Notes under the pieces: generated by a model | The model's database searches: none | The model's input: the letters and a program-made list of their open reading frames with translations, nothing else | What the model was told of the DNA's origin: nothing | Program-made: the position numbers and the translations under genes | Shown: one piece after another, positions 1-64,000 of the stretch | How positions within the stretch are numbered: the stretch's first letter is position 1 | How the letters are laid out: each line of letters opens with the position of its first letter | NCBI GenBank assembly: GCA_017429695.1 | Contig: JAFROK010000054.1 | Location: 54,566 to 118,565, forward strand | Length of the DNA stretch: 64,000 bases | Direction: 5' to 3' | DNA from: Clostridia bacterium | Lineage (GTDB): Bacteria > Bacillota > Clostridia > Christensenellales > Aristaeellaceae

Positions 1-72
1 ACAACAGGCGGGAGGATTCTGTGACCGGTTTTGATTCCGACAAAGAAATAAAAAACGAAAGGATGAATCCCC

Positions 73-1602
73 ATGAAAAAGTTCCTTGCTATGCTGCTCG
101 CGATGATCATGGTGCTGTCCGTATGCCTGGTTTCGGCTTCTGCCGAAGGCGACGCGAAAACCTATGACATCACCGTCTGGTGCCCCCAGGAAGCTGTTGA
201 GCTGACCCAGGCCCAGATTGACGACTTCAACACCGACAATGAATTCGGCATCACCTTCAATGCCACGATCGAGCCCGTTTCCGAAGCGGATGCTGCCACC
301 AGCATGACCACTGACGTGGAGACCGGCGCGGACATCTTCTTCTTCGCGCAGGACCAGTTTGCCCGCCTTGTGCAGGCCGGTGCGCTGTCCAAGCTGACGG
401 CTGAAGATGCTGCCAAAGTTGCTGCGGAAAACGACGTGAGCGCTGTTGCGGCCGCCACCTCCGGCGACGCGATGTACGCCTATCCGCTGACCGCTGACAA
501 CGGCTACTTCATGTACTACGACAAGAGCGTCATCCCGGAAGAGGATGTCGACTCCCTGGAAAAGCTGATTGCGGACTGCGAAGCGGCCCAGAAGTATTTT
601 GCCTTTGAAATGCAGACCTCTGCGTGGTATCTGGCTTCCTTCTTCTTCGCCACCGGATGTAAGTCCATCTGGACCACCGACAATGCCGGCAACTTCATCG
701 AAGTGTACGACACGTTCAACAGCCCCGAAGGCCTGATTGCCGCCAAGGGCATGAAGAAACTGGTGGATTCCCCCTATCATCTGAGCTCCTCCAAGGGCAC
801 TGAATTCGCCTCCGGCGCTGCAATCGTTGTGACCGGCACCTGGGACTTTGACAATGTAGCCGGCATCCTGGGCGACAACATGGGCGTTACCGACCTGCCT
901 TCCTTCGAAGTGGACGGCAAGGAATATCACCTGGGCTCCTTCAGCGGCTGCAAGCTGCTGGGCGTAAAACCGCAGGTTGACCGGGACAAGGCGGATGCGC
1001 TGCACGCGCTGGCGCAGTACCTGACCGGCGAAGACTGCCAGCTCGAACGGTTTGACGAGCGTCACTGGGGTCCCTCCAACCTGGCGGACCAGCAGGATGA
1101 AGAAGTCAAATCCAATCCCGGCCTGGTGGCGCTGTGGGCGCAGGCTCCCTACGCACAGGTGCAGGGCCAGATCCATGGCTCCTGGTGGGATATCGCCAAG
1201 GTCATCGGCGATGACGTGAAGGACGCGACGGACGAAGCGGGCCTGCAGGCTGCGCTGGATAACTACTACGACAAGATCGCCGGACTGTTCACCATGTCCG
1301 ATGCTGAGAAGTTCGCGTGGTCCGTTATCGGCATGTACAACGAAGCGGACGGCTTCTTCTTCACCGATTACTCCGATGGTAAGGAAACATGGACTGCTGA
1401 CCTGGCCATGATCCAGGACGGCGATGTCTGGAAGACCGAACAGGCCTATGCGATGCCTGCCGGCACTGAATTCAAAGTCCGTCAGGGCAAGAGCTGGGAC
1501 AATGCTTTCCCGGCTGACAACTTCAAGGTTGAAGCGGATGGCACCTACTTCATCCAGTTCACCGAATCCACGGGTACAGTTGAACTGGTCCCCGCTGAAT
1601 AA
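73..1602 (+). CDS. Maltose/oligosaccharide-type ABC transporter binding protein with C-terminal starch-binding-like module
   Basis: Extracytoplasmic solute-binding protein of 509 residues that should deliver a sugar to the permeases encoded next. It starts with a secretion signal (MKK, hydrophobic run, SASA cleavage site near residue 24) and has no good lipobox, since LSVC lacks a small residue before Cys. Residues 25 to about 410 resemble group-1 sugar-binding proteins. The last 96 residues (414-509, FAWSVIGMYN onward, with EFKVRQGKSWDNAF and DGTYFIQF) look like the beta-sandwich modules of SusE/SusF or X25 starch-binding type, which is unusual on a binding protein. An AAGGA site precedes the ATG. 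A hairpin after the stop probably lowers expression of the downstream permeases. The sugar is not proven; maltodextrin is inferred. Confidence 0.85.
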   Translation: MKKFLAMLLAMIMVLSVCLVSASAEGDAKTYDITVWCPQEAVELTQAQIDDFNTDNEFGITFNATIEPVSEADAATSMTTDVETGADIFFFAQDQFARLVQAGALSKLTAEDAAKVAAENDVSAVAAATSGDAMYAYPLTADNGYFMYYDKSVIPEEDVDSLEKLIADCEAAQKYFAFEMQTSAWYLASFFFATGCKSIWTTDNAGNFIEVYDTFNSPEGLIAAKGMKKLVDSPYHLSSSKGTEFASGAAIVVTGTWDFDNVAGILGDNMGVTDLPSFEVDGKEYHLGSFSGCKLLGVKPQVDRDKADALHALAQYLTGEDCQLERFDERHWGPSNLADQQDEEVKSNPGLVALWAQAPYAQVQGQIHGSWWDIAKVIGDDVKDATDEAGLQAALDNYYDKIAGLFTMSDAEKFAWSVIGMYNEADGFFFTDYSDGKETWTADLAMIQDGDVWKTEQAYAMPAGTEFKVRQGKSWDNAFPADNFKVEADGTYFIQFTESTGTVELVPAE

Positions 1603-1645
1603 TGCAGCTTAACCCGGCTTAGCAATCCACTATTGTGAGTCGGAT

Positions 1646-1681
1646 AGCCGGAGCCAATCCGATTTGGCTCCGGCTCTTTTT
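1646..1681 (+). terminator. Hairpin between binding protein and permease genes
   Basis: A perfect 12-bp stem (1646-1657 with 1664-1675) and 6-nt loop are followed by CTTTTTC. It probably acts as a leaky terminator or 3' stabiliser, giving more binding protein than permease; this role is inferred from its position. Confidence 0.75.
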
Positions 1682-1712
1682 CAATAAATCAAAGGAGAAA
1701 CGAGGGGTGTCT

Positions 1713-3686
1713 ATGACTGATCAGGTGCAAACTGCCAAGGCCCCGAAGGTCCAAAGGGATACCGTTCTGCGTGTTCTGCTGGCCCAGGTGGCGGTGGCGC
1801 TGTGCTGCCTGCTGGCCTGGTTCCTGTGCGAAAACGTGGTGCAGAAACAGTATTCCGATCCGGTATACAGAACAGAGCTGAAGCTGATGGATCCGCTGTT
1901 CAACAGCTCCGGTGTTCTGAAAAAGGACGGGGTGCTGGATCCGCTGAAATATGACAAGATTAAAAGTGCCATCGGCGACAAGGAATTCTACCAGAAGATT
2001 ATGCATACGCTGGATCTTTACACGGAGAAGGAACTGACGCCGGGACGGATTATGGAGCGGACCAGTTGGGGGTACAGTCCGGAAGATCCGTCGAATCACA
2101 CGATTGTCATCGACGTCACATTCAGCGAGGAAGAGACCGCCCGGAATATCGGCAGTGAGGCGGCAGCCGGTGTAAACGCTATCCTGATGAGCGTGAATGA
2201 AGTGCCGGTCAAAACCGACTGTAAGACCACCTACATCGGGCAGATTACGGAACCGGTACGGACCGGCCCGAATACCCTGCTGTGGGTGATCGTTGCCGGC
2301 CTGATTGCGGAAGGCATATTTGTGACGATGGCCTTCCAGACCGGCTGGAAGAACAAGGTCAACTGCGTGATCATGGGCTTTGCCAATCTGAGCCGGGGCC
2401 AGATCATGCGGGGGCTGCTGTTCCTTGTGTTTGAGATCGTTTTCTTCGGGTTTATGATTCTCTGGGGTATGGAAATGCTGAGCAAGCTGACGACGCTCGG
2501 CACATATGCGCAGGAGTCATTCTCGGAGCTGCCCGGGGTTCGTGAGACGGCACACCCCGCGGACAATTCCTTTAAGATTCTGCTCTACGGCGTGCTGACG
2601 ATCTTCTTTATCATTGCGTTTATCTATACCTATTATGTCAATATCAAGCAGGGACGCATTATTGCAAAAATCGAAGCATCCGGCAAAAAGCTGAAGAGTG
2701 CGAAGGATGACCTGCGTTCCCTGGTGGACGACCAGTTCCACCGGACGCTGCTGACGCTGCCGGTACTTGGCATTACGCTGTTTACGGTGATGCCCATTAT
2801 CTTCATGGTACTGATTGCGTTTACCAATTACAGCAGTACGAACGACGGCATTACGAACCTGTTTGAGTGGGTCGGCCTGAAGAATTTCAACCAGCTGGTG
2901 GTATGGACTTCCGGCGGATCCGGCAATAAGACGTTTATGGCGACTTTCGGCGAGATTCTGGCCTGGACGCTGATCTGGGCGTTCTTCGCCACGTTCACCA
3001 ACTATTTCCTGGGCATGTTTGTCGCCATGGCCATCAATAAGAAGGGCATAAAATTCAAAAAGGGATGGCGGACGATCCTGGTGCTGACCATCGCTATTCC
3101 GCAGTTTATTTCCCTGCTGTACGTATCCAAGGCATTTGCCAATAATGGCCTGATCAACCTGTTCCTGCAGGAGATGGGATGGATCAAGGAACCGATCAAG
3201 TTCTGGGATGAGCCGATGCTGGCACGGATCACCGTCATCGGCATCAACATCTGGATCGGCATTCCGTACCTGATGCTGATTACAACCGGTATCCTGATGA
3301 ATATTCCGGCGGACCTGTACGAATCCGCCCGGATTGACGGCGCCAACCCGTGGCAGCAGTATACCAAGATCACACTGCCCTATATGTTGTTCGTGACCGG
3401 TCCGTATCTGCTGACCAGCTTTACGGGAAACATGAACAACTTCAACGTGATCTACCTGCTGACAGGGGGCGGCCCGAACAAGAACGGCGCCTACAGCGCC
3501 GGCGGTGTTTCCGCCGGGGATACGGATCTGCTGATTACCTGGCTGTTCAAGATAACCCAGGGCGGAGAACATCAGTATTACCAGGCATCCGTAATCGGTA
3601 TTCTGGTGTTCCTGGTGGTGGCGATTATTTCCCTGGTAGTATATAATCTGCTGCCCTCCAATAAGAATGAGGAGGATTTCCAGTGA
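1713..3686 (+). CDS. MalF-type sugar ABC transporter permease with extended N-terminal region
   Basis: Membrane permease of the MalF family, 657 residues, against roughly 290-450 for most Gram-positive homologues. The ATG at 1713 follows AAAGGAG; an upstream in-frame ATG at 1635 lies before the hairpin and is less likely. After a first membrane segment (about residues 16-42) there is an outer domain of about 150 residues, then further membrane segments. The MalF core occupies the C-terminal 300 residues and includes the EAA loop (LYESARIDGANPWQQ) that contacts the ATPase. The stop overlaps the next start in a TGATG arrangement, so the two permeases are translationally coupled. Confidence 0.88.
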   Translation: MTDQVQTAKAPKVQRDTVLRVLLAQVAVALCCLLAWFLCENVVQKQYSDPVYRTELKLMDPLFNSSGVLKKDGVLDPLKYDKIKSAIGDKEFYQKIMHTLDLYTEKELTPGRIMERTSWGYSPEDPSNHTIVIDVTFSEEETARNIGSEAAAGVNAILMSVNEVPVKTDCKTTYIGQITEPVRTGPNTLLWVIVAGLIAEGIFVTMAFQTGWKNKVNCVIMGFANLSRGQIMRGLLFLVFEIVFFGFMILWGMEMLSKLTTLGTYAQESFSELPGVRETAHPADNSFKILLYGVLTIFFIIAFIYTYYVNIKQGRIIAKIEASGKKLKSAKDDLRSLVDDQFHRTLLTLPVLGITLFTVMPIIFMVLIAFTNYSSTNDGITNLFEWVGLKNFNQLVVWTSGGSGNKTFMATFGEILAWTLIWAFFATFTNYFLGMFVAMAINKKGIKFKKGWRTILVLTIAIPQFISLLYVSKAFANNGLINLFLQEMGWIKEPIKFWDEPMLARITVIGINIWIGIPYLMLITTGILMNIPADLYESARIDGANPWQQYTKITLPYMLFVTGPYLLTSFTGNMNNFNVIYLLTGGGPNKNGAYSAGGVSAGDTDLLITWLFKITQGGEHQYYQASVIGILVFLVVAIISLVVYNLLPSNKNEEDFQ

Positions 3687-6160
3687 TGAAGAAAAAAATC
3701 ATATTCAAGTCGCTGGCGGTTCTCGCCATCCTGGCAGGCATCGGACTGCTGACGATTTCCGTGATCGGCATTCTGGACGGGAACCATACCTATGACCTGT
3801 TCAAGAAGATTAATGTCGGAACGGCAAAAGTTTATGAAGACGTTGACAACAACGGCCTGGATGCAGTGAAAGATGAATACCGCGGTATCTATGCCGTGGT
3901 GGACCAGATAGACGGCCTCGGACTGGATTATGCCAGGGACTATCTGGAGGATACAGGCATTGTCTATGGCCTTGTGGACACCATTGAGGCAACGGGGACC
4001 GTTGCGGAATCGATCGGCAGGATCGGCGGTATCGATGAAGCCAGGCGGATCCTGGATGAAACAGAAGCTGCAATCGATGACGCGCAGAAAACCTATACCA
4101 TGATCTCCAGTGCCGGCATCGGTGAAGTAAGCTCCTATCTGGTGGACCTGGAAAGCGAACTTGACCGGGGAGAGGATGCGGAGACGGCCCGGCAGGCGCT
4201 GGACGAAAAATATGCTGAAGCGGATGAGAACACCGCCAAGCAGATCAAAGCGTTCCTGGACCTGGCTTTCAAAATGCTCGAAAGCAAGGGAAATGAAGGA
4301 ACGGTTCAGTACCTGAAGGAAGCGATTGATGCTGCTGACCTGACCTCCCTGGAATTTGCCCGGCAGAAGGTTCATGAGCAGATTGAAGCGCAGGGAGCTG
4401 AAAACGCGGACAATGTGCGTCAGTATGCGGATACGATTTTCCGGCTGGCTGTTGACCAGGGCAGCAGCGAGGAGGCCGTGAAATATATTGACGGTATGCT
4501 GACCCTGATGGAGCGCCAGGGCAGTATTGACGTCAAGGCATACCTGAATCAGGTGTACTCCGAGTCGAAAAAGGAGAACCTGTATAAGCGCGCGTACCTG
4601 GAGCGAATTTACCAGGCCATTGAATCCAACGGATTTGAGTTTGTCAAAGAGCACGGCTACGAGATCTGTGTGACCACCAATCAGGAGAACGCGGACCAGG
4701 TACATCAGTTCCTGAAACTGATCAATGATGCGCTTGGCGAAAAAGCGCCGGATGAGAACGATCCGATCGCGTGGGTGACCCAGTATAAAGAAGCCATCGA
4801 CGCGGCGGACAGCGTATCCGACGGACGGACCAACCGTTACCTGACCGACTTGTACGATGCGTATGACGACGCGGTGAAGGCGGTCGGCGGCAAGCGTGCT
4901 CCGAAAGAAAGCGCTGCAACGAAAATCCAACGGGCCATCCGGAGCGGAATCGAAAAGGCGGAAGCCTGTCCCGGACAGGATAAGCTGGATAAAGCCAAGG
5001 AATATCAGCGCGATATCTGGCAGCTGTTCAACCAAGTCGGAATGGAGAAGACGAAAAAGCATCTCAGTTACGCCTGTGTCAGCGCCATTACCGACAGAAC
5101 GCTGCGCATTGATGCGCTCGGAACCCGGAACGCGAAGCAGCTGGAAGACCTGACACCGGATATGCTTTCCCGGATTCGGGGAAAATCCCGGACGATGATT
5201 TTCGGCATCATCTGCCTGATTATCGGCATTGTGCTGATGTTCATCAGGCCGAGCGAAAATCTGCAGCCCAGGCTTTCCCGTGAACAGCGGAAGCAGGCTG
5301 GCCAGCATATGGGCCTGAAGACCTCCCGGGTTGTTGCCAATTCCCTGATTCACGCGCTGCTGATCCTGATCAGCGTGGTTTGGCTGATTCCTTTCATTTC
5401 CATCACGCTGCAGTCCCTGCGTGTGGAATCCACCTACCAGGTGGGCTATATCATGCCGGAAAAAGTGGGATTTTCCAATTATCTTGACCTGTTTGACACA
5501 TCCATATCCCGTTTCCCGACATGGTATCTGAACACCTTTATTATGGCACTGGTTGTGGCGGTGCTGCAGACACTGTTTGTCCTGTGCATGAGCTACACCC
5601 TGAGCCGCTTCCGCTTCAAAATGCGGAAACCGTTCATGCGGATCATGCTGATCCTGGGGATGTTCCCCGGTATGCTGTCCATGATTATTCTGTACAATGT
5701 GCTGAAGGATCTGAATATGATCCAGGAGAATGCGGTTCCCGGCCTGATCCTGGTGTATGTAGCTTCCTCCGGTATGGGGTACTACGTATCCAAGGGCTTC
5801 TTTGATACGATCCCGAAATCGCTGGATGAAGCGGCCCGGATTGACGGTGCCACCCGGCTGCAGGTGCTTTATAAAATCATCCTGCCTCTGGCCAAACCGA
5901 TTGTCATCTATACCGTGCTGACAGCCTTTATGGGGCCGTGGGGCGACTATGTATTTGCCAAATATGTAGCGGTCAATACAACGGAGGGCATGAACGCGGC
6001 CGTTGGTCTGAACACATGGTTGAGCGCGGACCAGATTGCGAAGCGCTATACCATGTTCTGCGCCGGCGGCGTACTGGTGGCCATTCCGGTTACGACACTG
6101 TTCATGTGCCTGCAGAAGTATTACGTTGAAGGCGTCACCGGCGGCGCAGTCAAGGGATAA
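3686..6160 (+). CDS. MalG-type permease fused to a large N-terminal helical domain
   Basis: The C-terminal 280 residues (from about 545) are a normal MalG permease with the EAA motif SLDEAARIDGATRLQ. In front of it is a region absent from ordinary MalG proteins: a membrane anchor (about 7-28), a charged helix-rich domain (about 30-495, probably outside the cell) and a second anchor (about 500-522). The domain appears to contain degenerate helical repeats, for example around FLDLAFKMLES, YADTIFRLAVDQG and YLERIYQAIES. The total is 824 residues, nearly three times normal. A GTG at 3683 is an alternative start; GGAGG at 3671-3675 suits either. No frameshift or stop separates the parts, so this is one polypeptide as read. 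The function of the extra domain is unknown. Confidence 0.85.
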   Translation: MKKKIIFKSLAVLAILAGIGLLTISVIGILDGNHTYDLFKKINVGTAKVYEDVDNNGLDAVKDEYRGIYAVVDQIDGLGLDYARDYLEDTGIVYGLVDTIEATGTVAESIGRIGGIDEARRILDETEAAIDDAQKTYTMISSAGIGEVSSYLVDLESELDRGEDAETARQALDEKYAEADENTAKQIKAFLDLAFKMLESKGNEGTVQYLKEAIDAADLTSLEFARQKVHEQIEAQGAENADNVRQYADTIFRLAVDQGSSEEAVKYIDGMLTLMERQGSIDVKAYLNQVYSESKKENLYKRAYLERIYQAIESNGFEFVKEHGYEICVTTNQENADQVHQFLKLINDALGEKAPDENDPIAWVTQYKEAIDAADSVSDGRTNRYLTDLYDAYDDAVKAVGGKRAPKESAATKIQRAIRSGIEKAEACPGQDKLDKAKEYQRDIWQLFNQVGMEKTKKHLSYACVSAITDRTLRIDALGTRNAKQLEDLTPDMLSRIRGKSRTMIFGIICLIIGIVLMFIRPSENLQPRLSREQRKQAGQHMGLKTSRVVANSLIHALLILISVVWLIPFISITLQSLRVESTYQVGYIMPEKVGFSNYLDLFDTSISRFPTWYLNTFIMALVVAVLQTLFVLCMSYTLSRFRFKMRKPFMRIMLILGMFPGMLSMIILYNVLKDLNMIQENAVPGLILVYVASSGMGYYVSKGFFDTIPKSLDEAARIDGATRLQVLYKIILPLAKPIVIYTVLTAFMGPWGDYVFAKYVAVNTTEGMNAAVGLNTWLSADQIAKRYTMFCAGGVLVAIPVTTLFMCLQKYYVEGVTGGAVKG

Positions 6161-6262
6161 CCTTTGACGACCGCCAGTGGCGGAAATGTCGTCAAAGGTT
6201 ATCTCAACCGAAAGGGAGCAAGCTCCCCAGTGGGGAGTTGCGACCATTGAGGTTGCGGAGAG
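6157..6262. repeat. Intergenic palindromic element
   Basis: A perfect 15-bp inverted repeat (6157-6171 with 6188-6202) encloses a second small palindrome (CCGCC AGT GGCGG). It is followed by another hairpin (CTCCCC 6223-6228, AGT, GGGGAG 6232-6237). Two hairpins with the same AGT loop suggest a dispersed intergenic repeat family; only this copy was noticed in the window. It may also end or stabilise the upstream mRNA. Confidence 0.5.
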
Positions 6263-6298
6263 GGAAGAGATCAATTCGGAAAAGGAGCGGATTGCTAT

Positions 6299-7426
<1,128 letters not shown>

Positions 7427-7462
7427 TAACCCACGGATCAGCGGATTGTGATGAGTGATCAG

Positions 7463-7504
7463 CAGGCAGTGAAGGGAAGGACCGGTTTTACGCTTCACTG
7501 CCTG
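7463..7504 (+). terminator. Hairpin after the ATPase gene
   Basis: A perfect 12-bp stem (7463-7474 with 7493-7504) is followed by the moderately T-rich TTGTTCTGTTT. It probably ends the sugar-transport transcript. Confidence 0.6.
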
Positions 7505-7541
7505 TTGTTCTGTTTATGAAATGAATCGGAGGAAAAGAACA

Positions 7542-9005
7542 ATGTCCTGTACAACAGTACTGGTCGGCCGGAAGGCCAGCCATGACGGATCCACGATGAT
7601 CGCCCGGACGGATGACGGGCATTTTGATGAGAAAAAACTGATTGTGGTCAATCCCAAGGATCAGCCGAAAAAGTATAAGAGCGTGATTTCCCACTTGGAA
7701 ATCGAACTGCCGGACAATCCCATGCGGTATACTTCCTGCCCAAGCGTGGATCCGCAGAACGGCATCTGGGCCGCAACGGGCATCAATGAAGCGAATGTGG
7801 GCATGACGGCCACGGAGACGATCACATCCAACCCGCGGGTGCTTGCCGCTGATCCGCTCGTGGAATACAAAAAGGCGAAAACCCGGCGGGAAAAAGATGT
7901 GCCCGGCGGCATCGGCGAGGAAGATATCGTGGTGCTCGTGCTGCCGTATATCCGTACGGCCCGTGAGGGTGTACTGCGCCTGGCGTCGCTGCTGGAAAAA
8001 TACGGCACCTATGAGTCCAACGGGATTGCGTTCAATGACGATCAGGAAGTCTGGTGGCTGGAGACCATCGGCGGGCATCACTGGATGGCCCGGAAGGTGC
8101 CGGAGGATGCTGTGGTCATTGCGCCGAACCAGTTCGGCATGGACGGATTCGACCTGAAGGACGCCTTCGGTAAAAAGGCGGCAAACCTGTGCTCAGCCGA
8201 TTTGAAGGAATTTATCGCGGAGAACCACCTGGACCTCAACCAGGACGGAAAATTCAATCCCCGGGATATCTTCGGCAGCCGCCGGGATATGGATCATGTA
8301 TACAATACGCCCCGGGCCTGGTTCATGGGGCGGTACCTGACGCCGGAATCCCACCGCTGGGAGGGGGAGAATGCCGAGTTCACCCCGGAAAGCGACAATA
8401 TTCCCTGGTGCCTGAAGCCGGACCGGAAGGTGACGGCGGAGGATGTGAAGTACCTGCTGTCCGGGCATTACCAGGGGACACCGTACAATCCCTATACCAG
8501 CCAGAATACCGGCAGGCGCGGCATGTACCGCTCCATCGGCATTAACCGGACGGGTGTAACGTCCATCTGCCAGATCCGGTCCTATGCGCCGGAAGCCATC
8601 CGGGGCGTTGAATGGATCTGCTTCGGATCCACCACATTCAGCGCCATACTGCCGGTGTATACCAATGTGAACCGGATGCCGGATTACCTGGCGAAGGTGA
8701 CAATGGACGCTTCCACGGAAAACTTCTACTGGGGAAGCCGGCTGATCGGCGCCATGGCGGATCCGCATTTTGCCGCCACCGCCCAGCAGATCGAACGGTA
8801 TCAGCTGGCTGTGGAAACCAAAGGCCGGCAGCTGATCCGGGAGTATGACGCAAAGATTGCCGAAAGCGGAAACGCGGCCCTGGCGGAAGAGGCCAACCGG
8901 AAACTGAGCGATATGGCGAAAGAGGAAACGACCGCTGCGCTGAACAAGGTGCTCCGCACCGCCAGCGAGCGCATGAAGAACGGATATAACCTGGCGGATA
9001 ACTGA
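7542..9005 (+). CDS. C69-family dipeptidase (PepD-like)
   Basis: Dipeptidase of the C69 (Ntn-hydrolase) family, 487 residues. The start at 7542 follows CGGAGG and places Cys at residue 3 (MSCTTVLVG); in this family the N-terminal Cys becomes the nucleophile after the residues before it are removed. The next segment, GRKASHDGSTMIARTDDG, is typical of the family. A start at 7521 would only add MNRRKRT before the conserved N-terminus. There is no signal peptide, so it should act in the cytoplasm on dipeptides, consistent with the peptide importers next to it. The substrate is not known. Confidence 0.88.
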   Translation: MSCTTVLVGRKASHDGSTMIARTDDGHFDEKKLIVVNPKDQPKKYKSVISHLEIELPDNPMRYTSCPSVDPQNGIWAATGINEANVGMTATETITSNPRVLAADPLVEYKKAKTRREKDVPGGIGEEDIVVLVLPYIRTAREGVLRLASLLEKYGTYESNGIAFNDDQEVWWLETIGGHHWMARKVPEDAVVIAPNQFGMDGFDLKDAFGKKAANLCSADLKEFIAENHLDLNQDGKFNPRDIFGSRRDMDHVYNTPRAWFMGRYLTPESHRWEGENAEFTPESDNIPWCLKPDRKVTAEDVKYLLSGHYQGTPYNPYTSQNTGRRGMYRSIGINRTGVTSICQIRSYAPEAIRGVEWICFGSTTFSAILPVYTNVNRMPDYLAKVTMDASTENFYWGSRLIGAMADPHFAATAQQIERYQLAVETKGRQLIREYDAKIAESGNAALAEEANRKLSDMAKEETTAALNKVLRTASERMKNGYNLADN

Positions 9006-9035
9006 CCGGGAAATATTCAGCTGAATATACAAAGA

Positions 9036-9068
9036 AAGCAGCATCCGTGCATTTTCCGGATGCTGCTT
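9036..9068 (-). terminator. Terminator of the minus-strand opp operon
   Basis: A perfect 12-bp stem (9036-9047 with 9057-9068). On the minus strand it is followed by TTTCTTTGT, so it mainly ends the opp operon; it may also stop the converging dipeptidase transcript. Confidence 0.75.
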
Positions 9069-9083
9069 ATGTTATTGCTCAGA

Positions 9084-11159
9084 TTACAGGCCGAGTTCCT
9101 TACGGTAGCCGTCCAGTTCGGGTTCGTTTCCGTAGACGAAATGATCGGGAAGGATCTCACACCAGATGGGCTGATCGTTTTCGTAATGATGGACGGTCGG
9201 ATCATAGACCAGCAGTTTTTTGTTCCGCTCGATATACGGATTGGGGTTCGGCACGGCGGAAAGCAGGGCCCGGGTATACGGATGCAGCGGATGGAGGAAG
9301 AGTTCTTCAGCTTCCGCGAGCTCCACAATCCGGCCCTTATGGATAACGGCGATCCGGTCGGAAATGAAGCGGACAACGCTCAGGTCGTGGGCGATGAACA
9401 TATAGGTGAGGCCGCGGCTCTTTTTCAGTTCATTCAGCAGGTTCAGCACCTGCGCCCGTATGGAAACGTCCAGTGCGGAAATCGGCTCATCCGCCACGAT
9501 GAACTTCGGCTCCATGATCAGGGCCCGGGCAATGCCGATACGCTGGCGCTGGCCGCCGGAGAATTCATGCGGGAAGCGGCTGGAAAACTCCGGCAGCAGT
9601 CCCACTTCCTGCAGGGCTTTCTGGACCTTGTCCTGCCGGTCCTGATCGTTATTGTACAGGTGGAAGTTGATCAGTCCCTCGGAGACAATATAGTCGACCT
9701 TCGCGCGTTCATTCAGAGAAGCCATGGGATCCTGGAAAATCATCTGGCAGGAACGGATGACTTCCGTATCCAGTGCCTTGGAGATCTTGCCGTTGATCTG
9801 CTTTCCCTCGAACAGGACGCGTCCCGCGGTGACCGGATTGATCCGGACCAGCGCGCGGCCAATGGTGGTTTTGCCGGAACCGGATTCGCCCACCAGTGCA
9901 AAGGTTTCGCCTTTGTAAATGGAAAAATTGACGTTATCCACCGCGACAAACTTTTTGCGTCCGGAACCGAAGGTCACCTGCAGGTCCTGTACTTCAATCA
10001 GCGTTTCGCGGTTCGGGTCCAGATGGGGATGATAGGCGTTGACATCGGTGCCCTTGGATTCGCCGCTGCGGGTTTTCAGGCGCTCGATGGCGTCCGGCTG
10101 GTTTACTTTCGGCGCCCGGGGATCCCGCAACCAGGACTTGGCCATGTGGGTGGCGGTGATCTCGTACATGGGCGGTTCTTCGAGATAGTCGATGTTCAGG
10201 GCGTGACGGTTGCGGGGTGCGAAGGCATCGCCCTGGATGCTGTTGAACAGGTTGGGCGGCGTGCCGTCGATGGCCGGCAGCTTTTCACCCTTCACACCCA
10301 GCTGGGGCAGGGCGGAAAGCAGGGCCCAGGTATAGGGATGCCACGGATCAAAGAAGACCTCGTCCGCCATGCCGACTTCGATGATCTGGCCGGCATACAT
10401 GACCGCCACACGATCGGCAACATTGGCCACCACCCCCAGGTCGTGGGTGATGTAGATGATGGTCATGTTCTGTTCCTTCTGGAGCCGGCGGATCAGGTCC
10501 AGAATCTGGGCCTGGATGGTCACGTCCAGTGCGGTGGTCGGCTCATCGCAGATGAGGATCTGCGGTTTGCAGGCGACTGCGGTGGCGATGACCACGCGCT
10601 GGCGCATGCCGCCGGAGAATTCGTGCGGATACTGCTTATAGCGCCGCTGCGGATCCGGGATGCCCACCGCTTCCAGGATGCGGTAAGTTTCCTCCTTTGC
10701 CTCCTTGCCTTTCAGCCCCTGGTGCAGTTCGACGGATTCCTGAATCTGCCAGCCGATGGTTTTCAGGGGGTTCAGGCTGGTCATGGGGTCCTGGGTGACC
10801 ATGGCGATCTTGCTTCCGCGGATTTTCAGCCACTCCCTGGGGCTCAGGTGGGTAAGGTCCATTCCCTCATATTCGATTTTTCCGCCGGTGATTTTCCCGT
10901 TTTTGTCCAGCATGCCGACGAACAGCTTGGTAAACACGCTTTTGCCGGAACCGGATTCGCCCACGATGGCCAGGGTTTCACCTTCGTACAGGTCCAGGGA
11001 GGCGCCGCGAATGGCTTTCAGCTGCTTGCCGCGCAGGGAGAAGGTGACTTCCACGTCCTGGGCGGAGAGAAGCGGTTCTTTCTGAAGAACGCGCTCGGCA
11101 AACTTGTCAAAGTTGACCAGTTTTTTCATTTCTTCGAATGACTGAATATTTTCACTCAT
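9084..11159 (-). CDS. Fused OppD-OppF oligopeptide ABC transporter ATPase
   Basis: Two complete peptide-importer ATPases in one 691-residue chain. The OppD-like half (about 30-345) has Walker A GESGSGKS, signature [10 protein letters not shown] and Walker [13 protein letters not shown]. The OppF-like half (about 387-691) has [23 protein letters not shown] and [11 protein letters not shown]. The Cys residues usually found at the C-terminal end of OppD/OppF (cluster-binding in some members) are missing: the equivalent stretch reads [16 protein letters not shown]. The second oligopeptide operon in the window keeps the two ATPases separate and retains the Cys residues. It is the last gene of the operon, 14 nt after oppC. 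Confidence 0.9.
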
Positions 11160-11173
11160 GCCTGTGCCCTCCC

Positions 11174-12538
11174 TTACACATGGTTGCGGGGGTCACTGGC
11201 GTCGGAGAACGCGTTGCCCACCAGATAGAATGTGATGGTGATGATCGAAACAATGATCGCCGGGAAGACCAGCATATAGGGATAATTCATAAACACGTCG
11301 CGGGCGTCGCGCAGCAGGTTGCCCAGGGACGGTTCCGTGATATCCATCAGGCCCAGGTAGGTCAGTGTGGTTTCGTAGGCAATCGTGGAGGGGATGGCCA
11401 GGGCCAGCCGCAGGATGATGACGCTGATCAGATAGGGGAAGATATTGCGGAACAGCACCCGGGGAAGGGAGGTTCCGAGACAACGGGAAGCCAGGTTATA
11501 TTCCCGGTCGCGGTACATAAAGACCAGGTTACGGACATTCCGCGCGGTGGCCAGCCAGCCGAAGAGCACCAGCGCAACGCCGATGGTCCACAGTGTTTTG
11601 CCCACCATGAGGGCGATCAGGGTCAGGTAGATAATGGTCGGGATATTGTCGATCAGGTTGTACAGCTCCGTAAAGAAGCGGTCCAGCTTGCGGACATACC
11701 CCCAGATGAGGCCGATAATCACACCCAGCAGGATCTGCGCGGCGGAAACCAGCACGGCCAGCAGGATCGACTGGCGTGTTGCGTGCCATACCTGCGCCCA
11801 GTAATCCTTGCCGTTGCCGGTGGTACCGAACCAGTATTCGTTGTTCCAGTAAAAATTGCCGATGACCCGGCTCCACATGCTGCGGCCGGCCAGTTCCTCG
11901 ACGCGGGTGTTTTCCGGAATCTGTTCCGCTTTGGCAATGGCGGCGGCGCGGTCTTTCGCGTATTCGTCCGCCAGCACCACTTTGGCGTACCCCTCCGGGC
12001 TTTCATCGAAGCGTTTGTCGAGCAGGCGGTAGGTGCGAACCTTTTCCGGAATGGCCTTGGCCTGGTCGATGGCAGCGGCGGGGTTTTCAGCGTAGAGGGT
12101 GCTCAGCTTGGCTTTGGCATAGCCTTCGGGGCTGGGATCGACGCTTTTGTATGCTTCGATAAAGGAGTTGGACTGAACAGGCGCCATATCCCACTGATAC
12201 TTGCCGATGGCGCTTCCGATGAAGGTGAAGGCAAACAGCAGCAGGAAAATAACGGACATGGTAACGGCGGATTTCCGTTTCAGGAAATTGGCCCAGACGC
12301 TGCGCCAGTAGGAGTAATTGGAGTAGCCGGTACGTTCGGCATCCTGGGCACGGTATTCGGCAAACTCGAACAGCTGATCCTCCGGCATATCCCGGCGGCT
12401 GTTGAGCCATGCCCGGCCCTTGGGGCGCTCCTGATGGGGATCCTTTTCAAACTTGTTCGGATCAACCGTAAAATCGACGACAGGAGACTCCAGTTCCTGT
12501 ACCGTCTTCTGAATGTTCTTTGCTTTCTTGCCGGACAT
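11174..12538 (-). CDS. oppC: OppC-type peptide permease with duplicated insert
   Basis: Peptide ABC permease of the OppC/AmiD type, 454 residues against a usual ~300. The core has a first membrane segment near 92-112 and a permease domain from about 255 to the end. Between them is an outer loop of about 140 residues containing a tandem duplication: [10 protein letters not shown] at 136 and [10 protein letters not shown] at 180, each followed by a YA-x(4)-AAAI-x(2)-A-x(2)-IPE pattern, with a period of 44 residues. The start overlaps the oppB stop (TGATG). The insert is of unknown function and probably lies outside the cell near the binding protein. Confidence 0.88.
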
Positions 12539-14283
12539 CAGCGTACGCCCTCCTTTCCGGTCAGCTTGATTCTCGGATCAATCAGGGTCATCAGCAGGTC
12601 ACCCAGGAAGACGCCGATGATTCCCAGGGAGGCATACAGCATTACGATGCCCTGGACCAGGGGCAGATCCAGCTTGGCGATGGAATTGGTCAGCATCGGC
12701 CCCATGCCCGGGATTCCGAAGAAACGCTCCACCAGCAGGGATCCGCCGACGGTCAGCAGGATTGAATAGGGCAGGTACTGCGCCAGCGGGACGAAGGCGT
12801 TCTTCAGCACGTGGCGGAAGAGTACCTTGTGTTCCGGCAGGCCTTTCAGGCGGGCCAGGCGGATATAGTCCTTGTTCAGCTCATCCACCATGTAGCGCCG
12901 TGTCCAGAGCATGTAGCCGGCGATGGAGCCGATGGAAAGGCAGACGACTGGCAGGATCATGGAACGCCATGAATCGGCCCCCGCATTGGCGTCGTACTGC
13001 ATGGGAACCTGCAGCAGCTTGCTGCCGAGCACCATGATGAGCGTATAGATGACCAGATGGGGCACAGCGTTGACCAGCACGGTATAGCCGGTGCCGATAT
13101 GGTCGATAATGCCGTTCTTGAACTGGGCTTGCAGTACGCCGAAAACGACGCCCAGCACCAGTGAGAAAGCCAGGGAGATCAGGCCGACGGTCAGGGAAAT
13201 GCCCATCTTGTCCTGGATGATATCGGTGACATACTGGCCTTTGGATTCCCGCAGGCTCTTGCCGAGATTGAAGACCACCCGGGTGAAATCTCCGGTTTCG
13301 GGATCCACAGCGCCGTCGAAGGGATCCTCTCCCCGGATTTTTGCCAGCAGGTAAGGAATGGCGCCGACGGGCGTGACATCCGGCTTTTCAATTTCATAGG
13401 TATCGGTATGGGTCGTGATGAGCTGAACCGGCATATCAGCCACGTCGCCCTGCACCACATCGGACGCTTTGACCTCGACTGTATCATCCGCGGGGATCGT
13501 AATGGATACCTCGTGGCCGCCGAGGTTTTCGGTACGCGTATAGGAGGTGCCGTCCTCGCTCAGGTTCTTTTTCTTTTTGATGGAAGAAGTCTGGAATGTC
13601 TTCTCGCCAACCTTGATGGTGATGATGTCCCCCCAGTGGAAAACATGGTCCGGATCTTCGGAAACGGTCATCGGATCGTCGTTGATGAGCTGCGTTTTCT
13701 TTTGATAGACGCGGACCTGGAACAGATCGAGGTAGAAATCTCCCAGCTGGGCCAGAACGGACCGGCGGACGTAACCGGGACCGGGCGTCGCATAAGCATC
13801 GTCAGCCGCCGGGCGCTTGGATTTGACGGCCAGCGTGGCCTGGTCGGCACAGGTCGGGCAGGTGCGGGCTGCCAGCGGCCCGTTTTTCTGTTTGTACAGC
13901 TTTTTCAACAGCGATACCGCTTCAGCGGAAAGGCCGGTCAGTTCTCCGTCGGCATCCGGCGTAAGTCCCTGCAGGAGTTTCACATCCGCTGCGGTGAGGT
14001 TATACGGAAGCGCGCTGCTGTCCGGGTCCAGGGCGGTGATTTCCGCGGCGCCTTCCGCGGTGAACCGGTAAATCAGGCCGGCGGTACCGCAGGTGCTGCA
14101 TTTTTCCATCAGGCCCTTGGACGCCAGGCGGTCGTACTTCTGCGCTTCTGTCAGTTTAATCTGTTCATCGTCCGTGAAGAAGTTTTCCATCGGCATCATG
14201 CGGATCAGGATGAAAACGACGCTGACGACCAGCAGAATCGTCAGGAGGGACTGGAACAGGCGTTTGATGATATATCTGACCAT
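12538..14283 (-). CDS. oppB: OppB-type peptide permease with large insert carrying two CxxC pairs
   Basis: Peptide permease of the OppB/AmiC type, 581 residues (simple OppB is about 310; streptococcal AmiC, about 500, shows that inserts occur). The first membrane segment is near residues 8-29 and the permease core resumes at about 360. The roughly 325-residue outer insert contains CSTC (62-65) and CPTC (142-145), a spacing pattern like a zinc ribbon or paired disulfides, then a beta-rich stretch. The core carries DYIRLARLKGLPEHKVLFRH, the ATPase contact loop. The insert probably faces the binding protein. Confidence 0.88.
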   Translation of the reverse strand: MVRYIIKRLFQSLLTILLVVSVVFILIRMMPMENFFTDDEQIKLTEAQKYDRLASKGLMEKCSTCGTAGLIYRFTAEGAAEITALDPDSSALPYNLTAADVKLLQGLTPDADGELTGLSAEAVSLLKKLYKQKNGPLAARTCPTCADQATLAVKSKRPAADDAYATPGPGYVRRSVLAQLGDFYLDLFQVRVYQKKTQLINDDPMTVSEDPDHVFHWGDIITIKVGEKTFQTSSIKKKKNLSEDGTSYTRTENLGGHEVSITIPADDTVEVKASDVVQGDVADMPVQLITTHTDTYEIEKPDVTPVGAIPYLLAKIRGEDPFDGAVDPETGDFTRVVFNLGKSLRESKGQYVTDIIQDKMGISLTVGLISLAFSLVLGVVFGVLQAQFKNGIIDHIGTGYTVLVNAVPHLVIYTLIMVLGSKLLQVPMQYDANAGADSWRSMILPVVCLSIGSIAGYMLWTRRYMVDELNKDYIRLARLKGLPEHKVLFRHVLKNAFVPLAQYLPYSILLTVGGSLLVERFFGIPGMGPMLTNSIAKLDLPLVQGIVMLYASLGIIGVFLGDLLMTLIDPRIKLTGKEGVR

Positions 14284-14369
14284 CGGATCAGCCTCCGAAA
14301 CATAGATTCAGGGGCGGCATGGCACAGTCCGCAGTGCGGGCGGCGCCGTGCCGCTCCCATGACTGAAAA

Positions 14370-14400
14370 CCGGGGCAGTCCCGGTATGAGACTGCCCCGG
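14370..14400 (-). terminator. Hairpin between oppA and oppB
   Basis: An 11-bp perfect stem (14370-14380 with 14390-14400), followed on the minus strand by TTTTC. It probably attenuates transcription so that the binding protein exceeds the permease. Confidence 0.65.
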
Positions 14401-14417
14401 AAGATTCAGCGGTGGAA

Positions 14418-16334
14418 TTACTCCGCGGCGTAGGCAGCGGCATTCGCGGCGGCCTGCTCGGTGGTGTAGGGAACCGTGCTGGTTTCCCAATCCACATAGC
14501 GGTAGGCCTGCATGCCGTACATGCTGTACACCTTGGTGTAGTCGTTGATCTTGGTCAGTTCCCAGGCCACTTCATAGCTGCAGGGGATGACCAGCGCGTG
14601 ATCCAGCATGCACGCTTCGGCCTTGGCAAAGGCGGCATAGCGGGCATCCATATCATCGGTGATCGCCTTGGCGGCAACGGTCATGTCGGTGAATTCCTGA
14701 TACGCGGCGATCAGGTCCGGATCGTCGTTGTCGTTGCAGTGGCTGTAGGCATTGGAGTAGTAAGCCTGGGTGTCGTTATAAGTTTCCTGGCCCAGGAAGT
14801 TGATCGGATCGGCGAAGTCAGCGCCCCAGCCGTTGATGAAGATGGAAGCCTTGCGGGGGTTACGCACTTCGCTGGCCAGAGAGGACACGTAGGTGCTGGT
14901 CTTCAGCACGACATAGTCGCTGCCCAGGCAGTCGGCAAAGATCTGGGCCAGCACTTCGGCGGTCTGCGCCGCAACGGAGGAAGCACCGGAGATGTAGTAG
15001 TCAATCGTTACCGGGAAGGTGACGCCCTTGGCGGTCAGCTCTTCGATGGCCTGCGCCTTGTACTGGGCGGCCTTTTCCGGATCGTAGCGGTTGTACTTCT
15101 CGGTATCGTAATCCAGGCCCAGTTCTTTCAGCACCAGCTTGGTGTAGTCGGTACCGTCAGACAGGAAGGATACGCCGTTGCCGGTGTAGCAGTAGTTCTG
15201 GCAGCTCTGGGGGTTGATGGCGTTGGTCCGGGCCAGGTAGTTGGTCAGGTCCAGGCCGTAGTACAGGCTCTTCCGGAAGGCTTCGTTGGCAACCGCCTTG
15301 TTCCAGTTGTCATCCGGGGTTTCGCCGTCTTCCAGGTTCTTGTTGTATACCAGGTGGATCTGGTAGCTGTACTTGGTGGGACGGGCTTCCACGAGGTTGC
15401 CGTGGTTGGGATCGCTTTCGTCTTCATAGATGGTCTGCAGGGTCGCAGCATCCAGGGATACGTGATCCAGTTCGCCGCCCAGGAACAGCTGGTAGGCAAC
15501 GGCGACGGATTCCACCATCTTGATGGTGACGGTGTCGAAGCGCTTGACGTTGGCAGCATTCCAGTAGTTGGGGCTCTTGGTGAGCACCTTCTGGTTCTGG
15601 TTGACGAAATAGGTTACGGTGTAGGGGCCGGAGTACCACATGTTCTCCCAGGTCACAGCACGGTAACCGGTCACGCCCATTTCATCGATCATCGTGGCGG
15701 ACAGGGGATACAGGCAGTTGTAGGTCGCCACAGAGGGGAAGTAGGGCAGGGAGTCCACCAGCGTGTAGGTGATGGTGCCTTCGTCGTCGTCCACAGCGAT
15801 GCCGACCATTTCGGCAAACTTGCTGCCTTCGCCGGCGGTCAGGGCGTACGCGGCATCCAGGCCCTCATCTTCAGCCAGCTTCTTGGTGTATTCATAGTAA
15901 TCGTTCGCGCCGGCGATCATTTCGGCGGGCATGGAAACGTTGTAGGAGTCGTTCTTCGCGAAGTTCAGCACCCATTCCAGGCCGGTGGCCCAGTCGGAAG
16001 CCAGCACGTCAGCCTTGTAGTTGCCGTCTTTGTCGAACCAGATCATATCGTCGTTCAGGACGAAGGTCCAGGTCTTGCCGCCGTCTTCGGAGAAGTATTC
16101 CTTCGCGGCGTTGGGTTTCAGGTTGCCGTGGTTGTCGTTGGTCAGCAGGCCATCGATCAGGTTGCACAGCACGTTCAGGTCAGCGGCGGCCTGGGAATAA
16201 TGGATATTCCAGGTTTCAAGCTCACGGGCCTGGGTTTCGTAGGTGTTCAGGGAAGTCAGCTCATCAGCGGACGCGAAGGACGCGATGCCGAGCAGCATGG
16301 CCAGTGCCAGAACGAGGGACAAAATTTTCTTCAT
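14418..16334 (-). CDS. oppA: OppA-type peptide-binding protein
   Basis: Family-5 extracellular solute-binding protein of about 638 residues, first gene of the minus-strand opp operon. The start at 16334 (MKKILSLVLALAML) follows AGGAAAGGA; an upstream in-frame ATG at 16367 adds an N-terminus unlike a signal peptide. The leader ends in FASA and lacks a lipobox Cys, so the protein is probably secreted rather than lipid-anchored, although most Gram-positive OppA proteins are lipoproteins. The ligand is inferred to be peptides from the family and gene order. Confidence 0.9.
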   Translation of the reverse strand: MKKILSLVLALAMLLGIASFASADELTSLNTYETQARELETWNIHYSQAAADLNVLCNLIDGLLTNDNHGNLKPNAAKEYFSEDGGKTWTFVLNDDMIWFDKDGNYKADVLASDWATGLEWVLNFAKNDSYNVSMPAEMIAGANDYYEYTKKLAEDEGLDAAYALTAGEGSKFAEMVGIAVDDDEGTITYTLVDSLPYFPSVATYNCLYPLSATMIDEMGVTGYRAVTWENMWYSGPYTVTYFVNQNQKVLTKSPNYWNAANVKRFDTVTIKMVESVAVAYQLFLGGELDHVSLDAATLQTIYEDESDPNHGNLVEARPTKYSYQIHLVYNKNLEDGETPDDNWNKAVANEAFRKSLYYGLDLTNYLARTNAINPQSCQNYCYTGNGVSFLSDGTDYTKLVLKELGLDYDTEKYNRYDPEKAAQYKAQAIEELTAKGVTFPVTIDYYISGASSVAAQTAEVLAQIFADCLGSDYVVLKTSTYVSSLASEVRNPRKASIFINGWGADFADPINFLGQETYNDTQAYYSNAYSHCNDNDDPDLIAAYQEFTDMTVAAKAITDDMDARYAAFAKAEACMLDHALVIPCSYEVAWELTKINDYTKVYSMYGMQAYRYVDWETSTVPYTTEQAAANAAAYAAE

Positions 16335-16393
16335 GTTTTCTAGGTCCTTTCCTATTGTTTTTTTCAAAAGGATTCCCTTTTGATGGTTATGTT

Positions 16394-16423
16394 ATGATAC
16401 CAGAATACCGGGAGATGATGCAA
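16394..16423 (-). promoter_or_regulatory. Probable promoter of the minus-strand opp operon
   Basis: On the minus strand, TTGCAT (16418-16423) and TATCAT (16394-16399) are separated by 18 bases and lie 60 bases before the oppA start. Confidence 0.45.
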
Positions 16424-16525
16424 GAACCTGTTTACCACCGATTGTACTTTCATTGTATTTTAATCAAAACAATCGATCCGCATGGTACAATACCTGTTGA
16501 AATACAAGGGGAGGCAAATCATCTG

Positions 16526-16933
16526 ATGCGCTGGCTGAAAAAGCATTTCAGCAGGGATATGGTTCGCCCGCTGATTTACAAAGTTTTTACCCGCGGCATA
16601 CTGGCGCTGCTTGCTGCCCAGCTGATGCACCGGTTTGCGCCGGAAACATGGCCGCTGACGATGTTTTCCAATCTTTCGCTGGCGCTGGGCGTGCTGTTCC
16701 TGCTGGGGGCCGCGCTGGCCTGGCTCCGGCTGGATGGGATAAAAATCCCGCAGATGAAGCTTCTGCGCGTTAAGAGAAAGGATCCGTATCCGCTGAACGC
16801 AGACATGGCGGACTTTGTTGATGAAGAGATTACGCGCTTTGATGATCTGGACGAGGAAGCGCAGAACAGCTGCGTGCTGCTGGCTGATCTGATTCTGGCG
16901 GTGGTATGCCTGATCCTGGCGGCTGTATTATAA
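16526..16933 (+). CDS. Small membrane protein of unknown function
   Basis: A 135-residue protein beginning MRWLKKHFSRD after GGGGAGG. It has about three hydrophobic segments: residues 18-32, a longer one at about 45-66, and the C-terminus (LLADLILAVVCLILAAVL). Between the last two is an acidic stretch (DMADFVDEEITRFDDLDEEA). No family was recognised. It ends 17 bases before the ABC exporter start and is probably co-transcribed with it, so it may be an accessory or regulator of the exporter. It is divergent from oppA. Confidence 0.65.
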   Translation: MRWLKKHFSRDMVRPLIYKVFTRGILALLAAQLMHRFAPETWPLTMFSNLSLALGVLFLLGAALAWLRLDGIKIPQMKLLRVKRKDPYPLNADMADFVDEEITRFDDLDEEAQNSCVLLADLILAVVCLILAAVL

Positions 16934-16950
16934 AGAGGAAGGGAATCGGT

Positions 16951-18720
16951 ATGAACGAGAACGGGCAGAAAAGAAGCCGGCAGGAAACAAACAGCCTGCT
17001 CCGCCGCTTCACGGCTTATTACAAACCGCATAAAACCCTCTTCGCGAAGGACATGACGGCGAGCGTACTGGTGGCGATCATTGGTGTGATCTATCCCATG
17101 ATCACCCGTACCATGCTGAACCAGCTGATTCCCGACCGGAACTATACGATGATCATTGTGCTCGGCGCAACGCTGCTGTGCCTGTACATCGCAAAGATGC
17201 TGCTGAACTATTTTATCCAGTACCAGGGACATATGATGGGCGTTTACATGCAGGCACAGATGCGCTCGGACATGTTCAGCCACCTGGAAACGCTGCCATA
17301 TCAGTTTTACGATACGCATGAGACCGGCAAGATCATGAGCCGGATGACCAACGACCTGTTTGATGTTGTCGAGCTGGCGCACCATGGCCCGGAAAACCTG
17401 ATTATCTCAACGCTCAGCATCATCATTTCCTTTACCTACCTGTGCACGATCAATGTGCCGCTGACCCTGATCATCTTTGCCTGCGTACCGTTCCTGGTAA
17501 TTATCAGCTATTCTTTGCGGAAAAAGATGCGCAGGGCGTTCCGGGAAACCCGGTCTGCAATCGCCGATATCAACGCTTCCATGGAAAGCAGCATCAGCGG
17601 GATCCGGGTGACGAAGGCGTTTACCAACGCGGAGAAGGAAAAAGAAAAGTTTGAGGTCGGGAATACCCGCTTCAAAGCGGCACGGAAGGATTCTTACAGC
17701 GCCATGGGCCGGTTCCATTCCGGAAATACGTTCGTGACGGACGTGTTCAACGTGGTGGTGCTGATTGCCGGCGGCCTGTTCCTGTATGCCGGGCAGATCC
17801 GGCTGGGAGATTATTCCGCGTTTATTGTTTCCATTAATATGTTCATCGGTCCGGTGATGACCCTGATCAACTTCATGGAACAGTTCGAAAACGGCATTAC
17901 CGGATTTGAGCGCTTCTGCGAGATCATGGATGCGGAGCCGGAAGCGGACAGCCCGGATGCGGTGGATATCGGCAAGCTGGAGGGGCGGATTGAATTCCGG
18001 GACGTGAATTACGCCTATGATGAGGACAAGAACGTCCTGCGCCACGTCAACCTGACGATTGAGAAGGGTGAGAAATTTGCCCTGGTCGGACCGTCCGGCG
18101 GCGGAAAGACCACGATCTGCCATCTGATTCCTCATTTTTATGACGTGGTCAGCGGCGAGATCCTGCTGGATGGCCGGGAGATCCATACGATTACCCGGGA
18201 CAGCCTGCGGCGGAATATCGGTATTGTGCAGCAGGATATCTACCTGTTCAACGACAGCATGAAGGAGAATATCCGTTACGGCAAACTGGATGCTACGGAT
18301 GAAGAAATCATTGAGGCGGCGAAGCGGGCGAATATCCATGATTACATCATGTCCCTGCCCCACGGGTATGATACCCAGATCGGGGAGCGGGGCGTCCGGC
18401 TCAGCGGCGGCCAGAAGCAGCGGCTGTCCATTGCCCGGGTGTTCCTCAAGAATCCGCCGCTGCTGATCCTGGATGAAGCCACCAGCGCGCTGGACAATAC
18501 CACCGAGATCCTGATCCAGCAGGCGCTGGACGAGTTGTGCAGGGGAAGGACCACGCTGGTTGTGGCCCACCGTCTTAGCACGATCAAGAACGCGGATGAG
18601 ATTGCCGTGGTGGACGACGGATCTATCAAGGAACAGGGAACCCATGAGGAACTGATGGAGAAGCACGGGATTTATTACGACCTGTATCAGCTTCAGTTCC
18701 GGGCAAACAGCGCAATGTAA
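16951..18720 (+). CDS. ABC exporter (fused membrane and ATPase domains, multidrug/lipid type)
   Basis: Half-size ABC exporter of 589 residues, a normal length for MsbA/LmrA-like proteins, which work as dimers. Residues about 30-320 form six membrane segments; about 345-585 form the ATPase, with Walker A GPSGGGKTT, signature LSGGQKQRLSIARV, Walker B LLILDEATSALD and H-loop AHRLST. The chosen ATG at 16951 follows AGAGGAAGGG. The substrate cannot be told from sequence. It lies between two opp operons, which leaves peptide export possible but unproven. Confidence 0.92.
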   Translation: MNENGQKRSRQETNSLLRRFTAYYKPHKTLFAKDMTASVLVAIIGVIYPMITRTMLNQLIPDRNYTMIIVLGATLLCLYIAKMLLNYFIQYQGHMMGVYMQAQMRSDMFSHLETLPYQFYDTHETGKIMSRMTNDLFDVVELAHHGPENLIISTLSIIISFTYLCTINVPLTLIIFACVPFLVIISYSLRKKMRRAFRETRSAIADINASMESSISGIRVTKAFTNAEKEKEKFEVGNTRFKAARKDSYSAMGRFHSGNTFVTDVFNVVVLIAGGLFLYAGQIRLGDYSAFIVSINMFIGPVMTLINFMEQFENGITGFERFCEIMDAEPEADSPDAVDIGKLEGRIEFRDVNYAYDEDKNVLRHVNLTIEKGEKFALVGPSGGGKTTICHLIPHFYDVVSGEILLDGREIHTITRDSLRRNIGIVQQDIYLFNDSMKENIRYGKLDATDEEIIEAAKRANIHDYIMSLPHGYDTQIGERGVRLSGGQKQRLSIARVFLKNPPLLILDEATSALDNTTEILIQQALDELCRGRTTLVVAHRLSTIKNADEIAVVDDGSIKEQGTHEELMEKHGIYYDLYQLQFRANSAM

Positions 18721-18780
18721 GCATATAATGCATTTTCTGCTTTTCCAAAGACAGTTTTTAGGCGAAAACATCGAAATTGT

Positions 18781-18809
18781 TTGCTTTTTTCGGACGGATG
18801 TGGTATCAT
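18781..18809 (+). promoter_or_regulatory. Promoter of the plus-strand opp operon
   Basis: TTGCTT (18781-18786), a 17-base spacer and TATCAT (18804-18809). The transcript would have a leader of roughly 120 bases with a hairpin near 18879-18906 before the binding-protein start. Confidence 0.6.
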
Positions 18810-18934
18810 CCTTAAGTCATTTTGAAAGGAATAGGTTCTTTTTGAAAGACCGCAGTGCCCATCTGTGTTTTGTGACCGTATTATTACGGGTGAATCCCGT
18901 GTAATAAAATAACAAAAAAGGAGACTGAAAGAAC

Positions 18935-21307
18935 ATGAAGAAACTGTTGGCCCTGCTGCTGGCCGCGTGCATGCTGATTAGCGTGACCGTTGTTCTGGCA
19001 GAAGAAACCTCCGACATGCCCCTGGTTGTCGCAACCAGCACGCTGTCCGAAAAATTCAGCCCGTACTTTGCGGATACTGCCTATGACCAGGATGTGGTCG
19101 GCATGACGCAGGTCGGCATGATGACCACCGACCGCGTCGGCGGCATCGTCTACAACGGTATCGAAGGTGAAACCCGCTCCTACAACGGAACGGACTACAC
19201 CTACTACGGCACCGGCGACCTGACCGTCGAATACGACGAGGCGTCCGATATCACCACGTATGGCTATAAAATGCGCGAAGATCTGAAGTTCTCCGACGGG
19301 GAACCCGTAACGATTGACGACGTCATTTTCACCTACTACGTATATCTGGATCCGTCCTACACCGGTTCCACCTCCCTGAAGAGCTATGAAATCCTTGGCC
19401 TGAAAGCCTATCTGACCCAGATCCCGGAAGCGAACGTGGAAGAAATCTCCGCTGCCGCCGACGCGCTGAAGGCTGCTTTCGCTGCCAACGGTCCGGAATA
19501 TAAAGTGGCTGAGAGCGATGGCTTCCCGCAGGAGATCTACGACAAGTACGCGGCAGACGTAACCGCGCTGTGGAAGGAAGACCTGCAGGGCATCGTGGAC
19601 TACGTATACGCCTCTTATGCCGAAGCGTATGCCGAAGCCTACATCGGAAAGACCTATGACGAAGTCACCGCGTCCGACGCGCTGAAGGTTTACCTGGCCG
19701 GCGAACTGTGGGGCTTCTCCACCGGCGTTGAAGTTCCCGAAAACTGCACGCTGGACGACCTGTTTGCGGCTGCTGTTACCAAGTACTCCGGAGACTTCGA
19801 AGCGTACCTGGGTGCCGGCGAATCCGCCACCGGAACCACCGCTGATGCGATCAATACCGAACTGATGAGCGGCCTGGCTGCTGCGGCCGGTATCGACACC
19901 AGCGCCGGTGTGCCGAACATCTCCGGTATCACCCGTGTGGATGACTACACCCTGGAAGTCAAGGTGAAGGGCTTCTCCGCTCCCGCCGTGTACTCCATCC
20001 TCGGCCTGAGCATCACCCCTATGCACTACTACGGTGATCCCGCCCAGTATGATTATGCGAACAACCAGTTCGGCCATCCCTTCGGCGACCTGACCGCGAT
20101 TCAGGCGAAGATTGACGCCCCCATGGGCGCCGGCCCCTACAAGTTCGTGAAGTATGAGAACCGCGTCGTTTACTACGAGGCGAACGAGAACTACTACCTG
20201 GGCGCTCCGATCATCAAGAGCTTCCAGTACAAGGAAACCAACTCCGCTGAAGTGGCCTCTGCTGTGCAGACCGGTACTGCCGACGGCGGCGAAATGACCG
20301 GTAACAAGAAGAACTTCGAACTGCTGCGCTCCTACAACAGCAACGGCGAAGTGACCGGCGATGTCGTGACCACCTACTCCGTGGCCAACCTGGGCTATGG
20401 CTACATCGGCATGAACGCCGATACCATGAACGTTGCGGGCGAACCCGGCAGCGAAGCCTCCAAGAACCTGCGGAAAGCTTTCGCCACCGTCCTGGCCGTC
20501 TATCGTGATGTCGCGTTCGACAGCTACTACGGCGATGCCGCGGCTGTCATCAACTACCCGATTTCCTCCACCAGCTGGGCTGCTCCGCAGGCCACCGATG
20601 AAGGATACCGTATCGCGTTCTCCGTGGATGTGGACGGCAACCCGATCTACACCGCTGACATGACGGCTGAACAGAAGTACGAAGCGGCGATCAACGCGGC
20701 TGTCGGCTTCCTGAAGGCTGCCGGCTACACCTTCGACGATGCGACCGGCAAGTTCACCGCTGCTCCGGAAGGCGCTTCCCTGAGCTACGAAGCGATCATC
20801 CCCGGCGACGGCACCGGCGACCATCCCTCCTTTGCGATCCTGACCGACGCCAAGGCGGCCCTGGAAACCATCGGCATCGAACTGAAGATTAACGACCCGG
20901 CAGACTCCAACGTGCTGTGGGATGCTCTGGACGCCGGCACCCAGAATATGTGGTGCGCTGCGTGGGGCAGCACCATCGATCCTGATATGTATCAGGTCTA
21001 TCACAGCAGCAACATCGTCGGCAAGGGCGGCACCGATTCCAACCACTACCACATCCAGAGCGAAGCCCTGGACCAGATGATCCTGGATGCCCGGAAGAGC
21101 GCTGACCAGGCTTACCGCAAGGAAGTCTACAAGGCTGCTCTGAACGAGATCATGGACTGGGCGGTTGAAATTCCGGCCTATCAGCGCCAGAACATCGTCA
21201 TCGCCAGCTCCGAGCGCGTAAACATCAGCACCGTGACTCCGGACGTCACCACCTACTGGGGATGGCTGGCCGAAGTCCAGACCATGCAGATGAATGCCGC
21301 GAAGTAA
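18935..21307 (+). CDS. oppA: Large OppA-type peptide-binding protein
   Basis: Family-5 solute-binding protein of 790 residues, about 200 longer than typical OppA. It has a signal peptide (MKK to VLA-EE, cleavage near residue 22). LAAC at residues 9-12 resembles a lipobox, but the hydrophobic run continues well past it, so secretion without lipid is favoured. Inserts lie within about residues 160-310, rich in Ala, Glu and Tyr. AAAAAGGAGA precedes the ATG. It heads the operon oppA-oppB-oppC-oppD-oppF-small membrane protein. The ligand is unknown; long peptides are possible given the size. Confidence 0.88.
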   Translation: MKKLLALLLAACMLISVTVVLAEETSDMPLVVATSTLSEKFSPYFADTAYDQDVVGMTQVGMMTTDRVGGIVYNGIEGETRSYNGTDYTYYGTGDLTVEYDEASDITTYGYKMREDLKFSDGEPVTIDDVIFTYYVYLDPSYTGSTSLKSYEILGLKAYLTQIPEANVEEISAAADALKAAFAANGPEYKVAESDGFPQEIYDKYAADVTALWKEDLQGIVDYVYASYAEAYAEAYIGKTYDEVTASDALKVYLAGELWGFSTGVEVPENCTLDDLFAAAVTKYSGDFEAYLGAGESATGTTADAINTELMSGLAAAAGIDTSAGVPNISGITRVDDYTLEVKVKGFSAPAVYSILGLSITPMHYYGDPAQYDYANNQFGHPFGDLTAIQAKIDAPMGAGPYKFVKYENRVVYYEANENYYLGAPIIKSFQYKETNSAEVASAVQTGTADGGEMTGNKKNFELLRSYNSNGEVTGDVVTTYSVANLGYGYIGMNADTMNVAGEPGSEASKNLRKAFATVLAVYRDVAFDSYYGDAAAVINYPISSTSWAAPQATDEGYRIAFSVDVDGNPIYTADMTAEQKYEAAINAAVGFLKAAGYTFDDATGKFTAAPEGASLSYEAIIPGDGTGDHPSFAILTDAKAALETIGIELKINDPADSNVLWDALDAGTQNMWCAAWGSTIDPDMYQVYHSSNIVGKGGTDSNHYHIQSEALDQMILDARKSADQAYRKEVYKAALNEIMDWAVEIPAYQRQNIVIASSERVNISTVTPDVTTYWGWLAEVQTMQMNAAK

Positions 21308-21344
21308 GGCGTCTGAACTGCAATCGAACATGAATTGATTTCAT

Positions 21345-21386
21345 CCCTGGCCGGTTTCCGTCCTTCGGGGCGGGGACCGGTCAGGG
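21345..21386 (+). terminator. Long hairpin with TTCG loop after oppA
   Basis: Two 19-base arms (21345-21363 and 21368-21386) pair with a few G-U steps around a TTCG tetraloop. The tail AAAATTCGGCTTT is only weakly T-rich. It is either a partial terminator or a 3' stabiliser for the binding-protein mRNA. Confidence 0.6.
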
Positions 21387-21474
21387 AAAATTCGGCTTTA
21401 TAACGGTTTGCGTCATGGCCGTGTTTTTTGCTTCTGCATGACGTGATACTGAGCGTCCGGGGAGGACACAGACT

Positions 21475-22473
21475 GTGTGGAAATTTATTGTTCGACGGGT
21501 TTTCCTGGCCCTGATCATCGTCGTTCTGGGCTCCTTTATCATCTATGGCGTTATGCGCGCCATGCCGACCAGCTTTGTGGAAGCCCAGGCCCGGCAGCGG
21601 GCGGCCGCCTCGGCGACAACCGGCGGTCCGACGTATAAGGAATGGCTGGATCAGCTGACCAAGGCGTATCACATGGATACGGACGTTGTGACCGGTTTTG
21701 TCAACTGGCTGGGCAACGTGATCCAGGGCGATTTCGGCACCAGCTGGAAATACGGCGTTCCGGTCATTCAGAAATTCAACGACGTGATCTGGTATTCCGT
21801 CGTTCTGAACTGTATTACCATTTTCCTGGAAATCATCATCTGTATTCCGCTTGGCATTCAGGCGGCCCGCCATCAGTACAGCGGCTTTGACTACGGCATC
21901 ACCGTGTTTGCGATGCTGTGTATTTCGCTGCCGACGTTCTTCCTGGCGACGCTGCTGAAATATACATTCGTCATTAAACTGAAATGGATTGAAGACCTGT
22001 ACGGCATTGTGGGCCGGTATCATGAGCAGCTTTCCCAGGGCGATCAGATCCTGGATATGATGCGGCATATGATCCTGCCGGTGCTGACGCTGGCTATGCT
22101 GAATATCGGCGGCCTGACGCGATACACCCGCACCAACATGCTGGAAGTACTGAACGCAGACTACATCCGCACTGCCCGGGCCAAGGGCCTTCCGGAACGC
22201 AAGGTCATCAATAAGCATGCGTTCCGGAATACGCTGATCCCCCTGGTCAGCTATATGAGCTATCTGATTCCGAGCCTGTTCTCCGGATCCATGATTACGG
22301 AGACGCTGTATCAGATACCGGGTATCGGTTATATTGCATATGACGCTATGGTGGCGGGCGACCTGCCCTTTACCATGTTCTACTCGATGTTCGGCCTGAT
22401 CCTGACACAGATCAGCCTGATGCTGGCCGACATTATGTACGCCGTGGTCGATCCGCGGGTACGTGTGAACTGA
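21475..22473 (+). CDS. oppB: OppB-type peptide permease
   Basis: Peptide permease of 332 residues, the normal OppB size, with a GTG start at 21475 nine bases after GGAGG. It has an N-terminal membrane segment, a short outer loop and the core permease domain with the ATPase contact loop (DYIRTARAKGLPERKVINKH). Unlike the other opp operon, the extra outer domain here is in OppC and not in OppB. The gene is followed after 15 bases by oppC. Confidence 0.92.
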   Translation: MWKFIVRRVFLALIIVVLGSFIIYGVMRAMPTSFVEAQARQRAAASATTGGPTYKEWLDQLTKAYHMDTDVVTGFVNWLGNVIQGDFGTSWKYGVPVIQKFNDVIWYSVVLNCITIFLEIIICIPLGIQAARHQYSGFDYGITVFAMLCISLPTFFLATLLKYTFVIKLKWIEDLYGIVGRYHEQLSQGDQILDMMRHMILPVLTLAMLNIGGLTRYTRTNMLEVLNADYIRTARAKGLPERKVINKHAFRNTLIPLVSYMSYLIPSLFSGSMITETLYQIPGIGYIAYDAMVAGDLPFTMFYSMFGLILTQISLMLADIMYAVVDPRVRVN

Positions 22474-22488
22474 CGGGAGGGATGAAAA

Positions 22489-24402
22489 ATGAGTGAAATG
22501 AACAACAAAGAACTCAGAAAAAGCACTCCCGTGACCATCCAGGCCGATGAAAACCAGATGGCGCTGGACGACGGCCGCCGGGTGAAAGTCCTTTCTCCCG
22601 GAATGATGGTTTTCAAGCGTTTTATCCGGAATAAGCTGGCTATCGCGGGCATCTGTATCCTGGTCTTTATGTTCGCGTTCTCCTTCCTCGGCGGATTGAT
22701 TTCCCCCTACGGCGAGGCGCAGGTTTTCCATAAGACGGACTCCGCCAACAAGGAACTGGCGGATTCCGAGATCAACAAGACCTTCCGCTTTTATGATATG
22801 GACGGCGGGAACGCGACATATGATATCCGGACCAGCTTCCAGAAGGGGATCGGCAAAAATCCGGACGGATTCTCCTTTACAGCGGGCAGCAATACCTATG
22901 TTGTAGAGAAACTGGGAGAGGATTTCTATACCATCAGCGGGAACATTGAACTGGGAACGGTCAAAGTTTCAGCAGGCGAAGAAACCGCGTTTGTGCCGGC
23001 TGACGGGCAGGAAGTTGCCGATGAGCTGGCGGCTGCGGCGGTTGCGGCTGTGGCGGGCGATCAGGGCGCGAAGCCGGCCCTGCCGGCAATCAGCAAACCC
23101 GGTGCCAAAACGGTCAAAAAGGACGTGACCTTTGATTGGGAAGGCGCGACCTATACGCTGAAGCCGTCCGACACAGGATCTGACTACACCCTGCTGAGTG
23201 AGCCGCGGGAATTTGCGGTGGCCAGCAAACTGAGGGTATTTGCCTTTGACGAACAGTATTCAGCGCTGACATCCGATTATAACTTCCGGAGGAGCAGCGA
23301 GCTTGCGCTCCGCAGCGTTGAAGCGGATACTGACGCGGACGGCAATGCGTATTACCCGATCCAGGCCTTCACCTATATTGGGGAAGACGGCGTGGAAACC
23401 GAATACCGCATGAAGAAGATCGACGAAGCATACGGTATCGTTGAGGATATTCATGAAGAAGAAATCCTGAGCGTCAGCAACTTCTTCGTTTCCCCCTATT
23501 ATCCGGACGTCCGGTTTACCCGGGAATTCTGGGAAGCGCTGAAAGCGGGGATTGCCGGAAGGCAGACAACGTTTGAGTTTGTCAACAGCGTCGGCGAGAC
23601 GGAGAAATACGACCTGATCAAAAAGGACAACAACGACAACAACTACACGATCAAAACAGGCCAGGATACTTACCTGATTGACGCCTTTGCGTCGCCTACC
23701 AGCGAACACTGGCTGGGTACGGACGAGCATGGCATGGATGTACTGACGCGCCTGATGTACGGCGGCCGGATCTCCCTGATGGTCGGTTTTGTCGTTATGA
23801 TCCTGGAGAATATCATCGGTATCATCGTCGGCGGTATCTCCGGTTACTTCGGCGGCTGGGTGGATACGCTGCTGATGCGCTTTGTGGATCTGTTCAACTC
23901 GATCCCGTACTATCCGATGATGATCATCGCCGGCGCGATCATGGACAGCTTCGACGTGGACGCGAAAGTCCGGCTGTACCTGATGATGGCCATCATGGGT
24001 ATCATGGGCTGGACCGGCGTGGCCCGCGTGGTCCGCGGCCAGATCCTGTCCCTGCGTGAGCAGGAGTTTATGGTGGCCACGGAGGCAACCGGTATTCCGG
24101 TTTCCCGCCGGATCTTCAAGCACCTGGTACCCAATGTGATGCCGTTGCTGATCGTTCAGGCAACCATGGGCCTGGGCGGCATCATCCTGACCGAGGCGAC
24201 GCTGAGCTTCCTGGGCCTGGGCATCAAGTACCCGCTGGCCTCCTGGGGTTCCATCATCAACGCGTCTTCGGATATGTACGTGATGACCAACTGCTGGTAT
24301 GTGTGGATTCCGGCCGGCCTGCTGATCGTGCTGACGGTGCTTGGTTTCAACTTTGTCGGTGACGGTTTGCGGGATGCCTTTGATCCCAAGATGAAGCGGT
24401 AA
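22489..24402 (+). CDS. oppC: OppC-type peptide permease with ~330-residue repeat-bearing insert
   Basis: Peptide permease of 637 residues, twice the usual OppC. The first membrane segment is near 52-73 and the core resumes at SEHWLGTDEHGMDVLTRL (about 405). The outer insert contains four similar beta-hairpin-like units near residues 128, 213, 294 and 362, all following F-x-F or F-x-Y, three to five residues, Gly, then Y-x-L/V and a closing Y-T/G-I/L. An Ala-rich linker (AAAAVAAVAGD) lies between the first and second. No known domain was recognised. The core keeps REQEFMVATEATGIPVSR for ATPase contact. Confidence 0.88.
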   Translation: MSEMNNKELRKSTPVTIQADENQMALDDGRRVKVLSPGMMVFKRFIRNKLAIAGICILVFMFAFSFLGGLISPYGEAQVFHKTDSANKELADSEINKTFRFYDMDGGNATYDIRTSFQKGIGKNPDGFSFTAGSNTYVVEKLGEDFYTISGNIELGTVKVSAGEETAFVPADGQEVADELAAAAVAAVAGDQGAKPALPAISKPGAKTVKKDVTFDWEGATYTLKPSDTGSDYTLLSEPREFAVASKLRVFAFDEQYSALTSDYNFRRSSELALRSVEADTDADGNAYYPIQAFTYIGEDGVETEYRMKKIDEAYGIVEDIHEEEILSVSNFFVSPYYPDVRFTREFWEALKAGIAGRQTTFEFVNSVGETEKYDLIKKDNNDNNYTIKTGQDTYLIDAFASPTSEHWLGTDEHGMDVLTRLMYGGRISLMVGFVVMILENIIGIIVGGISGYFGGWVDTLLMRFVDLFNSIPYYPMMIIAGAIMDSFDVDAKVRLYLMMAIMGIMGWTGVARVVRGQILSLREQEFMVATEATGIPVSRRIFKHLVPNVMPLLIVQATMGLGGIILTEATLSFLGLGIKYPLASWGSIINASSDMYVMTNCWYVWIPAGLLIVLTVLGFNFVGDGLRDAFDPKMKR

Positions 24403-24419
24403 GGCGGGAGGAAAGAAAG

Positions 24420-25571
24420 ATGGCAAAGAAAGATTCCAACTTTATTTCTGCCCGGGAATCGCGCAGAATCAGTAAAGAAAATATCAAAATCACCAAAAAG
24501 CTGGATAAGAAGCTGAACCGGAAGCATGTGCCGGAAAGCGAGTATCTGACGAAAATGCACGATGAAAGCAACGTGCTGGAGTTTGACGATCTCCATACCT
24601 ACTTCTTTACGGACGTGGGTACCGTGAAAGCGGTGGACGGCGTCAGCTACAATGTCCCGGCCGGCAAGACCGTCGGTATCGTGGGCGAGAGCGGATGCGG
24701 CAAGAGCGTGACCAGCCTGAGCCTGATGCAGCTGCTGCAGCGGCCCAGCGGCCAGATCGTATCCGGTGAGATCCGCCTGAACCTTGGGGATAAGGCGTAC
24801 GACGTTGCGAAGATGCCCATCGATGCGATGCGGCATATCCGCGGCAATGTGGTTTCCATGATTTTCCAGGAACCCATGACCAGCCTGAACCCGGTTTTCC
24901 GCATCGGCTTCCAGCTGGATGAGGTCATCCAGCTGCACAATCCCGGCATGAGCGAAGAAGAAGTGAAGCAGCGCTCCATCGATGCGATCAAGATGGTTGG
25001 CATACCGGATGCGGAGGGGATTTATCAGCGGTATCCGCATGAACTCTCCGGCGGTATGCGGCAGCGGATCGTGATCGCTATGGCGCTGGTGTGCAACCCC
25101 CGCCTGATCATCGCGGATGAGCCGACCACGGCGCTGGACGTGACGATCCAGGCGCAGATCCTGGAACTGCTGCGGGAACTGAAAGGCAAGATCAACGCTT
25201 CCATCATGCTGATTACCCACGACCTGGGTGTTATCGCTGAAATGGCGGACTATGTGGTTGTCATGTACGCGGGCCGCATTGTGGAAAAGGGCCTGGCCTC
25301 CGAAGTCTTCCTGGATCCACGGCATCCCTATACCATCGGCCTGATGGAATCCAAGCCCGTGATCAACAAAACGGTGGACCGGCTGTATTCGATACCCGGA
25401 TCCGTGCCGAACCCGGTCAATATGCCGGACTACTGCTATTTCCGGGACCGCTGTGAAAAGTGCGTCGAGCGTTGCAGCGGGAAGTATCCGCCTGAAGTGC
25501 ATGTCAGCGATACGCATATCGTCAGCTGCTGGCGGTACTTTGACGATCCGAAAAGAGGTGGCAATGAATGA
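24420..25571 (+). CDS. oppD: OppD-type peptide ABC transporter ATPase
   Basis: ATPase of 383 residues with Walker A GESGCGKS, signature LSGGMRQRIVIAMA and Walker [13 protein letters not shown]. The N-terminal 45 residues (Lys-rich, MAKKDSNFISARES) precede the usual start of the domain. The C-terminus keeps the Cys pattern CYFRDRCEKCVERC, typical of OppD/DppD, which is absent from the OppDF fusion in the other operon. Its stop overlaps the oppF start (ATGA). Confidence 0.93.
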   Translation: MAKKDSNFISARESRRISKENIKITKKLDKKLNRKHVPESEYLTKMHDESNVLEFDDLHTYFFTDVGTVKAVDGVSYNVPAGKTVGIVGESGCGKSVTSLSLMQLLQRPSGQIVSGEIRLNLGDKAYDVAKMPIDAMRHIRGNVVSMIFQEPMTSLNPVFRIGFQLDEVIQLHNPGMSEEEVKQRSIDAIKMVGIPDAEGIYQRYPHELSGGMRQRIVIAMALVCNPRLIIADEPTTALDVTIQAQILELLRELKGKINASIMLITHDLGVIAEMADYVVVMYAGRIVEKGLASEVFLDPRHPYTIGLMESKPVINKTVDRLYSIPGSVPNPVNMPDYCYFRDRCEKCVERCSGKYPPEVHVSDTHIVSCWRYFDDPKRGGNE

Positions 25572-26581
25572 GCGAGCGCAGTGAAAACGTGCTGGAGGTT
25601 CGCAACCTCTGCAAATACTTCCCGATCAAGGCTGGCCTGTTCAGCCGCGTTGTGGGGCACGTCCACGCGGTGGAAAACGTCAGCTTTACCCTGAAGCGCG
25701 GCACGACGATGGGCCTGGTGGGCGAGAGCGGCTGCGGAAAAACCACTGTCGGCAAAACACTGCTGAACCTGACGCCGAAAACCAGCGGCGACGTGATTTT
25801 CAACGGCAATGTGGAACTGGACAAAATGTCCGCGAAGCAGCTGCGGGAATTCCGGCCGAAGATCCAGATTATCTTCCAGGATCCCTATGCCAGCCTGAGC
25901 CCCCGGCTTCCGGTCGGTGAAATCATCGGCGAAGCGGTGCGGGAGCATCACCTGGTGCCGGATAACGAGCTGAACGCGTATGTTTCCAGGATTATGAAGA
26001 GCTGCGGCCTGTTTGACTACCAGAAGGACCGGTATCCCCATGAATTCTCCGGCGGGCAGCGGCAGCGCATCTGCATTGCCCGTGCCATCGCGCTGAATCC
26101 CGACTTCATCGTCTGTGACGAACCGGTTTCCGCGCTGGATGTTTCGATCCAGGCCCAGATCATCAACCTGCTGGAAGACCTGCAGAAGGAATACAACCTG
26201 ACGTATCTGTTTATCAGCCACGACCTTTCTGTTGTGCAGCATATTTCGGATACGGTCGGCGTCATGTACCTGGGGAACATGGTGGAGTATGCCGGCAAGG
26301 AGGAAATCTTTGCCAATCCGCTGCATCCCTATACGAAGGCGCTGTTCAGCGCGATTCCGATTCCGGACCCGACAGTCAAAATGAACCGGATCATCCTGGA
26401 AGGCAGCATTCCTTCCCCGGCCAATCCGCCCAAGGGCTGCAAATTCCACACCCGCTGCAGGGAATGCAGGGGCGTGTGCAGCAGGATCCAGCCGAAGGAA
26501 CTGGATATGGGCAACGGGCATATGGTGGCCTGCCATATCTACGATCCGGAAAGCGGATACGATAAGGAAGAAGCAAAATGA
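25568..26581 (+). CDS. oppF: OppF-type peptide ABC transporter ATPase
   Basis: ATPase of 337 residues with Walker A GESGCGKTT, signature [14 protein letters not shown] and Walker B FIVCDEPVSALD. The C-terminus carries the Cys motif CKFHTRCRECRGVC. It pairs with OppD to energise the permease. Both ends overlap neighbours by ATGA, so oppD, oppF and the small membrane protein after it are translationally coupled. Confidence 0.93.
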   Translation: MSERSENVLEVRNLCKYFPIKAGLFSRVVGHVHAVENVSFTLKRGTTMGLVGESGCGKTTVGKTLLNLTPKTSGDVIFNGNVELDKMSAKQLREFRPKIQIIFQDPYASLSPRLPVGEIIGEAVREHHLVPDNELNAYVSRIMKSCGLFDYQKDRYPHEFSGGQRQRICIARAIALNPDFIVCDEPVSALDVSIQAQIINLLEDLQKEYNLTYLFISHDLSVVQHISDTVGVMYLGNMVEYAGKEEIFANPLHPYTKALFSAIPIPDPTVKMNRIILEGSIPSPANPPKGCKFHTRCRECRGVCSRIQPKELDMGNGHMVACHIYDPESGYDKEEAK

Positions 26582-26865
26582 AAACAGACTCCGACAAGAG
26601 GAGCAGGCTGCCGGAGGGCGACGACGGGCGGACCATTGTGAACATGAACGTGGACGGAATGCCCTGGTACAGCCCCGCGGAAGATACCGGGAAAGCTTCG
26701 GCGAAATCCCGGAAGGGCCGGCAGGAGAACGATTTCGTCCTCAGCAAGCGCGAAACACGCTACTACACCTGGGGCGCGTTGAAAGCAGCGCTGCTGGTGA
26801 CCGGCGTGATCTGCGCCGGCATTGTGCTCTTCATTCTGTTCTGTGTATTTGTCTGGTTCAGGTAA
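26578..26865 (+). CDS. Small tail-anchored membrane protein coupled to oppF
   Basis: A 95-residue protein with a hydrophilic charged N-terminal part (containing MNVDGMPWYSP) and one C-terminal membrane helix (about residues 69-93, ending CVFVWFR). Its ATG overlaps the oppF stop (ATGA), and the operon terminator follows directly. No family was recognised. Tight coupling suggests a role with the importer, such as assembly, anchoring or regulation; this is inferred from position only. Confidence 0.75.
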   Translation: MKTDSDKRSRLPEGDDGRTIVNMNVDGMPWYSPAEDTGKASAKSRKGRQENDFVLSKRETRYYTWGALKAALLVTGVICAGIVLFILFCVFVWFR

Positions 26866-26871
26866 AAAGAA

Positions 26872-26900
26872 AACGGCTCGTAACCGGGCCGTTTTTCGTT
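26872..26900 (+). terminator. Terminator of the plus-strand opp operon
   Basis: Nine-base arms (26872-26880 with 26885-26893) and loop TAAC, followed by TTTTTCGTTT. T-rich flanks on both strands make it likely to serve the converging genes too. Confidence 0.8.
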
Positions 26901-26904
26901 TGCC

Positions 26905-27429
26905 TTATTCTTCAATCAGCAGGTTTTTCCGGTCGCTGTCCGGACCGCCGCGGCCCTCCGTGCTGTAGGACAGCAGTTCTTTCCAGAGCAGCCCGCCGTT
27001 GGCGCGCATCCGGAAGGTATCGCCGCCGGCGGTCAGTTCGATCAGGACCGCCTCCCCTGAATCATCTTCCGGAACAACCCGGAAAACTGCCTCGTTGCAG
27101 CAGGTAATTGTCAGGCACTGATCCGGATCGATTTTCCGCATAAACAACGGCATGCCCGCGTCACGCCGGAGATAGGCGATCAGCGCGCTGTAATTGTTGG
27201 GCGAAACCGCCCATTTTTTACCTTCCCAGGAAGTGATCACAGACTTCTCCGGGTCTGCGGACAGCGTATCCTCATTGGACACAGAGGCCAGGGCAAAAAT
27301 CATTTCGACCTGGAATTTGTATTCATCGGAGCGTCTCCGGGAATGAATCATAAAGACGATCATCGCAATCCCGGCGAGCAGGATCAGCACAGTCAGGATG
27401 ATGAAGAAACGGGCCCAGGACCATTTCAT
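26905..27429 (-). CDS. Hypothetical membrane-anchored protein
   Basis: A 174-residue protein starting MKWSWARFF after AGGAG; longer frames upstream lack a ribosome site. It has one membrane helix (about residues 8-30), then a soluble domain, probably outside the cell, with ITCCNEAVFRVVPEDD and GGDTFRMRANGGLLW. No family was recognised. Its start overlaps the stop of the previous gene by ATGA, so the two form a coupled pair. Confidence 0.65.
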   Translation of the reverse strand: MKWSWARFFIILTVLILLAGIAMIVFMIHSRRRSDEYKFQVEMIFALASVSNEDTLSADPEKSVITSWEGKKWAVSPNNYSALIAYLRRDAGMPLFMRKIDPDQCLTITCCNEAVFRVVPEDDSGEAVLIELTAGGDTFRMRANGGLLWKELLSYSTEGRGGPDSDRKNLLIEE

Positions 27430-27977
27430 GTGGCGGTATTCTCCTTTCTCTTCAGGCTGTTCCGGATCGAGCGGAAATATCTGGCAGTAACCAGGCTCAG
27501 GCCGCAGGCGGCCAGTAGCATCACAGTACCGGGCCACTCCTGTTCCGCTTTTCCGCCGGTAATCAGCAATACTGCGTCGCCGATCAGCGCACAGGCGATC
27601 AGCATCGTGCATGCGGCAGAAGAACGCAGCACCCGGCCCAGCCCGTTTTCCATCTGGAGTCGGGTCATTTTATCCGGTGCGCGGAAAACACTCCATACGC
27701 CGAAAGCCCAGTACAGGGCCGGGAAAAGGGACAGGGCCGCGGGGAGAAAGACGTACATGGTCGTTGCCCCGGGAAAATTCAGCCGGAAATAGAGAATCAG
27801 CAGGATCAGGAAAATCAGCAGCGGCAGCCCGGCCCGGAGCAGCAGCGCGGCCTTGCCGGAGGAATCCTGCCGTTCAAACCAGGGCCCCTTGTACACGGGA
27901 ATGACCTTCGGCCGGCCGGTTTTCTCGTTCAGGTGGGTTTCGTTCACCCAGTCTTCTTTGTATTTGCGTTCCTTCAT
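27426..27977 (-). CDS. Hypothetical multi-pass membrane protein
   Basis: A 183-residue protein with a hydrophilic N-terminal 45 residues, then about four membrane segments (RAGLPLLIFLILLILYF; MYVFLPAALSLFPALYWAFG; SSAACTMLIACALIGDAVLL; TVMLLAACGLSLVTARYF). No family was recognised. It is the first gene of a two-gene minus-strand unit, with a candidate -10 box at 28029-28034 (TATAAT on the minus strand), back to back with the frr promoter. Confidence 0.65.
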   Translation of the reverse strand: MKERKYKEDWVNETHLNEKTGRPKVIPVYKGPWFERQDSSGKAALLLRAGLPLLIFLILLILYFRLNFPGATTMYVFLPAALSLFPALYWAFGVWSVFRAPDKMTRLQMENGLGRVLRSSAACTMLIACALIGDAVLLITGGKAEQEWPGTVMLLAACGLSLVTARYFRSIRNSLKRKENTAT

Positions 27978-28080
27978 GAGGATGATATCTCCTTTTCAGC
28001 AGGCGCGGTTTTCCACTCCTGCCGTTCTATTATAATCCCAAAGCGGTCGCCGGGGAAGGAGAAAAACATTTTTCCTTCTA

Positions 28081-28109
28081 TTGTCAATAACCGGGAAAAC
28101 CGGTATAAT
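28081..28109 (+). promoter_or_regulatory. Promoter of the frr-uppS-cdsA-dxr-rseP-ispG-polC run
   Basis: TTGTCA (28081-28086), a 17-base spacer and TATAAT (28104-28109): a near-consensus vegetative promoter 63 bases before frr. Confidence 0.75.
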
Positions 28110-28171
28110 AGGACGGTACAGAAAGAGACCGGATGATTGCATACGCAGTAAAAACAGAGGAGGGTTATCCG

Positions 28172-28729
28172 ATGATTGACGATATCATGAGCACCGCAAA
28201 AGAAAAAATGCAGAAGTCCTGCGCCGTTTATGAGCGGGATATGCAGAGCCTGCGGGCCGGCCGCGCGAATCCACAGCTGCTGGACCGGATTCTGGTGGAC
28301 TATTACGGAACGCCCACGCCGATCAACCAGATCGGGAACATTTCCTCTCCGGAACCCCGGCTGCTGGTCATTGCCCCCTGGGAAGCAAAAATGATTCCCC
28401 AGGTGGAAAAGGCCATCCAGAAGAGCGACCTGGGACTGAATCCTTCCAACGACGGAAAGATCATCCGCCTGGTGTTCCCGGAACTGAACGAGGAGCGCCG
28501 CCGGGACCTGACCAAGGTTGCGTCCAAGGGCGCGGAGGAAACCAAGGTGGCCATCCGTTCCATCCGCCGGGACGCGATTGAACAGATCAAGAAACTGAAG
28601 AAAAACAGCGAGATTACCGAGGACGATCAGCACGATGCCGAAGACAAGATGCAGAAGCTGACGGACAAGGCCATCAAAGAAGTGGATGAAATCTACGCCC
28701 GGAAAGAAAAGGAAATCATGGAGGTCTGA
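28172..28729 (+). CDS. frr: Ribosome recycling factor
   Basis: Cytoplasmic factor that, with EF-G, splits the post-termination ribosome. The 185 residues match the family length. The conserved stretches RAGRANPQLLDRI, SPEPRLLVIAPWE and IRSIRRDAIEQIKKLKK are present. The start at 28172 is set by GAGGAGGG just upstream; an earlier in-frame ATG at 28133 would add 13 residues. First gene of the classic Bacillota envelope/isoprenoid cluster. Confidence 0.95.
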   Translation: MIDDIMSTAKEKMQKSCAVYERDMQSLRAGRANPQLLDRILVDYYGTPTPINQIGNISSPEPRLLVIAPWEAKMIPQVEKAIQKSDLGLNPSNDGKIIRLVFPELNEERRRDLTKVASKGAEETKVAIRSIRRDAIEQIKKLKKNSEITEDDQHDAEDKMQKLTDKAIKEVDEIYARKEKEIMEV

Positions 28730-28776
28730 CAGGAAATTCTGTCAGGTGCATCCCTATACGCACACACATCAACAAC

Positions 28777-28806
28777 GCAGAGGTGTTTCATCCGCCTCTG
28801 CTTGTT
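28777..28806 (+). terminator. Weak hairpin between frr and uppS
   Basis: A 7-bp stem (28777-28783 with 28795-28801) with tail TTGTTT. A second short palindrome (CTGACAG/CTGTCAG, 28726-28745) overlaps the frr stop. Probably a partial terminator or processing site. Confidence 0.45.
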
Positions 28807-28842
28807 TCGGTTGATGGGCACAGCAATACGGAGAAATGCGGC

Positions 28843-29607
28843 ATGAAGATTACGACAGCCTGGAAACTGGCCCTGAAGAAAGAGCCGAGAACCACCGGAG
28901 AGTTTGATAAACTGCCGGAGCATGTAGCCATTATCATGGACGGCAACGGCCGGTGGGCACGAAAGCACAAGCTGAGCGTTTCCCGGGGGCATCGGCAGGG
29001 TACGGAAACCCTGCGGGAAATCATCCGGCATACGGACGACCTGGGAATCAAAGCGCTGAGCCTGTATGCCTTTTCCACGGAGAACTGGAAACGGTCGGAG
29101 GAAGAAGTTGCCGCGCTGATGCAGTTGATTCTGGATTTCTTTGCGTCGGAAATTGATGAACTGGATGAGAAAAATGTCCGTATCCTGATCCTCGGTGACA
29201 AGAGCGCCCTGCCGGAAAAGCAGCGGGAGACGCTGAAGGAAGCGGAGCGGCGGACGGGAAAGAACACCGGTCTCCGCCTGAATATCGCCATCAATTACGG
29301 CGGACGGGCGGAACTGGTTAAGGCGGCACAGGAGATTGCCATCCTGGTGAAGAACGGCACGCTGCGGCCGGAGGAAATCACGGAGAATACAATTTCCGAC
29401 CATCTGTATACGCAGGGACAGCCGGACGTGGATCTGCTGATCCGGACAAGCGGCGAGCAGCGGCTGAGCAATTTCCTGCTGTACCAGAACGCGTATGCGG
29501 AGTTTGTGTTCCCGGAGGTCCTGTGGCCGGACTTTACGGTGCATGATTACGACCTGGCACTGGATGCTTTCGCACATCGGGAAAGAAGATTCGGCAAGAG
29601 ATTATGA
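28843..29607 (+). CDS. uppS: Undecaprenyl diphosphate synthase
   Basis: cis-Prenyltransferase of 254 residues that builds the C55 lipid carrier for cell-wall synthesis from farnesyl-PP and isopentenyl-PP. The catalytic motif HVAIIMDGNGRWA (Asp33) is present, as are SLYAFSTENWKR, NYGGRAEL and DLLIRTSGEQRLSNFLLYQ. The ATG at 28843 follows GGAG; an earlier frame lacks a ribosome site. Confidence 0.95.
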   Translation: MKITTAWKLALKKEPRTTGEFDKLPEHVAIIMDGNGRWARKHKLSVSRGHRQGTETLREIIRHTDDLGIKALSLYAFSTENWKRSEEEVAALMQLILDFFASEIDELDEKNVRILILGDKSALPEKQRETLKEAERRTGKNTGLRLNIAINYGGRAELVKAAQEIAILVKNGTLRPEEITENTISDHLYTQGQPDVDLLIRTSGEQRLSNFLLYQNAYAEFVFPEVLWPDFTVHDYDLALDAFAHRERRFGKRL

Positions 29608-29691
29608 GTTTTCGCCACGCCCGGATGAGCAACCGGGAACGGTTTGCTTCCGAGGCGCAAACGCGAGTGAAAACATGGGAGAGATTTGGCA

Positions 29692-30573
29692 ATGAAACAA
29701 CGGATAATTACGGGCCTCCTGCTGACGGCGCTGCTGGCGGTGCTGCTGTGGCTGCCGGGATGGTGCATGGCTATTGCGACGCTGATCTGTATCGGATGTG
29801 CCGTATGGGAGGAATATCACGCGCTGTCCCAGGCCGGCCATAAAGTGGTGAGCTGGCCGACGTGGACGGCGATGGTGCTTTCCGTTCCGCTGACGCACCT
29901 GCTGGGCCAGAAGGTGATGATCCCCCTGGTCGGGCTGGCATTGCTGGCGATCACGGTCCGGATCATGTTCCGGAAGGAGCCGGAGCTGACAGACCTGACC
30001 ATGAGCGCGCTGCCGCTGATTACCGTGGCGCTGCCCGGGCTGAGCCTGGTCACCCTGAGCCTGATAGACCCTTATTTGTGGTGGCGGATGCCGATCGAAA
30101 ACAAGATGCCCTTCCATGCGGTGGAAGTGGTGATGCTGAGCATTACATTTGCCGTGCCGCTGGCCGGGGATGTGATGGCCCTGTTCATCGGGAAGGCTTT
30201 CGGAAAAAGGAAATTCTGTGAAGCGGTCAGCCCGAAAAAGACGATCGCCGGCAGCATCGGCGGACTGGGCGGCAGCATGCTTGCCGCGATCATTATTTAC
30301 CTCCTGTCGCTGTGGCTGTGCAACGAGGCAACCAGGAGCTACCTGCCGACGTGGTGGATGTACCTGATTATCGGCCTGCTGGGCGGCTTTGTGGGCCAGA
30401 TGGGGGATCTGTTTGCTTCCCTGGTCAAGCGGCACTGCAAGCTGAAGGATTATTCCAATCTTTTCCCCGGCCACGGCGGGATGCTGGACCGGCTGGACAG
30501 CGTGCTGTTCATGGCGGTGTTGATGTACTGCTATCTGTTGTTCTTCTCCAACGGATTAACGGTAATGAGGTAA
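29692..30573 (+). CDS. cdsA: Phosphatidate cytidylyltransferase
   Basis: Membrane enzyme making CDP-diacylglycerol for phospholipid synthesis; 293 residues with about eight membrane segments. The CdsA signature is seen near the C-terminus: VSPKKTIAGSIGG, then GQMGDLFASLVKR and KDYSNLFPGHGGMLDRLDS. ATG at 29692 is preferred; TTG at 29686 is in frame. It lies between uppS and dxr, as in most Bacillota. Confidence 0.94.
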   Translation: MKQRIITGLLLTALLAVLLWLPGWCMAIATLICIGCAVWEEYHALSQAGHKVVSWPTWTAMVLSVPLTHLLGQKVMIPLVGLALLAITVRIMFRKEPELTDLTMSALPLITVALPGLSLVTLSLIDPYLWWRMPIENKMPFHAVEVVMLSITFAVPLAGDVMALFIGKAFGKRKFCEAVSPKKTIAGSIGGLGGSMLAAIIIYLLSLWLCNEATRSYLPTWWMYLIIGLLGGFVGQMGDLFASLVKRHCKLKDYSNLFPGHGGMLDRLDSVLFMAVLMYCYLLFFSNGLTVMR

Positions 30574-30577
30574 CGGA

Positions 30578-31720
30578 ATGAAAAAGATTGCGATTCTGGG
30601 ATCGACGGGATCAATCGGAACGCAGGCGCTGGACCTGTGCCGGCGGCATCCGGACCGCTACAGGGTAACGGCGCTGACGGCCCGGAGCAGCCGGGAAAAG
30701 CTGTTTGAGCAGGTGCGGGAATTCCGGCCGGAGATGGCCGGACTGCTGGAAACGTTTGATCCGGCGGATATCCCGGAGGACCTGAAGTTCTGCCATTGGA
30801 TGACCGGCCCGGAAGCCCTGAAAGCCGCGGCCGCGGAAGTGGACGCGGACCAGGTGCTGGTGAGCATCGTGGGCATTGCCGGCCTGCGGAGCGTGATGGA
30901 TGCCCTGGAAGCCGGGCGGCAGGTGCTGCTGGCCAACAAGGAAGCGCTGGTAACCGGCGGTCATCTGGTCACCGACCTGGCGCGGAAAAAGGGCAGACCG
31001 CTCCTGCCGGTTGACAGTGAGCACAGCGCGATTTTCCAGTGCCTGCGGGCCGCAGACGGCAACCCGGCGGAAAAAATTCTGCTGACCGCCTCCGGCGGAC
31101 CCTTCCGCACATGGAACAGGGAGCAGATTGAAAAGGCGACGCCCCGGGACGCCCTGAAGCATCCCAACTGGAACATGGGCGCCAAAATTACGGTGGATTC
31201 CGCCAGCATGTTTAACAAAGGCCTGGAGATTATGGAAGCCCGGTGGCTGTTCGATATGCCGGAGGAACAGATCCAGGTGGTGGTGCATCCGGAAAGCATT
31301 GTCCATTCGGCCGTCGTGTTCCGGGATGGTGCGGTGCTGGCCCAGCTGGGCCAGCCGGATATGCGGGTGCCGATCGGGTATGCGATGGCGTTTCCGGAAC
31401 GGCTGGAGACCGGTGTCATGCCGCCGGACCTGTTCGCGCTGGGCGCCCTGACGTTTGAAAAACCGGACGAAGAGAAATTCCCGGCGCTCCGCCTTGCAAA
31501 GGAAGCGCTTCGGGCCGGCGGTGCCGCGTGCACGGTGTTCAACGGTGCCAATGAGGAGGCAGTGGCGGCATTCCTGCGGGAGGAAATTCCCTTCGGCGGA
31601 ATTGCGCGCAGGGTCGAAAAGGCGCTGGACAGCCTGGCCGGACTGAAAGCGGACTGCCTGGAGGATATCCTGGAAGCGGACAGGCGCGCGCGGGAAACCG
31701 TAAGATCATATGCTGAATAA
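30578..31720 (+). CDS. dxr: 1-deoxy-D-xylulose-5-phosphate reductoisomerase
   Basis: Second enzyme of the MEP isoprenoid pathway, using NADPH to convert DXP to MEP. The 380-residue protein shows the NADPH-binding ILGSTGSIGTQAL at the start, the metal-binding region VDSEHSAIFQCL, and the SASMFNKGLEIMEA and HPESIVHSAV motifs. It begins 4 bases after cdsA and shares the pathway with ispG two genes on. Confidence 0.96.
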   Translation: MKKIAILGSTGSIGTQALDLCRRHPDRYRVTALTARSSREKLFEQVREFRPEMAGLLETFDPADIPEDLKFCHWMTGPEALKAAAAEVDADQVLVSIVGIAGLRSVMDALEAGRQVLLANKEALVTGGHLVTDLARKKGRPLLPVDSEHSAIFQCLRAADGNPAEKILLTASGGPFRTWNREQIEKATPRDALKHPNWNMGAKITVDSASMFNKGLEIMEARWLFDMPEEQIQVVVHPESIVHSAVVFRDGAVLAQLGQPDMRVPIGYAMAFPERLETGVMPPDLFALGALTFEKPDEEKFPALRLAKEALRAGGAACTVFNGANEEAVAAFLREEIPFGGIARRVEKALDSLAGLKADCLEDILEADRRARETVRSYAE

Positions 31721-31736
31721 AGGAGAAAGGTAAGCT

Positions 31737-32834
31737 TTGTATATCATTTTTGCGATTCTGATGCTGGCGGTCCTGATTGTGGTTCATGAATTCGGCCACT
31801 TCATGGCGGCGCGGCTTATGAAAATCGACGTGACGGAGTTTTCGGTGGGCTTCGGGCCGCGGCTGCTGGGCTGGAAAAGCCGGAAGTATGAGACGAAATT
31901 CTCCATCCGGGCGGTTCCGCTGGGCGGATACTGCGCGTTCTACGGCGAGGACGATACCAAGGGCATCACGAAGGATGACCCGCGGGCGTTCCCGAATCAC
32001 AATGTCTGGAAGCGGATGTTTGTCATCCTGATGGGCCCGATGATGAACTTTGTACTGGCGTTTGTTGTGACGCTGGTGTTCATCTGGAGCGTCGGCATCA
32101 ATGTGCCGGCGGAGGAAGGCGCTATTTATCCGTACATCGTGGAAGCGACGGAGGGCAGTGCGGCCCGGGCCGCCGGTATCCAGAAGGATGACCTCATTAC
32201 GGAGATTGCGGGCCGGAGCGTCAAAATGACCACCGGCGATGACGCGGTGATGGCATTCCAGGAAGCTGTTAAGGGATGGCATGAAGGCGATGAGCCGATC
32301 CGGATGACGGTGCTGCGCAGCGGGACGGACACGTCGGAAATCCTCGTTACACCCAGGTGGGATGAAGAAGCCGGGCGGATGATGGTCGGCGTATCAATCA
32401 GCGCGGCTACACCAACGGTACGGCGGGCTGCCGGATTCGGCGAAGGAATCCGGGAAGCATGGAATATCTGTGTGGAATCTGCCGGAACGATCCTGCGCCT
32501 GCTGAAGGAACTGCCGACGAACCGGGAAGTGCTGGAGAATACGACCGGCGTGGTCGGAACGATCGCGGAGGTCTCCCATCTGACGCAGGAATACGGCCTT
32601 GAAATGTTTATCAACCTGCTGGTGGTGATTTCCATCAACCTGGGATTGATGAACCTGCTGCCGATTCCCGGACTGGACGGAAGCCGGCTGGTATTCGGCA
32701 TTATCGAAGTGATCCGCAGGAAGCCGATTCCGCCGGAAAAGGAAGCCATGGTGCACATGATCGGCATGGTGGCCCTGTTCGGACTGATGATTTTCTTCAC
32801 GTATAAAGATATTGCGCGTTTGATCACCGGCTGA
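31737..32834 (+). CDS. rseP: RIP-type site-2 membrane metalloprotease
   Basis: Intramembrane zinc protease (RseP/RasP family), 365 residues. It starts with TTG at 31737, 11 bases after AGGAG. The catalytic HEFGH is at residues 17-21 inside the first membrane segment; the second active-site motif NLLPIPGLDGSRL is in the C-terminal part. A PDZ domain lies between (about 125-210). It cleaves membrane-bound anti-sigma factors or signal-peptide remnants in relatives; the substrate here is unknown. Confidence 0.94.
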   Translation: MYIIFAILMLAVLIVVHEFGHFMAARLMKIDVTEFSVGFGPRLLGWKSRKYETKFSIRAVPLGGYCAFYGEDDTKGITKDDPRAFPNHNVWKRMFVILMGPMMNFVLAFVVTLVFIWSVGINVPAEEGAIYPYIVEATEGSAARAAGIQKDDLITEIAGRSVKMTTGDDAVMAFQEAVKGWHEGDEPIRMTVLRSGTDTSEILVTPRWDEEAGRMMVGVSISAATPTVRRAAGFGEGIREAWNICVESAGTILRLLKELPTNREVLENTTGVVGTIAEVSHLTQEYGLEMFINLLVVISINLGLMNLLPIPGLDGSRLVFGIIEVIRRKPIPPEKEAMVHMIGMVALFGLMIFFTYKDIARLITG

Positions 32835-32857
32835 CAGAGAGTGAGAGGGCGAAGGAA

Positions 32858-33916
32858 ATGACAAAGGAAGTACAGATTGGCAGGCTGAAGCTCGGAAACG
32901 GGAATCCGGTGCTGGTGCAGAGCATGACCAATACGGACACCCGGGACGCGGAGGCGACGCTGAAGCAGATCCGGGCGCTGGCGGACGCCGGATGCGACCT
33001 GGTGCGGGTCAGCGTATACGACGAAGCCTGCGCGGAAGCAGTGAAAACCCTGACGGATAAAAGTCCCGTGCCGCTGGTGGCGGATATCCATTTTGACCAT
33101 CTGCTGGCAATCCGCTCCGCGGAAAACGGCATTGCCAAACTGCGGATCAATCCGGGCAATATCGGCGGTGAGGCGAAGGTCCGCGAACTGGCGGACTGCG
33201 CAAAGGCGCATCATATTCCGATCCGGATCGGCGTCAACAGCGGCTCCGTGGAAAAAGACCTGCTGGCCAAATACGGCGGACCGACGGCGGAATGCCTGGT
33301 GGAGAGTGCGCTGGGACATGCCCGGATGCTGGAAAAAGCCGGGTTTGACGATATCGTGCTGAGCATGAAATCCAGCGATGTAAAGCTGACAATCGATGCA
33401 TACCGGCTGGCCAGCCGGCGGTGCGGGTATCCCCTGCATGTCGGCGTAACGGAAGCCGGCCTGCCCGGCCAGGGAACGGTGAAGAGCGCCATCGGCATCG
33501 GCGCGCTGCTGGCGGACGGTATCGGGGATACGATCCGGGTCAGCCTGAGCGGGGATCCGGTGCCGGAAGCAAAAGCGGCCTGGGATATCCTGCGGGCGCT
33601 GAACCTGCGGGTCCGGGGCGTGCAGCTGATTGCCTGCCCGACCTGCGGACGGACCTGCATCCCGGTGGCGGAAATCGGAAAAAAGGTTGAGGAAGCATTG
33701 TCCGATGTGACCGTACCGATCAAAGTGGCGGTCATGGGATGCGTGGTCAACGGCCTGGGCGAAGGCCGGGAAGCGGACGTGGGTATTGCCGGCGGAAAAA
33801 GCGGCGGCGTGCTGTTCGTGAAAGGACAGGAACCCCGAAAGGTGGAAGGGGACCTGGCGGAGCAGCTGATTGCGGAGGTACGGAGAATACTTGAGAAGCA
33901 GGGATCGGCAGGCTAA
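32858..33916 (+). CDS. ispG: 4-hydroxy-3-methylbut-2-en-1-yl diphosphate synthase
   Basis: Fe-S enzyme of the MEP pathway (IspG/GcpE), 352 residues. The cluster ligands are visible in CPTCGRTC and MGCVVNGLGE near the C-terminus. The N-terminal barrel holds VQSMTNTDTRD and LRINPGNIG. Directly followed by a heptamer repeat and polC. Confidence 0.96.
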   Translation: MTKEVQIGRLKLGNGNPVLVQSMTNTDTRDAEATLKQIRALADAGCDLVRVSVYDEACAEAVKTLTDKSPVPLVADIHFDHLLAIRSAENGIAKLRINPGNIGGEAKVRELADCAKAHHIPIRIGVNSGSVEKDLLAKYGGPTAECLVESALGHARMLEKAGFDDIVLSMKSSDVKLTIDAYRLASRRCGYPLHVGVTEAGLPGQGTVKSAIGIGALLADGIGDTIRVSLSGDPVPEAKAAWDILRALNLRVRGVQLIACPTCGRTCIPVAEIGKKVEEALSDVTVPIKVAVMGCVVNGLGEGREADVGIAGGKSGGVLFVKGQEPRKVEGDLAEQLIAEVRRILEKQGSAG

Positions 33917-33921
33917 TCATT

Positions 33922-33956
33922 CTGATACCTGACACCTGACACCTGATACCTGGAGA
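33922..33956 (+). repeat. Tandem 7-base repeat before polC
   Basis: Four head-to-tail heptamers of the form CTGAYAC (CTGATAC, CTGACAC, CTGACAC, CTGATAC) and a variant, CTGGAGA. The variant copy supplies the GGAG that serves as the polC ribosome site, 6 bases before its ATG. A related repeat sits before sufC. Confidence 0.75.
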
Positions 33957-33961
33957 CTGGC

Positions 33962-36900
33962 ATGAGTTACGAGGATTTGATGGCGCGGATTGCGCGGGAA
34001 ATCCCGGAGCTGGCGGGAAAACTGTCCGCGCCCCGGGTCACATATGTCAGATCTTTGCAAAAAACATATATCACCTTTGATTCTTCGGTGCTGGCCGGTG
34101 AAAAAGAATTTCTTGCGCTGGAAAAGATACTGAAGGAACTGTTTCCTGCGCGCAGGCTGGCGCTTCGGATTTCGTCCCCGGAACTGCGCGGCGCTTTCCT
34201 GGAGAACCCTTCGGAATACCGGCAGGTACTGGACGATTTCCTGCGCCGGAACTACCCGTTTACCCAGGGATGGATCGGACGGATTGATTGGCAGATTGAA
34301 CGGAACCAGCTCCGGGGGGATGTGCCTTCGGAAGGGGACGAAGCGATTCTGACGCTGGTATTTCCGGATGATTACAGCCTGCGGGTGGTGAAGGAGAAAA
34401 ACATCGGGCCCCGGCTGGCAGTGGCCATCTGGGATATTTTTAACGCCAGAGTCCGGGTGGAAATGACCGTGGCTGGCGGACGGGAGGAACAGCTGCGCAA
34501 AGCCATGGAGGAACGGGAAAACGCGGTTTTCGTGGTTACCCGGGAGGAAATGGAAGCGCGGGCGGCGGCGTCCGGAACAGGCAGTGCCGGCGGAGAAGTG
34601 GCGGGACCGAAGGCGGAAAAGAAGCCCGGCGCCGGAAAATATGCGGACGGCGCAAAGAAAGACGGCGAAAAAAAGGAAGGCTCAACCATCGGAAAACCGA
34701 TCACCGGGCGCAGCATTGCGGACCGGCCGGTGGAAATCAAGGAGCTGACGAACGAGAGCGGCCTGACGGTCATTGAAGGCGATATCTTCAAGCTGGAACA
34801 GAAGGAACTGAAAGGCGGCGAAACGCTGCTGATCACCTTCGCAGTGACGGATTATACCAGTTCCATCCTGTGCAAGCTTTTCCTCCGCTACCGGAGCCGG
34901 TTTGCCAGGAAGGAAGAGGGAGAGGAAAACCCGATTACCGATGAGGAACGCCAAGCGGTTGCAGAGAAGGCGGCGCGGATCCGCATGGGTATGCGGGTAA
35001 AGGTGCGGGGCGAATGCCAGTTTGATAATTTTGCCCGGGAACTGGCTGTCTCAGTGCGCGACCTGGTCGAGACAGTGAAGGTGGAGCGGCAGGATGCCGC
35101 GGAAGAAAAGCGGGTTGAGCTGCACATGCACACGAACATGTCCACCATGGACGCCCTGACGAAGGCGGAGGACCTGATTGCCCGGGCAGTGCAGTGGGGA
35201 CATCCGGCGGTTGCCATTACAGACCACGGCGTGCTGCAGTCCTTCCCGGCGGCTTTCCGGGCTGCCAAGGGGAAGATCAAGCTGATTCCCGGCTGTGAGG
35301 GATACCTGATCGACGAAAAGGAAGTCATCGCAGACGCGGACGGTTCGCCCTATGACCGGGAAATCGTTGTGCTGGACTTTGAAAGCACCGGCCTGAACAC
35401 CGGAAAGGCGCGGATTATTGAAATCGGCGCGGTGAAACTGGCCGGCGGCACCGTGGTGGATACATTTGAACAGCTGGTGGATCCGTGTGAGGCACTGAGT
35501 CCGAAGATTACCGAGATCACCGGGATCCAGGATGCCCAGCTGCAGGGACAGCCGACGGCGGCGGAGGCGCTGCCGAAGCTGCTGGAATTCATCGGGGAGG
35601 CGCCGATTGCGGCGCATAACGCAAACTTCGATATCAGCCTGATGAAGGCGGAACTGAAACGCCTCGGCCTGAGCTGGAACGGGCCGGTGCTGGACACGCT
35701 GAGCTATGCAAGGAAGCTGTATCCGGAGCTGAAATCCTTCCGGCTCGGTGCCCTGTGCAAACACCTGGGCGTCAGCCTGAAAAACGCCCACCGGGCTGTG
35801 CACGACGCGGCGGCGACGGCATCCTGCCTGAACCGGATGTTCGAGGATACGAAGGAACGGTTCCCGGAAGCGGCAACAGACCGGGACCTGAATCAGGTGC
35901 TGCGGGGCGGGGCCATCGGGGAAAGCTGGCATATTATCCTGCTGGCCAAAAACCGGACCGGCCTGGTGAACCTGAACCGGCTGGTATCCATCAGCCATCT
36001 GGATTATTTCAAACGGACGCCGCATATGCCCCGGGAAATGATTTCAAAATACCGGGAGGGCCTGATTCTCGGAAGCGCCTGCGAGGCCGGCGAACTCTTC
36101 CGTGCGGTGCTGAACGGAGACAGCCATGAACGGCTGAAGGAGATTGCTTCCTTCTATGACTACCTGGAAATCCAGCCGATCGGAAACAACGCGTTCCTTC
36201 TGCGGGACGGACAGGTGGCCTCCGAGGAGGAGCTGAGGGACCTGAACCGGAAAATTGTGGCCCTGGGCGAAGAACTGGGCATTCCGGTGGCTGCCACGGG
36301 AGACGTACATTTCCTGGATCCGAAGGATGCCATCGGCCGGGCAATCATCCAGGCCGGCATGAAATATGCCGATGCCGATCTGCAGCCGCCGCTGTATTTC
36401 AAGACAACGGACGAGATGCTGGCGGAATTTGCGTATCTCGGAGCGGAGAAGGCCCGGGAGGTCGTGATCGATACTCCGCGGAAGATTGCGGATACGGTGG
36501 AGGAAATCCGCCTGTTCCCGAAGCATCCCAAGGGGGAGGATACTTTCCAGCCATACTGGGACTTTGCGGAGGATATGATCCAGGAAATGACCTGGGACAC
36601 GGCGGAGGAGATGTACGGTAATCCGCTGCCGCCGCTGGTGGAAGCACGCCTGAAAAAGGAACTGAAATCCATTGTGGGATACGGCTACTGCACGCTGTAT
36701 GCCATTGCCCAGAAACTGGTTTCCCGCTCCCTGGAGGATGGATATCTGGTCGGCAGCCGGGGCAGCGTCGGATCGAGCCTGGTGGCGCGGATGTGCGGCA
36801 TTACCGAAGTGAACGCGCTGCCGCCGCATTACCGCTGTACCCGCTGCCGGAAGGGCTTCTTTGATGTGGACAAGAGCCAGTATCATGTCGGGGTGGACCT

Positions 36901-38425
36901 GCCGGACCGGGACTGCCCGGAGTGCGGGCAGAAGCTGGTGAAGGACGGGTTTGATATTCCTTTCGAAGTCTTCCTGGGCTTCGAAGGCGACAAGGTGCCG
37001 GATATCGACCTGAATTTCTCGGGCGAGTACCAGAACAAGGCCCACCATTATGTGGAGGAACTGTTCGGGCACGACCATGTTTTCCGCGCGGGCACGATCA
37101 GCGGCCTGGCGGAGAAGACAGCATACGGCTATGTGATGAAGTACCTGGAAGAGCGCGGAATCCAGGCCGGAAACGCGGAAAAGGACCGGCTGAGCCTGGA
37201 ATGTACCGGCGTTAAACGGACCACCGGCCAGCATCCGGGCGGCATGGTTGTCGTGCCCCTGGAATATGAAATATACGACTTTACGGCGGTTCAGCATCCG
37301 GCAGATGACTTGGAGAGCGATTTTACCACCACGCATTTCGACTTCAACTCCATGCATGATATCCTGGTGAAGCTGGACTGCCTCGGCCATGATGATCCCA
37401 CCATGATGCATGAGCTGGAGATGCTGACCGGGATCAATTTCAAGGACGTGCCGCTGGACGATCCCGGGGTCCGGAGTCTTTTCTCCTCCCCGGAGGCATT
37501 GGGCGTGACGACGGATGAGATCCTGTGCAATACGGGAACCTACGGTGTGCCGGAGTTCGGCACAGGCTTTGTGCGCGGCATGCTGGAGGAAACAAAACCG
37601 CATACCATGGAGGAACTGCTGCGGATTTCCGGCCTGAGCCACGGTACGGACGTATGGCTGGGCAACGCCCAGGAGATCATCGCCAACGGCACGGCAACAC
37701 TGAGCGAATGCGTCTGCTGCCGTGACGATATCATGAACTACCTGATGGACAAAGGCGTGAAGCCGAAGCTGGCCTTTACCACGATGGAAAGCGTCCGCAA
37801 GGGCAAGGGCCTGAAACCGGAAATGGAGCAGGCGATGCTGGATGCGCATGTACCGGACTGGTTTATGGACAGCTGTAAAAAGATCAAATACATGTTCCCC
37901 AAAGGACATGCCGTGGCGTATGTCACCATGAGCCTGCGGGTTGCCTGGTTCAAACTCCATGAACCGCTGGCCTATTACTGTGCATATTTCACGGTGCGCG
38001 GGGACGGGTTTGACGCCACCACCATGATTCTTTCGCCGGACGCGGCGCGGCAGCGGATTACGGAGATCCGGAACATGGATAAAGCGTCCGCCCGCGACAA
38101 GGACGTCATGACGTGCCTGGAACTGGTGCTGGAGATGAACATGCGCGGAATCCGTTTCCTGCCGGTGAACCTGTACAAAAGCGATGTGCGCAAATTCCTG
38201 ATTGAGGACGGGAATATCCGCTGTCCGTTTATCAGCCTGCCGGGCCTGGGCGAAAGCGCGGCCATCCCGATTGTGGAAGCACGGAAAAACGGCGAGTTCA
38301 TGAGCATAGAAGACCTTCAGAAACGCGGCAGGGTTGGCTCATCCATGATTGACCTGCTGCGGGCCCACGGAGCGCTGGAAGGGATGTCTGAAACGAACCA
38401 GACGAGTTTCCTTTCGATGCTTTAA
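33962..38425 (+). CDS. polC: DNA polymerase III alpha subunit, PolC type
   Basis: Gram-positive replicative polymerase with built-in proofreading, 1487 residues, close to family length. In order: N-terminal domain (1-200), a Lys/Gly-rich linker (about 205-245), OB fold, PHP domain split around the exonuclease (first PHP motif HMHTNMSTMDAL near 384), DEDD exonuclease (VLDFESTGLNTG near 469), then the palm and fingers, with a Cys-containing zinc-binding stretch (CTRCRKGFF and CPECGQKL) and the catalytic VPDIDLNFSGEYQ. Its ribosome site comes from the repeat upstream. No frameshifts. Confidence 0.97.
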   Translation: MSYEDLMARIAREIPELAGKLSAPRVTYVRSLQKTYITFDSSVLAGEKEFLALEKILKELFPARRLALRISSPELRGAFLENPSEYRQVLDDFLRRNYPFTQGWIGRIDWQIERNQLRGDVPSEGDEAILTLVFPDDYSLRVVKEKNIGPRLAVAIWDIFNARVRVEMTVAGGREEQLRKAMEERENAVFVVTREEMEARAAASGTGSAGGEVAGPKAEKKPGAGKYADGAKKDGEKKEGSTIGKPITGRSIADRPVEIKELTNESGLTVIEGDIFKLEQKELKGGETLLITFAVTDYTSSILCKLFLRYRSRFARKEEGEENPITDEERQAVAEKAARIRMGMRVKVRGECQFDNFARELAVSVRDLVETVKVERQDAAEEKRVELHMHTNMSTMDALTKAEDLIARAVQWGHPAVAITDHGVLQSFPAAFRAAKGKIKLIPGCEGYLIDEKEVIADADGSPYDREIVVLDFESTGLNTGKARIIEIGAVKLAGGTVVDTFEQLVDPCEALSPKITEITGIQDAQLQGQPTAAEALPKLLEFIGEAPIAAHNANFDISLMKAELKRLGLSWNGPVLDTLSYARKLYPELKSFRLGALCKHLGVSLKNAHRAVHDAAATASCLNRMFEDTKERFPEAATDRDLNQVLRGGAIGESWHIILLAKNRTGLVNLNRLVSISHLDYFKRTPHMPREMISKYREGLILGSACEAGELFRAVLNGDSHERLKEIASFYDYLEIQPIGNNAFLLRDGQVASEEELRDLNRKIVALGEELGIPVAATGDVHFLDPKDAIGRAIIQAGMKYADADLQPPLYFKTTDEMLAEFAYLGAEKAREVVIDTPRKIADTVEEIRLFPKHPKGEDTFQPYWDFAEDMIQEMTWDTAEEMYGNPLPPLVEARLKKELKSIVGYGYCTLYAIAQKLVSRSLEDGYLVGSRGSVGSSLVARMCGITEVNALPPHYRCTRCRKGFFDVDKSQYHVGVDLPDRDCPECGQKLVKDGFDIPFEVFLGFEGDKVPDIDLNFSGEYQNKAHHYVEELFGHDHVFRAGTISGLAEKTAYGYVMKYLEERGIQAGNAEKDRLSLECTGVKRTTGQHPGGMVVVPLEYEIYDFTAVQHPADDLESDFTTTHFDFNSMHDILVKLDCLGHDDPTMMHELEMLTGINFKDVPLDDPGVRSLFSSPEALGVTTDEILCNTGTYGVPEFGTGFVRGMLEETKPHTMEELLRISGLSHGTDVWLGNAQEIIANGTATLSECVCCRDDIMNYLMDKGVKPKLAFTTMESVRKGKGLKPEMEQAMLDAHVPDWFMDSCKKIKYMFPKGHAVAYVTMSLRVAWFKLHEPLAYYCAYFTVRGDGFDATTMILSPDAARQRITEIRNMDKASARDKDVMTCLELVLEMNMRGIRFLPVNLYKSDVRKFLIEDGNIRCPFISLPGLGESAAIPIVEARKNGEFMSIEDLQKRGRVGSSMIDLLRAHGALEGMSETNQTSFLSML

Positions 38426-38506
38426 TTTTCCGTTTTTGCAGGTTGCAGGACAATGAACGGAGAATTGTATAAAGTAAATGGTATGTACGGAAAGGAGGAA
38501 ACCGGG

Positions 38507-38845
38507 ATGTACAGGCAGATGAACTGGAAGGGGTTCATTGTGATTGTCGTTCTCATCCTGGCAATCTTCCTGCCCGTGCATTTTGCCCTGAAGGGGAGGC
38601 TGAATACCCAGGAGGAAAGAAGATCGGCCGACAATGCCAGGCTGATTCAGCTGGAAGATCTGAATCAGCAGCTGCAGCGGCAGCTTGAGATCGTGGGAAC
38701 GAGTGAATATATCGCCCAGAGCGCTATTCAGAAATATAACTTTGTCAGGGACAACGATATTCTCTTTGTCATTGACAATCCGGACGCGCTGAACTGTTAT
38801 ACGGAAGACGAAATCCGTCTTCTGGTAAAGGAAATGTCGAATTAA
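38507..38845 (+). CDS. DivIC/FtsL-like septum formation initiator
   Basis: A 112-residue single-pass division protein. After MYRQMNWKG comes one membrane helix (about 7-28), then a coiled coil (LEDLNQQLQRQLEIVGT) and the family's C-terminal pattern SEYIAQSAIQKYNFVRDNDILFVID. The ATG at 38507 lies 8 bases after GGAGG; two earlier in-frame ATGs (38453, 38483) lack one. DivIC/FtsL proteins work with FtsB/FtsQ at the division site. Close to ppx in many relatives. Confidence 0.82.
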   Translation: MYRQMNWKGFIVIVVLILAIFLPVHFALKGRLNTQEERRSADNARLIQLEDLNQQLQRQLEIVGTSEYIAQSAIQKYNFVRDNDILFVIDNPDALNCYTEDEIRLLVKEMSN

Positions 38846-38857
38846 GGAGGAAGGCGC

Positions 38858-39772
38858 ATGCGGTCTGCCGTGATCGGGATCGGATCCAATTCCGTTCGGG
38901 CCCTGCTGGGGGAAAAAGCAGGGGGTACCGTCCGGCGCCTTTGGCGGGACCGGGAAGGCACACGCCTGTTCGCCGGCCTGGATGAAGCCGGCAACCTGAG
39001 CGTGCCCGCCATCCGGAAGACGGCGGAAGCGGTCGGACGCATGGCGGAGAAAGCCAGGCAGCTCGGTGCGGAGCAACTGGACATATTTGCCACCAGCGCC
39101 GCGCGGGACGCGGCCAACGGGGATTTGCTGATTGCGGAGATTCAGAAGGCAGCCGGCGTTCCCCCGGAAATTGTAAGCGGTGAGGAGGAAGCCCGGCTGA
39201 GCTTTGCCGGCGCGTCCCTGGCGGCGCCGGGAACCGGCCGGTGCGGCGTGATTGATATCGGCGGAGGAAGCACGGAAATTGTGACCGGCGAAGGGGAACA
39301 GATTGACTGCGCGCTCTCCTGCCAGATGGGTGCGGTCCGGCTGTATCAGTCGATTCAGCTGGAGAGCCGGAACGATATGGCCATCGCGGAAAAAGCCGCC
39401 CAGGAGATCCTGCAGGAGAAGCTGGCGGAGGCCGGGAACTTCCGGATGCCGGAATGCTGGGTCGGAACGGGCGGCACCTTTACCACCCTGGCTGCGATGG
39501 TGAAGCAGATTCCCTGGACAGACCGCACCAGCATGCACGGGACGCGCGTCAGCCTGGGGGAAATCCGCGCCATTGGTGAAGAACTGGCCGATATGGACCT
39601 GGAAGCAAGGAAAAAACTGCCCGGCCTGCAGCCGGGGCGTGCAGACATCGTGGTTCATGGAATCTGCATCCTGCTGGCTGTGATGGATTACCTGGGCATT
39701 CCTGAGATCATTGTCAGCGAATGGGGCAACCTGGACGGATACCTCATCCGGAAGCTGTCGGGAAACGATTAA
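38858..39772 (+). CDS. Ppx/GppA-family phosphatase
   Basis: Exopolyphosphatase or guanosine pentaphosphate phosphatase family member, 304 residues, single catalytic core of the actin-like ASKHA fold. Motifs: IGIGSNSVRALL at the N-terminus (phosphate 1), FATSAARDAANG, SGEEEARLSF and VIDIGGGSTEIV. The helical C-terminal domain of long Ppx proteins is missing, which is normal for short members. Which phosphate compound it cleaves cannot be told. Confidence 0.9.
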   Translation: MRSAVIGIGSNSVRALLGEKAGGTVRRLWRDREGTRLFAGLDEAGNLSVPAIRKTAEAVGRMAEKARQLGAEQLDIFATSAARDAANGDLLIAEIQKAAGVPPEIVSGEEEARLSFAGASLAAPGTGRCGVIDIGGGSTEIVTGEGEQIDCALSCQMGAVRLYQSIQLESRNDMAIAEKAAQEILQEKLAEAGNFRMPECWVGTGGTFTTLAAMVKQIPWTDRTSMHGTRVSLGEIRAIGEELADMDLEARKKLPGLQPGRADIVVHGICILLAVMDYLGIPEIIVSEWGNLDGYLIRKLSGND

Positions 39773-39790
39773 TAAGAAAGGAGTTGTGGC

Positions 39791-39827
39791 TGTCAGTTTC
39801 TGACAACTGATAACTGACAACTGACAA
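39791..39827 (+). repeat. Tandem 7-base repeat between ribosome site and sufC start
   Basis: Four heptamers CTGAYAA (39800-39827), preceded by TGTCAG that can pair with CTGACA. The AAAGGAG at 39777-39783 is some 50 bases before the sufC ATG, and nothing like a ribosome site lies between the repeat and that ATG. The repeat therefore seems to have been inserted between the ribosome site and the start codon. Confidence 0.7.
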
Positions 39828-39833
39828 TTTAAA

Positions 39834-40598
39834 ATGCTGGAACTGAAAAACATTTCCTTCCAGGTGGATTCGGAAGGAAAAGGAAAAGAAATCATCCGGA
39901 ACATCAGCATGACGGTTCCGGACCGTAAACTGATCGTAGTGACCGGGCCGAACGGCGGCGGGAAGTCCACGCTGGCGAAACTGATCGCCGGTATCGAAAA
40001 GCCCACCGGCGGGCGTATTTTTTTCGGCGGTGAGGATATTACGGATAAAAGCATTACCGAACGGGCCCGGATGGGCATCGGTTACGCCTTCCAGCAGCCG
40101 GTGCGTTTCAAGGGCATCCGGGTGCTGGACCTGATCCGTATTGCGGCCGGGAAATCCCTGACCATCGCGGAGGCATGTGAATACCTGTCTTCCGTGGGCC
40201 TGTGTGCGCGGGATTATGTGGACCGGGAAGTGAACGCCAGCCTGTCCGGCGGGGAACTGAAAAGGATCGAGATCGCGACGGTATTGGCCAGGAACGCGAA
40301 ACTGTCCGTGTTTGATGAGCCGGAAGCCGGAATCGACCTGTGGAGCTTCCGGAATCTGATTGATGTGTTCAGGCGGATGCGGGAAACGATCAAGGACAGC
40401 TCAATCCTGATCATTTCCCACCAGGAGCGGATCCTGAATATCGCGGATGAAATCATTGTGATTAAAGACGGCGTGGTGGACCGGCAGGGATTGCGGGACG
40501 AAGTGTATCCTTCCCTGAATGCCGGCACCGCAGCCCTTGCGTCCATGGAATGCGAAGGACAGATTCGCGCCATGGGACCGGAAGGAGGTGCTGAATAA
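39834..40598 (+). CDS. sufC: SufC-type Fe-S assembly ATPase
   Basis: Cytosolic ABC-type ATPase of 254 residues that partners a SufB/D scaffold in Fe-S cluster assembly. Walker A GPNGGGKST, Q-loop GYAFQQPVRFKG, signature LSGGELKRIEIA and Walker B LSVFDEPEAGIDLW are visible. Stop and next start overlap (TAATG). An in-frame stop lies 4 codons upstream of the ATG, so no longer start is available. No sufS, sufU or second scaffold is nearby. Confidence 0.92.
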   Translation: MLELKNISFQVDSEGKGKEIIRNISMTVPDRKLIVVTGPNGGGKSTLAKLIAGIEKPTGGRIFFGGEDITDKSITERARMGIGYAFQQPVRFKGIRVLDLIRIAAGKSLTIAEACEYLSSVGLCARDYVDREVNASLSGGELKRIEIATVLARNAKLSVFDEPEAGIDLWSFRNLIDVFRRMRETIKDSSILIISHQERILNIADEIIVIKDGVVDRQGLRDEVYPSLNAGTAALASMECEGQIRAMGPEGGAE

Positions 40599-41521
40599 TG
40601 CAGCTGGATGAAATTCAGAAGCGGCTTCTCCGGGAAGTGGCGGACCTGCACGAGGTGCCGGAAGGCGCTTACAATATCCGTTCCAACAGCCAGTCTGCCG
40701 GCCGGCGCTCCACCGCGAACATTGAGATTGTCTCCAAGGAGGAGGTCAGCGGCCTGGAAGTCCGGATCAGGCCGGGCACCAAACGCGAGAGCGTGCATAT
40801 CCCGGTTGTGATGACCGAAAGCGGCTTGAAGGAAGTGGTTTACAACGATTTCTACGTCGGCGAGGACGCGGACGTGGTGATTGTTGCCGGATGCGGGATC
40901 GATAACTGCGGCAACCAGGATTCCCAGCATGACGGAATCCATCGTTTCTACCTGTCCAGGGGGGCAAAGGTCCGCTATGTGGAAAAGCATTACGGTTCCG
41001 GCGATGGAAAAGGGAAGCGCATCCTGAATCCCGGTACGGAAGTATACCAGGCGGAAGACAGCGTTATGGAAATGGAAATGGTGCAGATCAAAGGCGTGGA
41101 CGATACCGTGCGCACGACGACGGCTGTGCTGGCGGCCGGGGCAAAACTGACGGTGCGTGAGCGCCTGATGACCCACGGAGAGCAACGCGCTGAAAGCACC
41201 TATGTGGTGGAATTGAACGGCGAAGGCGCCAGCGCCGATGTGGTCAGCCGCTCGGTTGCCCGGGATCGGTCCTTTCAGAAATTTGACGCGAAGATTATCG
41301 GCAATGCCCCATGTAACGGGCATACCGAATGCGATTCCATCATCATGGATCAGGGGCGGATCCTGGCCGTGCCCGGCCTGGAAGCCAACCATGTGGACGC
41401 TTCGCTTTTCCATGAGGCCGCCATCGGCAAGATTGCCGGGGAGCAGCTGATCAAGCTGATGACCCTGGGGCTTACCGAAGCTGAAGCGGAAGAGCAGATC
41501 ATCAACGGATTCCTGCGGTAA
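40598..41521 (+). CDS. sufB: SufB/SufD-family Fe-S scaffold, short form
   Basis: Scaffold partner of SufC, 307 residues against 420-480 for classical SufB/SufD. The beta-helix core keeps the Cys in GHTECDSIIMDQG and the downstream FHEAAIGKI, equivalent to the functionally important Cys and His-Glu of SufB. A single short scaffold with SufC matches the SUF-like minimal (SmsCB) arrangement described in archaea and anaerobic bacteria; assignment to that class is by size and gene order. GGAGG lies before the start. Probable cytoplasmic complex with SufC. Confidence 0.88.
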   Translation: MQLDEIQKRLLREVADLHEVPEGAYNIRSNSQSAGRRSTANIEIVSKEEVSGLEVRIRPGTKRESVHIPVVMTESGLKEVVYNDFYVGEDADVVIVAGCGIDNCGNQDSQHDGIHRFYLSRGAKVRYVEKHYGSGDGKGKRILNPGTEVYQAEDSVMEMEMVQIKGVDDTVRTTTAVLAAGAKLTVRERLMTHGEQRAESTYVVELNGEGASADVVSRSVARDRSFQKFDAKIIGNAPCNGHTECDSIIMDQGRILAVPGLEANHVDASLFHEAAIGKIAGEQLIKLMTLGLTEAEAEEQIINGFLR

Positions 41522-41530
41522 GGATACTTT

Positions 41531-41560
41531 AAAGCCGCCGGCCATGAGGCCGGCGGCTTT
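41531..41560. terminator. Bidirectional terminator between sufB and degV
   Basis: A 13-bp perfect GC-rich stem (41531-41543 with 41548-41560) with ATGA loop, bounded by A/T runs on both sides, lies between converging genes. Confidence 0.75.
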
Positions 41561-41573
41561 GCAATGAAACCGA

Positions 41574-42449
41574 TCACTTTCTGTTTTCTTTTCCGATGAA
41601 GCATATGGCCAGGGTTCCGGGACCGGCATGGGCGCCGATGACGGGACCGACATTTTCAATCATGGCATTGACGCCTGGAATCTTCTGCTCCAGCAGGGCC
41701 TTGGCGCGTTCGGCGTCTTCCCGCGCGTCGGCGTGGAGGATGATGATCGGGCTTTCATTCGGGTCGGGCTCGGCGGCAACGCACTTGTCCACGATGTAGG
41801 CGATGGCCTTTTTGCGTCCGCGGATCTTGTCCCCGGCCTGCAGGGTGCCGTCGGCAGCTTCCACGATAATGGGCTTCAGGTCCAGCATGGTGCCGACGGT
41901 GGCGGCTACGGCGGAAACCCGGCCGCCGCGCTTGAGGTATTTCAGATCGTCCACGGTGAAGAACGCCTGGGCACGGAGCTTGTTCGCCTCCAGCCAGTCG
42001 GCAACCTCTTTCAGCGGCTTGCCCGCACGGTACATTTCATGGGCTTTGAGCACCAGCAGGGCCATGGGGCCGGAGATGCACAGGGTATCCACAACAACGA
42101 ACTTCCGTTCCGGATACTTTTTCAGGAGCTTTTCCCGCGCGGAATAAACGGATTGCAGGGTGCAGCTGAGCTTGCTGGAGAAGGCGACGAAGAGGAGGTC
42201 CTTTTCTTTCAGGATCGGCTCGAAATACTCAAGATATGCTTCTTCGTTCAGTGCGGAGGTTACCGGATTGGCACCGGCACGCATCTTGTCGTAATAGCTT
42301 TTGTGATCCAGCATCTGGCCCAGATCGTCGAAATATTCTTTGCCGTCCAGTGCGTAAGGCATATAGACGACCGGGATATCGTACTGCTCTTTCAGATGAT
42401 AAGGCAGATCGCTGTCGCTGTCCGTCATAAAAACATAATCCATGGCCAT
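41574..42449 (-). CDS. DegV-family fatty-acid-binding protein
   Basis: A 291-residue DegV protein. The family binds a fatty acid, and some members (FakB) present it to the FakA kinase; no fakA lies nearby. The N-terminal TDSDSDLPYHL is the family start motif; SSKLSCTLQSVYSAR and KRGGRVSAVAATVGTMLDLKPI are further hallmarks. The ATG at 42449 has GGAGG 8 bases upstream; a second ATG is at 42443. Confidence 0.9.
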   Translation of the reverse strand: MAMDYVFMTDSDSDLPYHLKEQYDIPVVYMPYALDGKEYFDDLGQMLDHKSYYDKMRAGANPVTSALNEEAYLEYFEPILKEKDLLFVAFSSKLSCTLQSVYSAREKLLKKYPERKFVVVDTLCISGPMALLVLKAHEMYRAGKPLKEVADWLEANKLRAQAFFTVDDLKYLKRGGRVSAVAATVGTMLDLKPIIVEAADGTLQAGDKIRGRKKAIAYIVDKCVAAEPDPNESPIIILHADAREDAERAKALLEQKIPGVNAMIENVGPVIGAHAGPGTLAICFIGKENRK

Positions 42450-42489
42450 GGGGCAGACCTCCTTCAAACAGTTGATCCTTAACATTTCC

Positions 42490-42518
42490 ATTTTATAGCA
42501 GGATGTCGGAAATTGCAA
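42490..42518 (-). promoter_or_regulatory. Probable degV promoter inside the GH31 3' end
   Basis: On the minus strand, TTGCAA (42513-42518), 17 bases, TAAAAT (42490-42495). It overlaps the last codons of the GH31 gene, so degV probably has its own promoter besides read-through. Confidence 0.5.
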
Positions 42519-44556
42519 CCCCGGGAATGGAGGAAGCCTGCGCCAGCCCGGGAGACAGCGTCATGCGGGTCAGTCCGCGGGCAAGGTCCGGATCCGGGGC
42601 TGTTCCGTCATCCCGGTAAAGATCATAGGCAACCTCCCGGTCCATGCGGCACAGGACGGTGAAATGACGGTCATCCAGTGTTTCGGAGGATTCCCCGCCG
42701 CCGCACAGCAGCAGGGGATGGTTTTTCTTCACAAACAGCGGGAACTCATTGAGCGCGATATCGATCCGGTGGTCGCCCTGGTCCATCGGAATAACATCGT
42801 AATCCGCGGCGGAGCGGAAACGGACCATCAGCATATCCTCCGGCAGATAGACATAACGGCCGGTGGCATTCTGCTCCAGTACAGGGGCGATCATGCAGCC
42901 TTCGCCGAGCATCACCTGGTCCTCGGTGCGGACGGCGCGCGGGTCATCCGGATAGTCGAAGGCAAGCGGGCGGAAGTACATGCCGTCTGTCAGGGCCGCC
43001 TTCATGAATTCGCTGTACAGGAAGGGCAGCAGGGCGTAGCGGACAGTGACCGTATCCCGCATCATTTCCCAGGAGGAGAAGCGGTAGATTTCCTGCTCCC
43101 GGGTATGCAGCGCGGAATGGTTCCGCATCAGCGGCGTGAATACACCCAGCTGCAGGAAACGCTCCAGCAGGTCCTCTGTTACATTGCATCCGAAACCGCC
43201 CAGGTCGCATCCGGTATAGAGGAAACCGCAGAGGTTTAGGTTCGGCAGCATCTGCAACGCCATTTTCAGGTGGCTCCACCAGGAAAAATTATCCCCCTGC
43301 CAGATGCCGCCGTTCCGATGTGCGCCGATGAAGGAGGAACGGGAGAACAGCAGGAAGCGTTTGGACGGATCATAGCGGCGGAAGCCTTCCGCAGTGGCCC
43401 GGGTCATGCCGGCACCGTAGAGGTTGTGCACCCGGTCATGGCGGACGGAGGTGTTTCCGATCCGGTGATAAAAACGCCGATAATCATCCATGTTGTTGGC
43501 GATGCCGTTGAAGGCATCCTTCAGCCACCACATGGATTCATAGTCTGTTTCACCGTTCCGGAGTTCCTCCACCCGGGAGAAAGCGTCCGCAACACCTTCG
43601 TCCGAATAGAACAGGGCCGGCTCATTCATATCATTCCAGAAACCTTCAATTCCGGCCTCCAGCAGCGGACGGTACTGATCCCCGAACCAGGTGCGGGCAT
43701 CCTCCCGCAGGAAATCCGGGAAAACACACCGCCCCGGCCATACGGCAGCAACAAAATCGGAGCCGTCCTCCTTTTTGCAGAAGACGTCCGCCTCCCGGCC
43801 ACTTTCATACGGCGGGAAGCCGGGCGCAACCGGAATGCCCGCGTCAATAATCGGAATCAGGCGCAGATGGTCTTTCTTCAGCGCTTCGCTGAAGGCTTTT
43901 AGGTCCGGAAACGCGTCCGGTTTCCAGGTAAAATTCCGGAAATCCACCATGTAGTCGATGTCCATACAGACGCCGTCCAGCGGGATGTGGCGTTTCCGGT
44001 GCTCAGATGTTACGGTACGGATTTCCGCTTCACTGGCATACCCCCAGCGGCTCTGGATATATCCGAAGGCCCAGCGGGGCGGCAGGTAACTCCGTCCGGT
44101 CAGCTGCCGGAAAGCCCGGGCTAACGCGGTCAGTGACTCCTCTTCGATGATGTACAGATCCAGGTCGCCGTTTTCCGATGTGATGACCGCCGTATCGGAG
44201 CGGGTATACCCGAGATCCCAGGTGACTGTTCCCGGATCGTCCAGATATACGCCGAACAGGCGGGACGGGCTGAAAAAGACCAGCAGGTTATGGGAACCGT
44301 ACAGGCTTTCGGTGCTCTCGGTATGATTGAATACGTCGCTGTTCCAGGAACGGTAGAAAAATCCCCGCTTGTTCATGCCGCGGACGGATTCCCCGAGGCC
44401 GAACAGTACTTCATCCGGCGCCATGGAGATCGTGAAAATGATCTTTTTTTCTTCCCGGGAAAGAGAAAAGAACGGCACATCACCGGATTCGGCCGGAACA
44501 GGCTGCACAACGGCGCCGGTGGGAAGGGGAGTACCAAAGGTGTATTTGCGGATCAT
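42493..44556 (-). CDS. Glycoside hydrolase family 31 (alpha-glucosidase type)
   Basis: GH31 enzyme of 687 residues, cytoplasmic because no signal peptide is present; it probably releases glucose from alpha-linked sugars brought in by an importer such as the MalFG-type one in this window. The nucleophile is Asp309 in GFWNDMNEP, the acid/base Asp422 in GGIWQGDNFSWW. Typical neighbours GYIQSRWGYAS and DGVCMDIDYM are present. The ATG at 44556 follows AAGGAG; an earlier frame start at 44622 lies before the promoter. A palindrome covers its -35 box. Substrate linkage (maltose or xyloside) cannot be fixed by sequence alone. Confidence 0.92.
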   Translation of the reverse strand: MIRKYTFGTPLPTGAVVQPVPAESGDVPFFSLSREEKKIIFTISMAPDEVLFGLGESVRGMNKRGFFYRSWNSDVFNHTESTESLYGSHNLLVFFSPSRLFGVYLDDPGTVTWDLGYTRSDTAVITSENGDLDLYIIEEESLTALARAFRQLTGRSYLPPRWAFGYIQSRWGYASEAEIRTVTSEHRKRHIPLDGVCMDIDYMVDFRNFTWKPDAFPDLKAFSEALKKDHLRLIPIIDAGIPVAPGFPPYESGREADVFCKKEDGSDFVAAVWPGRCVFPDFLREDARTWFGDQYRPLLEAGIEGFWNDMNEPALFYSDEGVADAFSRVEELRNGETDYESMWWLKDAFNGIANNMDDYRRFYHRIGNTSVRHDRVHNLYGAGMTRATAEGFRRYDPSKRFLLFSRSSFIGAHRNGGIWQGDNFSWWSHLKMALQMLPNLNLCGFLYTGCDLGGFGCNVTEDLLERFLQLGVFTPLMRNHSALHTREQEIYRFSSWEMMRDTVTVRYALLPFLYSEFMKAALTDGMYFRPLAFDYPDDPRAVRTEDQVMLGEGCMIAPVLEQNATGRYVYLPEDMLMVRFRSAADYDVIPMDQGDHRIDIALNEFPLFVKKNHPLLLCGGGESSETLDDRHFTVLCRMDREVAYDLYRDDGTAPDPDLARGLTRMTLSPGLAQASSIPGVAISDILL

Positions 44557-44593
44557 ACCGTCTACTCCTTTATCATGATCAGGATTTTTCAAT

Positions 44594-44631
44594 AGAATAC
44601 AGGAGACAGGAAGAAAATGCAACTTGCATTT
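44594..44631 (-). promoter_or_regulatory. GH31 promoter with palindromic operator over the -35 box
   Basis: On the minus strand, TTGCAT (44617-44622), 17 bases, TATTCT (44594-44599). The -35 box lies in a perfect 17-base palindrome AAATGCAACTTGCATTT (44615-44631), whose TGCAA/TTGCA halves resemble LacI-family operators. No regulator gene of that type is in the window. Confidence 0.5.
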
Positions 44632-44649
44632 GTCTGTCCTGTCTCCTGT
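44599..44649 (-). terminator. Hairpin before GH31
   Basis: A 12-bp stem (44599-44610 with 44638-44649) encloses the operator palindrome. It could end the floA operon transcript, although the downstream T tract is poor. Confidence 0.45.
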
Positions 44650-44667
44650 GCAAACAATTACGGATGG

Positions 44668-45102
44668 TTATTTCCTTTTCAGGATTTCGCTGACCACGAT
44701 ACCGCGGACCATATCGCTTCCGGTCCAGCCGAATGGCAGGGAATGCACTTCGGTCACCGGATGAACGGGAACGGTTTCCGCTGTATTCAGGCCGGCCAGG
44801 TTTTCCTCGTGGCACGGATCATGGCCTTCTCCGGTCACCGCGTTCATGCTGCCGGCATAGATGGAATCATCATTGGCAGTAATGGTAACCGTCGGCGTCA
44901 GCCGGGTTTCCCGCGCAGGCAGTGCTTCAGGCACAGCCTGCCGGGATTCCTGTTCCGGCGCCGGGGCCGGAGCTGCCGGGCGGTCGGAAGAAGGTTTTTT
45001 CGTTTCATTCATCTTCTTTTTCGACGCCTGATTCAGCTTCGAGAGCGGAAGGCCGATGCACAGCCAGATGATAAAGATGAAGATTAACGGAGTGAATTCC
45101 AT
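44668..45102 (-). CDS. Hypothetical protein downstream of floA
   Basis: A 144-residue protein with an N-terminal membrane helix (PLIFIFIIWLCIGLPLS, residues 5-21), a Lys/Pro/Ala-rich linker (about 27-65) and a C-terminal part including HDPCHEENLAGL and GWTGSDMVRGIVVSEIL. No family was recognised. It is the last gene of the nfeD-floA unit, 36 bases after floA, so it may belong to the flotillin membrane system; this is inference. Confidence 0.6.
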   Translation of the reverse strand: MEFTPLIFIFIIWLCIGLPLSKLNQASKKKMNETKKPSSDRPAAPAPAPEQESRQAVPEALPARETRLTPTVTITANDDSIYAGSMNAVTGEGHDPCHEENLAGLNTAETVPVHPVTEVHSLPFGWTGSDMVRGIVVSEILKRK

Positions 45103-45138
45103 CAGTTCACCGCCTCCCTTCCCAGATTCATCATGGCA

Positions 45139-46245
45139 TTATTTCTTCGGACGCGCTTCCGGCGTGGGCTGCTGCGGAGCGGCGGCCTTGGCGATGGAAT
45201 CGCGCATTTCCGTATCCGCAATCGTGTTTTTCATCTGATAATAATCCATAACGCCCATTTTGCCTTCCCGCAGGGCGGCAGCCATGGCGCGCGGTACTTC
45301 GGCTTCGGCTTCGACCACCTTGGCACGCATTTCCTGAACGGAAGCTTTCATTTCCTGCTCATGGGCCACAGCCATCGCGCGGCGCTCTTCCGCTTTCGCC
45401 TGGGCGATGCGGCGATCCGCTTCGGCCTGGTCCATCTGCAGCTGGGCACCGACGTTGCGGCCGACGTCCACGTCCGCAATGTCAATGGACAGGATCTCGT
45501 AGGCCGTTCCGGCGTCAAGACCCTTGTCCAGCACGGTACGGCTGATCAGATCAGGATTCTCAAGCACCTGCTTGTGGGTTTCGGCGCTGCCGACGGTGGT
45601 AACGATACCCTCGCCGACACGGGCGATGACGGTTTCCTCGCCGGCACCGCCGACCAGGCGTTCAATGTTTGTCCGCACGGTCACACGGGCTTTGGCCCGC
45701 AGTTCAATACCGTCCTTGGCGATGGCGGCAACCACGGGGGTTTCAATGACTTTCGGGGTAACGCTCATCTGAACGGCCTGGAAAACATCACGGCCAGCCA
45801 GGTCGATGGCACACGCTTTTTCAAACGCCATCTGGATGTTGGCCCGCTGGGCGGCGATCAGGGCGTTGATCACCCGGTCCACATTACCGCCGGCCAGGTA
45901 GTGGGTTTCCAGCTGGCTGATCGTCAGGTTCAGGCCGGCCTTGTTGGCTTTGATCAGGGGATATACCAGCCGCTGGGGCTGGATCCGCCGGATCCGCATA
46001 CCGACCAGTGAACCGATGGATACATGCACGCCGCTGGCCAGGGAGGAAATCCACAGGCCCATGGGAACGAAGTGCAGGAAGATGGCCAGCACGATCAGTA
46101 CGATCACAACAATGATGCCGACCAGGGCAACCGTCGGAAGACCGTTGGTGGTCTCTGTGACGTTGCCTTTTTCCGCTGCGAACGCAACGGCGCTGACGGT
46201 CAGAAGCATGACTAGGGTCAGCAGGGATGCCAGAAATTTCTTCAT
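45139..46245 (-). CDS. floA: Flotillin-like protein FloA with an added N-terminal leader
   Basis: Membrane-scaffold protein of the FloA (YqfA) family, 368 residues; family members are about 330. The core starts at the membrane segment [21 protein letters not shown] (about 38-59), followed by [24 protein letters not shown], the PHB-like domain and the Ala/Glu coiled coil ([24 protein letters not shown]). Ahead of this is an extra stretch that looks like a cleavable signal peptide ([14 protein letters not shown] to AFA-AEKG), which ordinary FloA lacks. It follows nfeD, its usual partner. Confidence 0.9.
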
Positions 46246-46275
46246 ATTGTTTTCCTCCTCAAAAAATACACAGTA

Positions 46276-46755
46276 TCACTTGCGAAGCACAACCAGATGG
46301 TCGCCTTCCACACCCTGTACGCGGACGGCGGTTCCCTTTTCCAGGAAGGCACCGGATGTGGCAGCGCTGAGCCGGACATTGCCGATTTCAATGAAACCTG
46401 CCGGACGGAGCGGTGTGGCGACGATACCATCCTGCCCGACCCATTTTTCCAGTTCGGACATCGGGCTTGCGGCAGGAGCGGCGCTTTCCTCATCCTTCAG
46501 CACCAGTGGACTTTTGCTCAGCCGCCCTTTCATTGCGCTGCGGTAGGACAGGAATACGGCCACCCCGATCAGCAGCAGAACCAGGAAAGTGGCGATCAGG
46601 GCTGCGGTTGATCCCAGTTTGCTGTTGACGTTGATAATCGCGACAACTTCCAGGATAACGCCGACAATTCCCGCGATGCCGAAACCCGGCATAAAAGCCT
46701 CCATCAGAATCAGCGCGCTGCCGACAACGAAACCGATAATAATAAGCAGATCCAA
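46276..46755 (-). CDS. NfeD-family membrane protein
   Basis: A 159-residue short NfeD protein: membrane segments in the first 75 residues, a short linker, and a C-terminal OB-fold domain (about 100-158, VGQDGIVATPLRPAGFIEIGNVRLSA) typical of NfeD1b partners of flotillins. No protease domain is present. AAAGGAGG precedes the ATG. It forms an operon with floA (30-base gap). Confidence 0.9.
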   Translation of the reverse strand: MDLLIIIGFVVGSALILMEAFMPGFGIAGIVGVILEVVAIINVNSKLGSTAALIATFLVLLLIGVAVFLSYRSAMKGRLSKSPLVLKDEESAAPAASPMSELEKWVGQDGIVATPLRPAGFIEIGNVRLSAATSGAFLEKGTAVRVQGVEGDHLVVLRK

Positions 46756-46914
46756 TGTGATTCCTCCTTTCCCGATTTCTCTGGCCGGAGATTCCTCCGA
46801 TACCTGAATCTTAGGGCAGAATCCGGCAATAATACAGGATGAAAGCGGAAAAATAACGGTTTCTATTTTTCCGGATGCCGTATTGTACCGGAAAACAACG
46901 ATTCTTTATCCCGG

Positions 46915-46943
46915 ATTATAGCAAATCTGGCTGTTTATTGCAA
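46915..46943 (-). promoter_or_regulatory. Promoter of the nfeD-floA operon
   Basis: On the minus strand, TTGCAA (46938-46943), 17 bases, TATAAT (46915-46920). It leaves a leader of about 155 bases before nfeD in which no known riboswitch was recognised. Confidence 0.55.
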
Positions 46944-46957
46944 TCCGCAAACAAAAG

Positions 46958-46980
46958 AGGCGCGCCGCAGCGGCGCGCCT
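46958..46980 (-). terminator. Terminator of hsp20
   Basis: A GC-rich 9-bp stem (46958-46966 with 46972-46980), followed on the minus strand by CTCTTTTGTTTG. Confidence 0.7.
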
Positions 46981-46995
46981 CCGGGTCAGAGGGGA

Positions 46996-47457
46996 TTACC
47001 CTTCAATCAGGATCTGTTTCTTTTCCGGAACCTTCCGGATTTCTTTTTTCGGGATGGAAAGGCTCAGTACACCATTTTCGTACTTTGCCTTAATATCCTC
47101 TTCGGTCAGGCTGTCACCGACGTAGAAACTCCGGGACATCGTACCGGAATAGCGCTCCTGACGGAGCACCTTGCCCTTCTTCTCCTCTTTCTTCTCAAGG
47201 GCTTTCTCAGTGGAAATGGTCAGGTAACCGTTCTCCAGATCCAGGTGGATTTCATCCTTGCTGAAGCCGGGCAGATCCACATCCAGTTCGTATCCCTCAT
47301 CCGTTTCCTTAACGTCCGTCTTCATGATCCGCTGGGCGTTTTTGCCATACAGCATGTCTTCCGGACGGCCGAATCCACGGAACAGGTCACGGCCAAAGTC
47401 ATTAAAAACATCCATCAGGTTTTCACCGAAAACAGCAGGCAGAAAAGTACTCATCAT
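46996..47457 (-). CDS. Hsp20/alpha-crystallin small heat-shock protein
   Basis: ATP-independent chaperone of 153 residues that holds unfolding proteins. The alpha-crystallin domain covers about 45-140 (KETDEGYELDVDLPGFSKDEIHLD... motif split here; GYLTISTE and FYVGDSLTEEDIKAKYENGVL), ending with the I-x-I/V-like tail near KKQILIEG. GGAGG lies 5 bases before the chosen ATG (an alternative ATG is 3 bases further in). It is a stand-alone gene under two CtsR-type operators. Confidence 0.92.
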   Translation of the reverse strand: MMSTFLPAVFGENLMDVFNDFGRDLFRGFGRPEDMLYGKNAQRIMKTDVKETDEGYELDVDLPGFSKDEIHLDLENGYLTISTEKALEKKEEKKGKVLRQERYSGTMSRSFYVGDSLTEEDIKAKYENGVLSLSIPKKEIRKVPEKKQILIEG

Positions 47458-47562
47458 ACAGACCTCCATTCATGATCAGCTTCCTCCTGTGCCGGCAGGC
47501 ACCGGAAGCGGAAATTTCTTTCTGTGGTCTTTGGCCACCCCGTTCTCCCGAACGCTGATTAT

Positions 47563-47617
47563 AGTATAATCAAAAGTCAAAGATAGTCAATATGCAAAAA
47601 GGTCAAAGAAGGTCAAT
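47563..47617 (-). promoter_or_regulatory. hsp20 promoter with two CtsR-type operators
   Basis: Two heptamer pairs match the CtsR consensus RGTCAAA-NAN-RGTCAAA with one mismatch each: AGTCAAA GAT AGTCAAT (47575-47591) and GGTCAAA GAA GGTCAAT (47601-47617), starting 26 bases apart. On the minus strand, the promoter TTGACT (47585-47590), 16 bases, TATACT (47563-47568) overlaps the first operator. Heat-shock control by CtsR is therefore expected; the ctsR gene is not in the window. Confidence 0.8.
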
Positions 47618-47747
47618 AAGCAGGAATAATATCATGAAATCGGCTATAATCTCTTCTTATCTGATAGATTCTCTGTTTATCGAAGCAATTGATTCTTTCT
47701 GAAGAGAGCGCTGTAGACAGGGGAAATGATCTGTCTGTACTGATTTA

Positions 47748-47776
47748 TGGACAACGGCATGGATATTCTGTATAAT
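47748..47776 (+). promoter_or_regulatory. Promoter of the acidic-protein gene
   Basis: TGGACA (47748-47753), 17 bases, TATAAT (47771-47776). Transcription would begin near 47783, which supports the start at 47831. The stretch between the CtsR boxes and this promoter holds nothing else recognisable. Confidence 0.65.
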
Positions 47777-47830
47777 AATGAAAACATACGGAATCTGGAT
47801 AAAAACCCGAACAGGAAAGGAGTCCGTCCT

Positions 47831-48541
47831 ATGGAGACCAATGCTGAAGAAAAGAAGGAAGTAATCCCGGAAACTGCGCCTGAAACCGGAGAAAAAGTGC
47901 CGGCTAAAACAACAACTGCGAGACCGAGGAGATCTGCCAAAGCAGCGGAAAAACCCAAAGGCAGTACTACCAGCCCGAAGACATCTTCCAAACCCAAGGC
48001 GGCTTCCAAACCCAGGAGAACTCCGAAACCTGAAACTGATCCGGTTGAGGAAACTGCTCCTGAAACAGCGGCTGTGCATGAACCGGACCCTGCTCCTGAA
48101 GACATTGCGGCTCCTGAAACGGTGGTTGTATCTGAGCCGGTCCCTGCTCCTGAAATCGTTGCGGTTCCTGAAATACTGTCCGATCCGGAACCGGAATCCG
48201 TACTGGAATCAGAACCAGTGTCGGAACCGGAACCGGTTCCCGAAACAGAACCTGTTCCGGAAACAGCGGACATTCCGGTCATCGCTGCTGAAGCTGAACA
48301 GATCGATGAAACGAATATAGATATAGCGGCAGAGGAGCCGTCCGGGGAAGCTGAAACAGATGAGACTGAACCGGATACGCCGGAACTTGCCGGAATTCCG
48401 TTGAACCGGAAAGACCTGGCAAGCCGGATTGCCAGGCTGGAACTGGAGAAAAAGGCCCTGAAGGGAATCGCGGCTGTGATCAGGCGCAGGAAAATCCAGA
48501 AAGAAATCGATGCGCTGAAGATTCGCCTGTGGAAATCCTGA
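47831..48541 (+). CDS. Acidic Pro/Glu-rich low-complexity protein
   Basis: A 236-residue protein with no recognised family. Residues 1-60 are mixed-charge with Lys/Arg/Thr/Ser (KPKGSTTSPKTSSKPKAAS); 65-190 are a Pro-Glu-Val repeat rich in acidic residues (EPVPAPEIVAVPEI; SEPEPVPETEPVPET), probably unfolded; the last 50 are basic and helical (RIARLELEKKALKGIAAVIRRRKI). There is no signal peptide or membrane segment. The basic-acidic-basic design could suit binding to nucleic acid or the envelope, but this is speculation. AAAGGAG precedes the ATG. Confidence 0.7.
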   Translation: METNAEEKKEVIPETAPETGEKVPAKTTTARPRRSAKAAEKPKGSTTSPKTSSKPKAASKPRRTPKPETDPVEETAPETAAVHEPDPAPEDIAAPETVVVSEPVPAPEIVAVPEILSDPEPESVLESEPVSEPEPVPETEPVPETADIPVIAAEAEQIDETNIDIAAEEPSGEAETDETEPDTPELAGIPLNRKDLASRIARLELEKKALKGIAAVIRRRKIQKEIDALKIRLWKS

Positions 48542-48610
48542 CGGCACCGTAAGGCAGGAATCATCCGTATAGAAAGAATCATTTGCTGAAACGACAGGAG
48601 GCGTGAAAGG

Positions 48611-49249
48611 ATGAGCAATCAACCTTTGCGTATCGCGTTAACGTTTGATGACGGTCCTAACACCACCATTACCCCGCAGGTACTGGATCTTCTGGAGGAA
48701 CACGGGATTGTCGCTTCCTTTTTCCTGATTGCCCAGAATATTACGCCGGAATCTGCGCTGCAAGCCCGCCGGGCATACGATATGGGCTGTACGATTGAAA
48801 ACCACTCGGTGACCCACCGGGAGATGGATAAGCTTTCTCCGGAGGAAATCCGGGAAGAGATCCGTGTGTGCACGGAAAAGATTGTGGAAATTACCGGGGA
48901 AGAGCCGAAGTTCTTCCGTCCCCCATATATCGCTGTCAATCAGACCCTTTTTGACAATGTGGATCTGACTTTTATCTGCGGATCGGGATGTGAGGACTGG
49001 GTGCCGACTGTTTCGGCTGAGGAAAGGGCACGCAGGGTGCTGGCCAACGTGAAGGACGGGGAGATTGTCCTGCTGCATGACATGATCCGGAATGAAAATA
49101 CGGTGGAAGCCCTGAAGACCATCATTCCGGAGCTGAAAAAGCGCGGTTTCACCTTCTGCACGGTGCGGCAGATCTTTGAGGGTTGCGGTGTGACACCGGT
49201 CCGCAACCGGATTTATTCCAATGTATTCCAGACAGTTGATCGTTTTTGA
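48611..49249 (+). CDS. Polysaccharide deacetylase (NodB/CE4) family protein
   Basis: CE4-type metal-dependent deacetylase, 212 residues. Motif 1 TFDDGP (Asp-Asp), motif 2 NHSVTH (His pair), motif 3 RPPY and the C-terminal IVLLHDM are all present, so it should be active. It lacks a signal peptide or membrane anchor, which is atypical for peptidoglycan deacetylases and suggests a cytoplasmic or non-classical substrate. ACAGGAGG lies upstream. Probably co-transcribed with the preceding gene. Confidence 0.9.
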   Translation: MSNQPLRIALTFDDGPNTTITPQVLDLLEEHGIVASFFLIAQNITPESALQARRAYDMGCTIENHSVTHREMDKLSPEEIREEIRVCTEKIVEITGEEPKFFRPPYIAVNQTLFDNVDLTFICGSGCEDWVPTVSAEERARRVLANVKDGEIVLLHDMIRNENTVEALKTIIPELKKRGFTFCTVRQIFEGCGVTPVRNRIYSNVFQTVDRF

Positions 49250-49269
49250 CGGACTGTTCAGAAAAACCC

Positions 49270-49298
49270 TTGACCATTCCAACCCCATCGTGTATAAT
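49270..49298 (+). promoter_or_regulatory. Promoter of the tRNA-Val gene
   Basis: TTGACC (49270-49275), 17 bases, TATAAT (49293-49298): close to consensus, 91 bases before the mature tRNA. Confidence 0.75.
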
Positions 49299-49389
49299 AT
49301 CTTCTGTTCCGAACGGGACGCTGATCCGACGCGCTGAGCGCCCGCGGATGTGACACGGGCAATAAGCTCTGAAGTCGGTTAACATACAT

Positions 49390-49465
49390 GGTGGCATGGC
49401 TCAGTCGGTAGAGCACATCGTTCACATCGATGGGGTCGTTGGTTCGAGTCCAACTGTCACCACCA
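49390..49465 (+). tRNA. tRNA-Val (anticodon CAC)
   Basis: A 76-base tRNA folds completely: acceptor GGTGGCA/TGTCACC (one G-U), D arm GCTC/GAGC, anticodon stem CATCG/CGATG with loop TTCACAT (anticodon CAC, reads GUG), T arm GTTGG-TTCGAGT-CCAAC, discriminator A and encoded CCA. Confidence 0.93.
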
Positions 49466-49469
49466 AGCG

Positions 49470-49502
49470 CAAGCCCTTGTAGATCAAGGGCTTGTTTCTT
49501 TT
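49470..49502 (+). terminator. Terminator of tRNA-Val
   Basis: A 10-bp perfect stem (49470-49479 with 49485-49494) followed by TTTCTTTTT. Confidence 0.9.
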
Positions 49503-49556
49503 TGCCCTCCCCGGGGGTACACGCTTCCGAGCCACCGATCGGCCTTCCAGCAACAA

Positions 49557-49618
49557 AGCCAAGTGGACTGTCCACTTGGCTCAGTTGCCGTTTCCACTTG
49601 GCTTCGTTGGTGGAAACG
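49557..49618. repeat. Cluster of nested inverted repeats
   Basis: An 11-bp inverted repeat with a CTG loop (49557-49567 with 49571-49581), a direct copy of its right arm at 49593-49603, and a second inverted pair (49589-49597 with 49610-49618). The remaining 49503-49731 stretch holds no gene. It lies between the tRNA terminator and the end of a minus-strand gene, so it may be an RNA processing or recombination relic. Confidence 0.5.
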
Positions 49619-49731
49619 AGAAGAATTACCACGGTTGAACGAAGACTTCATAATCTTCAGTGGTATCATCCCAATATGCTGTTTCTGCTTTTCAGAATAC
49701 CGTACAGCACAGATTCCCGTCCCCTTTTCGC

Positions 49732-50850
49732 TCACTTGCTCTGAGGTGTTTCACGAGCCAGCATGACCGGTACAAGCACGTCGGAGAAGTAGGGTTCGGT
49801 GACGATGGTACCCTCGGGCATATCCGCGGCACGATAGGCCATGAAATCAAAGCGCTCATTCACCTCATCCATCAGCGCGATCTCCTCCTCGGTTATACTG
49901 GCTTGGACTCCCGCCTTTACAGCTTCGAGCTCCGCCTCCGTCATGGCAGCCCCCTCTTGGGCTTTGCTGCTGGTACGCGTCCAGAACACCGCGTCCACTG
50001 TGCCGCTGGCGAGAGCGGCCGCCCGGCCCAGGCTGTCCACCACCACGATCTCAATGTTCTTGCCGGTGCGCTGTCCGATTTCTGCCAGCACCGCCGTGTT
50101 GAAGCCTGCTGGGGTACCGTCGGCAGCCACATAGTCCATGGGTGGCAGCGCGCCGGTGACAGCCACCTTTATGGTTTCAGCACCGTCAAAGTGCGGCAGC
50201 TCAATAGGCTTGATCTCCCCGCCGTCAATGAGATCGTCGATCTGTTCCTTCACCAGGCGGTCCAGGGTTCCGTCGGCCTTCATGGCGGCGATAGCGGTGT
50301 TGAACTCGTCCCGAAGCGCGGCGTTGCCCTCCATCATCAGGAAGGCGAAGTCGTTGCCGTTGATGCCGTTCTGCACCAGCTCCGCAAAGGTTTCCGACGC
50401 TTTACCCGTGTCAAGGCTGGCACCAATCACCAGATTATCGTTGGTCGCGCAGAGGTAGCGGGCGACGCTCTGATAGATTTCGATATTGTTGATGTCTCCG
50501 GCATTCAGGGCCATCAGCAGCGCGTCAAGCGTGTCATAATAGACAATTGTGTTCTTCGGCTGCTGTCCCTCCGGCGGGGCTCCCTCCGGCGGGGCTCCCT
50601 CCGGCGGTTGTCCCTCCGGCGGTTCACTCTCCCGCGGCCCACCCACTCCAAGGCGTTCGCCGATCAATCCCCGCGCGGAGATCAACGCGAGATACTCCTC
50701 CTCCGTCATGTTCAGCATGGAAAGCGTGCCGAAGGTTCTGTCGGGCGGCGGGCCTTCCGGCAGGTCGCCAGCTGGGTCGTTCTCCGCTATGACGGAAAAA
50801 AGCGAAAGGGTCAATGTCAGCACAAGCATCAATGCAATCAGTTTCTTCAT
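49732..50850 (-). CDS. Amino-acid-type solute-binding-like protein, second of a tandem pair
   Basis: A 372-residue secreted protein (signal MKKLIALMLVLTLTLSLFSVIA-EN). It matches pieces of family-3 binding proteins in unusual order: the first half has lobe-2-like DTLDALLMALNAGDI and a NxALRDEFNTAIAAMKADGTLDRLV stretch, the second half lobe-1-like IKVAVTGALPPMDYVAADGTP, then TEPYFSDVLVPV. A PPEGx repeat lies near residue 77-98. A 35-40% similar paralogue precedes it (estimate by eye). AAGGAGG precedes the ATG. No permease is adjacent, so it may sense a ligand rather than feed a transporter. Confidence 0.75.
   Translation of the reverse strand: MKKLIALMLVLTLTLSLFSVIAENDPAGDLPEGPPPDRTFGTLSMLNMTEEEYLALISARGLIGERLGVGGPRESEPPEGQPPEGAPPEGAPPEGQQPKNTIVYYDTLDALLMALNAGDINNIEIYQSVARYLCATNDNLVIGASLDTGKASETFAELVQNGINGNDFAFLMMEGNAALRDEFNTAIAAMKADGTLDRLVKEQIDDLIDGGEIKPIELPHFDGAETIKVAVTGALPPMDYVAADGTPAGFNTAVLAEIGQRTGKNIEIVVVDSLGRAAALASGTVDAVFWTRTSSKAQEGAAMTEAELEAVKAGVQASITEEEIALMDEVNERFDFMAYRAADMPEGTIVTEPYFSDVLVPVMLARETPQSK
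50566..50622 (-). repeat. 15-base tandem repeat coding PPEG units
   Basis: TCCCTCCGGCGG recurs at 50566, 50581, 50596 and 50611 with a period of 15 bases, inside the gene above; it encodes repeated Pro-Pro-Glu-Gly-x. Length could vary among strains by slippage. Confidence 0.85.
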
Positions 50851-50877
50851 GGTGTGAACCCTCCTTGTCATGTTCCG

Positions 50878-51912
50878 TTATTTCATAGCGACCGGGATCA
50901 GCAGGTCGTTGAAATAGGGCTGCGTGGTGATGGTGCCGTCGGGGACGTCCTTGAAACGACGCCTGGAACCGGTGCCTTTCCCTCCGTCGATAGATTGCAG
51001 CAATGCACGCTGTTCCTCGGTTTCCTGACCACTCTCGCGCCTCTCCACCGCCTCTTTTCGGCCATCCGCTCTCCCGTCCTTGCCGTTTGTCCAAAACACT
51101 AAATCAACCTGCCCGGAGGCCAGAGCGGCGGCCCGGCCAATGCTGTCCACTTGCACCAGTTCAAAGTTGATATTCATCCGTCTGCCCAGTTCCGCCAGCA
51201 GTGCGGTGTTGAAGCCTGCGGGGGTGCCGTCGGCGGCAACATAGTCCATGGGTGGCAGCACCCCGGTGATGGCAACGCGGATGGTCTCGCCGTCCGTCTT
51301 TGTAAACGCCACGGGTTCCGGCTCGGTGTTGACTGCATCGGTGATGTAGCTCTGAATCAGCGCGTCCAGCGTACCGTCGGCTTTCATTTCCGCGATGGCC
51401 TGATCCAGTTCATCCCGGAGGGCGGTCTTGTCCTCCGTCGTCAGGAAGGAAAAGCCTGCTCCCAGGCGGTACGCGATCTGCTTTGTGAAATCATCGGCGT
51501 TGCTCAGATCAAAGGAACCTCTAGTGGTCAGCTTGTCGTTGTGAGCGCAGAGATAATCGGCCACACAGAATGGAACTTCGGCGGAATCAATGTCACCGGC
51601 TTCCAGCGCCATGAGCATGGCATCCAGCGTGTCGTAAAAGATAATCTTGCCTGGTTCTGGCATAGACGAAGCATCCATTTTACTGTAATAAGCTCCCTGC
51701 TCTACCAGGTACTTCACTGCGATGAGCTTGCCTTTTTCCTTTTCGAGGCGTTCCTCCTCCGTCATGTTCAGCAGGGATAGAACGCCTATTACCAACCCCT
51801 TGCTTTCAGCAGGCGCGGCGGCGGTCTGGGTGGTTTCCTCTGCGCTTGTCCCACAGGCACAGAGTACCAGGATCAACGTCAGCGTGAGCATCAGTGCGAT
51901 CAGTTTTTTCAT
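50878..51912 (-). CDS. Amino-acid-type solute-binding-like lipoprotein, first of a tandem pair
   Basis: A 344-residue paralogue of the gene that follows it (shared LxMLNMTEEE/LSLLNMTEEE, YDTLDA-LMAL, LPPMDYVAADGTPAGFNTA, SIGRAAALASG). The signal ends in LCACG, a plausible lipobox, so this one is probably a lipoprotein, unlike its partner. The order of lobe-like segments is the same, suggesting a permuted or truncated family-3 fold. A charged stretch (GKDGRADGRKEAVERRESGQ) interrupts the second half. It is followed after 27 bases by its paralogue. A small hairpin (51970-51989) lies in its leader. Confidence 0.75.
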   Translation of the reverse strand: MKKLIALMLTLTLILVLCACGTSAEETTQTAAAPAESKGLVIGVLSLLNMTEEERLEKEKGKLIAVKYLVEQGAYYSKMDASSMPEPGKIIFYDTLDAMLMALEAGDIDSAEVPFCVADYLCAHNDKLTTRGSFDLSNADDFTKQIAYRLGAGFSFLTTEDKTALRDELDQAIAEMKADGTLDALIQSYITDAVNTEPEPVAFTKTDGETIRVAITGVLPPMDYVAADGTPAGFNTALLAELGRRMNINFELVQVDSIGRAAALASGQVDLVFWTNGKDGRADGRKEAVERRESGQETEEQRALLQSIDGGKGTGSRRRFKDVPDGTITTQPYFNDLLIPVAMK

Positions 51913-52025
51913 GGTGTTTTCCTCCTTTGTATGGATGCTTTAGCCGATTATCTCAAAAGTATAGAGTGCGATAGCCTCTTCCGGCTATCATTTCTAATGA
52001 TACCACATTTCCAAAAGCAAAAAAA

Positions 52026-52062
52026 AGCCCCGCAGAGCTTGAAATTCAAACTCTGCGGGGCT
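52026..52062 (-). terminator. Strong terminator after the recombinase remnant
   Basis: A 12-bp perfect stem (52026-52037 with 52051-52062), followed on the minus strand by eight T residues. Confidence 0.9.
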
Positions 52063-52071
52063 TGCCTGCTC

Positions 52072-52977
52072 TCAGGCGATCCGGACGATCCGGCCCAGGA
52101 ACTGCTCTGCGGAAACCTTGAAGATGATCTTGACTTCCCGATCTTTGAAAACCTCCACTCGGTCGACCAGGGCCGCGATGATCAGGTGCTTGGCTTCGTA
52201 GCTGGCCTTGTCGTATTTCTCGGCCCAGGTGAGGAGCTGCTCGACCTGCGCTTCTGCGGCCTTCCGGTTCTTTTCGTCGGCTTCGACCTTGGCCCGGGCC
52301 TCCTCGACCGCCGCGCTGTCCTTGTCCAGCTGTGCCCGGAGCTTCAGGAGCATCCCGTTGACCACGCTCAGATCCAGTTGGCTTTCTCCGGTGAGGGCCT
52401 TCACCGCTTCGGCCTCCAGGGCGCTGACCTGCTTCTGCGTTTTCTCAAAATCGTTGACTGCCTGCCGATAAGCGACCTGCAGGACCTCGGCTTTCCGGTC
52501 GCAGGCGTTGGCGACCAGCTGGTCAGCTGGAACGCGGCCCAGGTTTGTGAAGAATTCTCGGACTTCTTTTTCAACCGCGTCGTTCAAGGGCTCCATCGCT
52601 TAGGAGCTGGGACCCTGGCAGGTTTTCCGGGAGGAAACCTTCCGGTAGCACCGGTAAACGTTGCTTTCGTAAAGCCGCTCGGTACCGTCGGCCAGCTTCT
52701 TGGTTTTCCGGTTGTGGTTGTAGCAAAGGCGGCTGCCGCACTCACCGCAGAAAAGCAGCCCGGTCAGCAGGCTCCGGCTGTCCGTCCGGACTGGCACCGT
52801 CGGCGGGCTTTCCGGCTTGCAGGCGCGGCCCTTCACCAGCTCCAGGCAGCGGTCGAAGGTGGCGTCATCGACGATCCGCAGGTGCTCGAAGGGCTCCGAA
52901 AGCTCATCGCCGAACCGGAGAACGCCTTTGTAGATCGGGTTGGCGATTATATTGAATCGATCCGCGCTGGTGTCCTG
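52072..52977 (-). pseudogene. Broken large serine recombinase (C-terminal part)
   Basis: Remnant of a large serine recombinase. Reading on the minus strand from 52977: ADRFNIIANPIYKGVLRFG, then a recombinase zinc ribbon (LLFCGECGSRLCYN ... YRCYRK ... CQG), an in-frame TAA at 52600-52602, and then the C-terminal coiled-coil domain (about 175 residues, VRDALxx-like end EQFLGRIVRIA) in the same frame. The catalytic N-terminal domain is gone: a TAG at 52978-52980 and unrelated sequence follow. It cannot be active and marks an old mobile-element scar. Some of the promoter of the next gene may lie at this junction. Confidence 0.88.
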
Positions 52978-53080
52978 CTATAGAAAAATATGTTATAATC
53001 AATTGGAAATGTATGGAAATCAGAATAAGGTCTCTGACCGTTGCTACGCAGACAATAATGAACGTTAAGGAGGAGGCACC

Positions 53081-54022
53081 ATGGAGATCAAGGCAGTCAA
53101 ATTCAGAAAAGATGGATTCTATTCCCAGCCCTTTGCCTTTGGAGGCGAGGAGGGCCCCCAGAGCTTCGATCCGGGTATCCGGTATCGCGGAAGCCTGCAG
53201 AACTACCTGATCGATACGGGCGATGAAGTGATCCTGGTGGACACAGGACTGCCTGCCGGTACGCCGGAGGAAGTACCGGACGAGAACAGTCCTCTGTATA
53301 CAGGCAAGGACATCTGCAGCTATATGGAGGCCTTTGCCGCGCTCGGATATAAACCCGAGCAGGTGACAAAGATCCTTCTGACGCACAAGCACGGGGATCA
53401 TTCCGGCGAGCTTCGTTCCTTCCCGAACGCGAAGATCTATGTCAACGAGTATGAGGTATCTGCTGAGGAGCTGCAGGGACTCGGCAATATCGTTCCGGTA
53501 TCCTTCACGGACGGAGCCTATTACAATTTCCCCGAAAGCCAGAAGATCCTCGAAGGAATTTGGTACATCAAAGCAAAGGGCCATACGAACGGAAACAGCA
53601 TCGTGATCGTGGAATCGGACGGCTTGTTCTATATGATTCACGGTGATATCACCTATGTGGATGAAGCGCTGTACGCAAACAAGCTGTCTGTTGTATTCGA
53701 GGATCCGGCGGCTGCCCGTGAGACACTGGACCGTGTTCGGGAATTCATCCGCAGCCATCCAACGGTTTATATGGGAACGCATACGCCGCAGGGATATGAA
53801 AACCTGGAGGCAAAGCGTGTGATGGACCTGGATCATCCGGTGGAGACAATTCCCGCCGAGGTCGATTTCAGTGGCAAACAGGCTTCCGGGAAATACGTCT
53901 GCTCTGTCTGCGGGTATGTATATGATCCCGCGGAACATGACGGCGTAGCTTTTGAGGACCTGCCGGACGACTGGAAGTGTCCCCGCTGCAAGCAGCCCAA
54001 GGAAAAGTTTAATAAAGCATAA
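53081..54022 (+). CDS. MBL-fold metallohydrolase with C-terminal rubredoxin domain
   Basis: A 313-residue fusion. Residues 1-260 are a metallo-beta-lactamase fold with THKHGDHSG (101-109), a later KGHTNGN and MIHGDITY for the metal site. Residues 272-303 are rubredoxin ([10 protein letters not shown] at 274-283 and CPRC at 300-303), which binds one iron. Flavodiiron proteins combine an MBL domain with flavodoxin, but no flavodoxin is present here and the canonical H-x-E-x-D pattern is replaced by H-x-H-x-D-H, so hydrolase rather than diiron oxidase chemistry is expected. AAGGAGGAGG lies before the ATG. A TATAAT box (52994-52999) lies at the recombinase scar. Role unknown; oxidative stress is possible. 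Confidence 0.88.
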
Positions 54023-54038
54023 TAAACCGTATATTGAG

Positions 54039-54075
54039 AACCGGGCAGGAGATCAAAGCTCCTGTCCGGTTTTTG
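54039..54075 (+). terminator. Terminator of the MBL-rubredoxin gene
   Basis: A 13-bp stem with one G-U pair (54039-54051 with 54059-54071), tail TTTTTGAG. Confidence 0.85.
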
Positions 54076-54108
54076 AGATAGCCTTGACAGCACCTGCACA
54101 ATGGATTC

Positions 54109-54315
54109 TTACGACACAGTTCTGGGATAATCTCCCCGATAAAGAGCATAAAGGAAAATGCCGCCCTTCAATACAAAGTTCTCTCTGTAGCGCGAAATCG
54201 AAAGCCTGTAAATTGTCCTTTCGAGCCCATAGAGGGTGAACAGTTCCTGCAGAGTCCGGCCAGTTTCCCGGCTTTTGTTTTTAAGCCTGTCTTTGATTGA
54301 TGCAACACTGTTCAC
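54109..54315 (-). pseudogene. Truncated AbiEii-type toxin
   Basis: The 68-residue open frame is the N-terminus of an AbiEii nucleotidyltransferase toxin (SIKDRLKNKSRETGRTLQELFTLYGLERTIYRLSISRYRENFVLKGGIFLYAL). In intact proteins (about 250-300 residues) a T-x-D-I-D catalytic motif follows at this point; here the frame ends in YRGDYPRTVS. The toxin should be inactive. It overlaps the antitoxin-like gene stop by ATGA. Confidence 0.82.
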
Positions 54316-54899
54316 AGAAGTACCTCCATGTACGTCCTCAGGGTTTTCCCACAGCCCAGTTTATCGGCATGCCTGTGAAGATCCGGAAGATTCCTGTCTG
54401 CTCTTGAAAGGTAGTTCTTCAGGATTTCCCGTGTCTCTTCAATTCCGATCTTATTTCGATAATACAGGATATCCACGACCGTCTTTTCGATATTGTAAAT
54501 CCGGAATTGTCCGCCTTCATCCTGTTCCGTGATGATTCCGGTTTCATAGCGTTTTTCCGGGAAATACCAGATATGAAGCCGGGGCCATTCCGGAAGAGTC
54601 GATACCTTCATATTTCTTTCTATTGCTATATCTACAGCATCCGGAAGGTAGCTGGTCAGGCCATACCAGCGCGCTGCTGACATCATACAGATCACGCCCT
54701 TGGGTGCATAAGCCACAGCAGAAACGTAATCCGAATCATCTCCGGAGTAGGTTGCATTTTCGTACATTTTATTGTTCATTCTGGAAAGCAGGTGCTGTTC
54801 TACCATTTTATTGATTTTGTAGTAGGAAAAGCCAAGTTCCCGAAGATCGTTTACCGAATAAAAACGCTGTTTTGAAGACAGCGGATTGGTTATATGCAT
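54312..54899 (-). CDS. AbiEi-type antitoxin / transcriptional regulator
   Basis: A 195-residue protein of the AbiEi antitoxin family (type IV abortive-infection system): N-terminal winged helix (about 10-60, FYSVNDLRELGFSYYKINKMVEQHLLSRMNNKMY), then a C-terminal domain with VICMMSAARWYGLT and YNIEKTVVDILYYRNKIG. In complete systems it represses its own operon and counters AbiEii. Its partner here is cut short, so only a regulator remains. Confidence 0.85.
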   Translation of the reverse strand: MHITNPLSSKQRFYSVNDLRELGFSYYKINKMVEQHLLSRMNNKMYENATYSGDDSDYVSAVAYAPKGVICMMSAARWYGLTSYLPDAVDIAIERNMKVSTLPEWPRLHIWYFPEKRYETGIITEQDEGGQFRIYNIEKTVVDILYYRNKIGIEETREILKNYLSRADRNLPDLHRHADKLGCGKTLRTYMEVLL

Positions 54900-55230
54900 G
54901 ACCTATCCCCCCTTCCTGATTTACTATGGGAATAGGGTATCACAAACAGCCGCATATTTCAATTAATTTCCGCAAATAATCAAAACTGCGGAAATATATT
55001 AAACAATTATACTATATCTTGTATATCAGTTGCGCGAACATACCAATGAGTGAGAATATAAAAGGCACACGTCTGCCCAAAAACCCGCAAACGCCCATGA
55101 AATAAGGCCTTTTTCATCGTTGTGAACGGTTTGCTGGAAAAGGCCAAAAGCAACTGAGCCATACCACTACTGCCACAGGCTCATATTGACGGGTATCGAT
55201 ACAATGCTCTACATTTTTTCAGCCATCATA
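54900..55230. other. Intergenic stretch without a recognisable gene
   Basis: AT-rich. An imperfect inverted repeat (near 55109-55119 and 55135-55146, GGCCTTTTTCA with TGGAAAAGGCC) and a GTATCGATAC palindrome (55195-55204) are the only structures seen. The abiE promoter should lie at the left end. No gene or known RNA was recognised. Confidence 0.5.
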
Positions 55231-55286
55231 TTGACAATCATCAATGTATCGTGTATGATGCTCACATTGATACCAATCAATGTGAG
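55231..55286 (+). promoter_or_regulatory. ArsR-operon promoter with operator
   Basis: TTGACA (55231-55236), 17 bases, TATGAT (55254-55259). Directly after it is a perfect 10-bp inverted repeat CTCACATTGA/TCAATGTGAG (55261-55286), positioned to block transcription start. It fits autoregulation by the ArsR-type repressor encoded next, released by metal or metalloid. Confidence 0.8.
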
Positions 55287-55294
55287 GTGATTGT

Positions 55295-55603
55295 ATGGAT
55301 ACGAATCAGGTCAGTCTGATCTGTAAGGCCCTTTCCGATCCGAACCGGATTCGGATCGTTCAGCTCCTGACTTACGGAGAACAGTGTGGGTGTGAACTGC
55401 TGGATCAGATGCAGATTACACAGCCCACGCTGTCCCACCATATGAAGGCGCTGGAAGACTGCGGTCTGGTCTCTTCCGTAAAGAAAGGCAAATGGAACCA
55501 TTATTCCCTGAACTGTAATCAATGGACAGCGTTCCGGGATTATATCGAATCCATTCGGTGCGCCAGTGAGGAAAAGGCTGAAGGCGGGTGCCGCTGTTCA
55601 TGA
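55295..55603 (+). CDS. ArsR/SmtB-family metal-sensing repressor
   Basis: A 102-residue winged-helix repressor. Helix-turn-helix QITQPTLSHHMKALEDCGLV; the metalloid-binding region reads CGCELLD, equivalent to the ELCVCDL loop of ArsR. Cys pairs at the C-terminus (GGCRCS) may add binding. It should sense As(III)/Sb(III) or a related thiol-binding ion and control the following four genes. Its stop overlaps the permease start (ATGA). Confidence 0.9.
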   Translation: MDTNQVSLICKALSDPNRIRIVQLLTYGEQCGCELLDQMQITQPTLSHHMKALEDCGLVSSVKKGKWNHYSLNCNQWTAFRDYIESIRCASEEKAEGGCRCS

Positions 55604-56598
55604 TCTGGGATTTCATTCAGGATGAGATCCTGGGGATGAAATGGCTGAACCGCCTGACCGGATCCCTCCTGTCCCTGACCGGACTGGATATGGAGAGCCG
55701 TATCGGGAAAAGCGTCCACTTCTTCATTTATGATTCGATCAAAATCCTGGTACTGCTTGGTGTGCTGATTCTGCTGATCTCCTATATTCAGAGCTATTTT
55801 CCGCCGGAGCGCAGCAGGAAAATTCTTGGCAGGTTTCACGGGATCCGGGCCAACATCATCGGGGCATTGCTGGGAACAGTCACACCGTTCTGCTCCTGCT
55901 CCTCCATTCCGCTGTTTATCGGATTCACCAGCGCAGGACTGCCGCTCGGCGTCACCTTTTCCTTCCTGATCTCATCGCCCATGGTGGATCTGGGTTCCCT
56001 GATTCTGCTGATGAGCATATTCGGATGGAAGGTGGCCGTTGTGTATGTGATCCTTGGCCTGGTCATCGCGGTCGCAGGCGGAACCATGATCGAAAAGCTG
56101 CATCTGGAGAACGAGATCGAAGACTTTATCCGCAATGGGAAAGCGATTGACATTCCCCAGGAAGAACTCCATTTCCGTGATCGCCTGAAATATGCCTGGC
56201 GGCAGGCACTGGATACGGTTAAACGAGTATATCCATATGTGCTGGCAGGCGTTGGCATCGGGGCTGTGATCCACAACTGGATTCCGAAGGAATGGGTGGT
56301 CGCGGTTCTGGGAGGAGATAATCCCTTTGGGGTATTTCTTGCCGCGATATTCGGCATTCCCATGTATGCTGACATTTTCGCGACAATACCGATTGTGGAG
56401 GCACTGCTGGCAAAAGGAGCCCTGCTGGGTGTTGTGCTTGCGTTTATGATGGGAGTCATCACCCTGTCCTTTCCCAGCATGGTCATGCTCCGGAAAGCGG
56501 TGAAACCGAAGCTGCTGGGAATCTTTATCGGCATTTGTACGGTAGGAATCATTGTGGTCGGTTATACATTCAATATCATTCAGCCCTGGCTGATATAA
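55600..56598 (+). CDS. ArsP/YraQ-type permease
   Basis: Membrane permease of 332 residues (DUF318/YraQ, ArsP-like) with about eight segments. The hallmark TPFCSCSSIPLFIGFTSAG (about 88-106) with its Cys-x-Cys pair, and the matching repeat GIPMYADIFATIPIVEAL in the second half, are present. Family members export trivalent organoarsenicals or other soft-metal species. Substrate here is inferred from the ArsR repressor and the thiol proteins that follow. Confidence 0.85.
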   Translation: MIWDFIQDEILGMKWLNRLTGSLLSLTGLDMESRIGKSVHFFIYDSIKILVLLGVLILLISYIQSYFPPERSRKILGRFHGIRANIIGALLGTVTPFCSCSSIPLFIGFTSAGLPLGVTFSFLISSPMVDLGSLILLMSIFGWKVAVVYVILGLVIAVAGGTMIEKLHLENEIEDFIRNGKAIDIPQEELHFRDRLKYAWRQALDTVKRVYPYVLAGVGIGAVIHNWIPKEWVVAVLGGDNPFGVFLAAIFGIPMYADIFATIPIVEALLAKGALLGVVLAFMMGVITLSFPSMVMLRKAVKPKLLGIFIGICTVGIIVVGYTFNIIQPWLI

Positions 56599-56613
56599 AC
56601 GGAGGAGAAAATC

Positions 56614-56994
56614 ATGTTCGGAATCGGGAAGAAAAAGGAAGAGGAAAAGACTACCCCTTGTTGCTGCAATGCGGTACCGGCTGAACCGCAGAAAGAATCC
56701 TGCTGCGGAACCGTAAAAGCAGACAGCACATGCTGCCCGGGCGGAAAAATGACCGTGAAGGTGCTTGGATCCGGCTGCAAAAGCTGCCATGCACTGCTGG
56801 AAAACACGCAGGCTGCTGTCAAGGCCATGGGAAAAGAAAACGATATTCAGGTGGAATATGTGACAGATCTGGAAAAGATCGTGCAGTACGGTGTGATGAG
56901 CATGCCGGCACTGGTAATCTGTGAGAAGATCGCATCAGTCGGAAAAGTTCTCCGGCCTGCGGAAATCCAGGGCCTGATTGAGAAATGCTGCTAA
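56614..56994 (+). CDS. Cys-rich thioredoxin-like protein
   Basis: A 126-residue small disulfide-redox protein. Residues 48-124 are a thioredoxin-3 (TM0996/MTH895-like) fold with KVLGSGCKSCHALLEN (active CKSC) and cis-Pro MSMPALV. The N-terminal 45 residues are an unusual Cys cluster (CCCN, CCGT, CCPGG) and the protein ends in CC, so it has more Cys than the fold needs. It probably handles metal or metalloid, or reduces the permease or repressor, but this is inferred from neighbours. GGAGGAG lies before the ATG. Confidence 0.82.
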   Translation: MFGIGKKKEEEKTTPCCCNAVPAEPQKESCCGTVKADSTCCPGGKMTVKVLGSGCKSCHALLENTQAAVKAMGKENDIQVEYVTDLEKIVQYGVMSMPALVICEKIASVGKVLRPAEIQGLIEKCC

Positions 56995-57007
56995 TGGGAG
57001 AAAGGCA

Positions 57008-57436
57008 ATGACACACGAGGAGAAAGCGGTTCAGTATTATCAGAGCGGATATTTATGCTCCCAGGCGGTTCTGGCTGCCTATGCGGAAGAATACGGGCTC
57101 ACAGAGGAACAGGCGCTGAAACTTGGCACCTGCCTCGGAGCCGGTATGAGGAAGGGTGAAGTCTGCGGAGCCTGCACCGGCGCGCTGATGGTACTGGGAC
57201 TCATGCATGATGACCCGAAGAACAGAAAAGCAGCCAATGAAAACACCGGGAGGTTTCTGAACAATTTCCGGAACGCAAACGGGTCATATCTCTGCAACGA
57301 CCTGCTGGGCTGTGATATCCGGACACCGGAAGGCATACAGTATGCCCGGGATCATCATCTGTTCACGGAATTCTGTCCGAAGATGGTCGCAAGCGCAGTG
57401 GAGATCCTGGAGGAAATTCTGTCAGAACAGAAATGA
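57008..57436 (+). CDS. C_GCAxxG_C_C family redox-type protein
   Basis: A 142-residue member of the C_GCAxxG_C_C family, named for conserved Cys. Visible: LCSQAVLAAYAEEYGL, GTCLGAGMRKGEVCGACTGALM, YLCNDLLGCDI and FCPKMV. Family members often lie beside permeases and redox genes; the function is uncharacterised. GGGAGAAAGG lies before the ATG at 57008. Part of the ArsR-led operon. Confidence 0.85.
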   Translation: MTHEEKAVQYYQSGYLCSQAVLAAYAEEYGLTEEQALKLGTCLGAGMRKGEVCGACTGALMVLGLMHDDPKNRKAANENTGRFLNNFRNANGSYLCNDLLGCDIRTPEGIQYARDHHLFTEFCPKMVASAVEILEEILSEQK

Positions 57437-57451
57437 TGAAAGGAGAAACCG

Positions 57452-57803
57452 ATGAATTCAAATGACCATAATGCATATGAATTTGCTGGTCATCGCTTCA
57501 CCGGTCTATTTTTATGGGATCAGCGCCCATCTGAAGGCTGTGATCGACCGCCTTCACACTCCGATGCGCAATGATTTTGCCATCAGAAAACTGGGGCTGA
57601 TTCTTGTCGGCGCAGCTGATCTCCCGGACTTGTTCGACCCGATCATCCTGCAATACAGGATGCTTTTAAGGTTCTTCCATCTGGATGATATCGGAATGGT
57701 GCTTGTGCCCGGCGTGAAAGACAAAGGGGACGTTCTTGCCACAGGCGGCATCAGACAGGCCCGGGAAATGGGCGAAAGAATCAGTGCTATCTCGCAAATG
57801 TGA
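57452..57803 (+). pseudogene. Truncated flavodoxin-family (FMN reductase) remnant
   Basis: AAAGGAG and ATG (57452) open one frame (MNSNDHNAYEF), but the recognisable flavodoxin-like sequence (VIASPVYFYGISAHLKAVIDRL) is in a different frame beginning at 57462. The N-terminal FMN-binding region that should precede it (about 60-70 residues) is missing. A deletion and frameshift are likely. The remaining part keeps the central dimer and flavin loop. It ends the ArsR operon. Confidence 0.65.
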
Positions 57804-57824
57804 AAAAACTCATCTGACAAAACC

Positions 57825-57848
57825 GCCCGTGAGTTGAATGTCACGGGC
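57825..57848. terminator. Hairpin between converging genes
   Basis: An 8-bp stem (57825-57832 with 57841-57848); on the minus strand the tail is GGTTTTGTC. It probably serves both directions weakly. Confidence 0.5.
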
Positions 57849-57856
57849 AATGATCA

Positions 57857-58489
57857 TTACCTGGACTTGATCGGATAGCGGATCACGGTTTTTATTTTTT
57901 CCGGCGCAACCTTCCGGACATCGCTCAGATAGATCTCATGGTGCAGGCGTTTGGTCGTGATATCCAGCGTATACCCCTGTCCCTTCATATACCGGTGCAT
58001 CTGTTCCACGGTGGCCGGTTCGTCATCATAGGATCCGATGTGCATACACTGGACGCACAAGCCTTCGTCATATGTCAGAAATTCCGCTTTTGAGAAATCT
58101 GTTTTCTTTTTGCGTTCAGCCTCTTTTACCGCCCAGTCGAAGTCGGACCTTGTCACAAAGTCCGGCAGCCGGATGACAGAGATCCACTGTAACTGTTCCT
58201 TATGGGCATAGTCGATTCCCTGAACGCCATCCTGCCACCAGAAGCCTTCCAGCGGCGGAACAACGTAGTCGAAATAACCTTCGATCCGGTGATCACCCAT
58301 TTTGCTCATTTTGATCGTAAAGGCAATGCCGTACAGCAGGCCGATTGCCTGTTTGTACGCACCGTCCTCCGCATTGGGATCCCCTTCGCCGCGGACCGCG
58401 ATATAGTTCATGGACGGAACCGTCACAATGGACGGCTTATTTGCCGGCATATAAAACTCTTTGTATTCTTTCTTGAAATCGAAAGCCAT
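57857..58489 (-). CDS. GyrI-like small-molecule-binding protein
   Basis: A 210-residue stand-alone GyrI-like (SHS2) domain protein: VPSMNYIAVRGEGDPN at the start, VPPLEGFWWQDGV, and the late GSYDDEPATVEQMHRYMKGQGY then HHEIYLSDVRKVAPEKIKTVIRYPI. Such domains bind hydrophobic or drug-like molecules and are the sensor part of some regulators. It has no DNA-binding part of its own; the WYL regulator two genes upstream may be linked. Last gene of the unit. Confidence 0.85.
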   Translation of the reverse strand: MAFDFKKEYKEFYMPANKPSIVTVPSMNYIAVRGEGDPNAEDGAYKQAIGLLYGIAFTIKMSKMGDHRIEGYFDYVVPPLEGFWWQDGVQGIDYAHKEQLQWISVIRLPDFVTRSDFDWAVKEAERKKKTDFSKAEFLTYDEGLCVQCMHIGSYDDEPATVEQMHRYMKGQGYTLDITTKRLHHEIYLSDVRKVAPEKIKTVIRYPIKSR

Positions 58490-58493
58490 GATT

Positions 58494-58781
58494 TTATCCC
58501 CTAAGCCGTTTTACCCTGTCGTTCACGGTTTTCATGAACTCTTCTTCGGAAAGGCTGGGATCTCTTGTTCCCAGGATCAGATCACACGGCAGTTTTTCAC
58601 ACTCGCCGCACGAATAAAAACCGTTCTGATTTCTGCAGCAGTCGTAGATAGGGCATGCCTTTCCCTCCGGTGCGTGGAATACCTTCCCGGATAAGGCGCT
58701 GCAACCCTTACACATTTTCCCGTAGCAGTAACATGCGCCGCAGTCAGACCCGCAGCAACTGATCAATTCATTCTGATTCAT
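58494..58781 (-). CDS. DUF3795-type Cys-rich protein
   Basis: A 95-residue protein with twelve Cys (SCCGSDCGACYCYGKMCKGC at the start; CPIYDCC and CGECEKLPCDL), the DUF3795 pattern, likely binding a metal or cluster. The start at 58781 is preferred because AAAGGAG lies just before; the longer ATG at 58811 would overlap the previous gene. Function unknown. Between a WYL regulator and GyrI-like gene. Confidence 0.82.
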   Translation of the reverse strand: MNQNELISCCGSDCGACYCYGKMCKGCSALSGKVFHAPEGKACPIYDCCRNQNGFYSCGECEKLPCDLILGTRDPSLSEEEFMKTVNDRVKRLRG

Positions 58782-58785
58782 CTTA

Positions 58786-59709
58786 TCAATTATCTCCTTT
58801 TGTTTTATCATAGATTTTTGCCAAAGCTTCTGCCATACGCCGGATTCTGTTCCTCACCTCCGCCGGTTCAAGCACTTCCGCTTTTGCCCCGAACGTCAGA
58901 AGCCAGGAAACAAGATTGTCCATGTCCGTAAAATCTGCCGTAAAGAGCAGACGTCCGTCATCAGTCTCTGTAAAGCAGTGCAGTCCGTACTCCTCGATCA
59001 GCCGCCATTTCATATCCGGTGTGAACAGCGCCTTTACCTTTATTCCTCCCGGAAACACCTTTTCATTCGACAGATCAGGAACAGGGGCATTCCGGCAGGT
59101 AAATCCACAGTTGGTCTCTGCTGCACCATCCATACGATTCAGCTTGAACAGTCTGAAATCCTTTCTTGAGGTGCACCAGCCCCATACGTACCAGTTTGAC
59201 CACTTGAATACCAGATAATACGGCTCGATTGTCCGGCTGCTCTCTCCGGACGGCGCGTAATATCTGAATTCCAGAAGGTTCTTGTTCTCAATCGCGCTCT
59301 GTATCACCTCAATCTTGGGAGCAAGCGAAGATTTGTTCCAGGAGGACAGATCGATCAGGATGGAATCGCTGCCGCCGATATACGCTGATGATCCGGATTG
59401 AAGTTTTTCCATCAGCTGACTGTAGTACCGGCTTCCGCTCACACTGTCAAGGCTCCTGAGTCCGGCGAGGATCATCTGCATATCCCGGGATGTCAGGATT
59501 GTTCGGTCCATCCGATACCCATCCATGATACTGATGCCTCCACCGGACCCTTGGGCGGTCCTGATTGGAATCCCTGCTTTACAGAGATCTTCGACATCCC
59601 GGTTGATCGTTCTCCTTGACACCGCAAATCTTTCGGCCAGCTCAGGCGCGGTAATCTTCTCTTCCTGCAGCAAGATGGACAGGATCCCGATCAGCCTGTC
59701 TGTCTTCAT
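58786..59709 (-). CDS. WYL-domain transcription regulator
   Basis: A 307-residue YafY/PafC-like regulator: N-terminal DeoR-type helix-turn-helix (ITAPELAERFAVSRRTINRDVEDL), a linker, then a WYL domain (about 140-215, IEPYYLVFKWSNWYVWGWCTSRKDFRLFKLNRM) and a WCX C-terminal region. It probably senses a small ligand and controls the three-gene unit it leads. An imperfect operator candidate, AAACATG-x12-CATGTTT (59742-59767), lies before it. Confidence 0.88.
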   Translation of the reverse strand: MKTDRLIGILSILLQEEKITAPELAERFAVSRRTINRDVEDLCKAGIPIRTAQGSGGGISIMDGYRMDRTILTSRDMQMILAGLRSLDSVSGSRYYSQLMEKLQSGSSAYIGGSDSILIDLSSWNKSSLAPKIEVIQSAIENKNLLEFRYYAPSGESSRTIEPYYLVFKWSNWYVWGWCTSRKDFRLFKLNRMDGAAETNCGFTCRNAPVPDLSNEKVFPGGIKVKALFTPDMKWRLIEEYGLHCFTETDDGRLLFTADFTDMDNLVSWLLTFGAKAEVLEPAEVRNRIRRMAEALAKIYDKTKGDN

Positions 59710-59741
59710 ACTCTCACGCTCCGTTGATATGATACAAAAAC

Positions 59742-59767
59742 AAACATGTCAATAGTATGTCATGTTT
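59742..59767 (-). promoter_or_regulatory. Candidate operator/promoter of the WYL gene
   Basis: AAACATG and CATGTTT, 12 bases apart, overlap a minus-strand TTGACA box; the -10 is weak. It is a plausible autoregulatory site. The rest of 59768-59933 has no supported gene. Confidence 0.4.
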
Positions 59768-59933
59768 ATCATAACAGATAAAAATCAATTTTTGAATATT
59801 TGAATGGAAGAAGGTTCACTGCAGATCAGGTTTTCCCGCCATGAACAATACTGTTTTGCGGAAAGTCAGTATGATTCCATGGAAACAAATCTGCAGGTCA
59901 AACAAATTGATTAGATAATTATCAAAATAAATA

Positions 59934-59991
59934 TTGACATCCGCGTTCACGGGATGTAATATTAATTCGACATTCATCGAATCAGAATGTC
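59934..59991 (+). promoter_or_regulatory. Promoter and operator of the ArsR-DUF2087 pair
   Basis: TTGACA (59934-59939), 17 bases, TAATAT (59957-59962), then a 7-bp inverted repeat GACATTC/GAATGTC (59969-59991) overlapping the expected start of transcription; ATTCG/CGAAT (59966-59983) is nested with it. It suits self-control by the regulator. Confidence 0.65.
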
Positions 59992-60009
59992 ATAAAGGAG
60001 GAAAGCCTT

Positions 60010-60348
60010 ATGAATGAATTTATCACTTATCTGAGTATTAAAGTCGAGGAAGGCAAAGCGGAAACCGCTTCTCTTCTGGCTGAAGGTCGCACAGACGATG
60101 CCAATTTCGCCAAGGTGCGTACAAATATCTATGACGTATGCCGGACCGTAAGCCAGGCGCTGATCAATAGGCCAGGGGCCGGTACCGATGCGATCAAGGC
60201 GCAGCTGGAAAGATTCCGCACAGAATGGAGCTCGGCATTGGAAAAGGCAAAGCAGCATGACAATATCCATGGTATTGCTGTGGAGGAAACCAAGCTCGCC
60301 GCACTGGATGATATCATTGCGCATTTTCAGGAGGTGGCCGGAGCATGA
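60010..60348 (+). CDS. Hypothetical helical protein coupled to an ArsR regulator
   Basis: A 112-residue hydrophilic, helix-rich protein without Cys or membrane segment except single Cys in YDVCRTVSQAL. No family was recognised. AAAGGAGG is well placed. Its stop overlaps the regulator start (ATGA), so it is translated with it and might modulate it or share its function. Confidence 0.65.
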   Translation: MNEFITYLSIKVEEGKAETASLLAEGRTDDANFAKVRTNIYDVCRTVSQALINRPGAGTDAIKAQLERFRTEWSSALEKAKQHDNIHGIAVEETKLAALDDIIAHFQEVAGA

Positions 60349-60896
60349 CACAGGAAAACGCGCTGAAGCTCTTCAAATGCCTCTCCGACACTTCGCGCCT
60401 GCGGATCGTACAATCTCTGACCCAAGGAGAAATGTATACTGAACTGCTTGCGGAGCGACTGAACCTGACCCCGTCCACGGTATCATTCCATATGAAAAAA
60501 CTGGAAGAGGCTGGGCTTGCCGTTTCCCGCAAGGAGCAGTATTACACAGTCTATTCCCTAAACCGTGAAATGCTGGACAAAACTATATACGAAGCTGCGG
60601 TTTCAGAACCGGAACAGGCTGATGAGCAGCAAAAGCGAGAGGAAGAATACCGCAGGAAAGTCATCAGAGCATTCTTTGAATACGGTAAACTTCGCTCGAT
60701 TCCGGTACAGCGCAAAAAGAAGCTGATCTGTTATGAACAGATTGCCGCGCATTTTGAGATCGGAAAAGTGTATGAAGAAAAGGAAGTTAATGAGATCATT
60801 TCACCCATTCATGAAGATTACTGCACCATCCGCCGGGATATGATCAGTGAGGGGATTCTTCGGCGTGACGGAAACTGGTACATCCGGTTGAAGTGA
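60345..60896 (+). CDS. ArsR-type regulator with C-terminal DUF2087 domain
   Basis: A 183-residue fusion. Residues 1-80 are ArsR-like winged helix (LFKCLSDTSRLRIVQSL; LNLTPSTVSFHMKKLEEAGL), and 110-183 are DUF2087 (PVQRKKKLICYEQIAAHFEIGKVYEEKEVNEII, then DYCTIRRDMISEGILRRDGNWYIRL). No metal-binding Cys loop is evident, so a non-metal signal is likelier. Function of DUF2087 is not known to me. Confidence 0.85.
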   Translation: MTQENALKLFKCLSDTSRLRIVQSLTQGEMYTELLAERLNLTPSTVSFHMKKLEEAGLAVSRKEQYYTVYSLNREMLDKTIYEAAVSEPEQADEQQKREEEYRRKVIRAFFEYGKLRSIPVQRKKKLICYEQIAAHFEIGKVYEEKEVNEIISPIHEDYCTIRRDMISEGILRRDGNWYIRLK

Positions 60897-60913
60897 TCTC
60901 ATATAAGGAAATT

Positions 60914-60945
60914 GCCCGTGGCATTCCCGCCACGGGTAGATTTTT
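60914..60945 (+). terminator. Terminator of the ArsR-DUF2087 unit
   Basis: An 8-bp stem (60914-60921 with 60930-60937, one G-U), tail AGATTTTTAG. Confidence 0.75.
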
Positions 60946-61001
60946 AGTTTGTGGATTTTGTCAACATGAAAAGAATGTAACTCCCATCTTTCCCTTCTAT
61001 C

Positions 61002-61562
61002 TCATCCGTCAATGATTTCAACATCATCCGGAATGTTCCGGATGAGTATGGCTGCTGTATTCGACAGCTTCATATTCTCAGTCAGCGGGAAAGATACCTT
61101 GCCCGTATAACTGCTTGCTTCGCAGTGAACATCCAGCTTCGTATCCAGCAGCTCCAGATTTCCTGGCAGATTGTTGGCAAATATGATACTTCCCGCACTT
61201 ACTCCGATTACAAAACCGTCATTCCTGATATTGGTCAGCAACGTTTCACGGAAGCCTGTGTCATTAATCCTCTCCAACAGGTAGGAAGTCCTCCTGCCGG
61301 TCAGGTAAACAACATCGCATGTTTTCAGTTCATCAATCTGCATATCCTGATGCAAATCGAAAACCCGGATGTTCTGCTTCGGGATTCCGACCTTCAGCAG
61401 GTCATTCATGCACTTCGGAAGCACCTCAATGGCATCCGCGTCAATGGCAGCTGTGGGAATAAAAAGTGCATTGGCATGTTCCGGCGCTTTGCCCAGGAAC
61501 TCCAGGAAAGCCTTCTCAATCTTCTTTGTTTCCAGGCCACAGGATGTCAGCATAACTCGCAT
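61002..61562 (-). CDS. Peptidase E-like (S51) protein
   Basis: A 186-residue S51 peptidase/class-I amidotransferase-like protein; relatives cleave Asp-X dipeptides. The nucleophile is Ser122 in GVSAGSIIF; VYLTGRRTSYLLE holds the usual oxyanion strand (normally GGNT). The C-terminus is short (DDVEIIDG at the end), and the catalytic His of full-length members is not obvious, so activity is uncertain. It is the last gene of the DUF4160/HTH unit. The start at 61562 follows AAAGG. Confidence 0.78.
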   Translation of the reverse strand: MRVMLTSCGLETKKIEKAFLEFLGKAPEHANALFIPTAAIDADAIEVLPKCMNDLLKVGIPKQNIRVFDLHQDMQIDELKTCDVVYLTGRRTSYLLERINDTGFRETLLTNIRNDGFVIGVSAGSIIFANNLPGNLELLDTKLDVHCEASSYTGKVSFPLTENMKLSNTAAILIRNIPDDVEIIDG

Positions 61563-61581
61563 ATACACGTTTTCCTTTCTT

Positions 61582-62052
61582 TCACTTTCCATCAGGAACG
61601 GCAATACTTACTGTTAATTTTCCTCCGAGTGCTTTTGCAATTCTTTCCAGGGTTGAAATGGAAGGGTTTGCGGTTCCACGCTCAATTTTTGATATGTCGG
61701 ATTGATCAATGCCCGTCATCTGGGCCAGTTGCTTCTGTGACAGTCCGCTGACTGCGCGTGCTGCAGCAACGGCTCGCGCTGCAGGATTTTCGATCACGGG
61801 TTTTTCTGTGCGGATTGTTTTGCCGTCTTCGTAAATGGTTTCCGCTTCGATGTCGAGATCGTCATTCCATACGATACCGTATGCACCCATCAGCTTGCCG
61901 GAGAGAAAAAGATTCCTGTCTTCCAGTGCTCTGAGCTGCGGATATTTGTCAAATAGAGATGCCATATCATACTGTTTGACCTTACCATCCTGGAACCGAA
62001 CTTCCAGAGAAGTTCCTTCTCCGAATGACAATTCTACTGCCTTGTGAAACAT
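61582..62052 (-). CDS. DUF2442-XRE helix-turn-helix protein (antitoxin-like)
   Basis: A 156-residue fusion. Residues 1-80 are DUF2442 (VELSFGEGTSLEVRFQDGKVKQYDM and GIVWNDDLDIEAETIYEDGK), and 95-150 an XRE helix-turn-helix (GLSQKQLAQMTGIDQSDISKIERGTANPSISTLERIAKAL). With the DUF4160 gene before it, this is a common small pair predicted to be toxin-antitoxin-like; the HTH would regulate the operon. AAAGGAGG before the ATG. Confidence 0.88.
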   Translation of the reverse strand: MFHKAVELSFGEGTSLEVRFQDGKVKQYDMASLFDKYPQLRALEDRNLFLSGKLMGAYGIVWNDDLDIEAETIYEDGKTIRTEKPVIENPAARAVAAARAVSGLSQKQLAQMTGIDQSDISKIERGTANPSISTLERIAKALGGKLTVSIAVPDGK

Positions 62053-62087
62053 GTTCTTTTCCTCCTTTCGGTCAAACTGATTCCGGA

Positions 62088-62342
62088 TTAATCAAGCGGC
62101 GGCAGTTTAGCATACTGTTCCGTTTCCCACATCTGATTCAGTTCTTTCTGATAGTTCATTACAAATTCTTTTACCAGGGCTTTGGCCTTCGGAGGAAATT
62201 CTCCTTCCATAAGTTCACCTGTTGCGATCAGAAAAGGGGCATCAAAATCCTGGGTAATAGCGTGGATGTGCGGCGGGTTATGCTCTTTGTTCCGCAAATA
62301 CATCACGATGATGATTCCGTAAAAGTGGCTGATTGTTGGCAT
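62088..62342 (-). CDS. DUF4160 small protein
   Basis: An 84-residue DUF4160 protein: MPTISHFYGIIIVMYLRNK, then HNPPHIHAI and GELMEGEFPPKAKALVKEFV. It pairs with the DUF2442-HTH gene 35 bases downstream; the pair is widespread and is suspected, not proven, to be a toxin-antitoxin module. A consensus promoter lies just upstream. Confidence 0.88.
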   Translation of the reverse strand: MPTISHFYGIIIVMYLRNKEHNPPHIHAITQDFDAPFLIATGELMEGEFPPKAKALVKEFVMNYQKELNQMWETEQYAKLPPLD

Positions 62343-62365
62343 GACTACACCTCCGTTTCACTTAA

Positions 62366-62394
62366 ATTATAGGGGATATATCACATAATGTCAA
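62366..62394 (-). promoter_or_regulatory. Promoter of the DUF4160 operon
   Basis: On the minus strand, TTGACA (62389-62394), 17 bases, TATAAT (62366-62371): full consensus at both boxes. Confidence 0.85.
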
Positions 62395-62732
62395 CATACG
62401 ATTGGCGGTAGATGTGAACGGTTAGCCGGTGCCAAAAATTGGCTTCTGTCTTGTGGAAGCGTTCCATTTTTAAGGGAAGAATATACTATATCTTGTGGTT
62501 TTTGGTGCAAACATAGCAACAGTTCAGTCGTAGAGTAAAAAGTATCAAAAATGTCGATTTCCCAAAAGGATTCCAAAACACGAGTGTCGAATACTTCTAT
62601 CATAAAGAAATCAAGGGATAGAGGTGTTTGGCGTGGAGCAGGAACTGCAGGAATCTTCTCCAGTTCTGTCATCCTGATCGCCTCATTTCTTCTCTTAAGA
62701 TCGTTTCTTTTTCTTCTGATCAGACGGCCTTT
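62395..62732. other. AT-rich intergenic stretch, possible element remnant
   Basis: About 340 bases with short overlapping open frames on both strands, none with a good ribosome site and a recognised family. Nothing can be assigned. It may be degraded mobile DNA. Confidence 0.35.
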
Positions 62733-63857
62733 TCACGTATCCAGTTTCACAGCGGCATCTTTCAGCAGGTCAATGATGTGCAGATGCTGCGGACAAACCC
62801 CTTCGCACTGGCCGCAGGCAATACAGTCGGAAGCGCGTCCGTATCCCTGACCGATTAGTCCGCCATAAAAAGCTTTGGGCCTGAATTCTTCTTTGTATAA
62901 CGTCATTGTATTGACTGCCCGGAAAACATCAGGAATGGAAATATGCATCGGACAGCCATCTGTACAGTACCTGCAGGCGGTACATCCGATCTGCGGCACA
63001 TTCAGCATGATGGTGCAGACTTCCTGTACAAGCGCCTGTTCCTTTTCAGTCAGCGGCTCAAAATGGGTAAATGTGGCAATATTGTCCTGCATCTGTTCCT
63101 CGCTGCTCATTCCGGAAAGGATCGTCATCACACCCGGCAGGGATCCGACAAACCGCAAAGCCCAGGATGCAGCAGACGCATCCGGTCGGACAGTTTTATA
63201 CTTCTTTTCCAGTTCGGGCGTCAGATTCGCCAGTGTACCCCCCTTGACCGGCTCCATAATGATCATGGGAATATTCCGGCGATGAAGAATATCATATAGC
63301 TTTCCGGACCGGACAACAGGATTTTCCCAGTCCGCGTAGTTCAGCTGAATCTGGACGAATTCTGTTTCCGGATGGGCGTCCAGCGTCTTTTCAAGATATT
63401 CCGGGCTTCCATGGAACGAAAAGCCAAAATGCCGGATCTTTCCCTCCGCCTTTTTTTGCAAACCCCAGTTATAGCAATCCAGACGTTCATAGGTATCCCC
63501 GTTGCCGCCGTCCTCTACGGAATGGAGCAGGTAGAAATCGAAATAGTCCACTCCGCAGCGTTCCATCTGCTCGTTGAAAATCCGATCCCGGTCTTCCGGT
63601 TTGCTCATGCACCACGCCGGGAGCTTGGTGGCGAGCATAAAACTCTCCCGGGAGTGGCGTTTTGTCAACGCTTCTTTCATCGCTCTTTCGGAGTTGCCGC
63701 CGTGATAGACATAAGCGCTGTCAAAATAGTTCATCCCTGCCTGCAGACAGGCGTCCACCATCCGGCACACATGGTCGATGTCAATGGTTCCGTCCTTCTC
63801 CGGGAGTCTCATCATACCAAATCCCAGCTTTGGCATTTTTCCCAGGTCAATACTCAT
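62733..63857 (-). CDS. Aldo/keto reductase with C-terminal 4Fe-4S domain
   Basis: A 374-residue cytoplasmic oxidoreductase of the ferredoxin-containing aldo/keto reductase group. AKR part (about 1-290): LGFGMMRLPEKDG, NYFDSAYVYHGGNSE (catalytic Asp and Tyr), LATKLP (Lys). C-terminal: CTACRYCTDGCP and CIACGQCEGVCPQ, two four-Cys groups that should bind 4Fe-4S clusters. The start at 63857 gives MSIDLGKMPK; an upstream ATG at 63914 has no ribosome site. Substrate unknown. Confidence 0.92.
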   Translation of the reverse strand: MSIDLGKMPKLGFGMMRLPEKDGTIDIDHVCRMVDACLQAGMNYFDSAYVYHGGNSERAMKEALTKRHSRESFMLATKLPAWCMSKPEDRDRIFNEQMERCGVDYFDFYLLHSVEDGGNGDTYERLDCYNWGLQKKAEGKIRHFGFSFHGSPEYLEKTLDAHPETEFVQIQLNYADWENPVVRSGKLYDILHRRNIPMIIMEPVKGGTLANLTPELEKKYKTVRPDASAASWALRFVGSLPGVMTILSGMSSEEQMQDNIATFTHFEPLTEKEQALVQEVCTIMLNVPQIGCTACRYCTDGCPMHISIPDVFRAVNTMTLYKEEFRPKAFYGGLIGQGYGRASDCIACGQCEGVCPQHLHIIDLLKDAAVKLDT

Positions 63858-63938
63858 GGTTATGTTCCGCCTTTCTGCGAAAGGCACCCATGAGGTTATG
63901 AAACCGGGGGCCATTTCGCGTCAGATAGTTGTTTGCTA

Positions 63939-64000
63939 TACTTTCTCTGTAGGCCTCAGCATACTACAGAACCCGAGGAGGTGAGTGGCGGGGCTGTATA
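63939..64000 (+). promoter_or_regulatory. Leader of a gene that begins beyond the window
   Basis: A TATACT box, a 6-bp hairpin (CTGTAG 63947-63952 with CTACAG 63964-63969) and GAGGAGG (63975-63981) suggest a gene starting at or after the right edge. No coding part is visible. Confidence 0.35.

Follow-up and report, generated by a model that had tools for sequence, protein, structure and literature searches.

How might a bacterium without an outer membrane keep a binding protein that carries no lipid anchor near the channel it serves? Binding proteins of Gram-positive bacteria are normally lipid-tethered, according to PMC11212667, and the question is raised here by an ABC importer encoded in a 64,000-nucleotide stretch of DNA from a member of the Clostridia, analyzed as a whole and called the window below. 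In this importer, the MalG-type permease carries a large extra domain in front of its permease core, and such a domain, fused to the channel itself, is a candidate answer, open to direct testing on just a few proteins. The genes lie on the forward strand in the order binding protein, MalF, MalG, ATPase. They encode a solute-binding protein of 509 aa (SBP_bac_8; 73..1602) with an AxA-type signal peptide without a lipobox; a MalF-type permease of 657 aa when read from the ATG at 1713 (1713..3686), or 683 aa if a GTG at 1635 is used; the extended MalG-type permease of 824 aa (3686..6160); and a MalK/UgpC/MsmX-type ATPase (6299..7426), which scores 473.8 bits with NCBIfam PRK11650 (cut-off 432).

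A membrane-anchored domain in front of a complete MalG-type core

The reading frame at 3686-6160 (+) runs through 824 residues without a stop, and its similarity to known permeases lies at its C-terminal end. The NCBIfam MalG model spans residues 552-824 (7.7e-38), the Pfam domain BPD_transp_1 is found at residues 641-814 with 73.8 bits against a curated cut-off of 26.4, and the EAA-type loop EAARIDGA occupies residues 715-722 inside the core; the protein therefore has both the domain above cut-off and the loop by which a CUT1 / BPD_transp_1 permease of the MalG type is recognized. In a search of PDB sequences, residues 554-824 align with residues 15-296 of E. coli MalG, which argues that the permease core (residues 541-824; 5306..6157, +) is complete within the last ~285 residues, close to the last ~280 proposed in an earlier note on this DNA. 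Against the maltose MalG equivalog (NCBIfam PRK10998) the protein reaches 130.7 bits, under the curated cut-off of 261, and the name MalG is to be read at the family level only.

Ahead of the core lie a first membrane helix (TM1, residues 12-30; 3719..3775, +; Kyte-Doolittle mean 2.67), a domain of 471 residues (31-501; 3776..5188, +) and a second membrane helix (TM2, residues 502-520; 5189..5245, +; mean 2.59), which bears out the membrane-anchored extension of ~540 residues that the note had described. The note had also placed the domain outside the cell next to the binding protein; the charge pattern and the helix parity agree with the outer placement, and a position beside the binding protein is plausible. 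The segment before TM1 (residues 1-11) has four Lys and lacks acidic residues (4 and 3 Lys/Arg in the two orthologues described below), the domain itself is strongly acidic, and in the 36-residue loop that joins TM2 to the core, 7 residues are basic and 2 acidic (6/2 and 6/3 in the orthologues). The N-terminus of the E. coli MalG core lies on the cytoplasmic side (2R6G), and with the core N-terminus inside and two helices in front of it, the domain between these helices is placed outside the membrane. Three to five basic residues immediately before TM2 are mildly contrary to the positive-inside rule and count against this topology; taken together, the signals place it outside rather than in the cytoplasm.

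The fusion is shared by three genomes and probably arose once

Relatives of the locus were collected by scanning for four exact peptides of the window extension and two of the core; 399 were found and 80 kept, and a scan of this kind would miss diverged extensions sitting on diverged cores. A bare MalG of 287-303 residues is encoded in 76 of the 80. The survey, which the earlier note had called for, brought up the same extension in two further loci, L010 (isolate RUG10690; 918 aa, in a frame of 919 residues) and L011 (RGIG6780, from sheep rumen; 881 aa, in a frame of 882). The remaining two, L072 (448 residues) and L088 (455 residues), have longer MalG frames with an N-terminal part unrelated to the window extension. 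In this pair (L072:7515-8861 and L088:7515-8882), an N-terminal membrane part is fused at about the same site and the starts are almost identical; that of L072 matches DUF5684 slightly under cut-off.

In the genus, a MalG relative at E 1e-60 or better occurs in 35 of 45 genomes, and the frames among the matches listed measure 292-320 residues, the window's own excepted. In the order sample, 166 of 396 genomes have a MalG match at E 1e-20 or better; among the matches listed, the 829 open-frame residues of the window are the longest, followed by 600 residues at 33% identity, and a few relatives at 42-75% identity have 479-546 residues. The fused cores form one clade with support of 100/97 in a tree of 93 rows that leaves out 17 of the 29 genus loci, and a quickly built tree of 110 rows, in which all 29 are included, still recovers the clade as exclusive (SH-aLRT 96). 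Considering that the three fused proteins fall into one clade, the fusion probably arose once.

The junction between malF and malG (3669..3688, +) consists of a ribosome-binding-like GAGGAGGA and a TGATG stop/start overlap, and the window reads GAGGAGGATTTCCAGTGATG where malF ends and malG begins. When compared with 13 other loci, the TGATG overlap was found in L010, L011 and seven extension-free loci, with TAATG instead at the other four, also extension-free; the bases preceding the overlap are identical or nearly so across all 13. This shared junction indicates that the extension sits directly behind the native start codon of malG and uses its translation signal. It also bears on whether the domain is in truth a separate gene, joined to malG by an assembly chimera or a missed stop. 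All three genomes are drafts, given that the window genome is in 60 contigs and the records of L010 and L011 are titled as MAGs, and to that extent an artefact is conceivable. However, the frame has no stop, and the same fusion with an identical junction type is present in three separate assemblies, making an assembly error unlikely. The separate-gene form was sought in the relatives and none was found directly upstream of malG: a multi-helix frame in the malF position adjoins malG directly in 79 of the 80 fetched loci, with L045 left unresolved and with some frames truncated where a contig stops. We therefore regard such an artefact as extremely improbable.

Free-standing versions of the domain were looked for more widely, by profile searches of overlapping samples of 45 genus, 396 order, 391 class and 398 phylum genomes, which gave no accepted homologue. 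Beyond the window genome, these searches returned weak matches only, in G016 (E 0.0042) and in G204, G367, G560, G853 and G926 (E 1e-3 to 3e-6). The frames of the first five were judged unrelated by eye and rejected as homologues, and the match in G926 covers the same model range as the one in G853, in a frame of nearly the same length. Searched with a single sequence, 61 genomes (that of the window and 60 relatives) yielded a match in the window's own only, and a search of plasmids and viral contigs gave zero matches. Judged by sequence, the outer domain forms a family of which three members have been found to date.

The outer domain is a putative helical repeat under protein-level constraint

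The description of the domain as helix-rich with degenerate internal repeats, made in the note from the sequence alone, was supported. Hydrophobic periodicity over residues 31-500 peaks at 100 degrees, with a z of 5.7 (6.7 and 5.4 for the two orthologue domains), and is under chance at 160-180 degrees, where z is negative. The domain (residues ~31-501) has 58 basic and 90 acidic residues, and residues 31-500 include five prolines and three cysteines. Nine instances of a degenerate 20-residue motif are spread over residues 49-463 (3830..5074, +). The motif, of the type hhxxhxxxGxxxAxxYLxxh, has a central glycine and an A-x-x-Y-L pair, and its spacing is often, not always, close to multiples of ~19. 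It scores 11.9 against a shuffle maximum of 6.1, and motifs of the same type score 13.8 versus 6.9 and 20.8 versus 11.2 in the two orthologues, so that none of the 60 pattern-preserving shuffles made for each protein reaches the real score. A cruder self-comparison of the window domain was borderline, at 28.4 against a 95th percentile of 27.3 and a maximum of 34.1 in 200 shuffles of 11-residue blocks. From these patterns we infer a helical-repeat fold, either solenoid-like or a bundle.

A family search of the domain, also suggested in the note, returned no convincing match to Pfam, NCBIfam or PHROG, and none was found among PDB entries, where the sole match to the extension up to E 1 was at E 0.39. 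Weak Pfam and NCBIfam matches were scattered, each coming from a single one of the three members, and TPR, Sel1, HEAT and other Pfam helical repeats were absent from the matches listed to E 1 for all three. The extension opens a new repeat-rich sequence family to structural work.

Divergence has been quicker in the outer domain than in the core. Identities in the domain are 175/525 (window/L010), 233/532 (window/L011) and 254/585 (L010/L011), or 33-44%, and over 282 core positions they are 222, 231 and 246 for the same pairs, or 79-87%. An extra coiled-coil-like stretch of ~60-70 residues in L010 and L011, and a Pro/Ala/Glu-rich linker of 44 residues in L010, are both missing from the window domain. 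Codon differences over the extension are highest at third positions, at 0.57 and 0.61 for the two pairs that include the window and 0.53 for L010 with L011, with first- and second-position differences of 0.34-0.46 over the three pairs (for the window and L011: 0.34, 0.37 and, at the third position, 0.57). This identifies the extension as coding sequence under protein-level constraint, and the combination of such constraint with fast divergence and indels suits an interaction surface rather than an enzyme. The same evidence bears on another explanation, namely that an accidental fusion joined a membrane-anchored helical protein to malG, where it is now tolerated with little function. While the presence of the fusion in three genomes only and the fast divergence of the domain would be expected in that case, the fusion has stayed intact and in frame across a divergence that takes the core to 79% identity, third codon positions vary most, and the repeat motif and both membrane helices are retained in all three proteins, so that we consider an accretion of little function quite unlikely.

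The operon probably imports galacto-oligosaccharides

A GH53 galactanase gene (PF07745, 2.6e-118), which also carries an Ig-like Big_4 domain, ends ~130 bases ahead of the window start and gives the operon the neighbor that is characteristic of Gan importers. Each of the three fused loci has a GH53-type motif close to the operon (tested with Pfam for the window gene only), as do 19 of 78 other fetched loci, although many of the latter do not extend far enough to reveal one. Its presence near all three fused operons argues for an importer of galacto-oligosaccharides rather than of maltose, and the GH53 gene together with a binding protein of the GanS/MalE type suggests a Gan-like importer, although the binding protein, at 55.8 bits, falls far short of the cut-off of 700 of the GanS model itself. 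The system is thus probably a Gan-like galacto-oligosaccharide importer. Maltose specificity, which we also considered, was not accepted as proven, with the MalG and MalE models under cut-off and GH53 next door. An alpha-amylase gene lies on the opposite strand further upstream of the operon, and the closest solved structure to the binding protein, 4ua8, is annotated solely as a CUT1 carbohydrate-binding protein; for these reasons, starch sugars may still be the substrate. The C-terminus of the binding protein (window 1396-1569, +) has a weak match to pullulanase X25 (E 8e-4, under cut-off).

The outer domain as a possible docking platform

The start of the binding protein could be read in 55 of 81 operons (the window included) and not in the other 26. 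With the lipobox defined by a fixed pattern lying in signal-peptide residues 12-32, we counted one in 29 of the 55, of which one (L018) is doubtful, and none in the other 26, among which are the binding proteins of the window, L010 and L011. That of the window operon appears to be unanchored. In the 45 genus genomes, LpxC was found in none and LspA in 41, the window's own included, so that these bacteria can probably make lipoproteins and are unlikely to make LPS. Among close relatives (L010-L089, L151), binding proteins vary between lipobox-plus-linker and plain secreted forms, and by eye the GH53 enzyme does so as well in some loci.

The anatomy of the extended MalG is well supported; from it and from the operon context we infer a function. 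Tentatively, and as a possibility that we hold to be somewhat short of probable, we propose that the outer domain is a docking platform at the channel mouth of a CUT1 oligosaccharide importer. A MalG-type subunit with TM1, an extracytoplasmic alpha-helical repeat domain and TM2 in front of a complete core would catch or hold the apparently unanchored binding protein, and perhaps also the co-encoded galactanase, so that oligosaccharides freed at the surface could reach the channel before diffusing away. Its action would be like that of the MalE-binding MalF-P2 loop of E. coli, yet the domain is not that loop. In favor of docking we count the topology, the fusion in three genomes that form one clade and the helical repeats; the lipobox-free binding protein in all three fused operons, next to the LpxC and LspA counts; and the GH53 motif near all three operons, along with outer segments on other permeases of the same genome. 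Counted against it are the 23 of 26 lipobox-free operons with a bare MalG, which shows that a binding protein can be unanchored where MalG has no extension, and some permeases of the window genome that lie near lipobox-free binding-protein-like genes and have no extension. Loss of the lipobox as the cause of the extension was rejected, the association not being exclusive.

The domain could also act without touching the binding protein, as a stalk or a scaffold for polysaccharide or enzymes, extending into the wall or capsule to organize galactan breakdown. The Big_4-bearing GH53 gene directly upstream of the window operon and the GH53 motif in all three fused loci would fit such a role, as would helical repeats with a coiled-coil-like insert that is present in L010 and L011 and not in the window, but family searches detected no carbohydrate-binding family in the domain, which is moreover carried by the channel subunit and not by a free surface protein. 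We rate this as unlikely, though not far-fetched. Distinctly improbable in our view is a sensor, in which the domain would read the loaded binding protein or the state of the envelope and tune the ATPase through TM2: no known sensor family was detected in the domain and the extension is missing from nearly all orthologues examined, even if TM2 and the basic linker do connect the domain to the core and the E. coli importer is known to be auto-regulated by MalE (PMC3328499).

Outer segments on other permeases of the same genome

The window genome has 37 BPD_transp_1 matches in 36 frames, 15 of which are open for at least 450 residues, in a list that was picked automatically, includes a few antisense frames and serves as a guide only. 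The causes of the long frames are mixed: in one the permease domain occurs twice, in another it is fused to a binding domain, and some have extra membrane helices. Several carry long outer segments. Permeases of contigs C47 (823 aa) and C8 (626 aa) have N-terminal helix-domain-helix modules, in those of contigs C48 (524 aa) and C20 (528 aa) a long insert follows the first helix, and both Opp systems within the window also have permease inserts.

Within the window, an OppB-type permease (12538-14283, -) has a ~340-residue insert behind its first helix, with two CxxC pairs (~13843-14100) despite its expected location outside the cell. One OppC-type permease (11174-12538, -) carries an outer insert with two similar stretches starting SPEGYAK, and another (22489-24402, +; 637 residues) has an outer insert of ~360 residues. 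A 522-aa protein of contig C18 (L188) combines a permease with an SBP_bac_3 binding domain and a lipoprotein-like start.

The window MalF has helices at residues 21-39, 189-207, 235-253, 286-304 and 351-369, and its long loop, between the first two, forms an outer N-terminal segment (residues 40-188; window ~1830-2276, +). This segment weakly resembles that of the C8 permease (E 4e-4), a protein that itself matches Wzz below threshold (E 0.0032), and the MalF start of L010 and L011 differs from that of the window. In a blastp comparison of 12 segments of the same genome, the MalG domain was not similar to any other, its best E being 0.3. Given how varied these segments are, outer modules on permeases seem to have been gained repeatedly in these bacteria. 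A bolder reading, which we find doubtful, is that ABC permeases of this gut Clostridia lineage, in which LpxC was not found in the genus genomes and many binding proteins look secreted and lipid-free, repeatedly and independently gained unrelated outer domains, as N-terminal helix-domain-helix modules or as loop inserts, that serve as binding-protein receptors replacing the lipid anchor. The MalG extension, whose helical-repeat fold would be new, would then stand as the most elaborate example, and MalG1/MalG2 of the Thermotogales would be a convergent instance.

Comparison with known systems

The earlier note knew of no MalG architecture like this one, and on that point it has to be corrected. 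As described by Noll et al. 2008 (PMC2246101), the MalG part of Thermotogales MalG1 and MalG2 is formed by the C-terminal 300 residues, and the N-terminal 525 residues include a hydrophilic region of ~500 residues between TM1 and TM2, which is stated there to be absent from every other MalG. The window protein has the same plan, a core preceded by ~500 hydrophilic residues between its first two helices, and resembles the published Thermotogales form; the likeness is one of architecture, and the Thermotogales belong to another phylum than the window's bacterium. Their MalF has a large loop of the enteric type, inserted between helices 3 and 4 (PMC2246101), which is not seen in the window MalF. 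Literature searches, covering open-licence papers, found no description of this MalG architecture for Clostridia, and the unexplained Thermotogales domain thereby gains a second lineage to compare.

Large outer domains on ABC membrane subunits are also known from the BceB/MacB type, where the domain lies within the subunit and not in front of it, and which belongs to another permease superfamily. Permeases of the GlnPQ/OpuA type are fused to a substrate-binding domain and likewise have an extra outer domain, with the protein of contig C18 as the case within this genome; unlike these, the MalG extension matches no binding-protein family. We know of no extension on GanQ of B. subtilis. In its gene content, the operon is like B. 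subtilis GanSPQ-GanB with MsmX, sharing a binding protein, two permeases, GH53 and an MsmX-type ATPase (PMC5730181). With MalFGK2-MalE of E. coli, it shares the CUT1 importer type and a large extracytoplasmic permease part that plausibly lies, as in E. coli, beside the binding protein. That part, however, is on MalF in E. coli, as the ~180 residues of MalF-P2 between helices 3 and 4 (PMC2246101), whereas in the present importer it belongs to MalG, precedes a complete core and has a helical-repeat character.
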